From: Pseudomonadota bacterium
GTDB taxonomy: Bacteria; Pseudomonadota; Alphaproteobacteria; Acetobacterales; Acetobacteraceae
Assembly: GCA_021809435.1 (NCBI GenBank)
Contig: JAKBAD010000004.1
Coordinates: 1-64,000 of the forward strand
Direction: 5' to 3'
Length of the DNA: 64,000 bases
Below, one piece after another: positions 1 to 64,000 of this stretch. The translations under genes were made by a program, and so were the position numbers. The notes beneath the pieces were generated by a model. That model saw nothing but the letters and a program-made list of their open reading frames with translations, was not told where the DNA came from and ran no database searches. Every line of letters starts with the position of its first letter. Positions within the stretch are counted from its first letter, which is position 1.

Positions 1-983
1 TCGCGAGCAAGACCTTCACCACCATCGAGACCATGACCAACGCCCACACCGCCCGCGCCCGGCTGGTGGCCAGGCTTGGCGAAGGCGCGGTCGGCGCGCA
101 TTTCGCCGCCGTCTCCACGGCGCTGCCCAAAATCCGTGAATTCGGCATTGACCCAGAGCGCGCCTTTGGGTTTTGGGACTGGGTGGGCGGGCGCTACTCG
201 GTCTGGGGCGCCATTGGCCTGCCGGTGATGATCGCGGTGGGCGCCGAGAATTTCCGCGCCTTCCTGGCCGGCGCCCACGCCATGGATGAGCATTTCCGCA
301 GGGCGCCGCTGGAACAAAACCTGCCCGTGCTGCTGGCGCTGGTGGGCGTGTGGCACCGCAACGCCTGCGGCTACCCCGCCCGCGCCGTGCTGCCCTACGA
401 CCAGCGCCTCGCGCGTTTCCCCGCTTATTTGCAGCAGCTCGACATGGAGAGCAACGGCAAGCGCGTGGCGCTCGATGGCACACCCGTGCAAACCGCCACC
501 GGCCCGCTGGTATTTGGTGAGCCCGGCACAAATGGTCAGCACGCATTTTATCAGCTCATCCACCAGGGCAGCGATATCATCCCTTGCGAATTCCTTATCG
601 CCGCGAAGGGCCATGAGCCCGAACTCGCCCATCACCACCAGCTTCTGATCGCCAACTGCCTGGCCCAGTCACAGGCTTTGCTCATCGGCCGCACGCTCGA
701 GGAGGCGCAGGGCAACCCGCACCGCGTGTTCCCCGGCAACCGCCCCAGCATCACGCTCGCCTATCAGCGCCTCACCCCCCACGCGCTGGGCCGCCTCATC
801 GCGCTCTACGAGCACCGCATCTTCACCGAAGCCGCGCTCTGGAACATCAACGCCTACGACCAATGGGGCGTCGAACTCGGCAAGGAACTCGCCACCAAGC
901 TCCTGCCGGCGCTCAAGGGCGAAGCCGCCGGCCCGCTCGATGGCTCGACCGGCGGGCTGGTGGCGTTTCTGTCCCGGAATTAG
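1..983 (+). CDS. pgi: Glucose-6-phosphate isomerase, C-terminal part (5' end cut by window)
   Basis: Interconverts glucose 6-phosphate and fructose 6-phosphate in the cytosol. The reading frame is open from base 3 and begins inside the family signature [10 protein letters not shown], so the N-terminal portion lies outside the window. About 327 residues remain of a protein that is usually near 500-550. The second signature region ([15 protein letters not shown]) is intact and carries the conserved Gln-His and Lys/His-rich active-site surroundings, and the C-terminal [16 protein letters not shown] block is present. The TAG stop overlaps the stop of the convergent acyl-CoA synthetase gene by four bases. 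The first ATG in the frame (33) is internal and not the real start. Confidence 0.95.
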
Positions 984-2662
984 CGGCTCGCCTCGATCAG
1001 CGCCGCCAGTTCGGCGATCATCTGTTCGCGCATCTTGAATTTCTGGATTTTGCCCGTCACCGTCTTGGGCATTTCGTCCACGAATTTCACATAGCGCGGG
1101 ATTTTATGGTGCGCGATCTGGCCTTGGCAGAAGGCGCGCAGCTCCTCGGTGACCATGGTTTCGCCGTCGCGCAAAATCACCCAGGCGCAAAGCTCCTCGC
1201 CATAGAGTGGGTCGGGTACGCCAAACACCTGAACATCCAGGATTTTGGGATGTTGGTAGAGATATTCCTCGATCTCGCGCGGGTAGAGATTCTCGCCGCC
1301 CCTGATCACCATGTCCTTGATCCGCCCGACGATCTGGCAAAACCCCTCCTCGTCGAGCGTGGCGAGGTCGCCGGTGTGCATCCAGCCATCCTGCACCGAT
1401 TTGGCGGTCTGCTCTTCGTCGCCCCAGTAGCCCAGCATCACCGAATAGCCGCGCGTGCACAGCTCGCCTGGCGTGTTGAGCGGGACAATGGCGCCATCCG
1501 CCCCGATGATCTTGACCTCGAGATGCGCCTGCACGCGCCCCACCGTGGAAACCCGGCGCTCGAGCGAATCATCAAGCCCGGTCTGGAAGCTCACGGGAGA
1601 GGTTTCGGTCATGCCGTAGCAAATGGTCATGTCGCGCGCGTGCATAAGGGCAATGACCTTGCGCATCACCTCGATCGGGCACGGGCTGCCGGCCATGATG
1701 CCGGTGCGCATGGCGCTGAGGTCGAAGCTCGGAAAACGCGGATGGTCGAGCTCGGCGATGAACATGGTGGGCACGCCATAAAGCGCGGTACAGCGCTCAT
1801 CGGCCGCGGTTTGCAGGGTGGTCAGCGGGTCGAATCCCTCGCCCGGCAGCACCATGGCGGCGCCCGAGGTGACGGCCGCCAGATTGCCCATGACCATGCC
1901 GAAACAATGATAGAGCGGCACGGGAATGCAGATGCGGTCGGCCTCGGTGAGCGCCATGCCGCGCCCGACCAGATAGCCGTTATTGAGAATATTGCGGTGG
2001 CTGAGCGTTACTCCCTTGGGCGCGCCGGTGGTGCCGGAGGTGAACTGGATGTTGATGGCATCCCCAGGTTTGAGCGTGGGTTCGATGGCCGCGAGCGCGC
2101 CCCGCCCAGCCGCCCTGCCCTCTTGCTCAAGCGCCGCGAAGGAGAGCGCGCCTGGCAGCAGCGCCTCGCCCATTTGCACCACCAGCCGCAGCGCGGGCAG
2201 GCGGGCGGCTTGCAGCTCGCCGGGCGGGCAGGCGGCCAGCTCAGGCGCCAGCGCCGTGATCATGCCCGGGTAATCGCTGGTTTTGAACGGGGGCGCGATG
2301 ATCAGCGCGCTCATACCCACCTTGTTCAGCGCATATTCAAGCTCAGAGAGCCGGTAGGCCGGATTGACGGTGGTTAAAATCAGCCCCGCCTTGGCGCAGG
2401 CGAATTGGGTGAGCACCCATTCCACCCGGTTGAGCGACCAGATGCCCACCCGGTCGCCGGGTTTGAGCCCGCGTGCCAGCAGGCCGGCGGCCAGCTCCTC
2501 GGCGCGGTGCTTGAGCTCCTGCCAGCTCAGGCGCGCGCCTTGCGCCGGGCACACCAGCGCCTCGCGCGCGGGCCATTGGCGGGCGGCATCGTCGAGCGCC
2601 TGGCCGATGGTTTTTTCCAGCAAGGGCGGCGTGGCGCCACCCTTTACGTAACTTTCCTTCAT
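980..2662 (-). CDS. AMP-dependent acyl-CoA synthetase (FadD35/ACSF2-like)
   Basis: Activates a carboxylic acid with ATP and CoA through an acyl-adenylate. The 560 residues carry the adenylation motif [16 protein letters not shown], the YGMTETSP motif, [11 protein letters not shown], the hinge [16 protein letters not shown] and the C-terminal catalytic lysine region [11 protein letters not shown]. The N-terminus [14 protein letters not shown] is of the ACSF2-type fatty-acyl-CoA synthase group. It is the last gene of the leucine operon, 53 bp after the CitE-like lyase, and a good GGGAGAG Shine-Dalgarno precedes the ATG. The substrate is not evident: a branched or short acid, acetoacetate, or itaconate are candidates given its neighbours. 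The M. tuberculosis gene fadD35 has the same relative position. Confidence 0.85.
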
Positions 2663-2715
2663 CGTCTCTCTCCCGGGTATTTTTTCTGTTCATGGAGGAA
2701 GGATCGGCGCGAGGG

Positions 2716-3585
2716 TCAGGTGGCTTTGACCCTCGCCAATAAACGTTGCGCCTGTTTGAGGTGCGGCAGATCGAGCATCCGCCCCTGATGCGCGACCACC
2801 CCGGCGCCGGGGCTGGCGGCGAACAGCGCCTCGATCTCGCGCGCCGCGGCGATTTCGGGCGCCGAGGGGGTCATGACCTCGTTAATCACCGGCACTTGCG
2901 CGGGGTGAATGGCCATCATGCTCACGAATCCCTCGCGCTTGGCCTGGATGGCCCAGGCGCGCAGCCCGTCGAGGTCGCGGAAATCGGGGTAGACGGTATC
3001 GATGGCGGCGATATTGGCCGCCGCCGCGCCCGCCAGGCAGAGCGAGCGCACCAGGCGGCAGAGATCGGTGAGCGCGCCATCGGGCTGGCGGGCATGGGTG
3101 GCGCCCACGGCGGCGGGCAAATCCTCGGCGCCCCAGGTGAGGCCGATCAGGCGCGGCCCGGCGGCGGCATAGCCGCCGAGCGAAAACACCGAGGCCGGGG
3201 TTTCGGTGGCGATGGCCAGAATGCGCGTGCGCCCGGGCTCAAGCCCAAAGGCGGCTTCGAGCGCCGCGAGATAGGCGCCGAGCGTTTGCACATCGGCCAC
3301 CGAATCAGGCTTGGGCAGCACGATGCCGTCGGGCGCGTGGGGCATGATGGCGGCGAGGTCGGCCAGCGCCAGGCCCGAGGCGAGCGGGTTGATGCGCACC
3401 CACAAAGCCGGGCCGGTGCGCGGCGCGGCCAGGGTTTGCGCGGCCAAGGCCCGCGCGGCGGGCTTGGCGGTGAGCGCGACTGAATCTTCCAGGTCGAGAA
3501 TCAGCGCATCCGCGCCCGCCGCGCCCGCCTTGGCGATTTTGGGCTGAGACTCAGCGGGCACGAACAGCCAGGAGCGCGGGGTCAT
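2716..3585 (-). CDS. HpcH/HpaI (CitE-like) CoA-ester lyase, candidate (R)-HMG-CoA / citramalyl-CoA lyase
   Basis: A 289-residue TIM-barrel lyase of the CitE/malyl-CoA lyase family. Visible features are the N-terminal [13 protein letters not shown] strand, the LDLEDSV acidic motif, substrate-binding Arg in WVRINP, the ATET glutamate and the metal-binding Asp of WGAEDL. The ATG at 3585 overlaps the MaoC stop in ATGA. An upstream in-frame ATG at 3627 would add 14 residues that do not match the family. In leucine degradation the last step normally uses HMG-CoA lyase (LiuE), which is absent here. The homologous position in M. tuberculosis is Rv2498c, reported as an (R)-HMG-CoA and (S)-citramalyl-CoA lyase. 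Assigning that activity here is inference from family and gene order; malyl-CoA-type activity is the alternative. Confidence 0.8.
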
Positions 3586-4034
3586 GCGGGCCTCCGGGCG
3601 AGCAGGGCGGTGCGCTTGCATTGGCACACCAGCTCGCCGCGCTGGTTGAACATGCGGTGGGTGAACACCACCAGCCCGGCATTGGGGCGCGATTTGCTCT
3701 CGCGCTTGTCGGTCACCCTTGTTTCGGCGCGCAGCGTGTCGCCCACGAACACGGGCTTGGGCATCACCACCTCGTCATAGCCCAGATTGGCGATCAGCGT
3801 GCCGAGCGTGGTGTCTCCCACCGAGAGCCCGACCATGAGCGAGAAGGTGAACAGCCCGTTGACCACAATGCGCCCGAACTCGGTCTGGGCCGCGTAATCG
3901 GCATCCAGGTGCAAGGGCTGGGGGTTGTGGGTGAGGGTGGTGATGAGCAGATTATCGGTCTCGGTCACCGTGCGGTGGAGATCATGGCGGATCTCATCGC
4001 CGATGGTGAACTCATCGAAATAGCGTCCGGCCAT
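3582..4034 (-). CDS. MaoC family hydratase, candidate 3-methylglutaconyl/itaconyl-CoA hydratase
   Basis: A single hot-dog domain of 150 residues. The hydratase motif is seen as [15 protein letters not shown] (about residues 34-48), with the typical following region [17 protein letters not shown] and the C-terminal [18 protein letters not shown]. The canonical GDxNPxH motif is altered: HNPQPLH replaces GDxNPLH, a variant that should be compared with Rv2499c-type proteins. It sits between the biotin carboxylase subunit (3 bp away) and the CitE-like lyase (4 bp overlap). No crotonase-type LiuC is present, so it most likely hydrates 3-methylglutaconyl-CoA for the lyase that follows. That function is inferred from position; the fold assignment is solid. 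Confidence 0.82.
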
Positions 4035-4037
4035 GGG

Positions 4038-5909
<1,872 letters not shown>

Positions 5910-5913
5910 GGCG

Positions 5914-7539
5914 TCACATCCGGAACAGGCCAAAGCGGGGCGCGGGCGGTATGGGGGCGTTGAGCGCGGCGGAAATGGCCAGGCCCAGCACGTCGCGGGT
6001 TTGGGCGGGGTCGATGATGCCGTCATCCCACAGGCGCGCGGTGGCGTAATAGGGGCTGCCCTCTTCCTCGTAGCGCGCGCGGATGGGGGCTTTGAAGGCG
6101 GCTTCCTCCTCGGCGCTCCAGCTGCCGCCCTTGGCTTCTATGCCGTCGCGCTTGACCGTCGCCAGCACGCTCGCCGCCTGCTCGCCCCCCATGACGCTGA
6201 TGCGCGAATTGGGCCAGCTGAACAAAAAGCGCGGGCCATAAGCCCGGCCGCACATGCCGTAATTGCCGGCGCCAAAGCTGCCACCCGTGAGCACGGTGAA
6301 TTTGGGCACGCTGGCGGTGGCCACGGCGGTCACCATCTTGGCGCCATCCTTGGCGATGCCGCCGGCCTCATATTTGCCGCCGACCATGAAGCCCGAGATG
6401 TTTTGCAAAAACACCAGCGGCGTGCGGCGCTGGCAGGCCAGCTCGATGAAATGCGCGGCCTTTTGCGCGCTCTCGGAAAACAGCACGCCGTTATTGGCCA
6501 GCACCGCCACCGGATAGCCCCAGATGCGGGCAAAGCCGGTGACGATGGAGGTGCCATATTGCGGCTTGAACTCGTGCAGCGCGCTGTCATCGACAATGCG
6601 CGCGATCACCTCGCGCGCGTCATAAGGCGCGCGGACATCTTGGGGGATGATGCCATAAAGCTCCTCGGGCGCGAAGCGGGGGGCTTTGGGTGCGGCGAGG
6701 TCGAGATCGACGGATTTGCGGGTGTTGAGGCGGGCCACAATGTCGCGCACCAGCGAGAGGGCGTGGTCGTCATCGATGGCGATATGGTCGGCAACGCCCG
6801 ATTTGCGGCCATGCGTATCGGCGCCGCCCAGCTCGGTGGCCGAGATCACCTCGCCTGTCGCGGCCTTGACCAGCGGCGGCCCGGCCAGAAAAATGGCGCC
6901 CTGGCTTTCCTCGCCGCGCCCGCGCACGATGATGGTTTCATCCGACATGGCCGGCACATAGGCGCCGCCCGCGGTCGAGAGCCCCATCACGCAGGCGATC
7001 TGGCTGATGCCCTGGGCGCTCATATTCGCCTGGTTGTAGAAGATCCGCCCGAAATGCTCCTTGTCGGGAAACACTTCGGCCTGGTGGGGCAGATTGGCAC
7101 CGCCTGAATCGACCAGATAGATGCAGGGCAGGCGGTTTTCGAGCGCGATTTCCTGCGCGCGCAGGTGTTTTTTCACGGTGAGCGGAAAATACACCCCGCC
7201 TTTCACGGTGGCATCGTTGGCGATGATCATCACCTCGCGGCCCGAGACGGTGCCGATGCCGCAAATCAGCCCGGCGCCGGGCGCGTCGTCGTTATAAAGC
7301 CCAAACGCGGCGAGCTGGCCGAGTTCGAGAAAGGCGCTGCCGGGGTCGAGCAGGCGCTCGACCCGCGCGCGGGGCAGCAGCTTGCCGCGCGCGGTGTGGC
7401 GCGCGCGGATGGGCTCTGGCCCGCCAAGCCCGGCCCCGGCCACGCGGGCGTGGAGTTCCGCGGCCAGGGCGCGGTTATGGGCGTCGTTGCGGGCAAAGCC
7501 TTCCGAGCCCGTGTCGATGGCGCTGGAGAGATGGGTCAT
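5914..7539 (-). CDS. Methylcrotonyl-CoA carboxylase, carboxyltransferase subunit
   Basis: Beta subunit (LiuB/MccB/AccD1 type), 541 residues, which transfers CO2 from carboxybiotin to the gamma carbon of 3-methylcrotonyl-CoA. Diagnostic segments are the N-terminal [42 protein letters not shown], the oxyanion-hole regions [13 protein letters not shown] and [16 protein letters not shown], and [14 protein letters not shown]. These match the methylcrotonyl branch rather than propionyl-CoA carboxylase. The ATG at 7539 overlaps the isovaleryl-CoA dehydrogenase stop by four bases (ATGA), so translation is probably coupled. Product and substrate fit the operon: isovaleryl-CoA to 3-methylcrotonyl-CoA to 3-methylglutaconyl-CoA. 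Confidence 0.93.
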
Positions 7540-8687
7540 GAGTTCATCAGCTCACGGCCGATGAGGTAGCGGCGGATCTCATTGGTGCCGGCGCCGATAT
7601 CATAGAGCTTGGCGTCCCTCACCAGCCGCTCGATGCCCGTGTCGCGCAGATATCCGGCGCCGCCAAAGGCCTGAATGGCCTCGAGCGCCACCTTCACCGC
7701 GTTCTCGGAGGCCAGCAAAATGGCCCCGGCGGCATCGAAGCGGGTGGTCAGCCCGGCATCGGCCGCGCGCGCCACCGCATAGACATAGGCGCGGGTTGAG
7801 GAGAGCGCGACATACATGTCGGCCAGCTTGCCCTGCATGAGCTGGAAATCGCCGATGCGCTGGCCGAACTGGGTGCGGTCCTTCACGTAGGGCAGCACGG
7901 CGTCCATGGCCGCCTGCATGATGCCCAGCGGCCCGGCGGCCAGCACGGCGCGCTCATAATCGAGCCCGCTCATCAGCACCTTCACCCCACCATTGAGCGG
8001 GCCCATGAGGTTTTCCTCAGGGATTTCGCAATCATCGAAGATCAGCTCGCCCGTGTCCGAGCCGCGCATGCCCATTTTGTCGAGCTTCTGGCCGGTCGAG
8101 AAGCCCTTGAACCCGCGCTCGACGATGAACACCGAAATGCCCTTCGGCCCGGCCTCGGGCGAGGTTTTGGCATACACCACCAGCGTGTCGGCGATGGGGG
8201 CGTTGGTGATCCAGAATTTATTGCCGTTCAGAATATAGCGATCGCCCCGCTTCTCGGCGCGCAGCTTCATCGACACCACATCCGACCCCGCGCCCACCTC
8301 GCTCATGGCCAGCGAGCCGACATGCTCGCCCGAAATGAGCTTGGGCAGATAGCGGCGCTTTTGCTCAGGGCTGCCCCAGCGGCGCAGCTGGTTGATGCAG
8401 AGATTGGAGTGCGCGCCATAAGACAGCCCAACCGAGGCCGAGGCGCGCGAAATTTCCTCGACCGCCAGAACATGCTCGAAATAGCCAAGCCCCAGCCCGC
8501 CCCACTCTTCCTCGACCGTGATGCCATGCAGGCCGAGATCGCCCATCTCGGTCCAAAGCGAGCGGTCGAAATGATTATCGGCGTCGATTTGCCGGGCCAG
8601 GGGCGCGATGCGCGCCTGGGCAAATTTCGCCGTGCTCTCGCGGATGGCCTGGGCGGTTTCACTCAGGCCGAAATCGAGCTGGGACAC
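7536..8687 (-). CDS. Isovaleryl-CoA dehydrogenase
   Basis: FAD enzyme oxidising isovaleryl-CoA to 3-methylcrotonyl-CoA and passing electrons to ETF (etfBA are in this window). It has 383 residues. The acyl-CoA dehydrogenase signatures [15 protein letters not shown] and the C-terminal [21 protein letters not shown] are both present, followed by [17 protein letters not shown]. The glutamate in [10 protein letters not shown] (about residue 245) occupies the unusual catalytic position of isovaleryl-CoA dehydrogenases (E254 in the human enzyme), and this is what separates it from other acyl-CoA dehydrogenases. The start is GTG at 8687 with a strong GGAGGA ribosome site. It is the first gene of the operon and faces the LysR gene across 87 bp. 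Confidence 0.93.
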
Positions 8688-8774
8688 GAGGTTCCTCCGT
8701 TATTTATGCGTTGGCTAAAAGCCTAACGCCAAAAGCCTGACAGAGAAAATTGAAAGTTTTTGCCGGTCTGATAG
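8688..8774. promoter_or_regulatory. Divergent promoter region of the leucine operon and its LysR gene
   Basis: The 87 bp between the GTG of isovaleryl-CoA dehydrogenase and the lysR gene must hold both promoters. An imperfect direct repeat, AAAAGCCTAAC (8717-8727) and AAAAGCCTGAC (8731-8741), has a 14-bp period. GGCT-AAA-AGCC (8713-8723) is a short palindrome. The sequence around 8742-8765 is A/T-rich compared with its surroundings. No clear -35/-10 pair stands out. Confidence 0.5.
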
Positions 8775-8787
8775 ATGATATCTATCA
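8769..8787. promoter_or_regulatory. Perfect inverted repeat TGATAGAT-GAT-ATCTATCA, probable LysR operator
   Basis: Two perfect 8-bp arms separated by 3 bp. The dyad lies directly across the beginning of the divergent lysR gene and contains the first possible ATG (8775), while the second possible ATG starts at its last base (8787). The size and AT-rich dyad form fit a LysR-type recognition site, and its location predicts autorepression. The link to this regulator is inference. Confidence 0.6.
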
Positions 8788-9656
8788 TGGATGGGTATTT
8801 GCTGCGTTATTTTCTGGCCGTGGCCGAGGCAGGCAATTTCTCGCGCGCGGCGGGGCAGGTGAATGTCACCCAGCCTACCCTCTCGGCGGGCATCGCCAAG
8901 CTCGAGGCCCAGCTCGGCCAGCGGCTGTTTGAGCGTGACCGCAAGCGCGTGGCGCTGACCCAGGCGGGCAGCCGGTTCTTGAAGCACGCCCAGCGCATTG
9001 TGGCCGAATATGAGCTGGCGCTGCGCGAGATCTCGGCCACACCCCCGGCGCCGAAACTGCGTGTGGGTGTGCTCTCCACCTTTCCCTCGGCCAGGCTGGA
9101 GGCGCTGGCGCGCGCCCACAGGGCGCGGCCCGGCGCCGAGACGCTGGAGTTTTTGGATGGCAGCGAGCGGGAGCTGAAAACCTGGCTCGAGGATGAGCGG
9201 ATCGAGCTGGCGGTTACCCAGCTGCGCCCCGGCACGCCGCATCTGGCGCAAGAGGGGCTCTATAGCGAGGCCTATGTGCTGGTGATGGCGGCCAGCCACC
9301 GCCTGGCCGGGCGCGAACTGGTGCTGGGCGAGGAGCTGGCCGAGGAGGCCATGATCATCCGCCGCCATTGCGAGGTGCTGGCCGCCACCAGCCAATATTT
9401 CACCCAGCGCGGGGTGCGGCCGGGCTTCGCGCTCAAAACCACCAATGACGACAAGGCCCTGGCCCTGGTGCGCGCCGGGCTGGGCGTGACCGTGATGCCG
9501 GAGAGCTTCAAGGGGCCCGGCATCGCCTTGGCGCGGATGCGCGATTTCGACCATCAGCGTGATATTGGGCTGGTCTATTCAGCCCGCGGCCGTCCGCTCG
9601 CGGTGGGCGGCGGCGTGTTTGTCGAAACCGCCCGGCGGGTGCTGGTGCCCGGCTGA
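8787..9656 (+). CDS. LysR family transcriptional regulator
   Basis: DNA-binding regulator of about 290 residues. The N-terminal winged helix-turn-helix is typical: LLRYFLAVAEAGNFSRAAGQ then VTQPTLSAGIAKLEAQLGQRLFER. A periplasmic-binding-like effector domain follows, with ELKTWLEDERIELAVTQLRPG and the C-terminal ALVRAGLGVTVMPES. ATG codons at 8775 and 8787 are both possible. The later one is preferred because the first lies inside the 8769-8787 dyad; neither has a convincing Shine-Dalgarno, so a leaderless message is possible. Divergent placement beside the isovaleryl-CoA dehydrogenase operon suggests it controls that operon, with an acyl-CoA or leucine-derived effector. The effector is unknown. 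Confidence 0.88.
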   Translation: MDGYLLRYFLAVAEAGNFSRAAGQVNVTQPTLSAGIAKLEAQLGQRLFERDRKRVALTQAGSRFLKHAQRIVAEYELALREISATPPAPKLRVGVLSTFPSARLEALARAHRARPGAETLEFLDGSERELKTWLEDERIELAVTQLRPGTPHLAQEGLYSEAYVLVMAASHRLAGRELVLGEELAEEAMIIRRHCEVLAATSQYFTQRGVRPGFALKTTNDDKALALVRAGLGVTVMPESFKGPGIALARMRDFDHQRDIGLVYSARGRPLAVGGGVFVETARRVLVPG

Positions 9657-9696
9657 CGAACAGCCCCCCAGCCATGAGGCCAGAGGGCCGGTAAGC

Positions 9697-10461
9697 TCAG
9701 AAGCCCTTGAGCATGTTGCCGACAGTACCGGCCGCGCCGCCCACCGCGCCCTGGGCCGCGCCCGCCGCGCCCGAGAGCGTGCCGAGCGAGGCGCTGAGCG
9801 CCGAGGCGCCGACCGTGCTGGCCTTGGCGACCACCGCGCCCAGCGTCTGCTGGATGATGACCGCCGGGCTGGCGCCGCCAGAGCCGCCGACATTGGTGAG
9901 GTGGATGGGCGGCAGCGGCACGGTCACGCTCTTGCCGCCCAGCAGCGAGGAGGCCAGCGAGACTTGGCCGCCCGTGATGTCGAGGCTGCGGATGATTTCC
10001 TTGCGTGCCGGTTTGGCGCTGCTCTGGCTGGCCTGGCCGCCGCTCACCGAGGCGGCATAGGCGTTGACGTTCTGTTCGATCGTCTGCAAATTCGAGGTTT
10101 TGCCCAGCCCCGCCACCTCATAGGTTACATGCGGGCTGGCAACGCTGACCTGGTCGATGATGATCGGCCCGGACCCGGCGATCGAGGCGGTATCGACCGT
10201 GACCGCGATCTGCCCGACCGACACGGCCTGGGGGGTCGAGAAGCCGGCCGGATTGCCGATCGTGAGCCCGTTAATGGCGCCCGCGCCGTTTTGCAGCGAG
10301 AGCTTGACCCCGCCCACCCCGACATGCGCCTGCGTGGCGGCCGAGCCGTAGGTCTCGATTGCCTGTTTGATCAACCCGTCAAGGTTGGAGAACAGATAAT
10401 AAGCGCCGCCCGCGATGAGCAGCAGCAGCACGACAACGCCAATGCCGAGTTTTTTCCACAT
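9697..10461 (-). CDS. AsmA-like membrane-anchored protein
   Basis: A 254-residue protein with one N-terminal membrane segment (GIGVVVLLLLIAGGAYYL, about residues 6-23). The rest is exported and rich in short beta-type stretches, Gly, Ser and Ala. Phrases such as GVKLSLQNGAGAINGLTIGNP and GFSTPQAVSVGQIAVTVD resemble AsmA/DUF748 repeat units found in envelope lipid-transport proteins, but the protein is far shorter than TamB or AsmA. A strong AGGAGG site stands 6 bp before the ATG. The C-terminus is an Ala/Gly-rich tail. The family assignment is by pattern only, and no specific role can be given. It stands alone between the LysR gene and the helicase. Confidence 0.55.
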   Translation of the reverse strand: MWKKLGIGVVVLLLLIAGGAYYLFSNLDGLIKQAIETYGSAATQAHVGVGGVKLSLQNGAGAINGLTIGNPAGFSTPQAVSVGQIAVTVDTASIAGSGPIIIDQVSVASPHVTYEVAGLGKTSNLQTIEQNVNAYAASVSGGQASQSSAKPARKEIIRSLDITGGQVSLASSLLGGKSVTVPLPPIHLTNVGGSGGASPAVIIQQTLGAVVAKASTVGASALSASLGTLSGAAGAAQGAVGGAAGTVGNMLKGF

Positions 10462-10584
10462 TTTGGCCCTCCTGCGACCGGGGATTGTTGCCAGACCTTA
10501 TCGCCGCCCGCTCGCCGCGCATAGCGGGCGGGGGCATTTGTCACGTCGCTGTTGTCCAAACCCGGCGGGTGGGCGCGGTTCGGG

Positions 10585-13296
10585 TCAGCGGCCCAAAAAA
10601 TTTTTAATCCCGCTGACAGCTTCGGCCAGGCTGGAGCGGATGATCCGGCAATCCTCGGGGAAGGCGGAGAACAGCCGGCTGGGCACCCGCGGGTCGAGCA
10701 GCACGAACACCCCGCGGTCGGACGCCCGGCGGATGAGCCGCCCGAAGGCCTGGCGCAGGCGCAGGCGCACGATGGCGTCGTCATAATCGCGCGGGGTGCC
10801 GTGGGAGAGGTGAACGCGCCGGGTGCGGTGCAAAATATCGGGGCGCGGCCAGGGCGTGCGCTCAAACACCACCAGCCGCAGCGCGTTGCCGGGAATATCC
10901 ACCCCGTCCCGCATGGCGTCCGTGCCGAGCAGGCAGGAATGTTCCTCGGCGCGGAAAATATCGATCAGGGTGGCGTTATCCATGGCATCCACATGCTGGG
11001 CATAGAGCGGGATGCCGCTTTCCTCGAGCCGGGGCGCGATGCGCGCCTGCACGGCGCGCAGGCGCGAAATGGCGGTGAACAGCCCCAGCCCGCCCCCGCC
11101 CGAGGCGCGGAACAGCGCCTCATAGGCCCCGGCAAGCTGGCCGGTCTCCTGGGTGTTCACGTCCGAGATCAGCACGATGCGGGTGCGTTCGGCATACGCG
11201 AACGGGCTTTCGAACGCCGCGCGGATGGCGGGCGCGGCCAAATGGCTGGCGCCCGTGCGGGCTTCGGCGGTTTCCCAGGCATCTTCCATATCCGTGCCGT
11301 CGCGCAGCGTGGCCGAGGTGATGAGCAGCCCGTGCGCGGGCAGGGCGATGGATTGGGTAAAGGCCTCGGTGGGATCGAGCATGTGCGAGAGCAGGGCGAT
11401 GTCCTTGTCGGTTCCCGCTTCGCGCTCAAGGCGCAGAAACTCTATGCGCGCGGGCCGCTCGCCGGGGGCGGCCTCGCTTTCCAAGCCGTCGAGAATCCGC
11501 CGCCAGGCGCCCAACGGATCGATGGCCCGGCGCTTGAGGCTGCGGATCAGCGCCTCCATGCGGTTGCGGATACTCTCCTCAAGCTCGGCCTCCAGCTCCA
11601 GCCGCTCGGCCAGATGTTCGCGCAGGGCGCCCAGCGGCACGCGCAAATCTTCGAGCGCCAGCGAGAGCTTGCGCGCCAGCGGCAGGGTTTCGGGGGCGAG
11701 CGGGTGCAGGTCGGTTTCGAACCCGGCGCCGCCGGTCAGATCGGCTTCCTTGGCGCGCGCGCGGGCCTGGGCGCGCAAGCTCCGCAGCCAGGCCTCGGCG
11801 GGGTTTTTGTCGGGCTCCAGCTCGGGGTCCAGGCGCATGCCAAACATCGGCGCGGGCAGGGATTTGGCCGCCTGGATGATCTGGGCGAGTTGGCGGGCCA
11901 CCACGTCGTCGCCCGCCGCTATGTCCTCAATTCGCCGTTGCAGCCCCTTGGCGCGCGACCTTGTGCCCTCGGCGCCCAGCAGCCAGCGGCGGAGTTCGGC
12001 CATGGCGGTGCCTGAGAGCTCGACCGAGAAGGCGGAATCGGCGGCGTCGAAAATATGATGCCCTTCGTCGAACACATAGCGCGTGGGCACGTAATCATCA
12101 TCGAGCCCGCCCCACACCGCCTGCGCCATGACCAGCGCGTGGTTGGCGATGACGAGGTCGGCGGCGCGGGCATTGCGCACCACATGCTCGATCACGCAGG
12201 TGGAAAAATGCGGACAGGCGGCATGGATGCACTCGCCCCGCCGGTCGGCGATTTGGGCCAGCAGCGCGCCGCCAAACAATTCGGCGAACCAGCCGGGCAG
12301 GTCGCCGCCGAACAAATCGCCATCAGCGCTGGCCGGCGCCCAGCGGGCAATCAGCCCGAGCGGCACAATGTTGCGCTCATTGGCCAGCGCGTCTTCATAG
12401 TTGAGCAGGCAGAGATAATTCTCCCGCCCCTTGCGCAGCGCCACGCGGGTGCCCGATGGCAGGCGGGTGGCCTCCTGCTCGATCTGGCGCTGGAGATGGC
12501 GGGTATAGGTCGAAATCCACACCGTACCCTTGTTGCGCGAGGCCCAGAGCGAGGCGGGCGCCAGATAGCCCATGGTCTTGCCGGTGCCGGTGCCAGCTTC
12601 GGCCAGCACCACGTTGGGTTGGCCCTCCGTGGCGCGGGGCGCGAAGGCCTCGGTCACGGCGGAGCAGAAATCACCTTGCGCCGGGCGCTGCTCGGCGCCC
12701 TCGCCCAGCAGCTCGGCCAGCCGGGTGCGGGCCTCGGCCGAGGTGACGGGATAGGCGGAAGGCGGTGGGCGCGGGGCTTCGTCCTCCCATTTGGGCAGGC
12801 GCTTCCACAGCCGCAGTGCCATGCCATCCGCCCGCGCGGCGGGTTGGCCGAGCGCGTGCAGCACAAAGGGCGCCCAGCCCCAGCCCTGCGCGCCCATGCG
12901 CGCGGCCAGGCCGGCGGCGTCGCGATTCTGGGGTGTGTCCTTGGCGGCGCTGAGCCGGGCCAGCAGCAGCGCGGCCATTTCGGGCAGAGCGAGCGCGGCT
13001 GATTCCAGGCTCTCGGGCGTGGGCAGCTCAAGATACCGCGCCAGCCCGGCGGGTGTGGGGGCGAGGCTTTGGGCCGGATAGACGAAGGCGAACAGCTCGA
13101 GCAGATCGAGCAGCTCGATGGCCGGGTTGCCCAGCCGCCGCAGCGTGGCCGGGGCATGCACGGCCAGGGCCCGCGCCTCGCCCAGCTGGCGCGCCACCGC
13201 GCCCGCGCGCGCCGGCGCCACCACGCCATCCGCCCCCAGCAGCACGGCGCGGCCGTGGCCGGCCACCAATGAAATTTGCGGCGCGCTCATCGTCAT
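10585..13296 (-). CDS. DinG-family ATP-dependent DNA helicase (XPD-like)
   Basis: A superfamily 2 helicase of about 903 residues. Walker A is AEAGTGTGKTMGYLAP. The Walker B/DEAH-type box is FDEGHHIFDAADSAF, preceded by VIANHALVMAQAVWG. Between them a set of cysteines (YLCLLNYED, then GECIHAACPHFSTC) fits the four-Cys iron-sulfur cluster of the DinG/XPD group. C-terminal motifs include LITSATLRDG, LLGTDAMRDGVDIPG and motif VI RQAFGRLIRRASDRG. These enzymes unwind forked, R-loop or damaged DNA. Start codons at 13296 and 13290 are close together; the longer frame from 13350 adds non-family sequence. It is divergent from the LysRS gene across about 110 bp. About 200 residues before Walker A are poorly characterised, as in alphaproteobacterial relatives. 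Confidence 0.88.
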   Translation of the reverse strand: MTMSAPQISLVAGHGRAVLLGADGVVAPARAGAVARQLGEARALAVHAPATLRRLGNPAIELLDLLELFAFVYPAQSLAPTPAGLARYLELPTPESLESAALALPEMAALLLARLSAAKDTPQNRDAAGLAARMGAQGWGWAPFVLHALGQPAARADGMALRLWKRLPKWEDEAPRPPPSAYPVTSAEARTRLAELLGEGAEQRPAQGDFCSAVTEAFAPRATEGQPNVVLAEAGTGTGKTMGYLAPASLWASRNKGTVWISTYTRHLQRQIEQEATRLPSGTRVALRKGRENYLCLLNYEDALANERNIVPLGLIARWAPASADGDLFGGDLPGWFAELFGGALLAQIADRRGECIHAACPHFSTCVIEHVVRNARAADLVIANHALVMAQAVWGGLDDDYVPTRYVFDEGHHIFDAADSAFSVELSGTAMAELRRWLLGAEGTRSRAKGLQRRIEDIAAGDDVVARQLAQIIQAAKSLPAPMFGMRLDPELEPDKNPAEAWLRSLRAQARARAKEADLTGGAGFETDLHPLAPETLPLARKLSLALEDLRVPLGALREHLAERLELEAELEESIRNRMEALIRSLKRRAIDPLGAWRRILDGLESEAAPGERPARIEFLRLEREAGTDKDIALLSHMLDPTEAFTQSIALPAHGLLITSATLRDGTDMEDAWETAEARTGASHLAAPAIRAAFESPFAYAERTRIVLISDVNTQETGQLAGAYEALFRASGGGGLGLFTAISRLRAVQARIAPRLEESGIPLYAQHVDAMDNATLIDIFRAEEHSCLLGTDAMRDGVDIPGNALRLVVFERTPWPRPDILHRTRRVHLSHGTPRDYDDAIVRLRLRQAFGRLIRRASDRGVFVLLDPRVPSRLFSAFPEDCRIIRSSLAEAVSGIKNFLGR

Positions 13297-13405
13297 TCTG
13301 GCTGCCCTTATAGGGGGGTGTTCACGGTTTGTCTCTGGCGCATCGGCCACAACGCCAGAGTTATTGCCCGGCCCAGTTGCGAAGGGGCAAAAGCGGCGCT
13401 AGGGC

Positions 13406-14998
13406 ATGGCCATCATGAGCGAAAACATTGTCCAATCCCAGTCCTGGCCCTTCCGTGAAGCTGAACGCATTGCCGCGCGGCTGAAAGCCAAAGGCAAGAC
13501 CGAGGCTTTGTTTGAAACCGGCTATGGCCCGTCGGGTCTGCCCCATATCGGCACGTTTGGCGAGGTGGCGCGTACCAGCTGGGTGCGCAAGGCGTTCACC
13601 GACCTCACCGGCCTGCCCTCGCGGCTGCTCGCCTTCTCCGACGACATGGACGGCCTGCGCAAAGTGCCCGACAACGTGCCCAACAAGGAGATGCTGCGCC
13701 AGCATCTGGGCAAACCGCTGACCCGCATCCCCGACCCGTTCGGCAAGTTCGAGAGTTTTGGCGCCCACAATAACAACATGCTGCAGGAATTCCTGCGCGC
13801 CTTCGGGTTCGAGTTCGAATTCGCCTCGGCCACCGATTACTATGCCTCGGGCCGGTTCGATGCCGCGCTTTTGCACGTGGCGCGCCACCATGATGAGATC
13901 GTGCGGATCATCCTGCCGACCCTGGGCGCCGAGCGCAAAGCCACCTATTCGCCCATTTTGCCCATCCACCCGCGCACCGGCGTGGTGATGCAGGTGCCCA
14001 TCGACCGGGTCGATGTCGATCACGGCACCGTGTTCTGGACCGATCCCGAGACCGGCACCAAATTCGAGACCTCCATCACCGGCGGCTCGGCCAAGCTGCA
14101 ATGGAAGGCCGACTGGGCCATGCGCTGGTACGCGCTCGATGTCGATTATGAAATGTCGGGCAAGGACCTGATCGATTCGGTCAAGCTCAGCTCCTCCATC
14201 GTGCGCGCGCTGGGCAAAGAGCCGCCGGTCACCCTCACCTACGAGCTGTTCCTGGATGACAAGGGCCAGAAGATCTCGAAATCGAAGGGCAATGGGCTCT
14301 CGATCGAGCAATGGCTGACCTATGCGCCCAAGGAATCGCTGGCGCAGTTCATGTATCACGCCCCCCAGCGCGCCAAGCGGTTGTTTTTTGATGTCATACC
14401 GCGCGCGACGGATGATTACATCAACAACGTGCAGGCCCTGCCCACGGCCGAGAAGCCCCATGAAAACCCGGCCTGGCATATTCATGGCGGTGTGTCGCCC
14501 GAACATGCCGGCTCGCCCATCGGCTTCACCATGCTGCTCAACCTGGCTTCCGTCATCAATGCCGACTCCCCAGACATGCTGTGGGGCTTCATCCGCGCCT
14601 ATGCGCCCGGGGCAAATGCCGAGAGCTACCCCTTCCTGGCCCAGCTGGTGCACCATGCGGTGGCCTATAACCGCGATTTCGTGGCCCCCACCAAACAGCA
14701 TCGCGCCCCCAGCGAGGTGGAGAAGGGCGCGCTGCTTGATCTGGCCGAGAGCCTGAAAGCCGGTGAGCAGGCGCAATATCCGGGCGAGACCCCGGCCGAG
14801 ACGCTGCAAAACCTGGTTTATGCCATTGGCAAGCGCCACCCGTTCGCGCCGCTCAAGGCCTGGTTCGATTGTCTCTATCAGGTGCTGCTCGGCACCCATG
14901 AGGGGCCGCGCTTTGGCGGCTTCATCGCGCTTTACGGCGTCGAGCGCACCATCGCGCTGGTCGAGGACACGCTCAAGCGCTGGGAGGCGGCGGCCTGA
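13406..14998 (+). CDS. lysK: Lysyl-tRNA synthetase, class I
   Basis: Charges tRNA-Lys with lysine. At about 530 residues it has the class I HIGH-type motif in GPSGLPHIGTFGEV and the KMSKS-type motif in DDKGQKISKSKGNG, with the class I LysRS-specific blocks AFSDDMDGLRKVP and HHDEIVRIILPTLG. Class I LysRS is mainly archaeal but is also used by spirochaetes and part of the Alphaproteobacteria, so this is a lineage marker rather than an anomaly. ATG codons at 13406 and 13415 are both possible; the AGGG at 13401 has better spacing for 13415. The next gene starts 7 bp after the stop, suggesting an operon with the MprF-like membrane protein. Confidence 0.95.
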   Translation: MAIMSENIVQSQSWPFREAERIAARLKAKGKTEALFETGYGPSGLPHIGTFGEVARTSWVRKAFTDLTGLPSRLLAFSDDMDGLRKVPDNVPNKEMLRQHLGKPLTRIPDPFGKFESFGAHNNNMLQEFLRAFGFEFEFASATDYYASGRFDAALLHVARHHDEIVRIILPTLGAERKATYSPILPIHPRTGVVMQVPIDRVDVDHGTVFWTDPETGTKFETSITGGSAKLQWKADWAMRWYALDVDYEMSGKDLIDSVKLSSSIVRALGKEPPVTLTYELFLDDKGQKISKSKGNGLSIEQWLTYAPKESLAQFMYHAPQRAKRLFFDVIPRATDDYINNVQALPTAEKPHENPAWHIHGGVSPEHAGSPIGFTMLLNLASVINADSPDMLWGFIRAYAPGANAESYPFLAQLVHHAVAYNRDFVAPTKQHRAPSEVEKGALLDLAESLKAGEQAQYPGETPAETLQNLVYAIGKRHPFAPLKAWFDCLYQVLLGTHEGPRFGGFIALYGVERTIALVEDTLKRWEAAA

Positions 14999-15005
14999 AG
15001 CGGTC

Positions 15006-15965
15006 ATGACGCGCCAGAAACTCCTCAAGATTCTGCCGCCAACGCTCGGCGTGCTGGTGCTGGGGGGGGTGGTCGTCGGGCTGCATGGGGCGCTCAAGAA
15101 AATCGGCGTCGGCGATGTCATCGCCGCGCTCGGCAACACGCCGCGCGCCCATATCATTCATGCCGTGTTGCTGCTTGGCCTCTCCATGGCGCTCATGAGC
15201 GCCTATGATTTGCCCGGCATCAGCTTCGCGCGGCGGGTGGAGGATTTTCCCCGTCTGGGCCTGCTGCGGGTGGGGCTGGCCTCGTTTTGCGCTTATTCGC
15301 TGAGCCATGTCCTGGGCGCGCCGGCGCTCTCGGCGGCGGCCATCCGGTTCCGGCTTTATGCCCAATGGGGGGTGCCGGCTTCGGGCATCGGGCGGATTGT
15401 CACGATTTCCGGCACCAGCTTCACTGCTGGGCTGATCACGCTGTTTGGCGTTATGCTGGCGCTCGACCCCGCCGCCGCGCCGCTCGGTGGAGATACGGCG
15501 CCCCTGCTGCTGCGCGGCTTGGGCGTGGCGCTGCTGGGGCTTTCGGCCTTTTATGTATTTGGCGCCACGCGCTGGGAGAGCGTCAATTTGTTCGGCAAGC
15601 GCCTTGCGCTGCCCGGTACGCGCACGGCGTCCAGCCAGATTTTGCTGGCCGTGTCCGATATCGCCACTTCGGGGGCCATTCTCTATTCGGTGTTGCCGCC
15701 GTGCGATCTCTCCTACCCGCATCTTCTGGGGCTCTATCTGGCGGCCTTTGTCTCGGGCCTGTTCTCGGGCATTCCGGGCGGGGTGGGCGTGTTTGATTCG
15801 GTGTTGCTGCTCGGCTTGTCCGATTATCTCTCCCCGGCCGATGCGCTGGGCGCTATTTTGCTGTTCCGGGTGATGTATTTTCTCATTCCCGCCACGTTGG
15901 GCGGGCTGTGCTATGCCGGGCACGAATTCTGGGTGCATGCCGGGGGCGCGGACAAGGGTAAATAA
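15006..15965 (+). CDS. MprF/UPF0104-like integral membrane protein (flippase-type domain only)
   Basis: A 319-residue polytopic membrane protein with roughly eight hydrophobic segments. It matches the transmembrane domain of lysylphosphatidylglycerol synthase (MprF): SLSHVLGAPALSAAAIRFRLY near residues 98-118, and FVSGLFSGIPGGVGVFDSVLLL near 245-266, are hallmark stretches. There is no C-terminal tRNA-dependent aminoacyl-transferase domain, so it should not make lysyl-lipid by itself. It begins 7 bp downstream of the class I LysRS stop and ends just before a strong terminator. Transport or flipping of a lipid is the family-level expectation; the substrate is unknown. Confidence 0.8.
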   Translation: MTRQKLLKILPPTLGVLVLGGVVVGLHGALKKIGVGDVIAALGNTPRAHIIHAVLLLGLSMALMSAYDLPGISFARRVEDFPRLGLLRVGLASFCAYSLSHVLGAPALSAAAIRFRLYAQWGVPASGIGRIVTISGTSFTAGLITLFGVMLALDPAAAPLGGDTAPLLLRGLGVALLGLSAFYVFGATRWESVNLFGKRLALPGTRTASSQILLAVSDIATSGAILYSVLPPCDLSYPHLLGLYLAAFVSGLFSGIPGGVGVFDSVLLLGLSDYLSPADALGAILLFRVMYFLIPATLGGLCYAGHEFWVHAGGADKGK

Positions 15966-15997
15966 AAAAGGGCGGCACAAGCGCCGCCCTGATTTTT
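15966..15997. terminator. Bidirectional rho-independent terminator
   Basis: Perfect 8-bp stem AGGGCGGC/GCCGCCCT with a 6-nt loop. It is followed by GATTTTTA on the plus strand and preceded by AAAAAA, which gives a U-tract on the minus strand. It can end both the lysK/MprF-like operon and the convergent protease gene. Confidence 0.9.
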
Positions 15998-16069
15998 AGC
16001 CCCATAAAGGCCCGGAAAATTTTGCCCCACCCAAGCTGGGGCCGGTGCGTGCCGGCCCCAGCAAGGCGT

Positions 16070-17593
16070 TCAATTATTGCCGTTGTCGCCGCCGTTCACG
16101 TCAATGCCCACGAACAGTGCCTGACCCTGGCGGATGATGCGCAGCGCCACCGCGCCATGATTGCGGTGCTGGGCATCCTTGATTGCCTTCACCGCCTCGT
16201 CGGGGGTGTGGATGTCGGCATTGCCGACCCCCACGATCAGATCGCCCGGCTGCAGCCCGGCCATGTCGGCGGGAGAGTTGGGCTTGACCGCCGTGACCAC
16301 GGCGCCCGAGGCATCGCTGCCCAGACCAAGCTGGCTGCGGGCATTGTCATCGAGCGGCGCCAGGGTGAGGCCAAGCGGCGCCGTGGCGGTGGCGGCGCCG
16401 TCGCCGCCCTGGCCGCCCTGCTGGAAGCCGGCATCGGGGTTGGCGGGCATGGTGGTCACGGCAATCGAGAGGGTCTGGCTCTTGCCGTTGCGCAGATAGG
16501 TGATCTTGGCATCCGCGTTGGGATCGACATTGGCGATGTCGGTGGCCAGATCGCCGGGGTTGGTGACCGTCTGGCCGTTCACGGCGGTGATCACGTCACC
16601 AGGCTTGAGCCCCGCTTTGTCGGCCGGGCTGCCGGCCGAGATGGCGGCCACCAGCGCGCCGTCCTTGTCGGGTTCGGTGGTGGAGAGGCCGAGCGCCGCG
16701 GCCATTTGCGGCGTGATCTCCTGCGCCGCCACGCCCAGATAGCCGCGCACCACCTTGCCGTGGCTGATCAGCTGCGTGACCACGCGCTTGATCATGTCGG
16801 AGGGGATGGCGAAGCCGATGCCCACGCTCCCGCCCGTGGGCGAGAGGATGGCGGTGTTGATGCCGATCACCTGACCCTGCTGGTTGAACAGCGGGCCGCC
16901 GGAATTGCCTTCGTTGATCGGCGCGTCGATCTGGATGAACCGGTCATACGGCCCGTCGCCGATATCGCGCCCCAGTGCCGAGACGATGCCCGCCGTGACG
17001 GTGTTTTCCAGCCCGAACGGGTTGCCCATGGCCACCACCCACTGGCCCGGCACCACATCGGCCGAGGCGCCAAGCTCGACATAGGGCAGCGGCTTGCCGG
17101 CATTGATCTTGAGCACGGCCAAGTCGGTTTTGGGGTCGGTGCCCAGCACCTTGGCGGGGTAGGTGCGGCCATCCGAGAGCGTGACCGTGATGGTGCGGGC
17201 GTCCTTCACCACATGGTTGTTGGTGACGATGGTGCCGTTCGGGTCGATGATGAAGCCCGAGCCCTTGGCCTCAACGGCCTGGGGCTGCTGGGGCTGGCCG
17301 AAACCAAAACCAAAGGGAAAGCCGGGAATTTGCGGAAAACCCGGCGGCAGGCCGTTGGCGGGGGCGTTCTGGTCATCCGAGGTCTGGTTGAGCTTGAGAT
17401 GCACATCGACCGACACCACGGTCGGCGAGGTGAGCTTCACCAGCTTGGAAAAATCCGGCACGGGCGTGAAGCTTTGCTGCACCGCCTGGGTCGCGTCGAG
17501 CCCGGATTGGTCGGCCCATGCCGGCGCGTTGATGAGGGTGGCGCCGATGAGCGCGAGAGAAAGCGCCGTGCTGGTGGTGAAGCGAGTGCGCAT
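16070..17593 (-). CDS. DegP/HtrA (Do-family) periplasmic serine endoprotease
   Basis: Envelope quality-control protease and chaperone. Starting at ATG 17593 it has 507 residues. There is a signal peptide (MRTRFTTSTALSLALIGATL, cleavage probably after AWA), a trypsin-like domain with the full triad (His127 in TNNHVV, Asp157 in KTDLAV, Ser231 in GNSGGP), then two PDZ domains (around residues 285-370 and 410-495, with GYLGV, SPADKAGLKPGDVI and SPADMAGLQPGDLI). A Pro/Gln/Gly/Phe-rich linker near residues 75-105 corresponds to the regulatory LA loop. The longer frame from 17647 adds 18 residues before the signal peptide and was rejected. An AGGAG lies 11 bp upstream. Confidence 0.95.
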   Translation of the reverse strand: MRTRFTTSTALSLALIGATLINAPAWADQSGLDATQAVQQSFTPVPDFSKLVKLTSPTVVSVDVHLKLNQTSDDQNAPANGLPPGFPQIPGFPFGFGFGQPQQPQAVEAKGSGFIIDPNGTIVTNNHVVKDARTITVTLSDGRTYPAKVLGTDPKTDLAVLKINAGKPLPYVELGASADVVPGQWVVAMGNPFGLENTVTAGIVSALGRDIGDGPYDRFIQIDAPINEGNSGGPLFNQQGQVIGINTAILSPTGGSVGIGFAIPSDMIKRVVTQLISHGKVVRGYLGVAAQEITPQMAAALGLSTTEPDKDGALVAAISAGSPADKAGLKPGDVITAVNGQTVTNPGDLATDIANVDPNADAKITYLRNGKSQTLSIAVTTMPANPDAGFQQGGQGGDGAATATAPLGLTLAPLDDNARSQLGLGSDASGAVVTAVKPNSPADMAGLQPGDLIVGVGNADIHTPDEAVKAIKDAQHRNHGAVALRIIRQGQALFVGIDVNGGDNGNN

Positions 17594-17617
17594 AGGCTGT
17601 TCTACTCCTGCGGATGA

Positions 17618-17623
17618 ATTATA
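17618..17623 (-). promoter_or_regulatory. Possible -10 element of the degP-type gene
   Basis: On the minus strand the sequence reads TATAAT, a perfect -10 consensus, 25 bp before the ATG of the protease gene. No good -35 at 17 bp is visible (TGCACG), so it may need an activator or alternative sigma factor. Confidence 0.35.
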
Positions 17624-17741
17624 CGTCGTAGCCGTGTACGCGTGCATTATGACCGCGTCTGTGTCTTAATTGCCACAGTCACTGCCGCCCCTCAATGCGC
17701 GGGGCGAATAGATTACATTTATTCACGTACCCGTAAGGTGC

Positions 17742-18446
17742 TCAGCCGGCGGCCTCAACCAGAACGATTTCAGCATCTTCCAGCGCCTCGATGGTGAGCG
17801 AGGGCTCGGCGGTGATGGCCAGCCCGTCGCGCGCCTGGGCCTCCACGCCGTTCACCCGCACCCGCCCCGTCGGCGCCACGAGATAGGCGATCCGCCCTTC
17901 GGCAAGCTGGTGGGTGGCCTGTTCGCCCGGCGCCATGCGCGCGGCAAGCACCGCGGCATCGGCATAAAGCGGCAGGGCGCCGCTGTTCTGGTCCTGGGCG
18001 CGGCCCGAGGCCAGCACTTCAAGCCCCTGGCCCGTGGCGCGCGGAAAGGCGCGCGTGCCCCAGCCGGGCTCGACATTGGCGCGGTCGGGCAGAATCCAGA
18101 TCTGGAACAGCGTGGTCGGCTCGTCTTCGCGGTTATATTCGGCATGCACGATGCCGCTGCCCGCATGCATCACCTGCACATCGCCCGCGCGGGTCACGCC
18201 CTCATGGCCGAGAGAGTCGCGGTGAGTGATGGCGCCCGCGCGGATGAAGGTGATGATTTCCATATTCTGGTGCGGGTGGGGATCGAAGCCCGTATGGGGG
18301 GCGATCTCGTCGTCATTCCACACCAGCAGCCGGCCAAAGCCGTGGCGGTCGGGGTGGCGGTAGCGGGCGAACGAGAAATGATAATGCGCGTTCAGCCAGT
18401 CATTGCGGAAGGTCCCGAGGGACGAGAAGGGGCGGAGCTCGATCAT
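17742..18446 (-). CDS. Pirin family protein (YhhW-like, bicupin)
   Basis: A 234-residue cupin protein. The pirin metal-binding residues are present: HPHQNMEIIT (two His) and the SGIVHAEYN segment (His and Glu), within FDPHPHQNM and VMHAGSGIVHAEY. The N-terminal FARYRHPDRHGFGRLLVWNDD is typical of the YhhW/quercetin 2,3-dioxygenase-like group. Biological roles of this group vary from flavonoid oxidation to redox sensing, and no specific substrate can be given. It lies 39 bp downstream of the universal stress protein gene on the same strand, compatible with a stress-related transcription unit. Confidence 0.85.
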   Translation of the reverse strand: MIELRPFSSLGTFRNDWLNAHYHFSFARYRHPDRHGFGRLLVWNDDEIAPHTGFDPHPHQNMEIITFIRAGAITHRDSLGHEGVTRAGDVQVMHAGSGIVHAEYNREDEPTTLFQIWILPDRANVEPGWGTRAFPRATGQGLEVLASGRAQDQNSGALPLYADAAVLAARMAPGEQATHQLAEGRIAYLVAPTGRVRVNGVEAQARDGLAITAEPSLTIEALEDAEIVLVEAAG

Positions 18447-18485
18447 GGGCAGGATTTAGGCGCGCGGCCTCTCCGGTTTAAGGGG

Positions 18486-19355
18486 TCAGCGATTCATCAG
18501 TACGGGCAGATGGGCGTTCTCCAGCACGTGGCGGGTGGTGCCGCCCAAGATCAGCTGGCGCAGGCGCGAGGCGGTGGAATAAGCGCCCATGGTCATCAGA
18601 TCGGCGCCGAACTCGGCCGCGGCCGCGAGCAGCCCGGCGCCCACCTCGCGGTTGCGCGGGGCAAAGCGCGCCACATCGGCCTTGATGCCGTGATGGGCGA
18701 TATAATCGGCCGCCTCCTGGCCGCTGGGGCCGGGGCGGGAATAATCGTCGGAGATCAGCACGCGCACGGCCTCGGCCTGGCGGATGAAGGGCATGGCGGA
18801 GCTGAGCGCCGAGGCCGCGCGCGCCGTGCCGTTCCAGGCCACCGTCACGCGTTTGCCAATGGTTTGAGGTGTTTGCAGCGGGGCGAGCATCACCGGGCGG
18901 CCGGAATCGAACAGCACGGCGTGCAGGGCATCGGCGGTCGCGGCATCGTCGCCCGCCAGCGGGTGGGGCACGATGGTGAGGTCGGCCAGCCGGGCCTTGA
19001 AGGCGACGAGCTGTTCCTCGCGGCCCGTGAGGTCGGTGAAGCTGGCGCTGGGCTCGTTGGCGCCGGGCTTTGCCTCGCGCACCGGCACGAAGGCGGCCTT
19101 GGTGGCGGCCTGAAACTGCTCATCGAGGCTTCTGGCGCGCGCGCCGCCCTCGGCGTCCGAGGCGTTCATCATGTCCTCGAGCATGGCGCCCGAGAGCCCC
19201 TCGCCCGCGAACGGCGCGATCTCGCGGGCATCCGAGCGTATATGGAGCACCTCGAGATGGGCGTTCCACATGCGCGCCAGCATCAGCCCGGTCTGCAGCG
19301 CGGCTTCCGAGGAGGCCGAGCTGCTCACCGGCAGAAGGAATTTGCGAACCGACAT
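18486..19355 (-). CDS. Universal stress protein, tandem UspA domains
   Basis: A 289-residue cytosolic protein with two Usp domains. The N-terminal one (from SVRKFLLPVSSS) is degenerate. The C-terminal one begins KRVTVAWNGTARAASAL and ends with the nucleotide-binding pattern MGAYSTASRLRQLILGGTTRHVLENAHLPVLMN, i.e. G-2x-G/S-9x-G(T). AGGAGG lies 8 bp before ATG 19355; the ATG at 19403 is too early. Such proteins bind ATP or AMP and accumulate under stress; the precise role is unknown. The gene follows the polyamine oxidase gene by 69 bp on the same strand and may be co-transcribed. Confidence 0.88.
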   Translation of the reverse strand: MSVRKFLLPVSSSASSEAALQTGLMLARMWNAHLEVLHIRSDAREIAPFAGEGLSGAMLEDMMNASDAEGGARARSLDEQFQAATKAAFVPVREAKPGANEPSASFTDLTGREEQLVAFKARLADLTIVPHPLAGDDAATADALHAVLFDSGRPVMLAPLQTPQTIGKRVTVAWNGTARAASALSSAMPFIRQAEAVRVLISDDYSRPGPSGQEAADYIAHHGIKADVARFAPRNREVGAGLLAAAAEFGADLMTMGAYSTASRLRQLILGGTTRHVLENAHLPVLMNR

Positions 19356-19424
19356 CAGGGCGCCTCCTGTAAGCTGGATTTCGGCAACCCGACTATAGCG
19401 CACCCGCGCGGCGGTTTGCCAAGC

Positions 19425-20681
19425 TCACAGCATGTCGCGCAGGCGGAACCAGCTGGTCGCCAGCAGCAGCGCCGGCACCCGGAACATGCGCCCGCCGGGA
19501 AAGCGGGCATGGGGAATGCGGGTGAACACATCAAACCGTTCCGCCTGACCTTTGATCGCCTCGGCGGCGAGTTTGCCGGCAAACCCGGTGAGCGCCAGCC
19601 CGTGGCCCGAAAACCCGTGGGCGAACAGGATGTTGGAGGCCAGCCGCCCAAAATGCGGCGCGCGGTTGACGGTGATGTCGACATTGCCGCCCCACACATA
19701 CTCAACCCGCGCATCGGCCAATTGGGGAAACACCTTGACCGCGCGCGCGCGCATGGCGGCGCCCAGGCTGGGCGGCGGCAGGGTGGAATAAGACACGCGA
19801 CCGCCAAAGAGCATGCGGTGATCGGGCGAGCGGCGGAAATAATCGAGCACGAAATTGAGGTCGGCCACGGCCTCATTGCCCGGAATCAGCGCCGCCACAT
19901 CGTCGCGCGGCTCGGTGGCCATGATATAGGTGCCAACCGGCATGATATAGCCCGCGATGCCCGACAGCAGCCCGCCCAGATAAGCGCCGCCCGCCACCAG
20001 CAGATATTTCGCCCGGATTTCATGCCCGCCAGCCTGGAGGGTGAGCGTCGCGCCCGGCTCGACATGGGAGACCTTGGCGCGCGCATAGAGCCTGGCCCCT
20101 GCCGTCTGCGCGGCTTTGGCGAGGCCCAGCGTGTAATTATAGGGGTGGATATGGCCCGAGATGTTATCCTCGAGCGCCGCCAGATAGCGCGGCGAATTAA
20201 GCCGGGCGCGCAGCTCCGCCCCTTCGAGCAGCCGCCCGACCGGGGCGCCGTAAGAGGCCAGCTCCTCCTGCTCGAGCTTTAAATCGCGCACATGGCGCGG
20301 CTTGATGGCGGCGTGCAGATAGCCGCGCACCGGGTCGGCGGGGATGTTGAACCGTGCGATCTGGGCGTGGAGCAGATCCACCGCCTCCACCGACATATCC
20401 CACAGCCGCCGGGCGGCCTCGGCGCCCACCAGCTGGTGGATTTTGTGCATGGAGGCGCCAAACCCCGGCAAAGCCTGGCCGCCATTGCGCCCAGATGCCC
20501 CCCAGCCGATCTCATGCGCCTCGAGCAGCGCCACCGAGAACCCCTGCTCGGCCAGATGCAGCGCCGCCGAAACACCCGTGATGCCGCCGCCGATGATGGC
20601 GACATCGACGCTCTGATCGCCGCCAAGCACATCGGCCTCGAACGCCACCTTGGCGGTGGCGTGGTAATAATTATTGAGCAT
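19425..20681 (-). CDS. FAD-dependent oxidoreductase, PuuB-like gamma-glutamylputrescine oxidase
   Basis: A 418-residue DAO-family flavoprotein. The N-terminal dinucleotide fold is VDVAIIGGGITGVSAALHLAE (about residues 25-45), followed by GWGASGRNGGQALPGF, and a C-terminal FAD contact reads HGFSGHGLALTGFAGKL. The sequence resembles PuuB/OrdL more than DadA. In the Puu route it oxidises gamma-glutamylputrescine to the aldehyde plus ammonia and hydrogen peroxide. Its partner ligase gene is immediately upstream, separated by 110 bp with a hairpin. The aldehyde dehydrogenase (PuuC) and hydrolase (PuuD) are not in the window. Another gamma-glutamylated amine is possible as substrate. Confidence 0.82.
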   Translation of the reverse strand: MLNNYYHATAKVAFEADVLGGDQSVDVAIIGGGITGVSAALHLAEQGFSVALLEAHEIGWGASGRNGGQALPGFGASMHKIHQLVGAEAARRLWDMSVEAVDLLHAQIARFNIPADPVRGYLHAAIKPRHVRDLKLEQEELASYGAPVGRLLEGAELRARLNSPRYLAALEDNISGHIHPYNYTLGLAKAAQTAGARLYARAKVSHVEPGATLTLQAGGHEIRAKYLLVAGGAYLGGLLSGIAGYIMPVGTYIMATEPRDDVAALIPGNEAVADLNFVLDYFRRSPDHRMLFGGRVSYSTLPPPSLGAAMRARAVKVFPQLADARVEYVWGGNVDITVNRAPHFGRLASNILFAHGFSGHGLALTGFAGKLAAEAIKGQAERFDVFTRIPHARFPGGRMFRVPALLLATSWFRLRDML

Positions 20682-20756
20682 GAGCCCCCCGGTCAGAGAC
20701 CGCGTTTGAACGCCCTTTTGAAGCAGGCGGGAAATATTGCGGAAATTTTTTGGAGT

Positions 20757-20783
20757 CTGGCCCTGTTTTCAATAAAGGGCCAG
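20757..20783. other. Hairpin between the PuuA-like and PuuB-like genes
   Basis: Perfect 8-bp inverted repeat CTGGCCCT/AGGGCCAG with an 11-nt A/T-rich loop, just after the ligase stop. On the coding (minus) strand no U-tract follows, so it is more likely an mRNA stabilising or attenuating hairpin than a full terminator. Confidence 0.5.
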
Positions 20784-20791
20784 AATCCGCC

Positions 20792-22141
20792 TCAAACATT
20801 CAGCAACAGGTGCTCGCGCTCCCAGCTGGAGATGACGCGCAGATACGTCTCATATTCAATGCGCTTCACCGCCACCAGCACATCAACCAGCTTCTCGCCC
20901 AGAATTTCACGCATGGGCTTGCTCTGGTCCATCAAATCCAGCGCCTTGCTGAGTTCGCGGGGCAGGGTGTAGGCGCCCGAATAAGCCGAGCCTTTCTGCT
21001 CGGGCGTCGGCGTCAGCCCCTCGACCATGCCGAGATACCCGCAGGCCAGCGTGGCGGCGAAGGCCAGATAGGGGTTGGCATCCGCGCCGGGCACGCGGTT
21101 TTCCACGCGCATGGCCGAAGGCTCGCCAAACGGCACGCGCAGCCCGCAGGTGCGGTTGTCATAGCCCCATTGCAAATTGATGGGCGCGTTGGAGAAGCGC
21201 GCCAGCCGTCGGTAGGAATTCACGTTCGGCCCGAAAATCGGCATCACGGCGGGGATGTATTTTTGCAGACCCGCCAGATAGCTCTTGAACAGCGGGCTGG
21301 CCTTGCCGTCGGGTCCGGCGAACAAATTGGCGCCGGTTTTAGGGTCCACGATGCTCTGATGCACATGCATGGCGCTGCCCGGCTCGCCCCCCATGGGCTT
21401 GGCCATGAAGGTGGCATAAATATTATGGCGCAACGCCACCTCGCGCACCGTGCGCTTGAACAAGAACACCTGATCGGCGAGGCTGAGCGGGTCGCCATGG
21501 AGGAAATTGATCTCCACCTGCGCCGCGCCCTCCTCGTGAATCAGCGTATCGAGGTCCATTTCCTGCAAATCGCAGAAATCATACATTTCCTCGAACAGCG
21601 GGTCGAACTCGTTGACCGCGTCGATCGAGTAGCTCTGGCGCCCCGATTCCTGGCGCCCCGAACGCCCGACGGGCGGCACCAGCGGGTAGTCGGGGTCGGT
21701 ATTGCGCGCGACCAGGTAGAATTCCAGCTCGGGCGCAAGCACCGGCTTCCAGCCTTTTTCCTCATAAAGCTTGAGCACGCGCTGCAACACCTGCCGAGGC
21801 GCCATCGGCACCGGCGTGCCGTTGGCGTATTGGCAGTCATGGATGATCTGCGCGGTGGGCTCATGCGCCCAGGGCACGAGGCGCACGGTCGAGGCATCGG
21901 GCACCAGCTTGATGTCGATGATCGCCGGGTCGGTCAGCGTGTCCTCGGGGTCATCGGGATATTCGCCGGTGACGGACTGGATGAAAATGGCCTCGGGCAA
22001 ACGCGGCGCGCCGCCTTGGAGGAATTTTTGCGCCGGCATGATCTTGCCGCGCGGAATGCCGGTGAGGTCGGGGACCAGACATTCGACTTCCGTGATTCGA
22101 TGTTCGTCGAACCACTCGTTCAGATCGATCTTATCACTCAT
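20792..22141 (-). CDS. Glutamine synthetase family, PuuA-like gamma-glutamylputrescine synthetase
   Basis: A 449-residue ATP-dependent ligase of the glutamine synthetase fold. Catalytic landmarks are APELEFYLV, the NFLHGDPLSLADQ region, KPMGGEPGSAMHVHQS (corresponding to the metal/ATP His region), the NSYRRL segment and RVENRVPGADANPYLAFA near the C-terminus. GlnA-specific features such as the adenylylation-loop tyrosine are not seen, and the shorter length and context with PuuB, PuuR and Pot proteins favour gamma-glutamyl transfer to an amine. The start is ATG 22141 (MSDKIDLNEW). The frame upstream to 22192 runs into the intergenic spacer after the binding-protein gene. Confidence 0.83.
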   Translation of the reverse strand: MSDKIDLNEWFDEHRITEVECLVPDLTGIPRGKIMPAQKFLQGGAPRLPEAIFIQSVTGEYPDDPEDTLTDPAIIDIKLVPDASTVRLVPWAHEPTAQIIHDCQYANGTPVPMAPRQVLQRVLKLYEEKGWKPVLAPELEFYLVARNTDPDYPLVPPVGRSGRQESGRQSYSIDAVNEFDPLFEEMYDFCDLQEMDLDTLIHEEGAAQVEINFLHGDPLSLADQVFLFKRTVREVALRHNIYATFMAKPMGGEPGSAMHVHQSIVDPKTGANLFAGPDGKASPLFKSYLAGLQKYIPAVMPIFGPNVNSYRRLARFSNAPINLQWGYDNRTCGLRVPFGEPSAMRVENRVPGADANPYLAFAATLACGYLGMVEGLTPTPEQKGSAYSGAYTLPRELSKALDLMDQSKPMREILGEKLVDVLVAVKRIEYETYLRVISSWEREHLLLNV

Positions 22142-22198
22142 GTCATCCTCAAATTGGGCGAAACGGCGGGGCACCCTGCCCCGCCGCCACACGCCGGG

Positions 22199-23278
22199 TT
22201 ACTGGAGCACGCTGGTCCAGATCTGGTTGAACAGCTTGTATTTGGCGCCGCGCAGAGGCGCCAGGAACTGCAGGTTTTTCAACTCCGCCTCGGAAGGATT
22301 GATGAGGTCGGAGGCCATGATGCCCGTGAGCTGCTTCTGCGAGGCGGCGTTGGGGCTGGCATATTGGTTGTAGTTGGAGAGATCGGCGCCGTTATCGGCA
22401 TTGAGGATGAAGTTGATGAACTCCAGCCCGAGCGCGGGGTGGGGCGCATGGGCGGGAATGGCCATGGTGTCCACCCAGATCTCCGACCCTTCCTTGGGCA
22501 GGTAGTATTTGAGCTTGGCGCAGGAGCCATCCGCCACGCACTGGCCGACATCACCGTTATAAGCCATCGACACGGCGGCCAGCCCCTTCTTCACCTGGCC
22601 AAGACCGGGCGTTTCATCGACAAAGCCGGCGAAATTCGGACGTTTCTTCATCTGCTCAATCAGCTTGGCCGCGGCGATCCACTGGCTTTCCTTGGCGCAG
22701 TTGAAGCCATAGCCAAGATAAGCGCAGGCGGCGCCGATCTGGTCACGCCCCTCGCCCTTGGGAAACACGAACGGGTAGTTGGGGTTTTGCTTGGGGTCGA
22801 ACACCAGGCCCCAGCCGGTCGGGGTGCCCTTGATCTTCGCGGGGTCGTAAACGACGCCGGTGGTGCCCCACTGATAGGGGATCGAGTAGGTGTCGTTGGG
22901 GTCGTAGGTGGGGTTCTGGAACCGCTTGGCGAGGTTGTCGAAATTGCTCAGCTTGGCGTGATCCAGCTTCTGGATCAGCCCCTCATCCTGCAGCTCGGGC
23001 ACATAATAGCTCGATGGCACGACCACGTCATATTGCGAGTCGCCGCCGGCGCGCAGCTTGGCCTCCATCTCGGCGTTGCTCTCGTAATCGGTCTCGACCA
23101 CCTTGCAGTTGCACTGCTTTTCAAACTTGGTGATCAGCGCCGGGTCGATATAGTCGGACCAGATGAACAGATTGAGCACCGGCTGATCGGCCTTGGCCGG
23201 CTGGGGCAGGCTGAGGCAAGCCCCCACCCCCAGCGCCAGGGCCACCGCGCCGGTGGCCATACGCGTTACGAATTTCAT
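22199..23278 (-). CDS. Polyamine ABC transporter, periplasmic binding protein (PotD/PotF-like)
   Basis: A 359-residue exported solute-binding protein. A signal peptide covers about residues 1-30 (Ala/Leu/Gly-rich, ending QPAKADQ). The mature domain begins LNLFIWSDYIDP, the classic PotD/PotF opening, followed by KVVETDYESNAEMEAKL and YDVVVPSSYYV. The GTTGVVYD and MAYNGDVGQ segments are also family-like. It probably captures putrescine or spermidine. Its start overlaps the stop of the permease gene before it by four bases, so the four transport genes form one unit. The exact polyamine cannot be read from the sequence. Confidence 0.9.
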   Translation of the reverse strand: MKFVTRMATGAVALALGVGACLSLPQPAKADQPVLNLFIWSDYIDPALITKFEKQCNCKVVETDYESNAEMEAKLRAGGDSQYDVVVPSSYYVPELQDEGLIQKLDHAKLSNFDNLAKRFQNPTYDPNDTYSIPYQWGTTGVVYDPAKIKGTPTGWGLVFDPKQNPNYPFVFPKGEGRDQIGAACAYLGYGFNCAKESQWIAAAKLIEQMKKRPNFAGFVDETPGLGQVKKGLAAVSMAYNGDVGQCVADGSCAKLKYYLPKEGSEIWVDTMAIPAHAPHPALGLEFINFILNADNGADLSNYNQYASPNAASQKQLTGIMASDLINPSEAELKNLQFLAPLRGAKYKLFNQIWTSVLQ

Positions 23279-24108
23279 GTCGCTTCCCTCCTTGTCGAGA
23301 ATTGGCCCGCGCGGTCACGGTGCCGGGTGATAAAGAAATGCGCCAAAGCCAGCACGATGACGGTCACAATCACCAAGGTGCCGATGGCGTTGATCTCAGG
23401 TGTCACGCCTTTGCGGGCGATGGCCGAATAAATGTAGATCGGCAGCGTAACACTGCCCGGCCCGGCGGTGAAGAAGCTGATGGTGAAATCGTCGATCGAG
23501 AGGGTGATGCCCAGCAAAAACCCGCCAATGATGGCCGGGCGCACCACCGGCAGGGTCAGGTGCAGAAAGCTTTTCACGGCATCGGCGTAGAGGTCGTTGG
23601 CGGCGTCGAATAAATTGGGGTCGAGCCCGGCCAGGCGCGCGACCACCGTGAGCGCCACATAAGGCACCTGGAATGTGATGTGGGCGATGATCATGGTTTG
23701 CAGCCCGGCCGCGAGCAGGCCCGTGGCATTATGCACCAGATTGAAGAAAATCAGCTCCGCGATGCCAAACACGATCGAGGGCATGATGATGGGGGTATAG
23801 ATGATGAGGCTGGGCCCGTGGCTGAGCCAGCCAGTGGCGTGGCGGTTGCGGAACCGGTGCAGCCCGTAGCCCAGCAATGTGCCAAGCACCGTGGAGGTGA
23901 ACGCCGACCCCAGCGCCAGCACCAGCGAGCGCCGCACCGCGGCGAAGACATTGGTGTCGGCGAACAGGACTTGATAGCCGTGCCACTCGCTGGCCGCGTG
24001 GGGGGTGAGAGAGTAATAGGCCACCAGCGCCAGCGGCGTGTAGAGCAGCACATAAACCGGCCATGAAATGCCCGAGAGTGTGTAGCGCACCGAGGCGGGC
24101 ATGTTCAT
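23275..24108 (-). CDS. Polyamine ABC transporter permease (PotC/PotI-like)
   Basis: A 277-residue inner-membrane permease with about six hydrophobic segments. The family opening VYVLLYTPLALVAYYSL appears near residue 18. The cytoplasmic coupling (EAA) loop reads LDPNLFDAANDLYADAVKSFLHLTLPVVRPAI, and ITLSIDDFTISFF follows, a signature of PotC-type subunits. The start overlaps the PotB-like stop and the stop overlaps the binding-protein start, each by four bases. Confidence 0.92.
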   Translation of the reverse strand: MNMPASVRYTLSGISWPVYVLLYTPLALVAYYSLTPHAASEWHGYQVLFADTNVFAAVRRSLVLALGSAFTSTVLGTLLGYGLHRFRNRHATGWLSHGPSLIIYTPIIMPSIVFGIAELIFFNLVHNATGLLAAGLQTMIIAHITFQVPYVALTVVARLAGLDPNLFDAANDLYADAVKSFLHLTLPVVRPAIIGGFLLGITLSIDDFTISFFTAGPGSVTLPIYIYSAIARKGVTPEINAIGTLVIVTVIVLALAHFFITRHRDRAGQFSTRREAT

Positions 24109-25019
24109 ATCGCGGCCTCCTCGGCCCCGCCGACCTTTTTCGAGAGCACCCGGAACGCGATGAGCCCGGCGGCGGTGAACACCAGCATGATGAGCGTGAG
24201 CGCCGCGCCATAGGGCCAGTCGGGCGTTTCGGTGAACTGGTTGGCGATCAGCGAGCCGATCATCATGGCTTTGTCGCCGCCCAGAAGCTGGGGCACGATA
24301 TAATCGCCAAACGCCGGAATGGCGACGAAGATGATGCCCGAGAGCAGCCCCGGCACGGTTTGCGGAAACACCGCGTGCCAGAACAGCCGCAACCCCGAGG
24401 CATAGAGATCGCGCCCGGCCTCGACCAGCGTCCAGTCCATTTTTTCGGCCGAGGCATAAAGCGGCACCACCATGTAAGGCAAATAATTATAGGCCAGGCC
24501 CGTGGTGACCGCGAAACTGCCCGGCGCCATGCCGAGATCGGGCGGCAGCAGCCCGAGCGCGTGCCCCAGCATCGAGAGCGGGGCGTTGGGGCCGAGCAGC
24601 TCCATCCAGGCATAGGTGCGCACCACCTGGTTGGTCCAGCTGGGCAGCACAATGAACAGCAGCAGCAGCGGGCGCAGGCTGGGGCGCTGCGAGAGAATGA
24701 AGAACACCAGCGGGTAGGAGAGCAGCGCCGAGACCAGCGTGGCGATGCCCGCCTGCTGCAGAGAGCGCAAAAACACCAGGATATTGCCTGAATCCCACCC
24801 CAGCAGCGAATACCCCGCCACCTGCGCGAAGGATTGGGTGGAGAGTGGCATGACCGGGTTGCCGTAATCATCGCTCGAGAAAAAGGCGATGCCCAGCAGC
24901 AGCGCCGAGGGCAGGATCAGGAACAGCATGATCCAGATCAGCCCCGGCCCCGAGGTGATCATCAGCCGCCGGCGCTGGCGGCCGGCCTCAAGCTCGATTT
25001 CGGTTTTTTCGCGTATCAT
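24105..25019 (-). CDS. Polyamine ABC transporter permease (PotB/PotH-like)
   Basis: The first of two permease subunits, 304 residues with about six membrane helices. A basic N-terminus (GRQRRRL) precedes the first helix. The coupling loop LVEAGRDLYASGLRLFWHAVFPQTVPGLLSG and the following VAIPAFGDYIVPQLLGG are hallmarks of PotB/PotH. It pairs with the PotC-like protein to form the channel. It lies 37 bp downstream of the ATPase gene. Confidence 0.92.
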   Translation of the reverse strand: MIREKTEIELEAGRQRRRLMITSGPGLIWIMLFLILPSALLLGIAFFSSDDYGNPVMPLSTQSFAQVAGYSLLGWDSGNILVFLRSLQQAGIATLVSALLSYPLVFFILSQRPSLRPLLLLFIVLPSWTNQVVRTYAWMELLGPNAPLSMLGHALGLLPPDLGMAPGSFAVTTGLAYNYLPYMVVPLYASAEKMDWTLVEAGRDLYASGLRLFWHAVFPQTVPGLLSGIIFVAIPAFGDYIVPQLLGGDKAMMIGSLIANQFTETPDWPYGAALTLIMLVFTAAGLIAFRVLSKKVGGAEEAAI

Positions 25020-25056
25020 GACGCCATCTCGGTTCAGGGGGCTGGTGCGCGCCCCG

Positions 25057-26151
25057 TCAGGGCTGCACCAGCATGATGTTTTCGGGCTTCAGCTCCACGG
25101 CCACCTTCTCGCCCGGCCGCCAAGAGCGCTCGGCCGCCTGGTTGTTGGTGTCAAAAGCCAGCACGATCTGGCCATTGGCCAGCTCGACGCGGTATTGCGT
25201 CGCGGCGCCCATGTAAATCGCCTCGCGGATGGTGCCAAAAAACAGGTTCACCCGCTCGCGCGGCGCTGCGGTATCGGTATAGACCCAGATTTTCTCCGGC
25301 CGGATCATGGCCAGCGCGCCCGGGCGGTAGGGTTCGTTGATCACCAGCGGGCCTAGCGGCGTGTCGGCGTTGTGGCCCTGGCACCCGGCGATCGGCCAGA
25401 TGTTGGAAAGCCCCAGAAACTCAGCCACGAACACGTTTTGCGGCTTCTCATACACATCGAGCACCGGCCCGATCTGCTGCAATTTGCCCTTGCTCATCAC
25501 CGCGATGCGGTCAGACATCACCAGCGCCTCATGCTGGTCGTGGGTGACGAAGATGAAGGTCATCCCCAGGCGCTTTTGCATACGCAGCAATTCAATCTGC
25601 AGCTCGGCGCGCAGCTTGGCGTCCAACGCCGAGAGCGGCTCATCGAGCAGCACAACCTCGGGCTCGTTCACCAAGGCGCGCGCCAATGCCACGCGCTGGC
25701 GCTGCCCGCCCGAGAGCTGCGCCGCCGAACGCTTGGCGAATTGCCCGATTTGCGTGAGCTCCATGATGGCATCCACGCGCCGTTTGCGCTCATCGGTCTT
25801 CACGCCGCGCATTTTCAGCCCAAAGCCGATATTCTGCTCGACATTGAGGTGCGGAAACAGCGCGTAAGACTGGAACACCGTGTTCACGGCGCGCTTATGG
25901 GCTGGCACGTCCTGCATCTCACGCCCCGAGATGACGATGCGCCCATCATCGGGGGTTTCAAACCCCGCGATCATGCGCAACAGCGTGGTCTTGCCGCATC
26001 CCGAGGGGCCGAGGAGCGTGAAGAATTCACCGGCTTGAATATCGAGATCGATGTGATCGACCGCGGCGACCGCGCCGGCGAAAATACGGGTCACACCCTT
26101 GAGCGATATGGCGCCGCGCTGTGTGGCGGAAATGGTCTGGGAGGCAGACAT
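25057..26151 (-). CDS. Polyamine ABC transporter ATP-binding protein (PotA/PotG-like)
   Basis: A 364-residue ATPase energising the transporter. Walker A is GPSGCGKT (residues 48-55), the signature is LSGGQRQRVALARALV, Walker B is VVLLDEPLSALD, and the switch His lies in FVTHDQHEAL. The C-terminal part carries a TOBE/OB-type regulatory domain (AMIRPEKIWV, VAVELKPENIMLV). ATG 26151 has GGGAGG 7 bp upstream and is preferred over the GTG two codons earlier. It is the first gene of the polyamine operon, opposite the PuuR-like regulator across about 230 bp. Confidence 0.93.
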   Translation of the reverse strand: MSASQTISATQRGAISLKGVTRIFAGAVAAVDHIDLDIQAGEFFTLLGPSGCGKTTLLRMIAGFETPDDGRIVISGREMQDVPAHKRAVNTVFQSYALFPHLNVEQNIGFGLKMRGVKTDERKRRVDAIMELTQIGQFAKRSAAQLSGGQRQRVALARALVNEPEVVLLDEPLSALDAKLRAELQIELLRMQKRLGMTFIFVTHDQHEALVMSDRIAVMSKGKLQQIGPVLDVYEKPQNVFVAEFLGLSNIWPIAGCQGHNADTPLGPLVINEPYRPGALAMIRPEKIWVYTDTAAPRERVNLFFGTIREAIYMGAATQYRVELANGQIVLAFDTNNQAAERSWRPGEKVAVELKPENIMLVQP

Positions 26152-26381
26152 CACCACGCCTCCCGGTACAGGGGAGCAAAGCGGTCAGTATCGGGCGGCG
26201 TTATGTTCCACAGCACGCAAATCCCCGTTTTTGTTACCCTTGAAGTCTGGCTTAACCTATGGGGCGGCGTCAAGAATAATTGGCCAAAGTTTTACCATGC
26301 GCGGGGAATGGCCATTGCGGTTGAGGGCCTTGGGCGCGTAACATCGTCCAGAATACTAAACGTAGAAAAACAGCGGAGACC
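26152..26381. promoter_or_regulatory. Divergent control region of the polyamine operon and its regulator gene
   Basis: This 230-bp spacer is noticeably richer in A and T than the flanking genes. It includes the palindrome TTGGCCAA (26280-26287). A possible promoter for the regulator gene is TTGGGC (26330-26335) with an 18-bp spacer to TACTAA (26354-26359). I do not see a copy of the E. coli PuuR operator. Confidence 0.35.
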
Positions 26382-26960
26382 ATGGCGGACGATTTTGCGA
26401 CCGGGGAGATTTCAGACGATATCGGCACCCGCCTGAAGCTGGTACGGCAAATTTTCGGCCTGACCCAACGTGAACTGGCGCGCCGCGCGGGCGTCACCAA
26501 CGGCGCCATTTCGCTCATCGAGCAGAACCGGGTCAGCCCCTCCATCTCCTCGCTCAAGAAGATCCTCGACGGCATCCCCCTCTCGATGGCCGATTTCTTC
26601 ACCCTCAATTTTTCCCCCAGCGAGGAGGTGTTCTTCACCGCCGAGAGCCTGCCCGACATCGCCTCCGACCATGCGATGAGCTGGCGCATGATCGGCGCCA
26701 AAATGAAGGACCGCGCCCTGCTGATGCTCAAGGAAACCTACGAGCCCGGCGCCGATACGGGCGATGCCATGCTCCGCCACGAGGGCGAGGAATGCGGCAT
26801 CGTCATCTCCGGCACGATCATCGTCACGGTTGGCATGCAGGAGCGCCAGCTCGGCCCGGGCGATGCCTATTATTTCCGCTCCGATATTCCCCACCGCTTC
26901 CGCAATCCCGGCGCCGAGCCCTGCGTGATGGTCAGCGCCGCCACCCCGGCCTCGTTCTGA
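26382..26960 (+). CDS. HTH-cupin regulator, PuuR-like
   Basis: A 192-residue repressor-type protein. The N-terminal XRE helix-turn-helix is RLKLVRQIFGLTQRELARRAGVTNGAISLIEQNRVSPSISSLKKIL (about residues 17-62). A C-terminal cupin ligand domain includes LRHEGEECGIVISGTIIVTV and a DIPHRFRNP motif. The architecture and length equal E. coli PuuR, which represses polyamine catabolism genes and responds to putrescine. Divergent placement next to the transporter/ligase/oxidase operon supports the same role here. A GGAG lies a few bases before the ATG. Confidence 0.87.
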   Translation: MADDFATGEISDDIGTRLKLVRQIFGLTQRELARRAGVTNGAISLIEQNRVSPSISSLKKILDGIPLSMADFFTLNFSPSEEVFFTAESLPDIASDHAMSWRMIGAKMKDRALLMLKETYEPGADTGDAMLRHEGEECGIVISGTIIVTVGMQERQLGPGDAYYFRSDIPHRFRNPGAEPCVMVSAATPASF

Positions 26961-26970
26961 CCCCCCTCCG

Positions 26971-28620
26971 TCAGGGTTTGTGAGCCTGCTGCTCCTCCGC
27001 GAGCAGCTCCTTCTTCGAGAGCTTGCCAACCATGGTCTTGGGCAGCGCGGCGCGGATTTCGACCTTTTTGGGCATCTCGATCTTGTTGAGCTTGTCTTTG
27101 AGGAACTCGAGGATGTCGTCGCCGGTGGTCGCCTCGAATCCGGCGCGCAGCGTGACATAAAGCTTGGGCGCCTGGCCGCGGTAAGGATCGGGAATGCCAA
27201 CCGCGATCGCCTCGGCCACCGCCGGATGCTGATAGGCCGCCTCCTCGATCACGCGCGGATAGACATTGAAGCCCGAGCAGATGATCAGATCCTTGATCCG
27301 GTCGACGATGAACAGGCAACCATCCTCATCGAGATAGCCGATATCGCCGGTGCGGAAAAACCCGTCGGTGAACGCATAGGCGGTTTCCTCGGGCTGGTTG
27401 TAATAGCCCAGCATCACTTGCGGGCCGCGCGCGCAAATCTCCCCGCGCGCGCCCTGGGGCAGCACGATTTCGGGGTTGGCGGGGTCGCGGATCTGGATTT
27501 CGGTGCCCGGAATCGCCGGCCCGACGCTGCCATGCTTGATCATATCGGGGCGCGAGAAGGTGAGCGCGGGCGCGGTCTCGGAGAGCCCATAGCCTTCGAG
27601 GATGCGGCTCTTCGAGATGCGCTCGAAGCGCTCCATCACCTCGACCGAAAGCGGCGCGCCGCCCGAGACGCAGAATTTGATGAAGCTGAGATCACCGCGC
27701 CCCGAGGCCTCGGCCGCCGTGCTGATGGCGGTGAACAGCGTGGGCACGCCGGGCACGATGGTGGGTTTGCGGGCATAGAGCGTCTTCATGATCTCGCCGA
27801 TCTCGGGCTTGGGCAGCAAGATCAGTTCGGCACCGATCGCGAGGCCGAGATTCATCACCGCGGTCATCGCGAAGACATGAAAGAACGGCAAAATGCCCAA
27901 AAACCGCTCGGCCCCCGGCACGAGCGGCGGCAAGATCGCCTGCACCTGGTGCACATTCACCGTGACATTGGCGTGCGAAAGCATGGCCGCCTTGGGCACG
28001 CCGGTGGTGCCGCCGGTGAATTGCAGCACGGCCACATCGCGCAGCGGGTCGATCTCGACCGGCCGAAACGGCGCGGTGGCGTGGGTGAGCAGGGCCTCGA
28101 AGCGCATATAGGGTGCCGCCGCCGGAATTTTCGCCAGCGCGCCAGGCTTGAACAGCTTGAGCGCCACCCCCTTCAGCGCCGGCAGCGCCGCCGCCAGCGA
28201 ACAAACAATAACCCGCGCAAGCCTGCCCTTGCCGGCCAGGATCCGCACCGTCTCGAACACCGGCGCGGCGTCGATGGTCACGATCATCTGGCAACCCGTG
28301 TCGCGCAGCATCAGTTCCATCTCGTGCGCGGTGTAGAGCGGATTGAAATTCAGCACCGTGGCGCCGGTCTTGAGCACGGCGAAATACATGATCACCGAGT
28401 AGGGCGTGTTGGGCAGGCACAGCCCCACCTTGGTGCCCTTGCCCACGCCCAGCGCCTGCAACCCGGCGGCGGCGCGCTCGGTCAATTGCCCGACCTCGCG
28501 ATAACTATAGCGCCGGCCGAGAAAATCGATGGCCGTATGCTGCGCGAAACGGCTCACCGCCTCGTCGAGCAGCGTGGCAACCGGCACGGGGCTAAACCCC
28601 GGCGCAATGGTCTCGAGCAT
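26971..28620 (-). CDS. Long-chain fatty acid-CoA ligase (FadD-like)
   Basis: A 549-residue adenylate-forming enzyme that activates fatty acids to acyl-CoA for beta-oxidation. Motifs are FTGGTTGVPKAAMLSHA (P-loop; Gly replaces the usual Ser in the second position), EGYGLSETAPALTFS, TGDIGYLDEDG, DRIKDLIICSGFNVYP and the C-terminal lysine region TMVGKLSKKELL. It converges on the PuuR-like gene with only 10 bp between them and is probably monocistronic. It is distinct from the synthetase at 980-2662, which belongs to the leucine operon. Confidence 0.9.
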   Translation of the reverse strand: MLETIAPGFSPVPVATLLDEAVSRFAQHTAIDFLGRRYSYREVGQLTERAAAGLQALGVGKGTKVGLCLPNTPYSVIMYFAVLKTGATVLNFNPLYTAHEMELMLRDTGCQMIVTIDAAPVFETVRILAGKGRLARVIVCSLAAALPALKGVALKLFKPGALAKIPAAAPYMRFEALLTHATAPFRPVEIDPLRDVAVLQFTGGTTGVPKAAMLSHANVTVNVHQVQAILPPLVPGAERFLGILPFFHVFAMTAVMNLGLAIGAELILLPKPEIGEIMKTLYARKPTIVPGVPTLFTAISTAAEASGRGDLSFIKFCVSGGAPLSVEVMERFERISKSRILEGYGLSETAPALTFSRPDMIKHGSVGPAIPGTEIQIRDPANPEIVLPQGARGEICARGPQVMLGYYNQPEETAYAFTDGFFRTGDIGYLDEDGCLFIVDRIKDLIICSGFNVYPRVIEEAAYQHPAVAEAIAVGIPDPYRGQAPKLYVTLRAGFEATTGDDILEFLKDKLNKIEMPKKVEIRAALPKTMVGKLSKKELLAEEQQAHKP

Positions 28621-28746
28621 GGTTTCCCCCTTATCACCCTGATGTGCCGTCTGTGCTTGAACGCGGCAACACCCTGATGACGTAATTTATCTTTGGCCTT
28701 CCGTAAACGTCAACCTAATGGGGGAGGCGGTGTTTGGCAAACAAAA

Positions 28747-28775
28747 AGGCCGGTGCGGCACATGCCGCCCGGCCT
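28747..28775 (-). terminator. Terminator of the cold-shock gene
   Basis: On the minus strand, stem AGGCCGG/CCGGCCT with an inner GCGGC/GCCGC extension is followed by TTTTTG. It lies 24 bp beyond the cold-shock stop codon. Confidence 0.85.
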
Positions 28776-28798
28776 CATCGGTCCGCCAGGGCGGGAGA

Positions 28799-29002
28799 TC
28801 AGACGGCCTTGAGGTTGATGGCGGCGGCCTTGCCGCGCTCCATGGCAACGTCGAACGACACTTTCTGGCCTTCATTCAGCCCGCGCAGCCCCGCCGACTG
28901 CACGGCCGTGATGTGCACAAACACATCCTTGCCGCCGTCGTCCGGCACGATAAAGCCAAAGCCCTTGGTGGTGTTGAACCATTTCACGGTCCCGGTCGGC
29001 AT
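28799..29002 (-). CDS. Cold-shock protein, single CSD domain
   Basis: A 67-residue OB-fold nucleic-acid-binding protein. RNP1-type KGFGFIVPD and RNP2-type DVFVHI are both present in the order expected for CspA, starting [10 protein letters not shown]. These proteins melt RNA structures and act in cold or stationary-phase adaptation. The open frame continues upstream to 29203, but the extra 67 residues are not protein-like and correspond to the leader. The 211-bp spacer upstream is long enough for the structured 5' leader usual in this family. A terminator follows directly. Confidence 0.95.
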
Positions 29003-29213
29003 AGATGGTCGCTCCTCAAAAGTCATTTCTCCCGCGCCCCTATGGCGGCGGAGAGACAACCGCGGTCTGGAAAGTCTTGCGGGCGTCCGTCTCTCAACGC
29101 AGCCTGGGGCAAGCCATATTTCGATTGCGGTAGAATTGGCGCAGAAAGCTAAGAAACTGTCAATGTTACGGGCGGTGCGGACGAGGCAATTTTCTTGCCC
29201 CACCCCGCCTTGG
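29003..29213 (-). promoter_or_regulatory. Leader and promoter region of the cold-shock gene
   Basis: The 211 bp between the SYLF gene stop and the csp ATG contain no other gene. The stretch nearest the gene is A/T-rich in part (AGAAAGCTAAGAAACTG near 29143-29159, plus strand). No definite promoter hexamers were found. A long 5' leader is expected from the family. Confidence 0.4.
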
Positions 29214-29879
29214 TTACTGCCCGTAGCGCGTGAGCATGGTGCGCAGCGGCCCGGCGCCGGGGTTGGCGCCCTCGCCGTTCACCACAATATCGCGCGCCGC
29301 CAGCGGCTGGCCGTAATAGCTCTGGTCCGAGCCCGGGTCGGTTGAGAGCACCGAACCCGAGAGCGAGATGCCGCCATAAAGCCCCTGGCTCTTCGAGAAG
29401 GTGATGATATCGGCGTTGAGCGCGGTCGACATGGCGCCGTTCACGCCCGCCCCCAGTGTCGCCACGGAAAGCCCGGCATCGAGCCCAAGCTTGAACTGCG
29501 AGTTGAGCAGCGCGTTCAGCCCGCCATCGGTCATGATGATGATCATCACCTCCGCGGTCTGCACGCCGATTTGCAGCCCGAACGAGCCCGAGCCCAGCGT
29601 GTAGAAGGCCGGGTAGGTCCAGCCGCCCTGGTCATTGCGCGCGCTCATCACGCAGCCGCCGCCCTCGCCGCCCAAAATGAACCCGCCGCGGAAAATGCTG
29701 GGGCACACCACCACGGCCTTGGCCTGGCGCAGAAAAGTCTGGGCCTGGGTGCCCTCGGTGCCGCCCATCATGTCCTCGAGCGCGAGGGTGGCGCTGTCCA
29801 CCAGATGCTGGGGCGTGTCGGCCTGGGCGGCGACGGGCGCCAGGGCGAGCGCGGCGGCGAGCAGATAATGTTTCATCAT
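29214..29879 (-). CDS. SYLF-domain lipid-binding protein (YSC84-like), exported
   Basis: A 221-residue protein with an N-terminal signal peptide ([20 protein letters not shown], cleavage around residue 20). The SYLF/Ysc84 core is evident from [31 protein letters not shown] and the later [26 protein letters not shown]. Such domains bind phosphoinositides in eukaryotes; bacterial members are periplasmic and of unclear function. Two adjacent ATGs are possible: an AGGAG is 4 bp before the first and 7 bp before the second. The first overlaps the stop of the phosphatase gene upstream. Confidence 0.87.
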
Positions 29880-30523
29880 GCGGCTCCTTTTGTGGGGCTG
29901 GCGAAGGGAGAGATATGCTCATTCACCGACAGCACCCGCCAATGCCGGGCCTCGCTATGCTCAAGCACGCTGAGCGAGATGTTGTCGATCTGCAGGCACA
30001 GCGCCTGGTGGGGGGTAAGGCCCAGCGCGAAGGCAATGGCAGCGCGGATGGCCCCGCCATGGCTGACAATCACGGTATCGCGGCCTTGGGCGGTGCCCAG
30101 CAGCCCCTCCAGCCCGGCGCCGACGCGGGAGATAAGCGTGGCGAAGCTCTCGCCGTTGGGCGGCACCTCGGCGGCATGAATGGGCCAGAAGGGGTGGCGC
30201 TGGTCGTGGGTGCGGTTCTCGAATTCGGCGATCGGCTGACCCTGCCAGTCGCCAAAATCCTGCTCGACGAAAGCCGGGTCGATGAGCGGCTGCTGACCGG
30301 GATAGCCGGCATCGATGATCGCCCGGGCGGTGATCTGGGTGCGCGAGAGCGGCGAGCACACCAGCCGCGCGGGGTGGGGCAGGCGGGCGGCCAGCGCCTC
30401 GTAGCGCGGGGCCTGGGCGGTCATGGTCTCGCCGCATACCGGCACATCGTCGGTGCCATAGAGAAAGGGCAGCGAACTGGGGTGCACCAGGGCATGGCGG
30501 ATCAGCCAGAAACGGTGGGTCAT
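29876..30523 (-). CDS. Histidine phosphatase superfamily protein
   Basis: A 215-residue phosphoglycerate-mutase-like phosphatase. The catalytic RHA motif is at the N-terminus (FWLIRHALVHP; RHG is more usual, RHA occurs). The second active-site region is VEQDFGDWQGQ and the C-terminal histidine is in VIVSHGGAIRAAIAF. CobC-type alpha-ribazole phosphatases and other small-molecule phosphatases share these features, so the substrate is open. ATG 30523 gives the family N-terminus; the open frame back to 30868 lies in the permease gene. It starts 5 bp after the permease stop and overlaps the SYLF start. Confidence 0.82.
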   Translation of the reverse strand: MTHRFWLIRHALVHPSSLPFLYGTDDVPVCGETMTAQAPRYEALAARLPHPARLVCSPLSRTQITARAIIDAGYPGQQPLIDPAFVEQDFGDWQGQPIAEFENRTHDQRHPFWPIHAAEVPPNGESFATLISRVGAGLEGLLGTAQGRDTVIVSHGGAIRAAIAFALGLTPHQALCLQIDNISLSVLEHSEARHWRVLSVNEHISPFASPTKGAA

Positions 30524-30528
30524 TGTCG

Positions 30529-31329
30529 TCACTCTCCGATGGCCAGCAGCGCGCCGCGCACCCGCGCGCGGCGAAATTCCGCGCCAAACACCGCCAGCGC
30601 CGCGATGAACCAAAAAATATTGAGCAGGCAGGCCGCGCCCAGCTGCCCCCAATCGGCCATGCCCGTGCGCAGCGCCGCGCGCAGCCCCGCGAAAATATGC
30701 GCCGCCGGCAGCGCCTGGGCCAGAGGCTGCAGCCAGCCGGGCAGGGCGCTGAGCGGGTAATACACGCAGGCCAGCGGCGTCAGCCCAAAGGCGATGGTCC
30801 AGGCCAGCGCCTCGGCCCCCGCGCCATAGCGAAACAGCAGCGCCACGATGCCCAGCGCCATCCACCACCCCATGACCAGCAGGTTGAGGAAAAACAGCAG
30901 CATCACGGGGCCGGGCGCGAACAAATCATAGTGATACAGCAGGTAGGCGATGATTGTGGCAGGAAACAGGCCAAGCGCCGCGCGAATGCCCGAGACCACC
31001 ACCAGCGCCCCAATCAATTCGGCCGGCCGCAAGGGGCTCACGAATAAATGCCCCAGATTGCGCGACCAGATTTCCTCCAAGAACCCAATGGTCACGCCCA
31101 GCTGGGCGCGCAGCGTGATCTCCCACAGCAGCACGCCGCCGATCATGGCGCCCGCCGCCAGCGCCACGCCCGGCGTGGCGTGCAAATGCATGAGATAAGA
31201 CGAGGTAAACCCCCAGATGAGCATGTTGAGCGTCGGCCAATAGGCGATCTCGGCCAGCCGCGGCCAGGAGCGCCGGTACATGCAGGCGTGCCGGTACACC
31301 AGCGCCCCCATGCGCCGCGCCGCGCTCAC
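30529..31329 (-). CDS. ABC-2 type transporter permease
   Basis: A 266-residue membrane protein with about six hydrophobic segments, typical of ABC-2 exporters. Landmarks are YRRSWPRLAEIAYWPTLNMLIWGF near residues 18-41 and the later FGLTPLACVYYPLSALPGWLQPLAQALPAAH, which is the conserved ABC-2 amphipathic/extracellular stretch. The GTG start (31329) overlaps the ATPase stop in GTGA. With its ATPase it forms a two-gene exporter whose cargo is not evident from the sequence. Confidence 0.85.
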   Translation of the reverse strand: MSAARRMGALVYRHACMYRRSWPRLAEIAYWPTLNMLIWGFTSSYLMHLHATPGVALAAGAMIGGVLLWEITLRAQLGVTIGFLEEIWSRNLGHLFVSPLRPAELIGALVVVSGIRAALGLFPATIIAYLLYHYDLFAPGPVMLLFFLNLLVMGWWMALGIVALLFRYGAGAEALAWTIAFGLTPLACVYYPLSALPGWLQPLAQALPAAHIFAGLRAALRTGMADWGQLGAACLLNIFWFIAALAVFGAEFRRARVRGALLAIGE

Positions 31330-32054
31330 AGCGCCTCACTCCGCGCGATGTGCAAAAACACCTCTTCCATGGTCTCGCGCCCATAGCGCGCAATCAGCGC
31401 CTCAGGCGCGCCGCGGTCCACAATCCGCCCGGTTTTCATCATCAGCACATCATCGCACAGCCGCTCCACCTCGGCCATATTATGCGAGGCGAGCAAAATG
31501 GCCGCGCCCGTCTCGCGCTGATAGCTCTCGAGCTGGGTGCGCACATAATCGCCCGTATCGGGGTCGAGGCTGGCGGTGGGTTCGTCGAGCAGCAGCAAAT
31601 CGGGGCGGTTGATGAGCGATTTGGCCAGCGCCACGCGGGTTTTCTGCCCCGCCGAAAGCTCGCCGGCCGGCCGGCGCATGAGGGCGGAGAGGTTGAACTG
31701 CACCGCCAGCTCGGCCACGCGGGCCCCCAAATTGGGCACTGAGTAGAGATGGCCGTAGGTGATCAGGTTTTCCTCAACCGTCAGCCGCCCGGGCAGGGCG
31801 ATATAGGGTGAGGAAAAATTCATCCGCTCCAGCGCCGGAAACCGGTCGCGCGCCATGTCGTGCCCGAGCACGGTGATCTGCCCGCCCGAGGGCACCAAAA
31901 GCCCCAGCAGCAGGGCGATGGTGGTGGTCTTGCCCGCGCCATTGCCGCCCAAAAGCCCCAAAACCCGCCCGGGGGGCAAGGTGAACGAAATATCATCCAC
32001 CGCCAGCGTCGGCCCGTAGCGTTTGGTGAGATTGGTGACCTGAATAGCGTGCAT
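31326..32054 (-). CDS. ABC transporter ATP-binding protein (DrrA/NatA-like exporter)
   Basis: A 242-residue ATPase. Walker A is [15 protein letters not shown], the signature is [17 protein letters not shown], Walker B is [16 protein letters not shown], and the H-switch is [12 protein letters not shown]. It is the exporter type paired with an ABC-2 permease. It is the first gene of a run ATPase, permease, histidine phosphatase, SYLF protein (minus strand) with overlapping or near-touching genes, suggesting one transcription unit starting near 32100. Confidence 0.92.
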
Positions 32055-32127
32055 GAGGGTGGGATAATCGGTTGGCTTGGTAATGCCAAGTTTAAGCCAG
32101 AGCGTTGTAACATGAGATATTGAGTTC

Positions 32128-32157
32128 TTGGCGACTCTACAAAAACACCTGTAATTT
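32128..32157 (+). promoter_or_regulatory. Possible promoter of the AT-rich orphan gene
   Basis: TTGGCG (32128-32133), an 18-bp spacer and TAATTT (32152-32157) place a transcription start about at the ATG (32164). That would make a leaderless message, consistent with the absence of a Shine-Dalgarno. Confidence 0.35.
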
Positions 32158-32163
32158 CAGCCG

Positions 32164-32766
32164 ATGCAGATAAACATTCCTATTGGACCACTAGATACCG
32201 AGCAAACTGAGAGGTTTCCGGCTTCCTTTGCCCGCGTTCAGGAGTTGTTGTCGTCAAAGCTGACCACAGGCAGTTACTCGTTCGGCTTCGCCCTGGAGTT
32301 AACGTATGACTTTGTTATTTCTCAACAGTACCTGTTTCAAGTTTTAGACGAAATCTCGGGCCTAGAATCAGGGATACCACATATCGGGACAAAAGCCCCA
32401 ATCCCTTTCAAGCATCCGCCGCTCAGGGGTCTGTATCATAAACATTTTTTCACGCCAGCTTTTATGGGCGTAAATCTTTTAAATGAAATGAAAAGGCAAA
32501 ATACTGTGGGCAATTTATTGGCGCCGCATGTGGGAAAAGTTTTTGACGAAGCGATAGCTAAGTCTCTTTGTCGTGAACTGGTTGTTGGAAACTTTGAAAA
32601 GCGTTCCCAACGAGGCGCCCTAACTGGTGAATGGATTATTTTTGATCAAATCAATGGTGCCAATTACTACCTGACACTGAGCACACATAATGAACTTGAT
32701 TATCAGGCTTTTGAACGAATTCAGCGATATAGACAAGTTGATTGCGAGTTGAGAGGGGCTGCCTAA
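32164..32766 (+). CDS. Orphan protein of unknown function in AT-rich DNA
   Basis: A 200-residue soluble protein with no signal peptide or membrane segment and no motif I recognise. It is rich in aromatic residues and His (LYHKHFFTPAFMG, GEWIIFDQINGANYYLTLSTHNE), unlike the Ala/Gly-rich neighbours. Its DNA is far more AT-rich than the surroundings: sample lines give about 30-47% GC where neighbours are clearly above 60%. Codons ending in A/T dominate. The island covers about 32080-32770 and is inserted between the exporter operon and hemW without a detectable transposase, tRNA or repeats. The open frame is intact, suggesting recent transfer with selection. ATG 32164 has no ribosome site; no alternative start fits better. 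Confidence 0.6.
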   Translation: MQINIPIGPLDTEQTERFPASFARVQELLSSKLTTGSYSFGFALELTYDFVISQQYLFQVLDEISGLESGIPHIGTKAPIPFKHPPLRGLYHKHFFTPAFMGVNLLNEMKRQNTVGNLLAPHVGKVFDEAIAKSLCRELVVGNFEKRSQRGALTGEWIIFDQINGANYYLTLSTHNELDYQAFERIQRYRQVDCELRGAA

Positions 32767-32811
32767 TTTTAGGGCTGGCTTTGAGCGACGATAACGCTAT
32801 GTCCTGGAACC

Positions 32812-33969
32812 ATGATCCGCGACCTCGCCCTCGCCCTCTATATCCACTGGCCCTATTGCCTGGCCAAATGCCCTTATTGCGATTTCAACTCGCATGTGGC
32901 GGCGGTGTTGCCCCAGGGGCGTATGCGCGCCGCCCTGCGGGCCGAGCTGGAATTCGAGGCCGCGCGGCTGGGGCCGCGGCGTGTCACCTCGGTTTTTTTC
33001 GGCGGCGGCACGCCCAGCCTGATGGCGCCCGAGACCGTGGCCGCGCTGATTGGCGATGCCGCCCGCCTGTTCACCCTGGCGCCCGATGTTGAGATCACGC
33101 TGGAAGCCAACCCCACCAGCATCGAGGCCGGGCGCTTCGCCGCCTATGCCCAGGCGGGGGTTAACCGGGTGTCGATCGGGGTGCAAAGCCTGCGCGAGGA
33201 TGATTTGCGCTTTCTCGGCCGCCAGCACAGCGCCGAACAGGCCATCAAGGCCATCGAGCTGGGCGCCAAACTCTTCCCGCGCCACGCGTTCGACCTCATC
33301 TATGCCCGCCCCCACCAAACCCAGACCGCCTGGCGCGCCGAGCTGCGCGAGGCGCTGGGTTTGGCCGCCGACCATCTCTCGCTCTATCAGCTCACCATCG
33401 AGGAAGGCACGAAATTCTTCACCCTCCATGCGCGCGGCGCGTTCACCCTGCCCGATGAGGAGCTGGCCGCCCAGCTTTACGACGCCACCCACGAAGAGGC
33501 GGCCAAATTCGGCCTCGCGCCGTACGAGGTTTCGAATTATGCCCGGCCGGGCTCCGAATCCCGGCATAATCTGGCCTATTGGCGCTATCTCGATTACGCG
33601 GGCATCGGCCCCGGCGCCCATGGGCGCCTCACGCTGCCTCACGGTTTTGTCGCCACAACCCGCCACCGCGCGCCCGAGGCCTGGATGGATCTGGTCGAAA
33701 AACAAGGCCACGGCACCACGCTCGAAGAGCCGATCGGCCCGCAAGACCGCGCCCGCGAGGCGCTGATCATGGGGTTGCGGCTCGCCGAAGGGATTGATGA
33801 AACCCGCTTCCAGGCCCGCACCTCGGTCAACCTCGATGACGCGCTGGAGCCCGCGATGCTGGCCACGGCCCTGGCCGAAGGGCTGCTGCGCCGTGAAAAA
33901 GGCCGCCTGAGCGCCACAAAACAGGGGCGCCACAGGCTCGACGCATTGCTGCCCGCTCTGGTCCGATAG
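32812..33969 (+). CDS. hemW: Radical SAM heme chaperone HemW
   Basis: A 385-residue protein related to oxygen-independent coproporphyrinogen oxidase. The [4Fe-4S] motif is C16xxxC20xxC23 followed by D-F rather than x-C: the CxxxCxxCxF pattern marks HemW, whereas HemN has a fourth Cys. The SAM-binding FFGGGTPSL and the RVSIGVQSLREDDL segment are present, as is the HemN C-terminal domain (REALIMGLRLAEGID). HemW binds heme and delivers it to membrane respiratory proteins rather than decarboxylating coproporphyrinogen. The next gene, thrC, starts 31 bp downstream. Confidence 0.92.
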   Translation: MIRDLALALYIHWPYCLAKCPYCDFNSHVAAVLPQGRMRAALRAELEFEAARLGPRRVTSVFFGGGTPSLMAPETVAALIGDAARLFTLAPDVEITLEANPTSIEAGRFAAYAQAGVNRVSIGVQSLREDDLRFLGRQHSAEQAIKAIELGAKLFPRHAFDLIYARPHQTQTAWRAELREALGLAADHLSLYQLTIEEGTKFFTLHARGAFTLPDEELAAQLYDATHEEAAKFGLAPYEVSNYARPGSESRHNLAYWRYLDYAGIGPGAHGRLTLPHGFVATTRHRAPEAWMDLVEKQGHGTTLEEPIGPQDRAREALIMGLRLAEGIDETRFQARTSVNLDDALEPAMLATALAEGLLRREKGRLSATKQGRHRLDALLPALVR

Positions 33970-34000
33970 TATAGGCGGGCGCGGATAAAGAGGATTTTCG

Positions 34001-35398
34001 ATGCGCTATATCTCGACCCGTGGCCAGGCGCCCGAGCTGGATTTCGCCGGCGTGCTGCTGGCGGGCCTCGCCGTTGATGGCGGGCTCTACATGCCCCGTG
34101 AATGGCCGCGCTTCTCGCCCGCCGATCTGCGCGCCCTGCGCGGCTTGCCTTACCCCGAGCTGGCCGCCCGCGTGATCGCGCCGTTTGTCGGCGACTCCGT
34201 AAGCTTCGCCGAGCTGCAAGCCGCCTGCCATAAGGCCTATGCCGGGTTCGCCAGCAAGGCCGTCACGCCGCTGGTGCAGGTCGATACCAATCTCTACGCT
34301 CTCGAACTCTTCCACGGCCCCACGCTCGCCTTCAAGGATCTGGCGCTCCAGCTCGTCGGCCATTTGTTCGAGCTGGTGCTGGCCAAGCGCGGTGAGAAGG
34401 TGCGCATCGTCGGCGCCACCTCGGGCGATACCGGCTCGGCCGCCATCGAGGCGGTGGCCAATCGTGAGAATATCGACATCACCATCCTCCACCCCTTTGG
34501 CAAAACCTCCGAGGTGCAGCGCCGGCAGATGACCAGCGTGGCGGCCGGGAACGTGCTCAATGTGGCGGTGGATGGCACGTTCGATGACTGCCAGGACCTG
34601 GTGAAAGCCATGTTCGCCGATGGCGAATTCCGCGCCGAGATGAACCTCTCGGCGGTCAATTCCATCAATTTCGCGCGCATCGCCGGGCAAATTCCCTATT
34701 ACGTCTATGCCGCGCTCAATCTGGGCGCGCCCGAGCGCGAGGTGGCGGTATCCGTCCCCACCGGCAATTTCGGCAACATCCTGGCCGCCTGGGCCGCCAA
34801 GCAGATGGGCCTGCCGATCGCGCGCTTCATCGTCGGCTCCAACCGCAACGACATTCTGGCCCGCTTCCTGGCCGCCAACGACATGAGCGTGCAGGGCGTC
34901 GCGCCCAGCCTCTCCCCCTCGATGGACATTCAGGTCAGCTCGAATTTCGAGCGCCTGCTGTTCGAATTCCTGGGTCGCGATGCCGCCCTCACCGCCCAGA
35001 CCATGACCGGCTTTCGCCAAAGCGGCAAAATGGCGGTGGCCGATGAGGCGTGGCGCGCCATCACCCGCGACTTCAAGGGCTATCGTCTCTCCGACGACGA
35101 TACGCTCAAGGAAATCAAGCGCTTCTGGGCCGAGAGCGAATATCTGGCCGACCCGCACAGCGTCATCGCCCTGGCGGCGGGGCGTGATCTGGGGCCCATC
35201 GGCATGCCGGTGATCGTGGCGGGCACCGCCCACCCGGCCAAGTTCCCCGATGCCATCGAGCAAGCAGTTGGCATCCGCCCGCCCTTACCGCACCATCTTT
35301 CCGACCTATATGAGCGCCAGGAGCGCTTCACCCGCGCCCCCAACGATCTCACCGCCATCGAGACGCTGGTGCGCAATTTCGCCAACAGGAACAAGTAA
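34001..35398 (+). CDS. thrC: Threonine synthase
   Basis: A PLP enzyme converting O-phosphohomoserine to threonine. It has 465 residues, with the PLP lysine at K112 in HGPTLAFKDLALQ and the phosphate/PLP loops ATSGDTGSAAIEAV and SVPTGNFGNILAAW. The N-terminus MRYISTRGQAPELDFAGVLLAGLAVDGGLYMP is typical of the proteobacterial ThrC. An AGAGG stands 7 bp before the ATG. The M16 peptidase gene starts 3 bp after the stop. The thrC-M16 peptidase pairing is common in alphaproteobacteria. Confidence 0.96.
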   Translation: MRYISTRGQAPELDFAGVLLAGLAVDGGLYMPREWPRFSPADLRALRGLPYPELAARVIAPFVGDSVSFAELQAACHKAYAGFASKAVTPLVQVDTNLYALELFHGPTLAFKDLALQLVGHLFELVLAKRGEKVRIVGATSGDTGSAAIEAVANRENIDITILHPFGKTSEVQRRQMTSVAAGNVLNVAVDGTFDDCQDLVKAMFADGEFRAEMNLSAVNSINFARIAGQIPYYVYAALNLGAPEREVAVSVPTGNFGNILAAWAAKQMGLPIARFIVGSNRNDILARFLAANDMSVQGVAPSLSPSMDIQVSSNFERLLFEFLGRDAALTAQTMTGFRQSGKMAVADEAWRAITRDFKGYRLSDDDTLKEIKRFWAESEYLADPHSVIALAAGRDLGPIGMPVIVAGTAHPAKFPDAIEQAVGIRPPLPHHLSDLYERQERFTRAPNDLTAIETLVRNFANRNK

Positions 35399-35401
35399 TT
35401 G

Positions 35402-36667
35402 ATGACTGAACAGGTTTCCATCACCACTCTGCCCTCGGGCTTGACCGTGCTGTCTGAGCGGATGGAGCGGGTGGAGACCGTCTCGTTCGGCGCCTATGTG
35501 GGCGCCGGCACCCGCCACGAAACCGCGGCCGAAAACGGCGTCGCGCATTTTCTCGAGCATATGGCCTTCAAGGGCACCACCACCCGCACGGCGGCCGATA
35601 TCGCCGAGGCCATCGAGAATGTCGGCGGCCATATCAACGCCTATACCTCCCGCGAACAGACGGCTTATTACGTCAAGCTGCTCAAGGAAGACCTCGCCCT
35701 GGGGGCTGGCATCATCGGCGATATTCTCTGCCACTCCACCTTCGACCCCGATGAGATGGAGCGCGAGCGCGGGGTGATCCTGCAAGAGATCGGCCAGGCG
35801 AACGACACCCCCGATGACGTGATCTTCGACCATTTCCAGTCCGCCGCCTACCCCGCCCAGCCCATGGGCCGCCCCGTTCTGGGCACCGAGGGCATCATCC
35901 GTGGCCTCAAGCGCGAGGCGCTGCACGGCTTCATGGCCCAGCATTACACGCCCCAGAACATGGTCATCGCCGCTTCGGGCAATCTGCGCCACGAGGATGT
36001 GGTCGCCCTGGCCGAACAGCATTTCGCCGATTTGCCGCGTGCCGAGGCCGTACCCCCCATGCCCGCCGACTATATGGGCGGCGAGTTCAGAGAGCTGCGC
36101 GACCTCGACCAGGCCCATATCGTGCTGGGCTTTCCCTCGCCCGGCTATGGCGAGCCCGATTATTACCCCGCCATGCTGCTCTCCACGCTGCTGGGCGGCG
36201 GCATGTCGTCGCGCCTGTTCCAGGAGATCCGCGAGAAGCGCGGGCTGGTCTATTCCATCTATTCCTTCACCAGCCCGGGGCAAGATGGCGGTTTGTTCGG
36301 CATTTACGCCGGCACCGGCGAATCAGAAGCCGCCGAGCTGATGCCCGTGACGCTCGATGAGCTGGCCAAGGTGCAAACCAACGTGACCGAGGCCGAGCTT
36401 GCCCGCGCCCGCGCCCAGCTCAAGGCCGGGCTGCTCATGAGCCTCGAATCCACAGGCAGCCGCTGCGAGCAGATCGCCCGGCAATGGCAGGTCTTTGGCC
36501 GCATCATTCCCGCCGCCGAGACGGTGGCCAAAATCGACGCCGTCGCCATCGCCGACATTGAGCGCGCGGCGAGGGTGATTTTCCGCCAGAAACCAACGCT
36601 CGCCAGCCTTGGCCCCGTGCGCAGCGTCCCCAAAATCTCCACCATCATCGATCGGCTGGCGGCATGA
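35402..36667 (+). CDS. M16 family zinc peptidase (mitochondrial-processing-peptidase-like)
   Basis: A 421-residue metallopeptidase. The inverted zinc motif HxxEH is H49-F-L-E52-H53 in AHFLEHMAFKGT, and the downstream glutamate region is EIRGEQANDT-like (LQEIGQANDTPDD). This group is the bacterial relative of mitochondrial processing peptidase beta. The C-terminal domain has the GGGMSSRLFQEIREKRGLVYSI motif, with the R/Y pair used in substrate binding. A TTG one codon earlier is an alternative start. Its stop overlaps the following PmbA-like start (ATGA). Natural substrates are not known. Confidence 0.93.
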   Translation: MTEQVSITTLPSGLTVLSERMERVETVSFGAYVGAGTRHETAAENGVAHFLEHMAFKGTTTRTAADIAEAIENVGGHINAYTSREQTAYYVKLLKEDLALGAGIIGDILCHSTFDPDEMERERGVILQEIGQANDTPDDVIFDHFQSAAYPAQPMGRPVLGTEGIIRGLKREALHGFMAQHYTPQNMVIAASGNLRHEDVVALAEQHFADLPRAEAVPPMPADYMGGEFRELRDLDQAHIVLGFPSPGYGEPDYYPAMLLSTLLGGGMSSRLFQEIREKRGLVYSIYSFTSPGQDGGLFGIYAGTGESEAAELMPVTLDELAKVQTNVTEAELARARAQLKAGLLMSLESTGSRCEQIARQWQVFGRIIPAAETVAKIDAVAIADIERAARVIFRQKPTLASLGPVRSVPKISTIIDRLAA

Positions 36668-37968
36668 CATATCTTGAACAGGCGGCGCGCGCGCTGCTGG
36701 CGGCGGCCAAGGCGGCGGGCGCCGATACGGCCGAAGTGGTGGTGAGCGAGGGCGCGTCCCTCTCGGTGCAGCGCCGCCTCGGTGCGATCGAGGAGATCGA
36801 GCGCGCCGAGAGCCGCGATGTCAGCCTGCGGGTGTTTCTGGGCCACGCCAATGCCAGCGTCTCGGCCACCAACATCGAGCCCAACGCTTTTGCCCGTCTG
36901 GCCGAACAGGCGGTGTCCATGGCCCGCGTGGTGCCCGAGGACCCTTACGCCGAAATTCCCCTCGCCCCGCCGCCGCCAGACGCGGCGCTCCTCGACCTCG
37001 ACGACCCCGCCGAACCCTCGGTGGAAATGCTCTCCGCCCGCGCCGCCGAGGCCGAGGCGGCCGCGCGGGGCGTTCCCGGCATCACCAATTCCGAAGGCGC
37101 CAACGCCTCCTGGTCGCGCGCCCGCTCACTGCTGGCCACCAGCCACGGGTTTCTGGGCTGCTATGCCCGCTCGCATCACGGGCTCTCGGTCACCGTGCTG
37201 GCGGGTGAGGGCGTGAACATGCAGCGCGATTATGATTACAGCTCCACCGTGCACGGCCAGGACCTGGCCGATCCCGCCGCGTTGGGGTTTGAGGCCGCCC
37301 GGCGCGCGCTGGCCCGGCTGAACCCAGCGCGCCCCCAAACCGGGCGCCTGCCGCTGGTGTTCGACCCGCGCGTGGCGGGCAGTTTTCTGGGCCATCTGGC
37401 CGGCGCCATTGCCGGCGCCTCCATCGCGCGCGGCACCTCGTTCCTCAAGGATTCGCTGGGCACGCGTCTGTTCGCCCCCGGTATCACCATCACCGATGAC
37501 CCAACCCGCCCGCGCGGCCTGCGCTCGCGCCCGTTCGACCGCGAAGGTCAGCCTGTCAGCCGCCGTGATTTCATCGCGGATGGCGTGCTGACGAGCTGGA
37601 TCCTCGACACCCGCGCGGCCAATCAGCTGGGGCTGAAAACCACAGGCAATGCTGGTGGCTTGGGCAATTTCTACCTCCACCCCGGCGCGCTCACGCCAGC
37701 CGCGCTGATGGCCGATATCAAGGAGGGGGTTTATATCACCGAGATGATCGGTTCAGGCGTCAACGGCCTCACGGGCGATTATTCCCGTGGCGCGGCGGGG
37801 TTCATGATCCGTGATGGTCAGCTCGCCGAGCCGGTGGCCGAATTCACCATCGCCGGCAATCTGCGCGAGATGTTCGCCCACCTCACCCCAGCCAACGATC
37901 TCGAATTCAAACGCGGCACCGACGCGCCGACCCTGCGTATCGAAGGCATGACCCTGGCCGGCGCCTGA
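36664..37968 (+). CDS. PmbA/TldD-family metalloprotease
   Basis: A 434-residue protein of the PmbA (TldE) side of the TldD/PmbA family. The N-terminal domain starts with AADTAEVVVSEGASLSVQRR, and the C-terminal domain has SFLKDSLGTRLFAPGITITDDP, NFYLHPG and YITEMIGSGVNGLTGDYSRGAAGFMI, which are characteristic. As in PmbA, the TldD zinc-binding HExxxH is not seen, so this is the non-catalytic partner that forms a heterodimer with TldD (no tldD in this window). The pair degrades unfolded or modified peptides. The ATG overlaps the M16 peptidase stop. Confidence 0.92.
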   Translation: MTYLEQAARALLAAAKAAGADTAEVVVSEGASLSVQRRLGAIEEIERAESRDVSLRVFLGHANASVSATNIEPNAFARLAEQAVSMARVVPEDPYAEIPLAPPPPDAALLDLDDPAEPSVEMLSARAAEAEAAARGVPGITNSEGANASWSRARSLLATSHGFLGCYARSHHGLSVTVLAGEGVNMQRDYDYSSTVHGQDLADPAALGFEAARRALARLNPARPQTGRLPLVFDPRVAGSFLGHLAGAIAGASIARGTSFLKDSLGTRLFAPGITITDDPTRPRGLRSRPFDREGQPVSRRDFIADGVLTSWILDTRAANQLGLKTTGNAGGLGNFYLHPGALTPAALMADIKEGVYITEMIGSGVNGLTGDYSRGAAGFMIRDGQLAEPVAEFTIAGNLREMFAHLTPANDLEFKRGTDAPTLRIEGMTLAGA

Positions 37969-37994
37969 GGCCAGGGCCCCCTAAAAAGGGGTTT

Positions 37995-38017
37995 GCCGGG
38001 CGGGCATGCCGTCCGGC
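37995..38017 (-). terminator. Hairpin ending the chemoreceptor gene
   Basis: Stem GCCGG-G-CGGGCATGCCG-T-CCGGC overlaps the edge of the chemoreceptor stop codon. On the minus strand it is followed by AAACCCCTTTTTAG. The delayed T-run makes termination plausible but not certain. Confidence 0.5.
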
Positions 38018-39525
38018 TACACCAGCGCCCGGCGTTTGGCCGGTATTGGCAGTTTATTGAAGCTGGGCACCCGCGTGCCGGTGATCTTGAACGCCCCCAC
38101 CGCCCCCGAGAGATTGTTGATCTCGGTTTTCAGCGAATGAACCGCGGCGTTGGTTTCTTCCACCATGGCGGCGTTTTGCTGCACCGACTGGTTCATTTGC
38201 CCCACCGCCTCGTTCACCTGCTCCAGCCCCGATGATTGGGTGCGCGCGGCCAGGGCGATGTTCGACACCAGCCCCTCGATCCGCCCGACATTGCCCCCGA
38301 TGGTATCGAGCGACTGGCGCGAGCGTTTCACCAGCTCCACGCCTTGCTCCACCTGCGCCCCCGAGGTGGAAATCAGCGCCTTGATGGCCTTGGCGGCATC
38401 CGCCGAGCGCTGGGCCAGGGCCCGCACCTCACTGGCCACCACCGCGAAGCCCCGCCCGGCATCGCCCGCGCGCGCGGCCTCCACCCCGGCATTGAGCGCG
38501 AGCAGGTTGGTCTGAAAGGCGATATCGTCGATCAACCCGATGATCTGACCGATCTCGCGTGACGAGGCTTCGATCTTGCCCATGGCGGCCCCGGCATCGC
38601 CCACCACGTTGCGCGACTGCACCGCGCCCTGGTTGGCGGCGGCCACCACATCGTTCACCTGGTGGGCGCCATCGGCGGTCTGGCGCACGGCATCCGAGAG
38701 TTCACCCAGCGCGGTGGTGGTTTGCAGCAGGCTGGCCGCCTGAATTTCGGTGCGGCGGGAGAGATCGTCCGAGGCCTGGGACAGCTCGTCGATGCTGTTA
38801 TCGATCACCCGCGCCGAGGCCTGGATGCTGGCCAGCGTGCCTGAGAGCTTTTCCAGCGCGGTGTTGAAATCCAGCCGCAGCTGGGCGTAGTCCGGCGGCA
38901 GGCTGTCACCGATGCGGTGGGTAAGGTCGCCGGCGGCCAGCGCGCTCATGGCCGCGCTCATGGCGCTCACCACGGCATCCGCCGAGCGGTGCATATGGTC
39001 CTCGGCCGCGCGCTTGGCCTCTTCCGAGGCGGCGATATAGGTGGAGATGGCGAGGTCCATATCCAGAAACGTGACCTTGACCAGCGCGGCGAGTTCGGCG
39101 GCGACCTGTTCCGCCGTCGCCGCCTGGCGAAAAAACCGCGATTTCGGCCAGCGCGTCGTCACCAGGGCGGTGATCAGATGGTCGAGGATGAAGGCGTAAC
39201 CGCCGATATACCAGCGCGGCTCCAGCCCGATCCGGGCATGCACCGTGCCCACATGATCGGCCGATTTGGCATAGGCCTCATCGAGACGGCCATTGGTGAT
39301 ATGGTCCCAGTGGCCGTGCTGTCGGCCCTTGGCGAATTTCACCGTCTCCTCATTATGAAAGAATCTGGCGACCTCCGGCACGGCGCGGATTTTTTGATAA
39401 AACGCCTCGAGCCCGGCGGGCAGCGCCTCCATGACGATGAATTTAATGCCGCGCAGGCGGGCGAGAACCGGGCTCGAGAGGCCCAGAAACTCCAGGCGTT
39501 CCGTCAGGGCTTTGATGTCGGGCAT
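38017..39525 (-). CDS. Globin-coupled chemoreceptor (soluble, HemAT-like)
   Basis: A 502-residue methyl-accepting protein with no membrane segment. Residues about 1-165 form a sensor globin: [21 protein letters not shown] and the proximal-histidine segment [23 protein letters not shown] are characteristic of globin-coupled sensors. A HAMP-like linker follows ([29 protein letters not shown]), then the signalling domain with the universal hairpin tip [51 protein letters not shown]. It likely binds heme and senses oxygen (or NO/CO), steering motility. No che genes are nearby. The C-terminal tail is basic and no clear CheR-binding pentapeptide is seen. Confidence 0.93.
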
Positions 39526-39667
39526 GAGACCTCGAAAAGGGGGCGGGGTACGCGCCCATTATTGGTCCATCCAGTTAAGTGCCGATTAAATCCGCGACAA
39601 TCGCGCCCCTGTCCGGCCATTACGCCGCCATGTCATGGGCAAATCACGGAATTTTCAGGAAGACACC

Positions 39668-39742
39668 TGGTAGCGGCGGGCGGATTTGAACCACCGACCA
39701 AGGGATTATGATTCCCCTGCTCTACCACTGAGCTACGCCGCC
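39668..39742 (-). tRNA. tRNA-Met (anticodon CAT)
   Basis: On the minus strand, a 75-nt cloverleaf with encoded CCA. Acceptor GGCGGCG pairs with CGCCGCT (G1-U72 wobble), D arm GCTC/GAGC, anticodon stem GGGGA/TCCCT around loop ATCATAA, and T arm GGTGG/CCGCC with TTCAAAT. The anticodon stem lacks the three G-C pairs of initiator tRNA and the 1-72 end is not initiator-like, so elongator Met is favoured. A lysidine-modified tRNA-Ile(CAT) cannot be excluded. Confidence 0.92.
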
Positions 39743-39995
39743 AAGGTGTGAGGCCAGCCGGTTACCCCGAAGCGGCGGATAAGTCAATCCAATGAAAACC
39801 GCCCCGCCACCCCTGTTCGCGCGCCGCCTTATTGCGGAGTGCCCGCCGACGCCCCATACAGCAGGGAAAATTTTCGCCGGGTGTCGATCGCCGTGCGGTT
39901 CCACCCCGTGTCATCCGGCGCTCGAGACCCAGGCCGACGATCAGGGGGATGGCAGTGCCGGACGATAAATTTTTGTTTCCATGGGTGGGGCGCTC
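39743..39995. other. Spacer between tRNA-Met and the Maf gene
   Basis: A 253-bp spacer without a convincing gene. The segment near 39955-39980 (GGACGATAAATTTTTGTTTCC) is AT-rich and is the most likely promoter area for the Maf gene. The other end must hold the tRNA promoter on the minus strand; no clear hexamers are seen. Confidence 0.4.
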
Positions 39996-40577
39996 ATGCT
40001 GATTCTGGCCAGTACCTCGCGCACCCGTCAGGATATGCTGCGCGCCGCCGGGCTCAGCTTCACAGCCCTGCCCTCTTGCGTTGACGAAGCAGCCCTCAAG
40101 GCCGGCTTTTCCGGCCCGCCCGCGCAGCTTGCCCAGGCGCTGGCCCGCGCCAAGGCGCTGGCCGTGGCGGGCGCTCATCCCGGCGCGCTCACGCTCGGCG
40201 CCGACCAGCTGCTGGTGCAAGACGGGCGCGTGTTCGACAAGCCCACCTCCCTGGACGAAGCCGCGCGTCACTTGCGGGTCTTCTCGGGTTGTTCTCACCA
40301 GCTCGTCACCGCCGCTTGCCTCTATCGGGGGGATGAGCTGGTCTGGTCGGGCACCGAGGTGGCGACTTTGCATGTCCGCCCGCTCTCTGAGTCCTTCATC
40401 GCCCGCTATCTGGCCGCCGAGGGCGAGGCGGTGCTGGCCTCCGTCGGCGCCTACCGGCTCGAGGGGCTGGGCGCGCAGCTCTTCTCGCGCCTCGAGGGCG
40501 ACCATTTCACCATTCTCGGCCTGCCGCTTTTACCCGTGCTCGCGGCTTTGCGCGCGGCGGGCGCGCTGGCGGCGTAG
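39996..40577 (+). CDS. Maf family nucleotide pyrophosphatase
   Basis: A 193-residue protein of the Maf/Ham1-like group that hydrolyses non-canonical or normal NTPs (dTTP, UTP or modified bases, depending on subtype). The N-terminus MLILASTSRTRQDMLRAAGL carries the ASxSxxR motif. The central TLGADQLLVQDGRVFDKP has the catalytic acid, and HLRVFSGCSHQLVTA corresponds to the conserved SG-x-H region. It starts at ATG 39996; an earlier ATG at 39981 is less family-like. The last 71 bp overlap, antisense, the end of the HTH regulator gene. Confidence 0.88.
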   Translation: MLILASTSRTRQDMLRAAGLSFTALPSCVDEAALKAGFSGPPAQLAQALARAKALAVAGAHPGALTLGADQLLVQDGRVFDKPTSLDEAARHLRVFSGCSHQLVTAACLYRGDELVWSGTEVATLHVRPLSESFIARYLAAEGEAVLASVGAYRLEGLGAQLFSRLEGDHFTILGLPLLPVLAALRAAGALAA

Positions 40578-40932
40578 GGCTCGCGCCATCGAGCAGGGCG
40601 TTGATCGCCGCCACCGTCTCGGGAGCGAGGTGGCGCAGCTCGCGGGTGATGCGGTTGGCCAGCGCGGTCTGCGCCGGGGTCAGCCCGCCGGCATGGAGCT
40701 TGAGCCGGGGGCGCGAGAGTTTGGCGAGCGCCGTCAGCTCATCGGCATCATCCCAGATCAGCCCGAAATACTGGCAGATCTGGTGGATGAGCCCGGCCGT
40801 CGGCGCGCCCCGCCGGCCATGCTCGAGCGCCGAGAGATAGGCCGCCGAAACCTCCAGAACAGCCGCCATGTCGCGCTGCGTCACGCCTTTTGCGGCGCGC
40901 AGCTGGCGCAATTTCTCGCCAAAGGGGGTCAT
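40507..40932 (-). CDS. XRE-family HTH regulator
   Basis: A 141-residue protein with an N-terminal helix-turn-helix (FGEKLRQLRAAKGVTQRDMAAVLEVSAAYLSALEHGRRG, about residues 4-42). A helical segment follows, then a Pro/Ala/Lys/Arg-rich basic tail. HTH proteins of this type commonly sit beside Smr-domain genes in alphaproteobacteria. The start overlaps the Smr gene stop in ATGA, and the 3' end runs 71 bp antisense into the maf gene. Targets are unknown. Confidence 0.85.
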   Translation of the reverse strand: MTPFGEKLRQLRAAKGVTQRDMAAVLEVSAAYLSALEHGRRGAPTAGLIHQICQYFGLIWDDADELTALAKLSRPRLKLHAGGLTPAQTALANRITRELRHLAPETVAAINALLDGASPTPPARPPRAKPRARVKAAGREW

Positions 40933-41450
40933 GCGCGGATTCGCCGCAGCAGCACGCGCACGGCGCCCCGGTTGCGCGCATGGGGGTGGGAGATGGCCAA
41001 TATCAGCGGCCGCAAGCCGGGCGCGTTCAGCCAGTGCGGCAGCTCGCGGGCAATCACCTCGCCCTGACCGGTGATGATCTCGACACAGCGCATATGCAGG
41101 CCGTGAGCGGTTTCGAGAAACTGCCGCACCTCCGTGTGGGCGCGGGTGGCGGTGTGGCCGTGCAGATCGAGCCTGGCCTCGGCGCGGATTTTCTGGGCCC
41201 GGAATTTCGCCCAGGTCGATTTATCCAGCCCCGCCGGCGCGGCGTCTGGCGCCAGCGGCAGCGGCGCGCGGGCCAGCTTCACCCGCGGCTCGGGTGGGTG
41301 GGCGCGGGTGGGCGCGGGGGGCACGGGTGGCGGCTCGGGCGGGGGCGGCAGCAGGCGGGCGCGGCCGGGCATCAGGCGCGTGAGCGTGCGCCCATAGGCC
41401 GCCCACAGCGCCTGATCTTCCGCGCTCAGCTCGCGTTTACGCCGGCTCAA
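40929..41450 (-). CDS. Smr-domain protein (DUF/MutS2-like nuclease domain)
   Basis: A 173-residue protein. The first half is a low-complexity Pro/Ala-rich linker (about residues 20-60). The C-terminal Smr domain begins ARLDLHGHTATRAHTEVRQFLETAHGLHMRCVEIITGQG, with the LDLHG and TGxG-type motifs, and ends PLILAISHPHARNRGAVRVLLRR. Smr domains have nicking or RNA-endonuclease activity and act in recombination control or ribosome rescue. The TTG start overlaps the DUF1192 stop (TTGA), so it is probably translationally coupled. Confidence 0.88.
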   Translation of the reverse strand: MSRRKRELSAEDQALWAAYGRTLTRLMPGRARLLPPPPEPPPVPPAPTRAHPPEPRVKLARAPLPLAPDAAPAGLDKSTWAKFRAQKIRAEARLDLHGHTATRAHTEVRQFLETAHGLHMRCVEIITGQGEVIARELPHWLNAPGLRPLILAISHPHARNRGAVRVLLRRIRA

Positions 41451-41650
41451 GCCTGATCCGGCGTTTTAAAAAACAGCGCGGCGGCGGCCTTGTGGGCATC
41501 GAGGCGCGACATCGCCTCGCGCGCGCGGCCGATTTCGGCCTCCAGCGCGGCGATATAGGCGCTCAGTTCCGCCGCGCCCAGCCCGTCGAGTTTGGCGGGC
41601 GTGAACAGGGGGGCGGGCTTGCGTGGCAGCTCTTCATCAGAAAATATCAT
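41447..41650 (-). CDS. DUF1192 small protein
   Basis: A 67-residue acidic protein. MIFSDEELPRKP, then LDGLGAAELSAYIAALEAEIGRAREAM, is the usual DUF1192 pattern: a short N-terminal segment followed by a coiled-coil-like helix. The function is unknown. The ATG at 41650 matches the family start; the frame upstream to 41710 was rejected. It is the first gene of the DUF1192-Smr-HTH operon and is divergent from the TrcR gene. Confidence 0.8.
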   Translation of the reverse strand: MIFSDEELPRKPAPLFTPAKLDGLGAAELSAYIAALEAEIGRAREAMSRLDAHKAAAALFFKTPDQA

Positions 41651-41776
41651 TGAACGATCTTGACCAAAGGGTGGCGCGGGCCCCATACCCCGCCCAAGTT
41701 GAACTTGCACCCGGCAAGCGGATAGTCGTGTCCGCCGCGGGCCGCCCGGCCCGAGACGCTAAAAGGTTTATATTCC

Positions 41777-42355
41777 ATGTCCCTGCCTCTGATGCCCAAA
41801 GCTACCGCAGTCTGGCTGATTGACAAGACCGGCCTGACCTTCGACCAGATCGCCGCGTTTTGCGGCATGCACCCCCTCGAAGTCCAGGCCATTGCCGATG
41901 GCGAGGTCGCCCAGGGCATCAACGGCTATGACCCCGTGGCCAACAAGCAGGTCTCGGCCGAGGATATCGTCCGCTGCGAGGCCAACCCCGCCCTGCGCCT
42001 GAAGCTGCTGCCCCAGCCCGAAATGCAGGGCAAGAAGCCCAAGGGCGGGCGCTATACCCCCGTGGCCAAGCGCAATGACCGTCCCGACGCCATTGCCTTC
42101 CTGCTGCGCAGCTATCCCCAGCTCTCCGATGCCCAGATCATCAAGCTGCTCGGCACCACCAAGGACACGATCCAGAAAATCCGTGACCGCTCACACTGGA
42201 ACGCCGCCAACATCAAGCCGCGCGACCCGGTGATCCTCGGCCTGTGCAAACAATCCGACCTCAACGACGCGGTGGCCGCCGCCAATGAGCGCGTCACCCG
42301 CGAGGGCGGCGCCGTGCCCCCCGCGCCCGAGGCAGAACCCACCGACGAGGCATAA
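41777..42355 (+). CDS. DUF1013 protein, TrcR-type transcription cofactor
   Basis: A 192-residue alphaproteobacterium-specific protein. It opens with MPKATAVWLIDKTGLTFDQIAAFCGMHPLEVQAIADGE and has a second HTH-like repeat LSDAQIIKLLGTTKDTIQKIRDRSHWNAANIKPRDPV. In Caulobacter the DUF1013 protein TrcR is known to track with RNA polymerase and affect cell-cycle transcription. The high conservation of the two HTH-like blocks makes the family assignment secure; the role here is by homology. A strong terminator follows. It is divergent from the DUF1192 operon across 126 bp. Confidence 0.9.
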   Translation: MSLPLMPKATAVWLIDKTGLTFDQIAAFCGMHPLEVQAIADGEVAQGINGYDPVANKQVSAEDIVRCEANPALRLKLLPQPEMQGKKPKGGRYTPVAKRNDRPDAIAFLLRSYPQLSDAQIIKLLGTTKDTIQKIRDRSHWNAANIKPRDPVILGLCKQSDLNDAVAAANERVTREGGAVPPAPEAEPTDEA

Positions 42356-42366
42356 GCCACCCAACC

Positions 42367-42395
42367 AAAGGGGGCCATCGGGCCCCCTTTTTTCA
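42367..42395 (+). terminator. Terminator of the DUF1013 gene
   Basis: Stem AAAGGGGGCC/GGCCCCCTTT with a short ATCG loop and TTTTTT, starting 12 bp after the stop codon. Confidence 0.93.
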
Positions 42396-42428
42396 TCTCC
42401 TCATATCTGGTTTCAGCGTGGCGGGCGC

Positions 42429-42596
42429 TCAGGCACTGCCCAGCCGCTCCATTTCCTCTTTCAGCCGCAATTTTTCGCGTTTCAGGCGGGTCAGCGCTTC
42501 CACGTCCGGGCTCGGCCGGCGGTCCTCATCCGCGATCCGGCTTTCCAGGCTGGCATGGCGTCCCTTCAAAACCTCGAGATGCGATTGCAGGCTCAT
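42429..42596 (-). CDS. YdcH/DUF465-like small coiled-coil protein (first copy)
   Basis: A 55-residue highly charged protein encoded on the minus strand: it begins MSLQSHLEVLKGRHASLE and ends with LKREKLRLKEEMERLGSA. The LEALxxRHxxLExxI then LKRxKLxLKxE pattern is the DUF465/YdcH hallmark. AAGGAG lies 5 bp before the ATG, an excellent ribosome site. The function of this family is unknown. A second family member (42928-43131) is divergent from it across a 331-bp spacer full of inverted repeats. Confidence 0.85.
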   Translation of the reverse strand: MSLQSHLEVLKGRHASLESRIADEDRRPSPDVEALTRLKREKLRLKEEMERLGSA

Positions 42597-42756
42597 GGTA
42601 TCTCCTTAAGGGTATGAGTTCACGGCGCACACGCGCCGTCCGGGCTGCCCCTTGGCGGGCTTGGGCCCGGAAGGTCAGGCTAATCCGGCGCCACGGAATT
42701 GTCACATGAAAAAATATGCCCGCCGGGCCCGCGCGCCATGTGCCGCGCGTGTCCCG

Positions 42757-42783
42757 ATTCTGAAATCCGTTGGATTTCAGGAT
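42757..42783. repeat. Hairpin CTGAAATCC-GTT-GGATTTCAG
   Basis: A perfect 9-bp inverted repeat at 42760-42768/42772-42780 with a 3-nt loop, extendable outwards by three further pairs including one G-U. Confidence 0.85.
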
Positions 42784-42826
42784 CATAGTGGACGCTAGCA
42801 AAATCAATAAGCTAGTGTGATTCAGC

Positions 42827-42865
42827 TTCTGAAATTCGCGATATGGAATATCACGAATTTCAGAA
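42827..42865. repeat. Long hairpin TTCTGAAATTCG...CGAATTTCAGAA
   Basis: Outer 12-bp perfect arms, one C/A mismatch, inner 5-bp arms GATAT/ATATC and a GGA loop: 17 of 18 positions pair. The outer arms share the CTGAAAT core with the hairpin at 42757-42783. Confidence 0.88.
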
Positions 42866-42927
42866 CCATCACATCAGGGGCCAAAATTCCGGTTTCAGGA
42901 TGGAGGATTTCGCTCTAAAGCTCTGCC

Positions 42928-43131
42928 ATGCTGACCGACAAAGATAATCTGCTGCGCCGGCTGCACCAGCTTCGCAGCGAACACCGGGACCTCGATACCG
43001 TCATCACCCGGTTGCCCGAGCAGGGGCCGGTCGACCAGCTCCAGCTTCAGCGCCTCAAGAAGCGCAAGCTCGGCCTGAAAGATGAAATCTCCCGGCTCGA
43101 AAGCCTCCTGATCCCGGACCGCACGGCATGA
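42928..43131 (+). CDS. YdcH/DUF465-like small coiled-coil protein (second copy)
   Basis: A 67-residue protein, [26 protein letters not shown] and then [20 protein letters not shown], a clear DUF465/YdcH pattern. It begins at ATG 42928 in the order repeat region, YdcH, purE, purK, and its stop overlaps the purE ATG, so it is translationally coupled to purine synthesis genes. YdcH-purE adjacency is frequent in alphaproteobacteria. The function is unknown. Confidence 0.88.
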
Positions 43132-43610
43132 CCTCACCACAAATCGGCATCATCATGGGCAGCCGCTCCGACTGGCCCACCCTCTCGCACGCGGCCGAGG
43201 TGCTCGATCAACTGGGCGTGCCCTACGAGGCCAAGGTGGTCTCGGCCCACCGCACGCCCCGCCGGCTCTACGATTACGCCACCAGCGCCGAGGCGCGGGG
43301 GCTCAAAATCATCATCGCCGGCGCTGGCGGCGCGGCGCATCTGCCCGGCATGGCGGCCAGCATGACCAACCTGCCCGTGCTCGGCGTGCCCGTGGCCGTC
43401 ACCGCCCTGCAGGGGCAGGACGCGCTTTATTCCATCGTGCAAATGCCGGGCGGCATTCCGGTCGGCACGCTGGCCATCGGCAAGCCGGGCGCCATCAATG
43501 CCGGCATTTTGGCCGCCTCCATCCTGGCGCTTTCCGATTCCGCCCTGCGCGCGCGCCTGGCCGAGTTCCGCCAGGCCCAGACTGAGTCAGTGCCGGAGAG
43601 CGTGGAATGA
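43128..43610 (+). CDS. purE: N5-carboxyaminoimidazole ribonucleotide mutase
   Basis: A 160-residue purine-biosynthesis enzyme that converts N5-CAIR to CAIR. The phosphate/substrate-binding [31 protein letters not shown] with the catalytic His, and [15 protein letters not shown] are all present, and [16 protein letters not shown] completes the signature. It overlaps purK by four bases (ATGA), the usual purE-purK pair. Confidence 0.97.
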
Positions 43611-44731
43611 GCCTGGCGCCTGGTTCGGTCATTGGCATCATTGGCGGCGGGCAGCTGGGGCGCATGTCGGCCCAGGCGGCGGCGCGGTTGGGCTATCTCG
43701 TGCATGTATTCTCGCCCGAGGCCAGCGGCCCCGCCGCCCAGGTCTCGGCGCGCGCCACCGTCGCGGCTTACGATGACCTCGCCGCCCTGCACCGTTTCGC
43801 CGAGGATGTCGATGTGGTGACGTTCGAGTTCGAAAACCTGCCCGCCCCCTCGCTCGAACTGCTCGCGCGTTTGAAGCCCGTGCGGCCGGGGGCCAAAATC
43901 CTGGCCATCAGCCAGGACCGGGTGCTGGAGAAAACCTTCCTCAACGAGGCGGGCGTCGCCACCGCCCCCTGGGCGCGGGTGGAAACCCTGGCCGAGCTGG
44001 AAGCGGCCGTGGCCAAATTCGGTCTGCCCGCCGTGCTCAAAACCACCCGCCTGGGCTATGACGGCAAGGGTCAGGCTTTGCTGCGCGGCCCCGAAGACCT
44101 CGCCCCCGCCTTTGAACGCCTGCACCCCAAGCCGCTGATCCTCGAAGGCTTCGTCGATTTCGGCGCCGAGTTGTCGGTGATGGTGGCGCGCGGTGTAAAT
44201 GGCGAGGTGGTCTCATTCGACCCGGTCGAGAACCGCCACAAGCACCATATCCTCGACCTCACCCTCGCCCCCGCCCCCTATCAGCCGGAGATTCTGGCCG
44301 AAGCCACCGCGCTGGCCCGCCGCATCGCCGAGCGGCTGGAGCTGGTGGGGCTGTTGGGCGTCGAGATGTTCCTGCGTGCCGATGGCCACGTGGTGGTCAA
44401 TGAAATCGCCCCCCGCCCGCATAATTCCGGCCACTGGACCATGGATGCCTGCCCCTGCGGCCAGTTCGAGATGCATATCCGCGCGGTGGCCGGCCTGCCG
44501 CTGCCCCCCGCCACCCGCCACGCCGACGCGGTGATGAAAAACCTCATCGGCCCCGCTGACATGGCCACCTGGCCGCAAATCCTCGCCACCCCCGGGCTCA
44601 TCCCCCACCATTACGGCAAATGGGAAGCCAGGGAGGGCCGCAAGATGGGCCATGTCAACCGCCTGTTCCCCAAGGGCGCGCTGCCCGGCGAATTCGGCAT
44701 CGAGGCGGCGCTGCGCGTGCGCGAGGGCTGA
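43607..44731 (+). CDS. purK: N5-carboxyaminoimidazole ribonucleotide synthase
   Basis: A 374-residue ATP-grasp ligase that carboxylates AIR with bicarbonate and ATP. It has the N-terminal [21 protein letters not shown], the ATP-grasp [26 protein letters not shown], and C-terminal [20 protein letters not shown]. It follows purE in one operon. A G/C-rich hairpin (CCGCCCGC/GCGGGCGG, about 44752-44772) without a U-tract follows the stop. Confidence 0.96.
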
Positions 44732-44831
44732 ATCCTGGTCACGCCGCCCGCCGTTGCGGGCGGGCGGTTCTCCGGTTAAGCACAAGGCCAGGGCCGCCTC
44801 CGGCCAGACTAACATTTCAGGGGTTTTTGCC

Positions 44832-46070
44832 TTGTCACACCGCGCTCACTGGCTTGCCGCCGCCTCTTTGTTGCTGCTCTCGGGGTGCGGGGTCGGCCGC
44901 ACGGTCAGCCATGAATTGCTGGGCACCGATACGGCCGCCGCCACCGCCCCCGCGCAATTTGGCTATGCCGTGGCCGATGAACCCCAGGCCGCGCTCATTG
45001 CCCGCCAAATTCTAAACCAGGGCGGCAACGCCGCCGATGCCGCCGCCGCCGAAGGCTTCGCGCTCAGCGTCACCCTGCCCTCGCGCGCCGCGCTGGGCGG
45101 TGGCGGCGCCTGTTTGGTGATGATGCCCGGCGCCGATGGCAAGCTGGCCGCGCCGGTCGAGCTCAATTTCACCGCCCCCGCCCCGGCGGTGAGCGCGGGT
45201 GACCGCCCGGCCGCCGTGCCCGCCATGGCGCGCGGGCTGTTGGCGCTGCAGGCGGTTTATGGCCGGTTGCCCGCGGCCTCCGTCATCGTGCCGGCCGAGC
45301 GGCTGGCCGGCGGCGGCGCGCAAGTCTCGCCCGCCCTGGCCGCCGATCTCGCGGTGGTGGGCCCTGCCCTGGCCGCCGACCCCGCCACCGCCGCCGTGTT
45401 CGCCCCCCATGGCGCGCCGCTCCAGCCCGGGCAGGATTTCACCCAGCCCGACCTCGCCGCCACGCTCGAGGTGCTGCGTACCCAGGGCGTTGCCGGGTTT
45501 TACAGCGGGCCGTTCGCGGCCAGGCTGGCCCAGGCCGCCACCCAGGCCGGCGGCGGGTTCACCACCGCCGATCTGGCCCACGCCCTGCCCCACATCCAGC
45601 CCGCGCAAACCGCCGCCCAGGGCGGCTACATGGTCGCCGCCCTGCCGCAAACCGCCTCGGGCGTCGAGGCGCTGCCCGCCTCCACCGGCTTCATCGCGGT
45701 CGATAAGACCGGCGGCACGGTGGCCTGCGCCACCTCGCTCAACAACCTGTTCGGCACCGGGCGCATCGCGCCGGGCACGGGTATTTTGCTGGCCGCCTCG
45801 CCCGCGCATTTCCCCACCCCCGACCTCGCCGCCGAAATCGCCTACGCGGATGGCCGCTTCCGCGCCGCCACCACCGGCACCGGCCAGCAAGAAGCCTACG
45901 CCGCCGCCGCCGACGGCATGCAGGCCGCGCTCACCGGCCAGCCCGCGGAGGCGCCTGAACCCGGCCGCACCAACCTCGTCTCCTGCCCCAAGGGCGTGCC
46001 GGGCGGCGAGGCCAGCTGCACCGCCAGCGCCGACCCGCGCGGCCAAGGTCTGGCCATCGGCGGGCGCTGA
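44832..46070 (+). CDS. Shortened gamma-glutamyltransferase-like lipoprotein
   Basis: A 412-residue exported lipoprotein starting at TTG 44832 (AGGGG 9 bp upstream). The signal peptide ends in the lipobox LLSGC. The GGT fold is indicated by VADEPQAALIARQILNQGGNAADAAAAEGFALSV and LPSRAALGGGGACLV, and by the small-subunit region VDKTGGTVACATSLNNLFGTGRIAPGTGILLAASP. Full GGTs have about 550-580 residues; both halves are reduced here. At the self-cleavage site the E. coli T391-T-H-Y reads S284-T-G-F, so the catalytic threonine is replaced by serine and the histidine is lost. It is probably a non-classical or inactive GGT relative. Its stop shares one base with the aminotransferase start. Confidence 0.75.
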   Translation: MSHRAHWLAAASLLLLSGCGVGRTVSHELLGTDTAAATAPAQFGYAVADEPQAALIARQILNQGGNAADAAAAEGFALSVTLPSRAALGGGGACLVMMPGADGKLAAPVELNFTAPAPAVSAGDRPAAVPAMARGLLALQAVYGRLPAASVIVPAERLAGGGAQVSPALAADLAVVGPALAADPATAAVFAPHGAPLQPGQDFTQPDLAATLEVLRTQGVAGFYSGPFAARLAQAATQAGGGFTTADLAHALPHIQPAQTAAQGGYMVAALPQTASGVEALPASTGFIAVDKTGGTVACATSLNNLFGTGRIAPGTGILLAASPAHFPTPDLAAEIAYADGRFRAATTGTGQQEAYAAAADGMQAALTGQPAEAPEPGRTNLVSCPKGVPGGEASCTASADPRGQGLAIGGR

Positions 46071-47227
46071 TGCTCAAGGCCGGCATCGGCGGGCGCGTCC
46101 CGCCGTTTCGGGTGATGGATGTCATCACCGCCGCCGGGCAGCGCGCCGCCAGCCTGGCGCCGGGCGCGCCGCGCGTCATCCGGCTGGAAGCCGGGCAGCC
46201 CAATGTCGGCCTGCCCGAAGGCGCCAAGGCGGCGGTGGAAGCCGCGCTGCACGGCGCCGACCCGCTCGGCTACACCGAAACGCTGGGTCGCCTGAGCTTG
46301 CGCGCCGCCCTCCAGCGCCATATCGGCGCGTGGTATGGGCTCGATATCGCGCTCTCGCGCCTCATGGTCACGGTTGGCGGCTCGGGGGCGTTTCCGCTCG
46401 CCTTCCTCGCGGCCTTCGAGCCGGGCGATGAAGTCGCCCTCGCCTCGCCTTATTACCCGCCTTACCTCAACATCCTGGTGGCGCTCGGCTTCAAGCCCAT
46501 CATCATGCCTTGCGGGCTCGAGACCGGCTTTCAGCCAACCGTCGAGATGCTCGAAGCCCTGCCCCGCCGTCCCGCCGGGCTGATCATCGCCAGCCCCGCC
46601 AACCCCACGGGCTCCATGCTCACCCCCGCCGCGCTCGAGCGTCTGGCGCGCTGGTGCCACGAGAGCGGCGTGCGGCTGATCTCGGATGAGATTTATCACG
46701 GCCTCACCTATGGCAAGCCCATCTGCACGGCCAGCGCGTTCAGCCCCAGCGCCATCGTCATCAATTCCTTCTCCAAATATTTCTCCATGACTGGCTGGCG
46801 CATCGGCTGGATGGTGCTGCCCGACGAGCTGGTGCGCCCGGCCGAGCGGCTGGCGCAGAATTTCTTCATCTCAGCCCCCTATATCTCGCAGGTCGCCGCC
46901 GAGGCCGCCCTTGGCTGCCATGATGAGCTCGAAGCCCGCCGCCAGACCTACCAAGCCGCCCGCGCCGTGATGCTGGATGGGCTGCATGAGGCCGGGTTTT
47001 CCCGCATTTCGCCCCCCGATGGGGCATTTTACTGCTACGCCGAGCTGCCCGAGACCGCCCCCGACGCCATGGCCTATTGCGCCCGCCTGCTGGCCGAAAA
47101 AAACCTCGCCGCCACGCCAGGGCTCGATTTCGATGAGCAGCGCGGCCAGCGTTTCGTGCGGTTTTCCTATTGTCTGCCCCCCGAAACCATCGCCGAGGCG
47201 ATGGCCCGGCTGACGCCAAGCACCTGA
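46070..47227 (+). CDS. Class I/II aminotransferase (PLP)
   Basis: A 385-residue aspartate-aminotransferase-fold enzyme. It has the SPANPTGS motif (residues 175-182), the DEIYHGL segment with the PLP-ring Asp, and the Schiff-base lysine K236 in NSFSKYFSMTGWRIGW. The C-terminal RFSYCLPPETIAEA carries the substrate-carboxylate arginine. Broad families with this pattern transaminate amino acids; the substrate is not predictable. ATG 46070 shares one base with the TGA of the GGT-like gene, so the two are likely one transcriptional unit. Confidence 0.9.
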   Translation: MLKAGIGGRVPPFRVMDVITAAGQRAASLAPGAPRVIRLEAGQPNVGLPEGAKAAVEAALHGADPLGYTETLGRLSLRAALQRHIGAWYGLDIALSRLMVTVGGSGAFPLAFLAAFEPGDEVALASPYYPPYLNILVALGFKPIIMPCGLETGFQPTVEMLEALPRRPAGLIIASPANPTGSMLTPAALERLARWCHESGVRLISDEIYHGLTYGKPICTASAFSPSAIVINSFSKYFSMTGWRIGWMVLPDELVRPAERLAQNFFISAPYISQVAAEAALGCHDELEARRQTYQAARAVMLDGLHEAGFSRISPPDGAFYCYAELPETAPDAMAYCARLLAEKNLAATPGLDFDEQRGQRFVRFSYCLPPETIAEAMARLTPST

Positions 47228-47260
47228 GCGCGGGCGAATTAACCGCCCATGGGGCATTTG

Positions 47261-47299
47261 GGGGAAAGCCCGGCGGGGCAAGGCCGCCGGGGCTTCCCC
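47261..47299 (+). other. G/C-rich hairpin between the aminotransferase and etfB genes
   Basis: Near-perfect 16-bp stem GGGGAAAGCCCGGCGG/CCGCCGGGGCTTCCCC with a 7-nt loop, 70 bp before the etfB ATG. There is no U-tract. It may be a factor-dependent or stalled terminator of the purEK-aminotransferase unit or an etf leader element. Confidence 0.55.
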
Positions 47300-47368
47300 T
47301 GGGGTGAAAGGTCGCCTATCACTTCGGGCCAATGTCCCATTCCGGGGCAATGACGAGGTAAACGAAAA

Positions 47369-48118
47369 ATGAAACTGCTGGTCGCTGTGAAGCGCGTTGT
47401 GGATTACAACGTCAAAGTTCGGGTGAAATCTGACAAAACGGCCGTGGAGACGGCTGGCGTGAAAATGTCGATGAATCCGTTCGATGAAATCGCCGTCGAG
47501 GAAGCCGTGCGCCTGAAGGAAAAGGGCGTCGCGTCGGAGATCGTGGTGGTGTCGGTTGGGCCGACCCAGGCGCAGGAAACCATTCGCACCGCGCTGGCCA
47601 TGGGGGCTGATCGCGGCATTCTGGTCGAGACCGATCATGCGGTTGAACCGCTGGGCGTGGCCAAGGCGCTGAAAGCCCTGGTCGAGAAAGAGGGCGCCGA
47701 GCTGGTCATTCTGGGCAAGCAGGCGATTGATGACGACATGAACGCCACCGGCCAGATGTTGGCCGCCCTGCTGGGCCGGCCCCAGGGCACCTATGCCTCC
47801 AAGATCGACATCGAGGGTGGCGTCGCCACCGTGGTGCGCGAGGTCGATGGCGGCCTCGAGACCGTGACCCTCCAGCTTCCCGCCGTGGTCACCGCCGATC
47901 TGCGCCTCAATGAGCCGCGCTATGCCTCGCTGCCCAACATCATGAAGGCGCGCAAGAAACCGATCGATATGGTCAAGGAGACCGATCTCGGCGTCGATCT
48001 GGCGCCCCGCCTCACCACCATCCGCGTCGATGAGCCCGCCACCCGCAAGGCCGGCATCAAGGTGGCCGATGTCGCCGCGCTCGTCGATAAACTCCGCAAT
48101 GAAGCAAAGGTGATCTGA
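47369..48118 (+). CDS. etfB: Electron transfer flavoprotein beta subunit
   Basis: A 249-residue AMP-binding subunit of ETF, which collects electrons from acyl-CoA dehydrogenases and hands them to ETF-ubiquinone oxidoreductase. It has [22 protein letters not shown], then [23 protein letters not shown], the [22 protein letters not shown] region and [19 protein letters not shown]. It is followed 3 bp later by etfA. It probably serves the isovaleryl-CoA dehydrogenase in this window. Confidence 0.97.
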
Positions 48119-48121
48119 GCC

Positions 48122-49054
48122 ATGACCGCTCTCATCGTTCTCGATAGTGATGTAACCGGCATCAAGCAGGCCGCGCGCTCGGCCGTGGCCGCCGCCGCCA
48201 AGCTGGGCGTCGAGCTGCACGGGCTGGTGGTCGGCAATGGCGAGAATGTCGCCGCCGAGGCCGCCGCCAAAATTCCCGGCCTCGCCAAGGTGCTGGTGGC
48301 CGATGATCCGGGCTATGACCATGAGCTGGCCGAGCCCACCGCCGCGCTGCTGGCGGAATTGGCCGGCAATTACACCCACATCTTCCAGGCCGCCACCACC
48401 ATGGGCAAAAACGTCATGCCCCGGCTGGCCGCGCTGCTCGATGTGCAGGTGATCTCGGATATTTCGGGCATCATCGACGCCGAGACCTTCGTGCGCCCGA
48501 TCTATGCCGGCAACGCCCTGGCCACCGTCAAATCCTCGGACACCAAAAAGGTGATCTCGGTGCGCACGACGGCGTTCGACGCCGTGCCGGCTGAGGGCGG
48601 TTCGGCGGTGATCGAAAAGCTCGCCATCGCGCCCCACCCGGTGGGCGCCAAATATGTCGGCTCCGAGCTGTCCAAATCCGAGCGGCCCGAGCTGACCTCG
48701 GCGCGGGTCATCATCTCGGGCGGGCGCGGCATGCAATCGGCCGAGAATTTCGCCAAGGTGCTCGAGCCGGTGGCCGACAAGCTGGGCGCGGCCGTGGGCG
48801 CCTCGCGCGCGGCGGTCGATTCCGGCTTCGCGCCCAATGATTTCCAGGTCGGCCAGACCGGCAAGATCGTGGCGCCCGAGCTTTATGTCGCGGTCGGCAT
48901 TTCAGGCGCCATCCAGCATCTGGCCGGCATGAAGGACAGCAAGGTCATCGTCGCCATCAACAAGGACGAAGAGGCGCCGATCTTCCAGGTGGCCGATTAC
49001 GGGCTGGTGGGTGATCTGTTCACCATCCTGCCCGAGCTTGAAAAGGCGCTCTAA
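48122..49054 (+). CDS. etfA: Electron transfer flavoprotein alpha subunit
   Basis: A 310-residue FAD-binding partner of EtfB. The C-terminal FAD domain carries [57 protein letters not shown] and [24 protein letters not shown], the family signature. The N-terminal part ([25 protein letters not shown]) is typical. Confidence 0.97.
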
Positions 49055-49067
49055 GCCGCCCACAGCC

Positions 49068-49091
49068 AGGCCGGGCCGCAAGGTCCGGCCT
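49068..49091 (+). terminator. Possible terminator after etfA
   Basis: Stem AGGCCGG/CCGGCCT with an inner GCCGCAAGGT loop region and a weak GTTTC tail, 14 bp after the etfA stop. Confidence 0.5.
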
Positions 49092-49197
49092 GTTTCATAT
49101 GTCACAAAACGCCAACACGGCGCTTGACCATGATCAAGGACCGCGCGGGCGGCCTTGGCCACACTCGCGCCATCATAAACAGAGCGGGACCATCATC

Positions 49198-50073
49198 ATG
49201 AGCATCCAGAAAATCGGGGTTATCGGCGCGGGGCTGATGGGCAATGGCATTGCCCATGTATCGCTGCTTTCAGGCTTCGAGGTGACGCTGGTCGATGCCT
49301 TCGCGGCCGCGCTGCCCAAGGCGGTCGCCACCATGACCAAGAACATGGAGCGCCAGGTGGCCAAGGGCCAGCTGACCGAGGATGCCAAGAGCGCGGCGTT
49401 GGCCCGTTTGGCCACCTCGACCGATTATCACGCCCTCAAGGGCGCCGACATCATCATCGAAGCCGTGCCCGAGCGCATGGAGATCAAGGAGGCGATCTAT
49501 AAGGAGCTGAAGGAGGTGGTGAGCGAGACCACCATTCTGGCCTCCAACACCTCGTCCATCTCCATCACCAGGCTGGCCTCGATGTCGGGGCAGCCGGCGC
49601 GCTTCATTGGCATGCATTTCTTCAACCCCGTGCCGATGATGAAGCTGGTCGAGGTCATTCGCGGCCTCGCCACCTCGGATGAAACCTATGAGGCCGTGAA
49701 GGCCCTGGCCGGCAAGCTCGGCAAAACCGCGGTCACCATCCATGATGCGCCGGGCTTCGCGGTCAACCGCATCCTCTGCCCCATGCTCAACGAGGCCGTG
49801 TTCACCCTGGCCGAAGGCGTGGCCTCTGTCACCGAGATCGACGCCGCCATGAAACTCGGCGCCGCCCACCCCATGGGCCCGCTCGAACTGGCCGATTTCG
49901 TCGGGCTCGATACCCTGCTCTCGATCATGCAGGTGCTGCACAAGGAGCTGGGCGAAGACAAATACCGCCCCGCGCCCCTGCTGGCCAAATATGTCGAGGC
50001 CGGCTGGTATGGCCGCAAATCGGGCAAGGGGTTCTACGATTATTCCACCACCCCGCCCACGCCGACCCGCTGA
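49198..50073 (+). CDS. 3-hydroxybutyryl-CoA dehydrogenase
   Basis: A 291-residue NAD(P)-dependent enzyme interconverting 3-hydroxybutyryl-CoA and acetoacetyl-CoA. The Rossmann motif [13 protein letters not shown] is at the N-terminus, with [15 protein letters not shown], the catalytic His in [21 protein letters not shown], and the C-terminal [20 protein letters not shown]. The ATG at 49198 matches the family start, while the frame back to 49099 does not. Beside etfBA it belongs to fatty-acid or butyrate/PHB metabolism. A strong terminator follows. Confidence 0.93.
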
Positions 50074-50082
50074 ACCAAAACA

Positions 50083-50114
50083 GGCGCCCCGGTCACCCGG
50101 AGCGCCTTTTTTAT
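50083..50114. terminator. Terminator between 3-hydroxybutyryl-CoA dehydrogenase and bactofilin genes
   Basis: GGCGC-C-CCGG/CCGG-A-GCGCC stem with a short loop and TTTTTT on the plus strand; the minus strand shows a weaker TGTTTTG tail, so it may serve both convergent genes. Confidence 0.88.
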
Positions 50115-50139
50115 CCTCGCGTCGGCGCGCGTCGGGTTG

Positions 50140-50712
50140 TTATTCGGTGATCATCTCAATGCGGCCCTGAATCTGGCCGCCATCCTCCACCGCCAGGCGC
50201 TTGCAGCGCGCGGTGCCCAGCACCTGTCCGGCGCTGCGCACGGTCAGCAGCCGGCGCACGGTCAGCGTGCCGTCGATGACGCCTGAAATATCGGCCTCAT
50301 CCACCTCGACATCGCCCTTGAACAGCCCGCCCGCGGCCACCACCAGCTCGCCCAGGCCGGTAATCTGCCCGGCCTCGATGATCCCTTCCACCACCAGCCG
50401 CTCGGCATTGTCGATGGTGCCATTGATGGTGATGCCCTTGCCAATGGTCAGGGTGCGGCGCTCATCGGCCTCGCGCTGGGCGCCGGGCAGCGGCTGGCGG
50501 CCGGGCGCCGCGGCGGGGGCGACGGGCAGGGAAGAGGGCGGCGCGAAAGGTGAACGGGCCATGGGAGACTCCTTGAAGCTGGCGGAAGAGGCGACGCCGG
50601 GCACCGGCATGGGCGGCGTGGCCGGTGTGCTGGCCGTGGCGGCTTGTATCTCGGGTTGCGGCGGCGCGGCCGGCGCGGAGTCGGAGGGCGCGGGTTTGCG
50701 TTTGGAAAACAT
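50140..50712 (-). CDS. Bactofilin family cytoskeletal protein
   Basis: A 190-residue polymer-forming protein. An N-terminal disordered region (about residues 1-80) is rich in Pro, Ala and Ser. The beta-helical bactofilin core follows with regular repeats: LTIGKGITINGTIDNAERLVVEGIIEAGQITGLGELVVAAGGLFKGDVEVDEADISGVIDGTLTVRRLLTV. Bactofilins form membrane-associated filaments that organise cell shape or appendages. The ATG at 50712 has a GGAG site; a GTG two codons earlier is less likely. Confidence 0.9.
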   Translation of the reverse strand: MFSKRKPAPSDSAPAAPPQPEIQAATASTPATPPMPVPGVASSASFKESPMARSPFAPPSSLPVAPAAAPGRQPLPGAQREADERRTLTIGKGITINGTIDNAERLVVEGIIEAGQITGLGELVVAAGGLFKGDVEVDEADISGVIDGTLTVRRLLTVRSAGQVLGTARCKRLAVEDGGQIQGRIEMITE

Positions 50713-50845
50713 GGTCACACTCCGGGCGGTTGCGGGCCGTCTTGCCGGGCGGCTCTAGCACGCGCCGCGCCCCCATGAAACCCCGCGTTTGCAGAGCCCC
50801 GGCGGCTTTGCTACCCGTGCGCCACCTTGCAAGATCGGAGCCCCC

Positions 50846-51823
50846 ATGAGCGCGACACGTTTTGACATCACCGGCATCGGCAGCGCCATCGTCGATTACC
50901 TGTTGCAAACCGACGACGCGTTCCTCTCCCGCCACGATATGCCCAAGGGCGCCATGTCGCTGATCGACGCCGACACCGCCACCCGCCTCACCCAGGCCAT
51001 GGCGGGCGGGGTTTCGGCGTCGGGCGGTTCGGTGGCCAATAGCTGCGCGGTGGCGGCGGCGCTGGGCGCGCGCGTGGCGTTTCTGGGCAAGGTCGGGCAC
51101 GATGAGCTGGGCGAGGTGTTCGCCCGCGAAATCCGCGGCCATGGCGTGCATTACGCCACGCCGCCGCTCCAGGCGCCCATTCCCACCGCGCGCTGCCTTA
51201 TTCTCGTCACCCCCGATGGACAACGCACCATGAATACCTATCTGGGAGCGGGGGCCGAGTTCGCCCTGCATGATGTGGATGAAACCGTGATCGGGGCCTC
51301 AGCCGTGACCTATCTCGAAGGCTATCTGTTCGACCCGCCGGCCGCCCAAGGCGCGTTCCTCGAGGCCGCGCGCATGGCCCGGGCTTCGGGGCGCAAAACC
51401 GCGCTCTCCCTCTCGGATGCGTTCTGCGTCGATCGCCACCGCGATGGCTTCCGCCGCCTCATTGCCGCGGGCATCGATATTTTGTTCGCCAACGAGGCCG
51501 AAGTGTGCGCGCTCTACCAGACCAACGACTTCGCCGACGCGGCCGCCCTGGCGGCGCGCGATGTCGATTATGCCGTGCTGACCCAAAGCGAGCACGGCAG
51601 CGTCATCATCCATGGTGGTGAGATGACCGAAATCGCCGCCGCCCCCGCCGAGGTGCAAGACACCACCGGCGCCGGCGATGCCTATGCGGCCGGCTTCCTC
51701 ACCGGCTTCACCAAGGGCGCGTCCCTGGCCGAGGCCGGCACGCTCGGCGCCAAGGCCGCCGCGCTGGCCATTTCGCGCATCGGCGCCCGCCCGCCGCGCG
51801 CCGCCCTGCAAGCCCTGGCATGA
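50846..51823 (+). CDS. PfkB-family kinase, probably adenosine kinase-like
   Basis: A 325-residue ribokinase-fold enzyme. The two PfkB signatures are visible: SGGSVANSCAVAAALGARVAFLGKVGHDE near residues 57-85, and DTTGAGDAYAAGFLTG near 272-287, which holds the catalytic Asp and anion-hole. The TFDITGIGSAIVDYL-like N-terminus is typical of alphaproteobacterial adenosine kinases, but sugar or other nucleoside specificity is possible. The ATG at 50846 is preferred over 50789 on family alignment. It overlaps the TauE gene start (ATGA). Confidence 0.85.
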   Translation: MSATRFDITGIGSAIVDYLLQTDDAFLSRHDMPKGAMSLIDADTATRLTQAMAGGVSASGGSVANSCAVAAALGARVAFLGKVGHDELGEVFAREIRGHGVHYATPPLQAPIPTARCLILVTPDGQRTMNTYLGAGAEFALHDVDETVIGASAVTYLEGYLFDPPAAQGAFLEAARMARASGRKTALSLSDAFCVDRHRDGFRRLIAAGIDILFANEAEVCALYQTNDFADAAALAARDVDYAVLTQSEHGSVIIHGGEMTEIAAAPAEVQDTTGAGDAYAAGFLTGFTKGASLAEAGTLGAKAAALAISRIGARPPRAALQALA

Positions 51824-52572
51824 GCGTTCTCAGCTACACGGTCGTCGGGCTGGCGGGGCTGTGGGCGGGGGCGCAAAACGCCATCGCGGGCGGCGGCTCG
51901 TTCGTCACCTTCCCCTCGCTGCTGTTCGCCGGTCTCGACCCGCGCGCCGCCAACATCACCTCCACCATCGCGCTGTTTCCCGGCCAGGTCACCACCGGCG
52001 TCGCCGGGCGCTCAATGGCCGAGGGCGCGGCCGGGCTGTCGTTCAAGACGCTGGTGGTCGTCAGCCTGATTGGTGGCGCATTAGGCGGGGTGCTGCTGCT
52101 GGCCACGCCGGTCAGCATCTTCACCCATCTGGTGCCGTGGCTCATCATGTTCGCCACGCTGGTGTTCATCTGGGGCAATTTCTTCGCCCAAAAACGCCCC
52201 GATGGCGCGCCGCCCCCGGTGGGGCGTAAAACCGCCGTGTTCCTGCAATTCCTCATCGCCATTTACGGCGGCTATTTTGGCGGCGGCATCGGCATTCTCA
52301 TGCTCGCCGCCCTCACCGCCGCCGGCATGGCCGTGCGCGCGGCGGGCGCCACCAAAAACGTGCTGGGCGCGGTGATGAATTTTTCCGCCGTGCTGCTGTT
52401 TCTGGCCGAGAGCCGCGTGCCCTGGGGCATGGTCGGGGTGCTGGCGGTCACCGCCGTCATTGGCGGTCAGCTGGGGGTGATCATCCTGCGCCGCGCGCCC
52501 ATGACCTGGCTGCGCGTCATCGTCGCGGCCATCGGCACGCTGCTCACCATTGGCATGTTTCTGCGCGCCTGA
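51820..52572 (+). CDS. TauE/SafE-family sulfite/sulfonate exporter-like permease
   Basis: A 250-residue polytopic membrane protein with about eight hydrophobic segments. Family features are AGAQNAIAGGGSFVTFPSLLFAGLDPRAAN near the start and AIYGGYFGGGIGILMLAAL in the middle. Members export sulfite, sulfoacetate or other small anions; the substrate here is unknown. Its last 29 bp overlap the convergent murI gene. Confidence 0.85.
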   Translation: MSVLSYTVVGLAGLWAGAQNAIAGGGSFVTFPSLLFAGLDPRAANITSTIALFPGQVTTGVAGRSMAEGAAGLSFKTLVVVSLIGGALGGVLLLATPVSIFTHLVPWLIMFATLVFIWGNFFAQKRPDGAPPPVGRKTAVFLQFLIAIYGGYFGGGIGILMLAALTAAGMAVRAAGATKNVLGAVMNFSAVLLFLAESRVPWGMVGVLAVTAVIGGQLGVIILRRAPMTWLRVIVAAIGTLLTIGMFLRA

Positions 52573-53311
52573 AGCCAAAGGGCGCGAGCAGGGCCGGGTT
52601 CACCGGCGCGCCGGTGAAAAACGCCGTGCCGGAATGGGCTGAGCGGGTGGCGGGCACATGCGCGGCCACGCGCAAGGTTTGGCGCGCCACCGGCATCGCC
52701 GGGTCGTGCCAGGAAATATCGGGCCGCTCGGCCATGAATTCGGGCAGCAAAAACGTGTAATGCGTGCAGCCAAGCGCGATGGCGTCGATCTCCCCGCCGC
52801 CGGGCTGGGCGAAAAGCGGGGCGATGATCTCGCCCACCGCCACGCGTTCCCCCCTGAATTTGCGCTCCGCCAGCTCGGCCAGCGCCGGCGTGCCCAACGA
52901 GAGCACCCGGCAGCCCTGCGCGAATTCGGCGATCAGCCCCGAGAGATAAGGCCGGCGCACGGTGGCGGCCGTGGCCAGCACGCCGATGGTGCGGCTATGC
53001 GAGGCCCGCGCGGCCGGCTTGATGGGCGGCACGCACCCCACCACCGGCACGCCCAGGCTGGCGCGCAGCGCGGGCAGGGCGATGGTGCTGGCGGTGTTGC
53101 ACGCCACCACCACCGCGCGCGGCGCCAGCGCCGCCACCGCGCGGCCCATCAGCGCGACGATATGGGGCAGCAAAATTTCATCGGGCTTCTGCCCATAGGG
53201 AAAAAACCCGGTATCTCCCAGATAGATCAGCGGTTCCTCGGGCGCCAGCTCGCGCACGGCGCGCACCACGCCCAACCCGCCGATACCCGAATCGAACACC
53301 AGCAATGTCAT
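52544..53311 (-). CDS. murI: Glutamate racemase
   Basis: A 255-residue enzyme making D-glutamate for peptidoglycan. The N-terminal LLVFDSGIGGLGVVRAV has the catalytic Asp/Ser region. The catalytic cysteines are C71 in VVACNTAST and a second in AIALGCTHYTFL. YLGDTGFFPYGQ is also conserved. The true start is ATG 53311 and overlaps the rodA stop. It is the last gene of the mreC-mreD-mrdA-rodA-murI unit, and its final 29 bp overlap the convergent exporter gene. Confidence 0.95.
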   Translation of the reverse strand: MTLLVFDSGIGGLGVVRAVRELAPEEPLIYLGDTGFFPYGQKPDEILLPHIVALMGRAVAALAPRAVVVACNTASTIALPALRASLGVPVVGCVPPIKPAARASHSRTIGVLATAATVRRPYLSGLIAEFAQGCRVLSLGTPALAELAERKFRGERVAVGEIIAPLFAQPGGGEIDAIALGCTHYTFLLPEFMAERPDISWHDPAMPVARQTLRVAAHVPATRSAHSGTAFFTGAPVNPALLAPFGFRRAETCQW

Positions 53312-54465
53312 GCCTCGTCGGGCCCCGCGAACTCGGCATAACGGTGCACATGAATCGACATCAGCACCCCAAACCCCAGCATCACCGCCGTCAGTGCCGA
53401 GCCGCCATAGGAGATCAGCGGAATCGGCACCCCGCCGACCGGGATCAGCCCCATGACCATGGAGAGGTTGACGAAGCAATAGAGAAAGAAATTGGTCGAG
53501 ATGCCCAGCGCCACCAGCCGCCCGTAAACATGCGTGCAGCTCACCGCCGTATAGAGCGCCAGCCCGATAATGGCGAATAACAGCCCGAGCACGCTCAGGC
53601 TGCCGAGATAGCCAAACTCCTCGGCGATGATGGTGAACACGAAATCGGTCTGTTTCTCGGGCAGGAAGTTGAGCTGGTTCTGCGTGCCGTGCAGATAGCC
53701 CTGCCCCGTGAGCCCGCCCGAGCCCAGGGCGATCTGGCTCTGGATGATGTTATACCCCGCCCCCAGCGGGTCTGAGCCCGGATTGAGGAAGGTGATGATG
53801 CGCGCTTTCTGGTAATCGTGCAGATGATGGTAGAGCACGGGCGCCGAGAGGGCGATGACCGCGATGACCAGCGCGAACCACCACCAGCGCACGCCCGCGC
53901 CCAGCAGCACCGTGGCGCCGATGGTGCCGGTGATCACCGCCGTGCCCAGATTCGGCTCTTTCAAAATCAGCGCCACGGGCACCAAAATCGCCGCCAGGGC
54001 GGGCAGCACGAACACCAGATTGCCGGTTTGCTCAGGCGTCGCGCGTTTGAAATAGGCCGCCAGCGCCATGGCCAGAAACAGCTTCATCAGCTCGGAGGGC
54101 TGAATTTCCATGCCGCCCAGCGTGATCCAGCGTTTGGCGCCGAGCCCGGTATGGCCGAATTTCATCACCACCAGCAGCAACAGCACGCCCACCGCATAAG
54201 CCGGCCAGGAGGCTTTGGCGATGACACGGATATCGACCATGGCAATGCCCAGCGCCACGATGAGCATGGCAATGAAGCGGATGATCTGGCCCTCGGCATA
54301 AGGCTGCGGGCTGCCCCCGGCGGCGGAATAGAGCGCGGCATAGCCCACCCCGGCCAGCGCGCACACACAGGCCACGAACAGCCAGTTCACCCGCAGCAGC
54401 TTGTGCGCCAGGCCAAAGGAATGGTCGCGCAGGCGCCGGCGCGGGCGGGCGGGGTCCAGGCTCAT
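53308..54465 (-). CDS. rodA: Rod shape-determining peptidoglycan glycosyltransferase RodA
   Basis: A 385-residue SEDS-family polymerase with about ten membrane segments. The signature GGLTGQGYLHGTQNQLNFLPEKQTDFVFTIIAEEFGYLGS contains the functional acidic loop, and FLYCFVNLSMVMGLIPVGGVPIPLISYGGSALTAVMLGFGVLMS closes the protein. It acts with PBP2 in elongation. The ATG overlaps the PBP2 stop by four bases. Confidence 0.96.
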   Translation of the reverse strand: MSLDPARPRRRLRDHSFGLAHKLLRVNWLFVACVCALAGVGYAALYSAAGGSPQPYAEGQIIRFIAMLIVALGIAMVDIRVIAKASWPAYAVGVLLLLVVMKFGHTGLGAKRWITLGGMEIQPSELMKLFLAMALAAYFKRATPEQTGNLVFVLPALAAILVPVALILKEPNLGTAVITGTIGATVLLGAGVRWWWFALVIAVIALSAPVLYHHLHDYQKARIITFLNPGSDPLGAGYNIIQSQIALGSGGLTGQGYLHGTQNQLNFLPEKQTDFVFTIIAEEFGYLGSLSVLGLLFAIIGLALYTAVSCTHVYGRLVALGISTNFFLYCFVNLSMVMGLIPVGGVPIPLISYGGSALTAVMLGFGVLMSIHVHRYAEFAGPDEA

Positions 54466-56348
54466 GCCCCCGAACTCACGGGCAGGGCCTGGGTGCCCGA
54501 CTGGGCGGGGCCGGTGAGCGGCGCATCGCGCCCGGCGGGGTCGTTGGTCAGGGCGTAGGTCATCAGATCATGGGCAATGGGCGCGGCCGACTGGGCGCCG
54601 TAATTGCCGTGCTCAATCACCACCGCCACGGCGTAGCGCGGGTTGTCGAACGGCGCATAAGCCACAAACAGCGCGTTGGGGCGTTGTTCCCAGGCCATGG
54701 TCATGTCGTTGAACCCCTGCTGTTTCTCGGCGGCGGTGTTGTCATGGGTCTGGGCGGTGCCGGTCTTGCCCGCCATCTGCACGTTGGGCAGCGTCAGCCG
54801 CGCGCCATAGCCCGTGCCGTTGGGGGTATTGACCACCTCGAACAGCCCTTGGCGGATGATGGCGAGGTGGCGGTCATCGACGCCCAGATCGGGCCAGTCA
54901 TTGGGGTCCGAGCCATCTTGCAGCACACCACCTACCCGCCGCGCGATATGCGGCCCCACGGCGGTGCCGGTGGCAATCCGTGCGATCATGGTGGCCAGCG
55001 CCAGCGGCGTGAGCTGGGTGTAGCCCTGGCCAATGCCCTGCACCACCGTGCTGCCCTGCACCCAGTGAATGCCGCGCGACTTCGCCCAGTCCAGCGTCGG
55101 CACCAGCCCGGTGGCGACATTGGGCATATCGGCCTGCAAATCCACCCCCAGCCCCATGGTGGTGGCCATGTCGGCGATCTTGTCGATACCCACCCGGAGC
55201 GCCACCTGATAGAAAAACACGTCGCAGCTCACCTGCAGCGCGGTGGTCACGGTAATCGAGCCATGCGCCGTGTGGTTATCGCACCAGAACACATGGTCGC
55301 CGAGCTTGAAAAACCCCGGGCAGGTGAGAATCGTGTGCTCATCGAGCACTCCGGCCTTCATGGCGGCCAGCGCCACGGTGGGCTTAAAGGTCGAGCCGGG
55401 CGCGAACAGCCCCGAGGTCGCCTTGTTCTGCAGCGGGTGTTTGGGGTCTTTCATCCAGCCATCCCACACATCGGCCGGCACGCCCTTGTCGAACAGCGAG
55501 GGGTCGAAGGATGGCGCGCTGGCCATGGCCAGCACCTCGCCATTGGTGGCGTCGAGCATCACCACCGCCCCGGCATTATCGCCCAGCCCCTGCACGGCCA
55601 GCTGCTGCAACCCGGCATCAATGGCCAGCGTCACCGTCTGGCCCGGCGTGCCGGGGTCGTGCGCCACCTCGCGCACCACCTCGCCATGCACATTGGTCTC
55701 GGTCTGCACAAAACCCGGCACGCCGCGCAGGCTCTCATCCTGGTAATCCTCGACCCCCGTGCGCCCCACACGCATGCCGGGCAGGGCCAGCACCGTGTCC
55801 GCGCGCGCCTCGCTTTGGCTGGGGCGGGCCACATAGCCCACCGCATGCGCCAAACCCGGCCCCAGCGGATAAACCCGCGAGGCGCCAACCTCCACCATCA
55901 CGCCCGGCAAATTGGGGGTGTTGATCTCGATCGCGGCCATGTCCGGCCAGTCCAGATAATCCTTGAGCAGCACCGGAATATAGCGCGGCCGGCTTTGCAC
56001 ATCCTGGGCAATGCGGGTTTGCTCCTCGGGGGGGATGCTGACCAGCTTGAAGAAATTCTCCAGCACCAGCTGCGGCTCGGGCGCCATGGCCTGCAAAAAC
56101 AGCGCCCGCCAATGCTGCTGGTTGCCCGCCACAATGGCGCCGAACCGGTCGGTGATCAGCCCGCGCTCGGGCGCCACAAGCCGCTCCGAGATCGAGTTAT
56201 GCTCCGCCAGCAGGGCATATTTCGAGTGCTGGGTGATCTGTAAGTTATACAGCCTGGCGGCGATGCCGCCAAAAACCGCCGCCTGGCCGCCGCCAATCAG
56301 CAGCGCGCGGCGGGTAAAGGCCGCGCGTTCACGGGCAATCTTGCGCAT
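54462..56348 (-). CDS. mrdA: Penicillin-binding protein 2 (elongation-specific transpeptidase)
   Basis: A 628-residue membrane-anchored D,D-transpeptidase. The N-terminal anchor is RRALLIGGGQAAVFGGIAARLYNLQI. A non-catalytic dimerisation domain follows, then the transpeptidase with S319xxK322 in APGSTFKPT, SCD as the second motif (QVSCDVFFYQ) and the KTG motif in MAGKTGTAQ. ATG 56348 shares one base with the mreD stop (TGATG). It works with RodA in side-wall synthesis. Confidence 0.95.
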   Translation of the reverse strand: MRKIARERAAFTRRALLIGGGQAAVFGGIAARLYNLQITQHSKYALLAEHNSISERLVAPERGLITDRFGAIVAGNQQHWRALFLQAMAPEPQLVLENFFKLVSIPPEEQTRIAQDVQSRPRYIPVLLKDYLDWPDMAAIEINTPNLPGVMVEVGASRVYPLGPGLAHAVGYVARPSQSEARADTVLALPGMRVGRTGVEDYQDESLRGVPGFVQTETNVHGEVVREVAHDPGTPGQTVTLAIDAGLQQLAVQGLGDNAGAVVMLDATNGEVLAMASAPSFDPSLFDKGVPADVWDGWMKDPKHPLQNKATSGLFAPGSTFKPTVALAAMKAGVLDEHTILTCPGFFKLGDHVFWCDNHTAHGSITVTTALQVSCDVFFYQVALRVGIDKIADMATTMGLGVDLQADMPNVATGLVPTLDWAKSRGIHWVQGSTVVQGIGQGYTQLTPLALATMIARIATGTAVGPHIARRVGGVLQDGSDPNDWPDLGVDDRHLAIIRQGLFEVVNTPNGTGYGARLTLPNVQMAGKTGTAQTHDNTAAEKQQGFNDMTMAWEQRPNALFVAYAPFDNPRYAVAVVIEHGNYGAQSAAPIAHDLMTYALTNDPAGRDAPLTGPAQSGTQALPVSSGA

Positions 56349-56902
56349 CAGGCCAGCTCCACCGCCGCCGCCCCGCGGTGAGCGCGGATCAGCCCGGCCG
56401 CCAGCGCCGGATAGAGCGCGATGGCCGCCCCCGCCGCCAGCGCGCTTGGCCAAATGGGCAGCAGCGTGGCGCACAACAGCGACTGCCCCGCCCAGGCCAA
56501 GGTCATCGCGCCCAGCGCAAACCCCGCGAACACCGCCCAGATCAGGCGGAATTTCATCCCCACCAGCTGGTGGCGCAGCGCGATGGTCAGCCATTGCAGG
56601 CACAGCAGCAGCACCGCCCACAAGCCAGGCGGGGTATAGTCGAGCAGGTCGAGCACCAGCCCGATCACCCCGGTCAGCGCGGCGGGCAGCGAGGCCGGGC
56701 GGTAAATCGACCAGAAAAACACGCACCCCACAGCCAGCGCCGGGCGCAGGCTGGCCTGTCCGGGCAACCCAAAGGGCAGCCCCAGCGCCAGCAGCCCGGC
56801 CAGCAGCGTCACCGAGGGAAACAGCCAGCGGGCGGCGAGATCAAGCCGGCGCCACAGCGAGAGCGGCCGGCGGGCGGAAGCGGACAGCCGCGCCAAACTC
56901 AA
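56348..56902 (-). CDS. mreD: Rod shape-determining protein MreD
   Basis: A 184-residue membrane protein with about five hydrophobic segments, typical of MreD. It has the ALLPFGLPGQASLRP-like opening and FFWSIYRPASLPAALTGVIGLVLDLL in the first half. Its start is TTG 56902, overlapping the mreC stop in TTGA. Identification rests on position between mreC and mrdA as well as topology, because MreD sequences are weakly conserved. Confidence 0.85.
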   Translation of the reverse strand: MSLARLSASARRPLSLWRRLDLAARWLFPSVTLLAGLLALGLPFGLPGQASLRPALAVGCVFFWSIYRPASLPAALTGVIGLVLDLLDYTPPGLWAVLLLCLQWLTIALRHQLVGMKFRLIWAVFAGFALGAMTLAWAGQSLLCATLLPIWPSALAAGAAIALYPALAAGLIRAHRGAAAVELA

Positions 56903-57804
56903 TGTCTCCGGTGGTGAGCCTGGGGGGCGGTGGGCACATGCCGGGCGGTGGGCGCCACATGCGGAATGGGGGTGAGCTCGGGCAGCGTCTGGGGATAGGT
57001 GAACAGCCGCAACAGCCGCAGGGCGGGCAGGTCGGCAAAGGGCAGCACCACCGGGTTGTTCTGGGCGTTATAATGCACCACCCCCACCGGCAGCCCGGGC
57101 GGAAACGCCCCGCCCTGGGCGCTGGTCAGCACCACATCGCCCTCATTGGGCGGGTTGCCGGGCGACCAGTAGAGCAGCGTCGGGTCATCGCCATTGGTGC
57201 CGGCCATCAAGGCGGGCGCGCCGCCCGGCCCCAGCGCCACGGGGATTCGGCTGTTGATATCGGTAATCAGCAGCACGCGCGCCGCGCGCGTTCCCTGCTC
57301 AATCACCCGCCCCGCCACGCCGCGCCCATCCATGGCCACCGCGCCGATCAGGCTGGGGGCATTATTACCGGGGGTGGGCACCAGCACCAGCACCGAGCGC
57401 GAATAAATTCCGCCCGTATCGGCCACCACCTCGCCGGTCACGGCGGCGGGGGCGTTGGCGGGCATATAGTTCAGCGCCGCCTTCAGGGCGTTGTTCTGCG
57501 CCTCCAGCGCCAGCGCCACGGCCTGCCATTGGGCCAGCCGGGCATTTTCGGCCCGCAACTGGGCATTTTCCGAGGCCAGCGCGACCAAATGCCCCACCGC
57601 GCCGGTTGAGTTGACCAGCGCCAGCACGGGCGGGGCGGCCAGCGCGTAAACCGGCGCCGTCAAATCATCAAATCCAGCGCGCAAATGCGCGTCGAACGCC
57701 TGGTCGGCCCGCCCGACCAGCACCACCCCCAGCGAGAGGGTGAGCATCACCGGAAAGGTGAGTTTCGAAAGGGCCTGGCGGAGCGGGATCGAAAGGCGGA
57801 TCAC
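56899..57804 (-). CDS. mreC: Rod shape-determining protein MreC
   Basis: A 301-residue bitopic protein. There is an N-terminal membrane helix (VMLTLSLGVVLVG), a coiled coil (about residues 75-110, SENAQLRAENARLAQWQAVALALEAQNNALKAAL) and then the beta-barrel core with GAVAMDGRGVAGRVIEQGTRAARVLLITDINSRIPV. The C-terminus is Pro/His-rich. The start is GTG 57804; no ATG gives a better N-terminus. It is the first gene of the mreC-mreD-mrdA-rodA-murI unit. mreB is not adjacent. Confidence 0.93.
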   Translation of the reverse strand: MIRLSIPLRQALSKLTFPVMLTLSLGVVLVGRADQAFDAHLRAGFDDLTAPVYALAAPPVLALVNSTGAVGHLVALASENAQLRAENARLAQWQAVALALEAQNNALKAALNYMPANAPAAVTGEVVADTGGIYSRSVLVLVPTPGNNAPSLIGAVAMDGRGVAGRVIEQGTRAARVLLITDINSRIPVALGPGGAPALMAGTNGDDPTLLYWSPGNPPNEGDVVLTSAQGGAFPPGLPVGVVHYNAQNNPVVLPFADLPALRLLRLFTYPQTLPELTPIPHVAPTARHVPTAPQAHHRRH

Positions 57805-57943
57805 CGTGCTTCTCTATCTGACGGGCTGAAGATGCGACCAGCCAATAGCCCCAAACGTCCCCCGCGCCCAGGGCAAAACACCCGAATCCAGCCCGCGAAG
57901 GTTGATTTTTACTATACGATTTTGTGAGATTCGTCCGCTCCGC
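57805..57943 (-). promoter_or_regulatory. Promoter region of the mreC operon
   Basis: A 139-bp spacer downstream of yggS (minus strand) and before mreC. On the minus strand TATAGT (57911-57916 in plus coordinates) within an AT-rich patch is the best -10 candidate; the -35 is not convincing. Confidence 0.3.
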
Positions 57944-58612
57944 TCAGGCGCGCCCCTCGCGGGCGCCAAAAATCGCCGTGCCCACGCGCACATGGGTGGC
58001 GCCATATCGTATGGCGGTCTCGAAATCCCCCGACATGCCCATCGAGCGCACGGCCAGCCCGTGGGCGTCGGCCATCTGGCGCAGGCGCTCGAAATAAGGC
58101 GCGGGGTCGGCGCCTTCGGGGGGAATGCACATCAGCCCCGTCAGCTGGGCGCCAAAGCGCGCGCGCATGGCACGAATGAACCCATCCGCCTCGGCGGTGG
58201 CGACACCGGATTTCTGCGGCTCATCGCCGATATTGACCTGCACCAGCAGCTCCGGGCAGCGCCCCAGCGCATCGGCCGCGCGTGCGATGGCATCAGCCAA
58301 AGCCACCCGGTCGAGGCTATCGATGGCGTCCGCGATCCGCACGGCCTCTTTTGCCTTGTTGGTCTGCAACCCGCCTATAATGTGCAGCCGCGCGCCGGGC
58401 AGCGGAAATTTCTCCGCCGCCTCCTGCACGCGGTTTTCGCCAAACACGCTCTGCCCGGCCAGCAGCGCGGCCTTTACCGCGTCTTGCGGGTGGGTCTTGC
58501 TCACCGCGATCAGGGTAATCTCCGCCGGGTCCCGCCCGCAGGCGCGCGCGGCCGTTTCCATACGGGCATGGATGGTTTCGAGATTCGTGCGGATCGCGTT
58601 AGGGTCGGTCAT
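57944..58612 (-). CDS. YggS family pyridoxal 5'-phosphate homeostasis protein
   Basis: A 222-residue PLP-binding TIM-barrel protein with no enzymatic activity of its own. The PLP lysine is in EITLIAVSKTHP (about residue 36), followed by FGENRVQEAAEKF, LHIIGGLQTNKAKEAV, LLVQVNIGDEPQKSG and MSGDFETAIRYGATHVRVGTAIFG, all family motifs. It helps keep PLP and amino-acid pools balanced. Its ATG (58612-58610) overlaps the divergent gene's ATG by two bases. Confidence 0.94.
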   Translation of the reverse strand: MTDPNAIRTNLETIHARMETAARACGRDPAEITLIAVSKTHPQDAVKAALLAGQSVFGENRVQEAAEKFPLPGARLHIIGGLQTNKAKEAVRIADAIDSLDRVALADAIARAADALGRCPELLVQVNIGDEPQKSGVATAEADGFIRAMRARFGAQLTGLMCIPPEGADPAPYFERLRQMADAHGLAVRSMGMSGDFETAIRYGATHVRVGTAIFGAREGRA

Positions 58613-59189
58613 GGATCCAGCGTTAATCGCCTGGGCGCGCGCGGTAAAGCGCCGCCATTGCCTGCCGCCCTTGTGGTTTTTCACTGACCACACCCGCGCC
58701 CCCGCGCCGCTGGCCGTCATGGCCCGCCTGCCGCGCCGGTTGAGTGGCGTGGTCCTGCGCCTCGAAGGCTATCCCGCGCCCCTGGCTTTGGCCATGGCGG
58801 CGGCGCGCCTGTGCCGCGCGCGCGGGCTCGCGCTGGTGGCGGCCGATGCCCGGCTGGCCGCCCGGCTGGGGGTGGGCGTGCATTGGCGCGGCGGCCGGCG
58901 CGCGGGGGCGCGGCCAAGGCGCGGTCTGGCCAGCGCCTCGGCGCACGGGGTGGCCCAGCTGGTGGCCGCACGCCGCGCGGGCGCCGACCTCGCATTTCTC
59001 TCGCCGGTTTTTTCCACGCACAGCCATCCCGGCGCGCGCACGCTGGGCGCGCGCGGTTTCGCCGCCCTGGCGCGCCGCGCGGGCCCGGTGAAACCATTCG
59101 CCCTGGGCGGGATTTCCCCCCGCCGCCTGGCTGTTCTGGGGCCGCGCTGCGCCGGGCTGGGCGGTATCGATTTGTTCCTCAAGCCTTGA
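58611..59189 (+). CDS. ThiE/TenI-like protein (divergent thiamine phosphate synthase relative)
   Basis: A 192-residue TIM-barrel protein. CLPPLWFFTDHTR is the typical N-terminal strand, and FLSPVFSTHSHPGARTLGARGFAAL plus PFALGGISPRRLAVL correspond to C-terminal ThiE/TenI motifs. Residues used by true thiamine phosphate synthases look degraded: the QLREK-type motif is absent, LIINDxx is replaced by LVAADAR, and GVHLGQxDL by GVHWRGGRR. Arg content is high. It may be TenI-like or a salvage/regulatory relative rather than ThiE. The only start giving the conserved strand is ATG 58611, which overlaps the yggS start on the other strand. Confidence 0.65.
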   Translation: MDPALIAWARAVKRRHCLPPLWFFTDHTRAPAPLAVMARLPRRLSGVVLRLEGYPAPLALAMAAARLCRARGLALVAADARLAARLGVGVHWRGGRRAGARPRRGLASASAHGVAQLVAARRAGADLAFLSPVFSTHSHPGARTLGARGFAALARRAGPVKPFALGGISPRRLAVLGPRCAGLGGIDLFLKP

Positions 59190-59553
59190 TCGGCCAGGGG
59201 TTTTCAGCCCGCTCCAGCGGACACAACATCATACGACAACGCAACAATATAACTCCTCTAAAAAGATATAGAAATAAGCCTCCAACCTGTCACAAAACCG
59301 TCATAAACATTGAGAACATTACATGTTTTAAAAGTCATATTTAACCTTACTGTCATATAGATGTGGCGCCTGTGCCACAGTGTTACACGAAACACCCCAT
59401 CCCCCTCCGCGGATGATTGCGCCGCCGCGCGACAAGCGTTTTAAGGGCGCCGGACGCTCGCGGCCCTCACAGGCCCGGGCGCAGAGCGAAGGCCCGGTCC
59501 CGACGGGGCCGCCAACGTAAACCGCCGGATCCCCGGCACACGAGGAGATACAC
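59190..59553. other. 364-bp upstream region of the porin gene
   Basis: No gene is seen. The first half (about 59220-59390) is AT-rich against a GC-rich genome and holds a Pho-box-like site. The second half is GC-rich leader ending in GAGGAG 6 bp before the porin ATG. Confidence 0.6.
59287..59304 (+). promoter_or_regulatory. Pho-box-like site CTGTCAC-AAAA-CCGTCAT
   Basis: Two 7-bp units with a 4-bp AT spacer match the PhoB consensus CTGTCATAAAACTGTCAT at 16 of 18 positions. Further CTGTCAT units occur at 59350-59356, with GTCAT at 59334. The site lies about 250 bp before the porin ATG, so a long leader would be needed, or the site acts from a distance. PhoB control is inferred. Confidence 0.6.
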
Positions 59554-60834
59554 ATGCGCAAGATTCTTATGGCCACCGCCGCCTCGCTGGTCGCGCTGGC
59601 CGGCGCCGCCAATGCCCAGCCCGCCAAGCAAGTGGCTGCCCCCGGCACCATCGTCGTGCATCTGAACGGCTATCTGCAGTTCTCGGTCAACGCCTATGGC
59701 AATTCCGGCTTCAACGATGGCACCAACTACAACATGTCGACCGGCTCTTATAAGCTGAGCCCGGTCGGTGAAATCGGCGATGTCCGCCTCTATCCCGGCT
59801 TCGACGCCCAGACCGAAAACGGCATCTGGTACGGCGCCCAGGTTGAGCTGCGCACCACCACCTCGAACGCCGGCAAGGGCGTGAACGGCAACGCCGCCAA
59901 CGGGGCTGGCGCTGGCAACATCTATGTCCGCCGCGCTTATGGCTATATCGGCACCCCCGATTACGGCTTCGTCCGCTTCGGCCAGACCGACTCCGCCTTC
60001 GACCTGCTGCAGCGCGGCGTGATCGAGTCCTTCGGCGACGGCGCCCAGTGGGCGGCCGATGGCGGCACCGCCAACGTGTTCGTGGGCGGCGGCCCCGCCA
60101 CCTTCATCTACGCCGACCAGGGTGCGCTCTACACCACCAACAAGATCGTGCTGATCTCCCCCGCCGTCGAAGAGCCGGTGCTGGGCGGCAAGGTGTCGGC
60201 CATTGTTGGGTATGAGCCGAACTCGAACGGCCTCAAGGAAGGCTATGCCACCACCGCTGGCACGCTCGGCGCCAACGATGCCAGCATCGCCGGTGGCAGC
60301 AACGTCCGCCGCCGCAACACCGTCGACGCCATGGTCGATTACGACGTGAAGCTGAACGGCTTCGCCACCAAGGCCTCGGCCGGTTACCTCTATGGCTCGC
60401 CGCTCGGCAACCTCACCGGTCCCCAGGCCTACACCCCGCTCGGCGTGTTCCAGGCTGGTCTGCAGACCACCTATATGGGCGTGACCGTCGGCGCCAACGT
60501 CAAGGCCGGCCATGTCGAGGACGGCTACGCCTTCGCGCCCAAGGGCGGCCGCGCGGCGCTCGGCTACTCGCTGGGCGTGGCCTATGAGCTGGGCCCGATC
60601 TCCCTCGGCACCTCGTTCTTCGATGAGCAGAGCTCCGGCGCCTGGACCCCGGGCAGCACCTATGCCCGCACGCTGACCCAGTACGGCATCGCCGCTGGCG
60701 CCAATTATCAGCTGGCCAAGCCGATCGCGCTGTTCGTGCAGGGCATGTACTACCACAAGCACCAGCCCACCACGACCACCAAGGGCAATGCCCAGGGCGA
60801 GCTGATCTCCCTCGGCACCACCATCAAGTGGTAA
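59554..60834 (+). CDS. Outer-membrane porin
   Basis: A 426-residue beta-barrel porin. The signal peptide is MRKILMATAASLVALAGAANA. The mature protein begins VVHLNGYLQFSVNAYG and contains alternating hydrophobic strands with many Tyr and Gly, the PEYGFVRFGQTDS-like eyelet stretch (PDYGFVRFGQ), and a terminal TIKW, where a C-terminal aromatic is the usual barrel-assembly signal. It resembles the Gram-negative porins of Acetobacteraceae/Rhodospirillales. GAGGAG stands 6 bp before ATG 59554. The Pho-box-like site upstream suggests phosphate-starvation control and anion (phosphate) selectivity; both are inference. Confidence 0.9.
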   Translation: MRKILMATAASLVALAGAANAQPAKQVAAPGTIVVHLNGYLQFSVNAYGNSGFNDGTNYNMSTGSYKLSPVGEIGDVRLYPGFDAQTENGIWYGAQVELRTTTSNAGKGVNGNAANGAGAGNIYVRRAYGYIGTPDYGFVRFGQTDSAFDLLQRGVIESFGDGAQWAADGGTANVFVGGGPATFIYADQGALYTTNKIVLISPAVEEPVLGGKVSAIVGYEPNSNGLKEGYATTAGTLGANDASIAGGSNVRRRNTVDAMVDYDVKLNGFATKASAGYLYGSPLGNLTGPQAYTPLGVFQAGLQTTYMGVTVGANVKAGHVEDGYAFAPKGGRAALGYSLGVAYELGPISLGTSFFDEQSSGAWTPGSTYARTLTQYGIAAGANYQLAKPIALFVQGMYYHKHQPTTTTKGNAQGELISLGTTIKW

Positions 60835-60857
60835 TCATCAGGTCCTTCGGGGCCGGC

Positions 60858-60887
60858 AAGGGGGCGGGCAACCGCCCCCTTTTTTAT
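60858..60887 (+). terminator. Terminator of the porin gene
   Basis: AAGGGGGCGG/CCGCCCCCTT stem with a GCAA loop and TTTT, 24 bp after the porin stop. Confidence 0.93.
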
Positions 60888-61007
60888 GGGCTGTGCGCTG
60901 GTTTATGCGCCCGTGCGCGGGCTGTTGTTGTTTGTCGGGGCGGCGCCTCTTGGCGGAACCCGGCTTGACCGCTAGAAAGCAGGCAGATTTGCCCTTGGAG
61001 AGCAGTT

Positions 61008-61523
61008 TTGCGGACATTAAAAACCCTGACGATCTCGGCCCCGCTTGCCGCCGCGCTCGCCCTCACCGCCTGCAGCGGCCTGCATACCTCGCAGGCCGAG
61101 CTTAACACCCCCGCCGATGCCGGGCAGAGCAGCGCCGGTTCCCCCTCGCTCTTCACCATTGGCAAAGGCAGCGCCGGCACCGCCCAGGCCACGCAAATCC
61201 AGGTGAACGCCTATCTCTGGCGCGCCAGCCTCGAAACCCTGGCCTTCATGCCGCTCGCTTCCGCCGACCCGTTCGGCGGCGTCATCATCACCGACTGGTA
61301 CAGCCCGCCCGCCACCCCTGGCGAGCGCTTCAAGGTCACGGCCTATATTCTGGGCAAGCAGCTCACCGCCAACGCCATCAAGGTGAGCGTGTTCCACCAG
61401 GTCCAGCAGCCCGACGGCTCATGGGCCGATGCCCCCGCCGACCCCAGCACCGCCAGCGGGCTGGAGAACCGCATCCTGGCCGAGGCCGCCAACCTCCAGG
61501 CCGCGGCCGACGCCAGCAAGTAA
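61008..61523 (+). CDS. DUF3576 lipoprotein
   Basis: A 171-residue exported lipoprotein from a TTG start (GGAG 7 bp upstream). The signal peptide is LAAALALTAC with lipobox LTAC. The body shows IQVNAYLWRASLETLAFMPLASADPFGGVIITDWYSPPATPGERFKVTAYILGKQL, the DUF3576 signature common in alphaproteobacteria. The function is unknown; it is probably an outer-membrane lipoprotein. It is followed by a strong terminator. Confidence 0.85.
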   Translation: MRTLKTLTISAPLAAALALTACSGLHTSQAELNTPADAGQSSAGSPSLFTIGKGSAGTAQATQIQVNAYLWRASLETLAFMPLASADPFGGVIITDWYSPPATPGERFKVTAYILGKQLTANAIKVSVFHQVQQPDGSWADAPADPSTASGLENRILAEAANLQAAADASK

Positions 61524-61550
61524 GCCGCCGCGCCAGTGGCAAAACATCCC

Positions 61551-61578
61551 GCCCGGACCGCGAGGTCCGGGCGTTTTT
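61551..61578 (+). terminator. Terminator of the DUF3576 gene
   Basis: GCCCGGACC/GGTCCGGGC stem with a GCGA tetraloop and GTTTTTA, 28 bp after the stop. Confidence 0.93.
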
Positions 61579-61674
61579 ATTGGCCCGCCCCGCGCTCGTG
61601 GACATGAGTAGATCAATTCCTTTCCTTCGCACATGCGATAAAACCGCTTCGTGCCAGCCAAAAGGAGCCCGATC

Positions 61675-62859
61675 ATGCCGCATGTGGTGACGCTGAACGC
61701 CGGATCCTCGTCGATCAAATTCGCCCTCTTCAAGCTCAATGGCCACGAGCCCGAGGCCTTGGCCCTGGGTCTGGCCGAGCATCTGGGCGCCGAGCGCCAT
61801 ATCCGGGTGAAAGACGGCGCCGGCGTGGTGCTCTTCGAGCAGCGATGGACCGCCCGCGGCGAGGATTTCCACAAAGACGCGCTCGACCACGTGCTGGCCT
61901 GGCGCAAAACCGCCTTCCCCGCCGCCCAGGTGGTGGCGGCGGGCCACCGCGTGGTGCATGGCGGCCTGCGCTACGAGACCCCCACCCTGATCACCCCGGA
62001 AGTGCTGGCCTATCTCGAGACCCTCACCCCGCTGGCGCCGTTGCACGAGCCCCACAACCTCGCCGGCATCCGCGCCGCCCAGGCCGCCTGGCCGCATGTC
62101 CAGCAAGTGGCGTGTTTCGACACCAGCTTCCACCGCGCCCACCCCTGGGTGAACGACACCTTCGCCCTGCCCCGGGGATATTTCGATGAAGGCGTGCGCC
62201 GCTACGGGTTTCACGGCCTGTCTTATGAATATGTCACCGGCAAATTGCGCGAACTCGCCCCCCATCACGCGCAAGGCCGCGTCATCGTCGCGCATCTGGG
62301 CAATGGCGCCTCCATGTGCGCCATCCGCGATGGCGTTTCGGTCGCCAGCTCCATGGGCTTCACCGCCCTCGACGGCCTGCCCATGGGCACGCGCTGCGGC
62401 CAGCTCGACCCCGGCGTGGTGCTCTATATGCTGCAAACCAAGGGCATGACGCCCGCCCAGATCACCGACGTGCTTTATAAAGAGTCCGGCCTCAAGGGCC
62501 TGTCCGGCCTCTCGGCCGACATGCGCACCCTCGAGGAGGCCGGCACGCCCGAGGCCCGCCAGGCGATCGAGTATTTCGTCTTCCGCATCCGGCGCGAGGC
62601 CGGCGGCCTGGCGGCGGTGCTCAAGGGGCTCGATGCCTTCGTGTTCTGCGGCGGCATCGGTGAAAATGCCTGGCATGTGCGCGAGCGTGTCCTCGAGGGC
62701 ATGGAGTGGATCGGCATCGAGCTCGACCGCGAGGCCAACCGCGCCAACGCGCCGGTCATTTCCTCACCCCGCTCGCGGGTCAAACTGTTCATCATCCCCA
62801 CCAACGAGGAAGCGATGATCGCCCGCCACACCCTCGACGTAATCAGCCCCAAAACATAA
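61675..62859 (+). CDS. ackA: Acetate kinase
   Basis: A 394-residue ASKHA-fold kinase interconverting acetate/ATP and acetyl phosphate/ADP. It has the N-terminal VVTLNAGSSSIKFALF, the substrate segment RRYGFHGLSYEYV, the phosphate loop VIVAHLGNGASMCAI and the C-terminal DAFVFCGGIGENAWHVRERVL. AGGAG lies 7 bp before ATG 61675. No phosphotransacetylase gene is in the window, so it may work with an unlinked pta or with xfp. Confidence 0.95.
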   Translation: MPHVVTLNAGSSSIKFALFKLNGHEPEALALGLAEHLGAERHIRVKDGAGVVLFEQRWTARGEDFHKDALDHVLAWRKTAFPAAQVVAAGHRVVHGGLRYETPTLITPEVLAYLETLTPLAPLHEPHNLAGIRAAQAAWPHVQQVACFDTSFHRAHPWVNDTFALPRGYFDEGVRRYGFHGLSYEYVTGKLRELAPHHAQGRVIVAHLGNGASMCAIRDGVSVASSMGFTALDGLPMGTRCGQLDPGVVLYMLQTKGMTPAQITDVLYKESGLKGLSGLSADMRTLEEAGTPEARQAIEYFVFRIRREAGGLAAVLKGLDAFVFCGGIGENAWHVRERVLEGMEWIGIELDREANRANAPVISSPRSRVKLFIIPTNEEAMIARHTLDVISPKT

Positions 62860-62950
62860 AATCGCCCTGCGCGTGCTCCTCACGTCATCTCGCGATAGCG
62901 CCATAATCATCTGGTCTGAGCCTTCTGGTTCCGATCAGACGGTTATGGCT

Positions 62951-64000
62951 CTATAGCGGCAGCTCGATCTCCGCGCGCAACCCGCCCCCCGGCCGGTCGC
63001 GCAGCCGCAAATCCCCGCCATGCGCGCCAATGATATCGCGCGCGATGGCCAGTCCCAGCCCCGTGCCGCCCGGCTGCTCGCTTTCAAAGGGTTTTAGCAG
63101 CGTCTCGCGCTTCTCCGCCGGAATCCCCGGCCCGTCATCATCGATGAAAATGCGAAAACTCCGCGCCCCCGCATCGGCCGGGCGCGGCAAGGTCACCCAA
63201 ATATGGCTGCCATGGCGGGCGGCATTGTCAATCAGGTTGGTCAGCGCGCGCCGCATGGCCTCGGGGCGCAGCCGCACCACCAGCCCCTGGGGCGCGCTCA
63301 GCGCCACCTGCGCGCCGCCCCGCCGACTGGCCGTGCACACATCCTCGAGCAGGCCGGCCATATCGGTGGCGCTGGCCTGCTCGCTGCCCTCGCCGCGCGC
63401 AAAGCTCAAATAAACCGCGATCAGCCGCTCCATTTCCTCAATATCGCTGATCATATCGGCATGGTCTTGCGGCTCCATGCCGGGCTGCATGGCCAGGGCC
63501 AGGCGCAGCCGCGTGAGGGGCGTGCGCAAATCATGCGAGATTCCGGCCAGCATGGTGGTGCGCTGGGCCAGAAACCGCCGCAGCCGTTCGCGCATGCGGT
63601 TGAAGGCGGTGGCGGCCCGCCGCACCTCAATCGCCCCTTCCGGCCGTATCGGCCCCTCATCGCGCCCCATGCCAAAGGCCTCGGCGGCCAGGGCCAGCCG
63701 CGTGATGCCGCGCACCTGCGTGCGCAAAAACAGCGCCGCGATGCCAAACACCAGCAGCGCCGTGCCGGTGAGCCAGATGAGAAACAGATAGAACGTGCCA
63801 ATGAACAGCCGCTTGCGCGAGACCTCTATGCTCAGCACCCCGCCCGGCATCTGCACATTCACCACAATCACCCCGGGCAGATTATTCCAGTCCACATTGA
63901 ACGGCCGGTCGAGCTCGTGGCTCAGCGCGTGTGCCAGATCCTGGTCCACCGGCCCCGGCGCATCGGGTGGGGGCAAATGGCGCAGCACCTCATTGGGCAA
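62951..64000 (-). CDS. Sensor histidine kinase, EnvZ-like (N-terminal end cut by window)
   Basis: The C-terminal 349 residues of an inner-membrane kinase. The window end cuts the periplasmic domain. Features are a membrane helix (GTFYLFLIWLTGTALLVFGIAALFL), a HAMP segment (GAIEVRRAATAFNRMRERLRRFLAQR), the phospho-His in ISHDLRTPLTRLRLAL, the N box NLIDNAARHG, the G1 box DDGPGIP and the G2 box GGTGLGLAIARDI. HDLRTPLTRLRL is typical of EnvZ-type kinases. The cognate regulator should lie beyond the window, on the other side of 64000. The gene ends about 2.1 kb from the porin, a plausible target. Confidence 0.92.
   Translation of the reverse strand: MPNEVLRHLPPPDAPGPVDQDLAHALSHELDRPFNVDWNNLPGVIVVNVQMPGGVLSIEVSRKRLFIGTFYLFLIWLTGTALLVFGIAALFLRTQVRGITRLALAAEAFGMGRDEGPIRPEGAIEVRRAATAFNRMRERLRRFLAQRTTMLAGISHDLRTPLTRLRLALAMQPGMEPQDHADMISDIEEMERLIAVYLSFARGEGSEQASATDMAGLLEDVCTASRRGGAQVALSAPQGLVVRLRPEAMRRALTNLIDNAARHGSHIWVTLPRPADAGARSFRIFIDDDGPGIPAEKRETLLKPFESEQPGGTGLGLAIARDIIGAHGGDLRLRDRPGGGLRAEIELPL

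Follow-up and report, generated by a model that had tools for sequence, protein, structure and literature searches.

A leucine operon with MaoC and CitE proteins as probable replacements for LiuC and HMG-CoA lyase in an Acidocella-like alphaproteobacterium

Leucine catabolism from isovaleryl-CoA to acetyl-CoA and acetoacetate via (R)-HMG-CoA is the likely function of a six-gene operon in an Acidocella-like genome, with MaoC and CitE proteins in place of LiuC and HMG-CoA lyase. The genes, all on the minus strand, encode isovaleryl-CoA dehydrogenase (IVD), both subunits of 3-methylcrotonyl-CoA carboxylase (MCC beta and alpha), a MaoC hydratase, a CitE lyase, and an acyl-CoA synthetase. They lie in the window, the whole stretch of 64,000 nucleotides that was analysed (positions 1 to 64,000 of contig JAKBAD010000004.1). 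The window begins at contig base 1, where the view past the PGI gene ends. The operon and its neighbours are as follows.

8775-9656, plus strand: LysR-family regulator (Pfam HTH_1 and LysR_substrate), divergent from the operon
8688-8774, intergenic, no strand: 87 bases, likely promoter/operator, as suggested by its position between two divergent starts
8687-7536, minus strand: IVD, GTG start, ACAD domains
7539-5914, minus strand: MCC beta, PF01039, 4-base overlap with IVD
5909-4038, minus strand: MCC alpha (biotin) subunit, biotin carboxylase and biotinyl domains, 4-base gap after MCC beta
4034-3582, minus strand: MaoC-family hydratase, proposed (R)-specific 3-methylglutaconyl-CoA hydratase, PF01575, 3-base gap after MCC alpha
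3585-2716, minus strand: CitE/RipC-type C-C lyase, proposed (R)-HMG-CoA lyase, PF03328, likely ATG at 3585, 4-base overlap with the MaoC stop
2662-980, minus strand: AMP-dependent acyl-CoA synthetase, PRK12583 subfamily, AMP-binding domain, 53-base gap after CitE
33-983, plus strand: PGI gene, converging on the 3' end of the operon

The tight operon reported in the preliminary description is present with its full gene set, and overlaps and gaps range from -4 to 53 bases; MCC and an acyl-CoA dehydrogenase are thus encoded together with MaoC and a CitE-superfamily lyase. The likely start of MCC alpha is MIPSLL. There is no crotonase or HMG-CoA lyase inside the operon, and no scoAB or bkd genes were found in the operon or its neighbours scanned to 20.3 kb. 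IVD is 62-97% identical to dehydrogenases adjoining MCC genes in relatives, and it carries Glu in LDYER together with GAGT at the usual ACAD glutamate site, a pattern that we take, from human IVD, to mark the IVD type. MCC beta shares 67-69% identity with its counterparts in four classical LiuC/HMGL clusters (L243-L246). In a number of related loci, the dehydrogenase or carboxylase genes are likewise preceded by a divergent LysR gene, with 41-91% identity to the one here.

In the proposed pathway, IVD would make 3-methylcrotonyl-CoA and MCC would carboxylate it to 3-methylglutaconyl-CoA, both steps being predicted from family membership. MaoC may then add water to 3-methylglutaconyl-CoA from the side opposite the one where crotonase-type LiuC acts. 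The product would be (R)-HMG-CoA, which the CitE/RipC-type Mg-dependent lyase would split into acetyl-CoA and acetoacetate. One of the 3-oxoacid CoA transferases encoded in the genome could activate acetoacetate, and a free branched acid from the pathway may be the substrate of the synthetase. MaoC and CitE would together constitute a non-homologous replacement of LiuC and HMG-CoA lyase, one that appears to recur across Alphaproteobacteria both linked and unlinked to MCC.

The genome is 2.65 Mb in size and 100% complete. It has four PF00682 matches (LeuA, two 4-hydroxy-2-oxovalerate aldolases, and one domain in a 1172-aa frame read by eye as pyruvate carboxylase), and HMG-CoA lyase model NF004283 has no match in it at E ≤ 1e-50. 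Nine matches to PF00378 (crotonase) comprise five stand-alone proteins and four domains in longer frames. By best NCBIfam model the stand-alone proteins are two PaaF-like, BadI, PaaG, and PaaG-like, with only BadI and PaaG exceeding NCBIfam cut-offs; a hidden LiuC among them was rejected, as all five fall outside the LiuC clade (support 100/99). The domains in longer frames, judged by eye while the tree covered the stand-alone five, are three FadB/FadJ-like and one 3-hydroxyisobutyryl-CoA hydrolase-like. The preliminary description had allowed that a liuC/liuE pair might lie elsewhere in the genome, and PF00682, PF00378, NF004283, and the crotonase tree revealed none; the genome has no (S)-HMG-CoA lyase and no LiuC, with the four longer-frame crotonase domains assigned by eye only. 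Since a complete genome has neither an HMG-CoA lyase match nor LiuC, MaoC and CitE most likely replace LiuC and LiuE. We infer that this replacement indicates the (R)-HMG-CoA branch of leucine breakdown, as described for Mycobacterium tuberculosis Rv2498c (PMC6689899). The earlier proposal of an (R)-specific leucine branch therefore gains support from the absence of LiuC and LiuE, with activity and stereochemistry predicted.

According to PMC6689899, Rv2498c acts in vitro as an (R)-HMG-CoA lyase and is required for growth on leucine; it cleaves (R)-HMG-CoA and (S)-citramalyl-CoA, and both Rv2498c and PA0883 are described there as (R)-HMG-CoA specific. In 2019 the same source, with evidence from one organism, described leucine breakdown through (R)-HMG-CoA as unprecedented in nature. 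Rv2498c (6aq4, 4e-36) is the best solved structure for the CitE studied here, with 128 bits against 127 bits for 3qll and 102 and 89 bits for malyl-CoA lyases. Arg78, Glu142, and Asp169 of CitE, counted from the GTG at 3627 and not the likely ATG at 3585, align with Rv2498c Arg64, Glu112, and Asp138 (positions from PMC6689899), of which Glu112 and Asp138 are Mg ligands. The methyl-pocket residue Met133 of Rv2498c is Thr in CitE. The likeness to Rv2498c drawn in the preliminary description holds for the best structure and the shared Arg/Glu/Asp residues. CitE shares 38% identity with an Rv2498c orthologue, the one used in a quick ML tree; there CitE lies outside that orthologue, but grouping of the two was not rejected (AU p 0.132). 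Firm grouping with malyl-CoA lyases is contradicted by the structure bits and by NF041626 (40 of 500 bits), and a malyl-CoA lyase reading was rejected. A citrate lyase beta reading was also rejected, with citE at 158.4 bits (TIGR01588 cut-off 443.4) and citD and citF not among the eight locus proteins scanned.

MaoC-type hydratases are as a rule (R)-specific, and RipB is named (R)-specific in NCBIfam. The motif [TS]HNPQPLH occurs in 24 of 24 MCC-linked MaoC rows sampled from 72. The MaoC tree was too long-branched for placing the Tsukamurella MaoC. PMC6689899 does not name Rv2499c in its main text, which thus leaves the MaoC step unassigned as well.

In mycobacteria the genes run accD1-accA1-fadE19-Rv2499c-citE, and fadD35 and scoAB join them only in species close to M. 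tuberculosis (PMC3920632). The mycobacterial operon, part of the bkaR regulon, shares with ours the paired MCC beta and alpha genes and a MaoC hydratase gene placed immediately ahead of CitE, and in Tsukamurella a synthetase 56% identical to ours also follows CitE. However, the dehydrogenase comes first here and is of IVD type, 35% identical to the Tsukamurella one, which has GEGT at the usual glutamate site; the synthetase comes last, and a LysR regulator takes the place of BkaR, a TetR. Neither scoAB nor bkd genes accompany the operon among the neighbours scanned to 20.3 kb, and its CitE lies outside the Rv2498c orthologue in the tree. The match to the Rv2498c-Rv2505c gene order that had been claimed thus fails, with the dehydrogenase elsewhere and of another subfamily, scoAB missing, and the regulator different. 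The classical liu cluster (IVD-MCCb-LiuC-MCCa-HMG-CoA lyase) has homologous IVD, MCC beta, and MCC alpha. In it LiuC separates the two MCC genes and HMGL follows; the operon here lacks both and has MaoC and CitE after MCC alpha.

The arrangement recurs in other genomes. MaoC occurs together with MCC genes in 69 of 80 named loci retrieved, and CitE lies within the examined stretch in 51 of these 69. Searches with 14 LiuC and 7 HMGL-like probes (E ≤ 1e-10) detected neither gene in these 69 loci, and among 83 other MCC loci the same probes detected LiuC in 60 and HMGL in 36. This multi-probe recount supersedes an earlier single-probe count; matches of short stretches of over-long probes to MCC genes, seen below E 1e-3, were excluded. 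CitE is encoded in all 30 genomes chosen from the 80, including those where it is not adjacent, and a missing lyase where CitE does not adjoin MaoC was therefore rejected. The HMGL family has no match at E ≤ 1e-30 in 17 of the 30, and all 13 matches exceed the NCBI cut-off.

Among 289 alphaproteobacterial genomes (the class sample), CitE matched 53, of which G247 and G066 were dropped at 39-40% identity, and MCC beta is present in 49 of the remaining 51. HMGL matches occur in 146 genomes, 93 strong (E ≤ 5e-105) and 53 weak by a split chosen in this analysis; 144 of the 146 exceed the NCBI cut-off, and many of the weak matches may therefore be genuine HMG-CoA lyases. MCC beta without an HMGL match (E ≤ 1e-50) was found in 24 genomes, 17 of them with CitE. 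Both CitE and an HMGL match are missing from seven of the 153 genomes with strong MCC beta, suggesting that an unknown solution may exist. CitE is unlinked to a LiuC-lacking MCC locus in 16 genomes of the sample.

LiuC and CitE are anticorrelated across 84 MCC loci, one from each of 84 of the 153 strong-MCC-beta genomes, a total that includes the genome of the window (60 by score, 20 picked partly for interest, L058, L062, and L086 via CitE, and the window added by hand). LiuC-absent loci were 20 with CitE and 6 without, and LiuC-present loci 10 and 48, respectively (Fisher p 2e-7, treating related genomes as independent and with LiuC probes drawn partly from the same loci). The 60-locus subset, taken in MCC score order while skipping loci already in the set, gave 12/5 against 8/35 (p 2e-4, on the same assumption of independence). 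By family, 38 of 45 were uniform and gave 8/2 against 1/27 (p 8e-6, two short-contig loci left out). Six loci lack both LiuC and CitE, two of them on short contigs. Ten genomes have both, and eight of these also have strong HMGL, indicating that the two systems can coexist.

RipABC (ict-ich-ccl) itaconate degradation likewise pairs a MaoC-family hydratase with a lyase of the CitE superfamily, and the best curated models for our pair are RipB/Ich and RipC/Ccl. Together with the citramalyl-CoA cleavage by Rv2498c (PMC6689899), this would favour an itaconate pathway, but such a role is improbable. Scores are far below the equivalog cut-offs (134.5 of 340 bits for MaoC, 172.5 of 375 for CitE), and the pair, unlike RipABC, is encoded with MCC and IVD; CitE occurs without MCC beta in only two of the 51 genomes, no LiuC or HMGL was found to finish leucine breakdown otherwise, and there is no CoA transferase among the eight locus proteins domain-scanned. 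The earlier suggestion of itaconate use found no support, as CitE tracks MCC and the genome's three 3-oxoacid CoA-transferase pairs could deal with acetoacetate. A dual role for the pair in leucine and itaconate breakdown, like that of Rv2498c in M. tuberculosis, is compatible with the (R)-HMG-CoA route and possible, if doubtful. The Mg ligands and arginine are common to CitE and Rv2498c, and broad substrate range is described as common in the superfamily (PMC6689899), but the residue at Met133 differs and no itaconate activation or uptake gene was recognised among the eight locus proteins.

Alternatively, the end of leucine breakdown could fall to a lyase that escaped recognition or to a crotonase encoded outside the locus, with MaoC and CitE acting on another branched acyl-CoA. 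The seven genomes without CitE or HMGL fit this, as do the 24 of 55 class-sample loci in which a MaoC-CitE pair accompanies a different acyl-CoA dehydrogenase, but it is rendered very unlikely by the presence of MaoC beside MCC in 69 of 80 loci and by the LiuC/CitE anticorrelation. Cleavage of (S)-HMG-CoA by CitE, with MaoC acting on LiuC's face so that the route is not a mirror image, would accommodate G103 and G263 (family f103), which keep a LiuC-clade gene between the MCC genes and have CitE but no HMGL match, and so fit strict (R)-coupling poorly. It has equally little likelihood given the usual (R)-specificity of MaoC-type hydratases and that of Rv2498c and PA0883 (PMC6689899).

We tentatively suggest, at a little less than probable, that the (R)-route is a general alphaproteobacterial alternative assembled independently of mycobacteria (different dehydrogenase, separate CitE clade), with MaoC as the (R)-specific 3-methylglutaconyl-CoA hydratase, also where CitE is unlinked to a LiuC-lacking MCC locus. 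Titles and abstract openings of open-access PMC papers yielded no description of the route in Alphaproteobacteria, and it has been demonstrated so far in M. tuberculosis. Should it prove widespread in Alphaproteobacteria of soil and plants (Rhizobium, Sphingomonadales, Acidocella), it would be accessible in harmless laboratory strains, and MaoC would be a concrete hydratase candidate. MCC genomes that seem to have no HMG-CoA lyase might then be interpreted as complete leucine degraders. The LiuC/CitE anticorrelation across MCC loci is a clear testable prediction.

The operon synthetase matches NF009233 at 838.9 bits (cut-off 832). It is 56% identical to the AMP-binding synthetase following citE in Tsukamurella, which adjoins a separate acetoacetate-CoA ligase, and 23% identical over 380 residues to Tsukamurella AACS. 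An acetoacetyl-CoA synthetase role was rejected on these identities and on the presence of three 3-oxoacid CoA-transferase pairs in the genome, and the itaconyl- or acetoacetyl-CoA synthetase role offered in the preliminary description is likewise unsupported. Azoarcus and Tsukamurella each have an acetoacetate-CoA ligase close to MaoC-CitE, but such proximity is rare: at ≥35% identity it occurs in none of 69 MCC-MaoC loci and in 2 of the 55 CitE loci from the class sample. Acetoacetate could be handled by the three CoA-transferase pairs.

The operon lies on the minus strand in the order isovaleryl-CoA dehydrogenase (IVD), methylcrotonyl-CoA carboxylase (MCC) beta, MCC alpha, MaoC, CitE, and AMP-binding synthetase, with a divergent LysR gene. 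Neighboring genes overlap or are spaced by 3-4 bases; only the interval ahead of the synthetase is longer, at 53 bases. The closest named relatives are two Acidocella loci, L107 and L108, whose IVD, MCC beta, and MaoC are 86-91% identical to those of the window, and L106, from an unclassified proteobacterial MAG; all three have the seven genes in the same order. In two Rhizobium records, the leucine operon is carried on large plasmids (L289, from a Rhizobium beringeri plasmid, and L125, from pRL10), one typed as conjugative, and an AraC regulator occupies the LysR position.

The preliminary description proposed that MaoC and CitE replace the crotonase-type hydratase LiuC and HMG-CoA lyase (HMGL), and this stands. 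The window's genome (2.65 Mb, 12 contigs, 100% complete) has no HMGL match (PF00682 search; NF004283 at E <= 1e-50); its four PF00682 matches are LeuA, two 4-hydroxy-2-oxovalerate aldolases, and one pyruvate carboxylase-like protein. As LiuC references we used 14 crotonases adjoining MCC genes in other Alphaproteobacteria, which form a single clade (100/99 support). None of the five stand-alone crotonases of the window's genome (PaaF-like, BadI and PaaG-like) belongs to it; four further crotonase domains, in longer frames, were assessed by eye. The search for liuC and liuE elsewhere in the genome found no such pair.

MaoC occurs with MCC genes in 69 of 80 named loci (Sphingomonadales, Rhizobium, Acetobacteraceae, Caulobacterales, and others), and CitE is within the fetched stretch in 51 of the 69, some stretches being shortened by contig ends. 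Neither LiuC nor HMGL was detected in any of the 69 (E <= 1e-10; 14 LiuC and 7 HMGL-like probes), while the same probes gave a LiuC match at 60 and an HMGL match at 36 of 83 control MCC loci. All 30 genomes chosen from the 80 named loci encode CitE; 17 have no HMGL match at E <= 1e-30, and the other 13 have matches above the family cut-off of 246 bits (12 at 253-328 bits, one at 372). In the alphaproteobacterial class sample, CitE is present in 51 of 289 genomes (two weak genomes dropped), 49 of which carry MCC beta (E <= 1e-150). At the stricter limit of E <= 1e-200, MCC beta is present in 153 genomes; CitE accompanies it in 17/24 without and 29/129 with an HMGL match at E <= 1e-50. The four other genomes of the window's family had no match to MCC beta, CitE, MaoC, or HMGL at the limits used.

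Among 84 MCC loci (83 plus the window), CitE is encoded in the genome for 20/26 without LiuC versus 10/58 with LiuC (Fisher p 2e-7). In a subset of 60 loci selected by MCC score, CitE was present/absent in 12/5 lacking LiuC versus 8/35 with LiuC (p 2e-4). CitE lies away from the MCC locus in 16 of the 20 LiuC-less CitE genomes. Across all 20, HMGL is strong (E <= 5e-105) in three (G142, G155, G223), weaker in eight, and undetected in nine. Eight of the ten genomes with both LiuC and CitE have strong HMGL. The remaining two, G103 and G263, have no HMGL match, and count against a strict stereochemical reading; they are an unexplained mixture of two leucine routes. In both (L252, L253), a LiuC-clade gene lies between MCC beta and alpha, and MaoC-CitE is elsewhere in the genome. 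Seven genomes with strong MCC beta have neither CitE nor HMGL at E <= 1e-50 (G042, G060, G076, G105, G191, G193, G241; MCC loci L254-L258, L262, L327), and LiuC is kept at five of these loci. Their HMGL may have diverged beyond recognition or be missing from the assemblies; alternatively, a third lyase exists.

Against solved structures, the window CitE matches Rv2498c best (128 bits), followed by 3qll (RipC; 127), 5vxc (CLYBL; 108), and malyl-CoA lyase (102). All 26 MCC-linked and 32 MaoC-linked rows in the alignment retain the Rv2498c residues Arg64, Glu112, and Asp138; the Met133 position is Thr in 24/26 MCC-linked rows and in the window CitE. An 85-row tree places the MCC-linked CitEs together with a single unlinked one in a 28-member clade (SH-aLRT 96) nested in a proteobacterial clade of 67 (support 99). 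A Tsukamurella CitE, whose score of 299 bits to 6aq4 marks it as an Rv2498c orthologue, is a long branch outside, but grouping was not rejected (AU p 0.132). The window MaoC is RipB/Ich-like; its THNPQPLH stretch has Asn at the position of Asp in 1q6w, as does the aligned second half of 8hgn, a beta-methylmalyl-CoA dehydratase.

In the proposed route, the IVD and MCC steps are assigned by family membership, MaoC would hydrate the product to (R)-HMG-CoA, and CitE would cleave this to acetyl-CoA and acetoacetate. Lyase activity of Rv2498c on (R)-HMG-CoA and (S)-citramalyl-CoA was shown in PMC6689899, a paper whose main text does not mention Rv2499c, the neighboring MaoC. In Azoarcus and Tsukamurella, an acetoacetate-CoA ligase is encoded close to MaoC-CitE, consistent with acetoacetate as the product, but such ligases were detected at none of the 69 MCC-MaoC loci and at 2/55 class-sample loci. 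Acetoacetate could be activated by the three 3-oxoacid CoA-transferase subunit pairs (PcaIJ/ScoAB families) encoded in the window's genome. Itaconate use, also suggested initially, is unsupported.

Contrary to the initial claim, the gene order is not that of M. tuberculosis Rv2498c-Rv2505c. The plan is shared with the mycobacterial-type operon in its Tsukamurella version, but order, regulator, and dehydrogenase differ. The Tsukamurella plasmid order is TetR, MCC beta, MCC alpha, acyl-CoA dehydrogenase (ACAD), MaoC, CitE, AMP-binding protein, and acetoacetate-CoA ligase, with identities to the window of 61% (MCC beta), 56% (synthetase), 51% (MaoC), 45% (MCC alpha), 38% (CitE), and 35% (ACAD). 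The M. smegmatis bkaR regulon has the order accD1-accA1-fadE19-Rv2499c-citE-bkdABC; fadD35 and scoAB are confined to close relatives of M. tuberculosis (PMC3920632).

A second conserved cassette joins MaoC-CitE to an ACAD at least 50% identical to Azoarcus L290:8944-10110. It occurs in 24/55 class-sample CitE loci (L051, L054, L088, L118, L278, L290, and others), and is followed by acetoacetate-CoA ligase in Azoarcus. We speculate that it serves breakdown of 3-methylglutaryl-CoA or methylsuccinyl-CoA. This cassette (L278) and the leucine operon occur together in the Acidocella relative of L107. In L055, L095, L097, L098, and L104, MaoC-CitE adjoins a pair of carboxylase genes with just 40-55% identity to MCC, and all except L098 have a dehydrogenase 39-46% identical to IVD; perhaps these encode another acyl-CoA carboxylase pathway. 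In the window's genome, which is Acidocella-like, BadI (2-ketocyclohexanecarboxyl-CoA hydrolase) scores above cut-off; this enzyme and the two 4-hydroxy-2-oxovalerate aldolases (together at L007, L002, and L003 on contigs C3 and C4) suggest degradation of cyclohexanecarboxylate and aromatic compounds.
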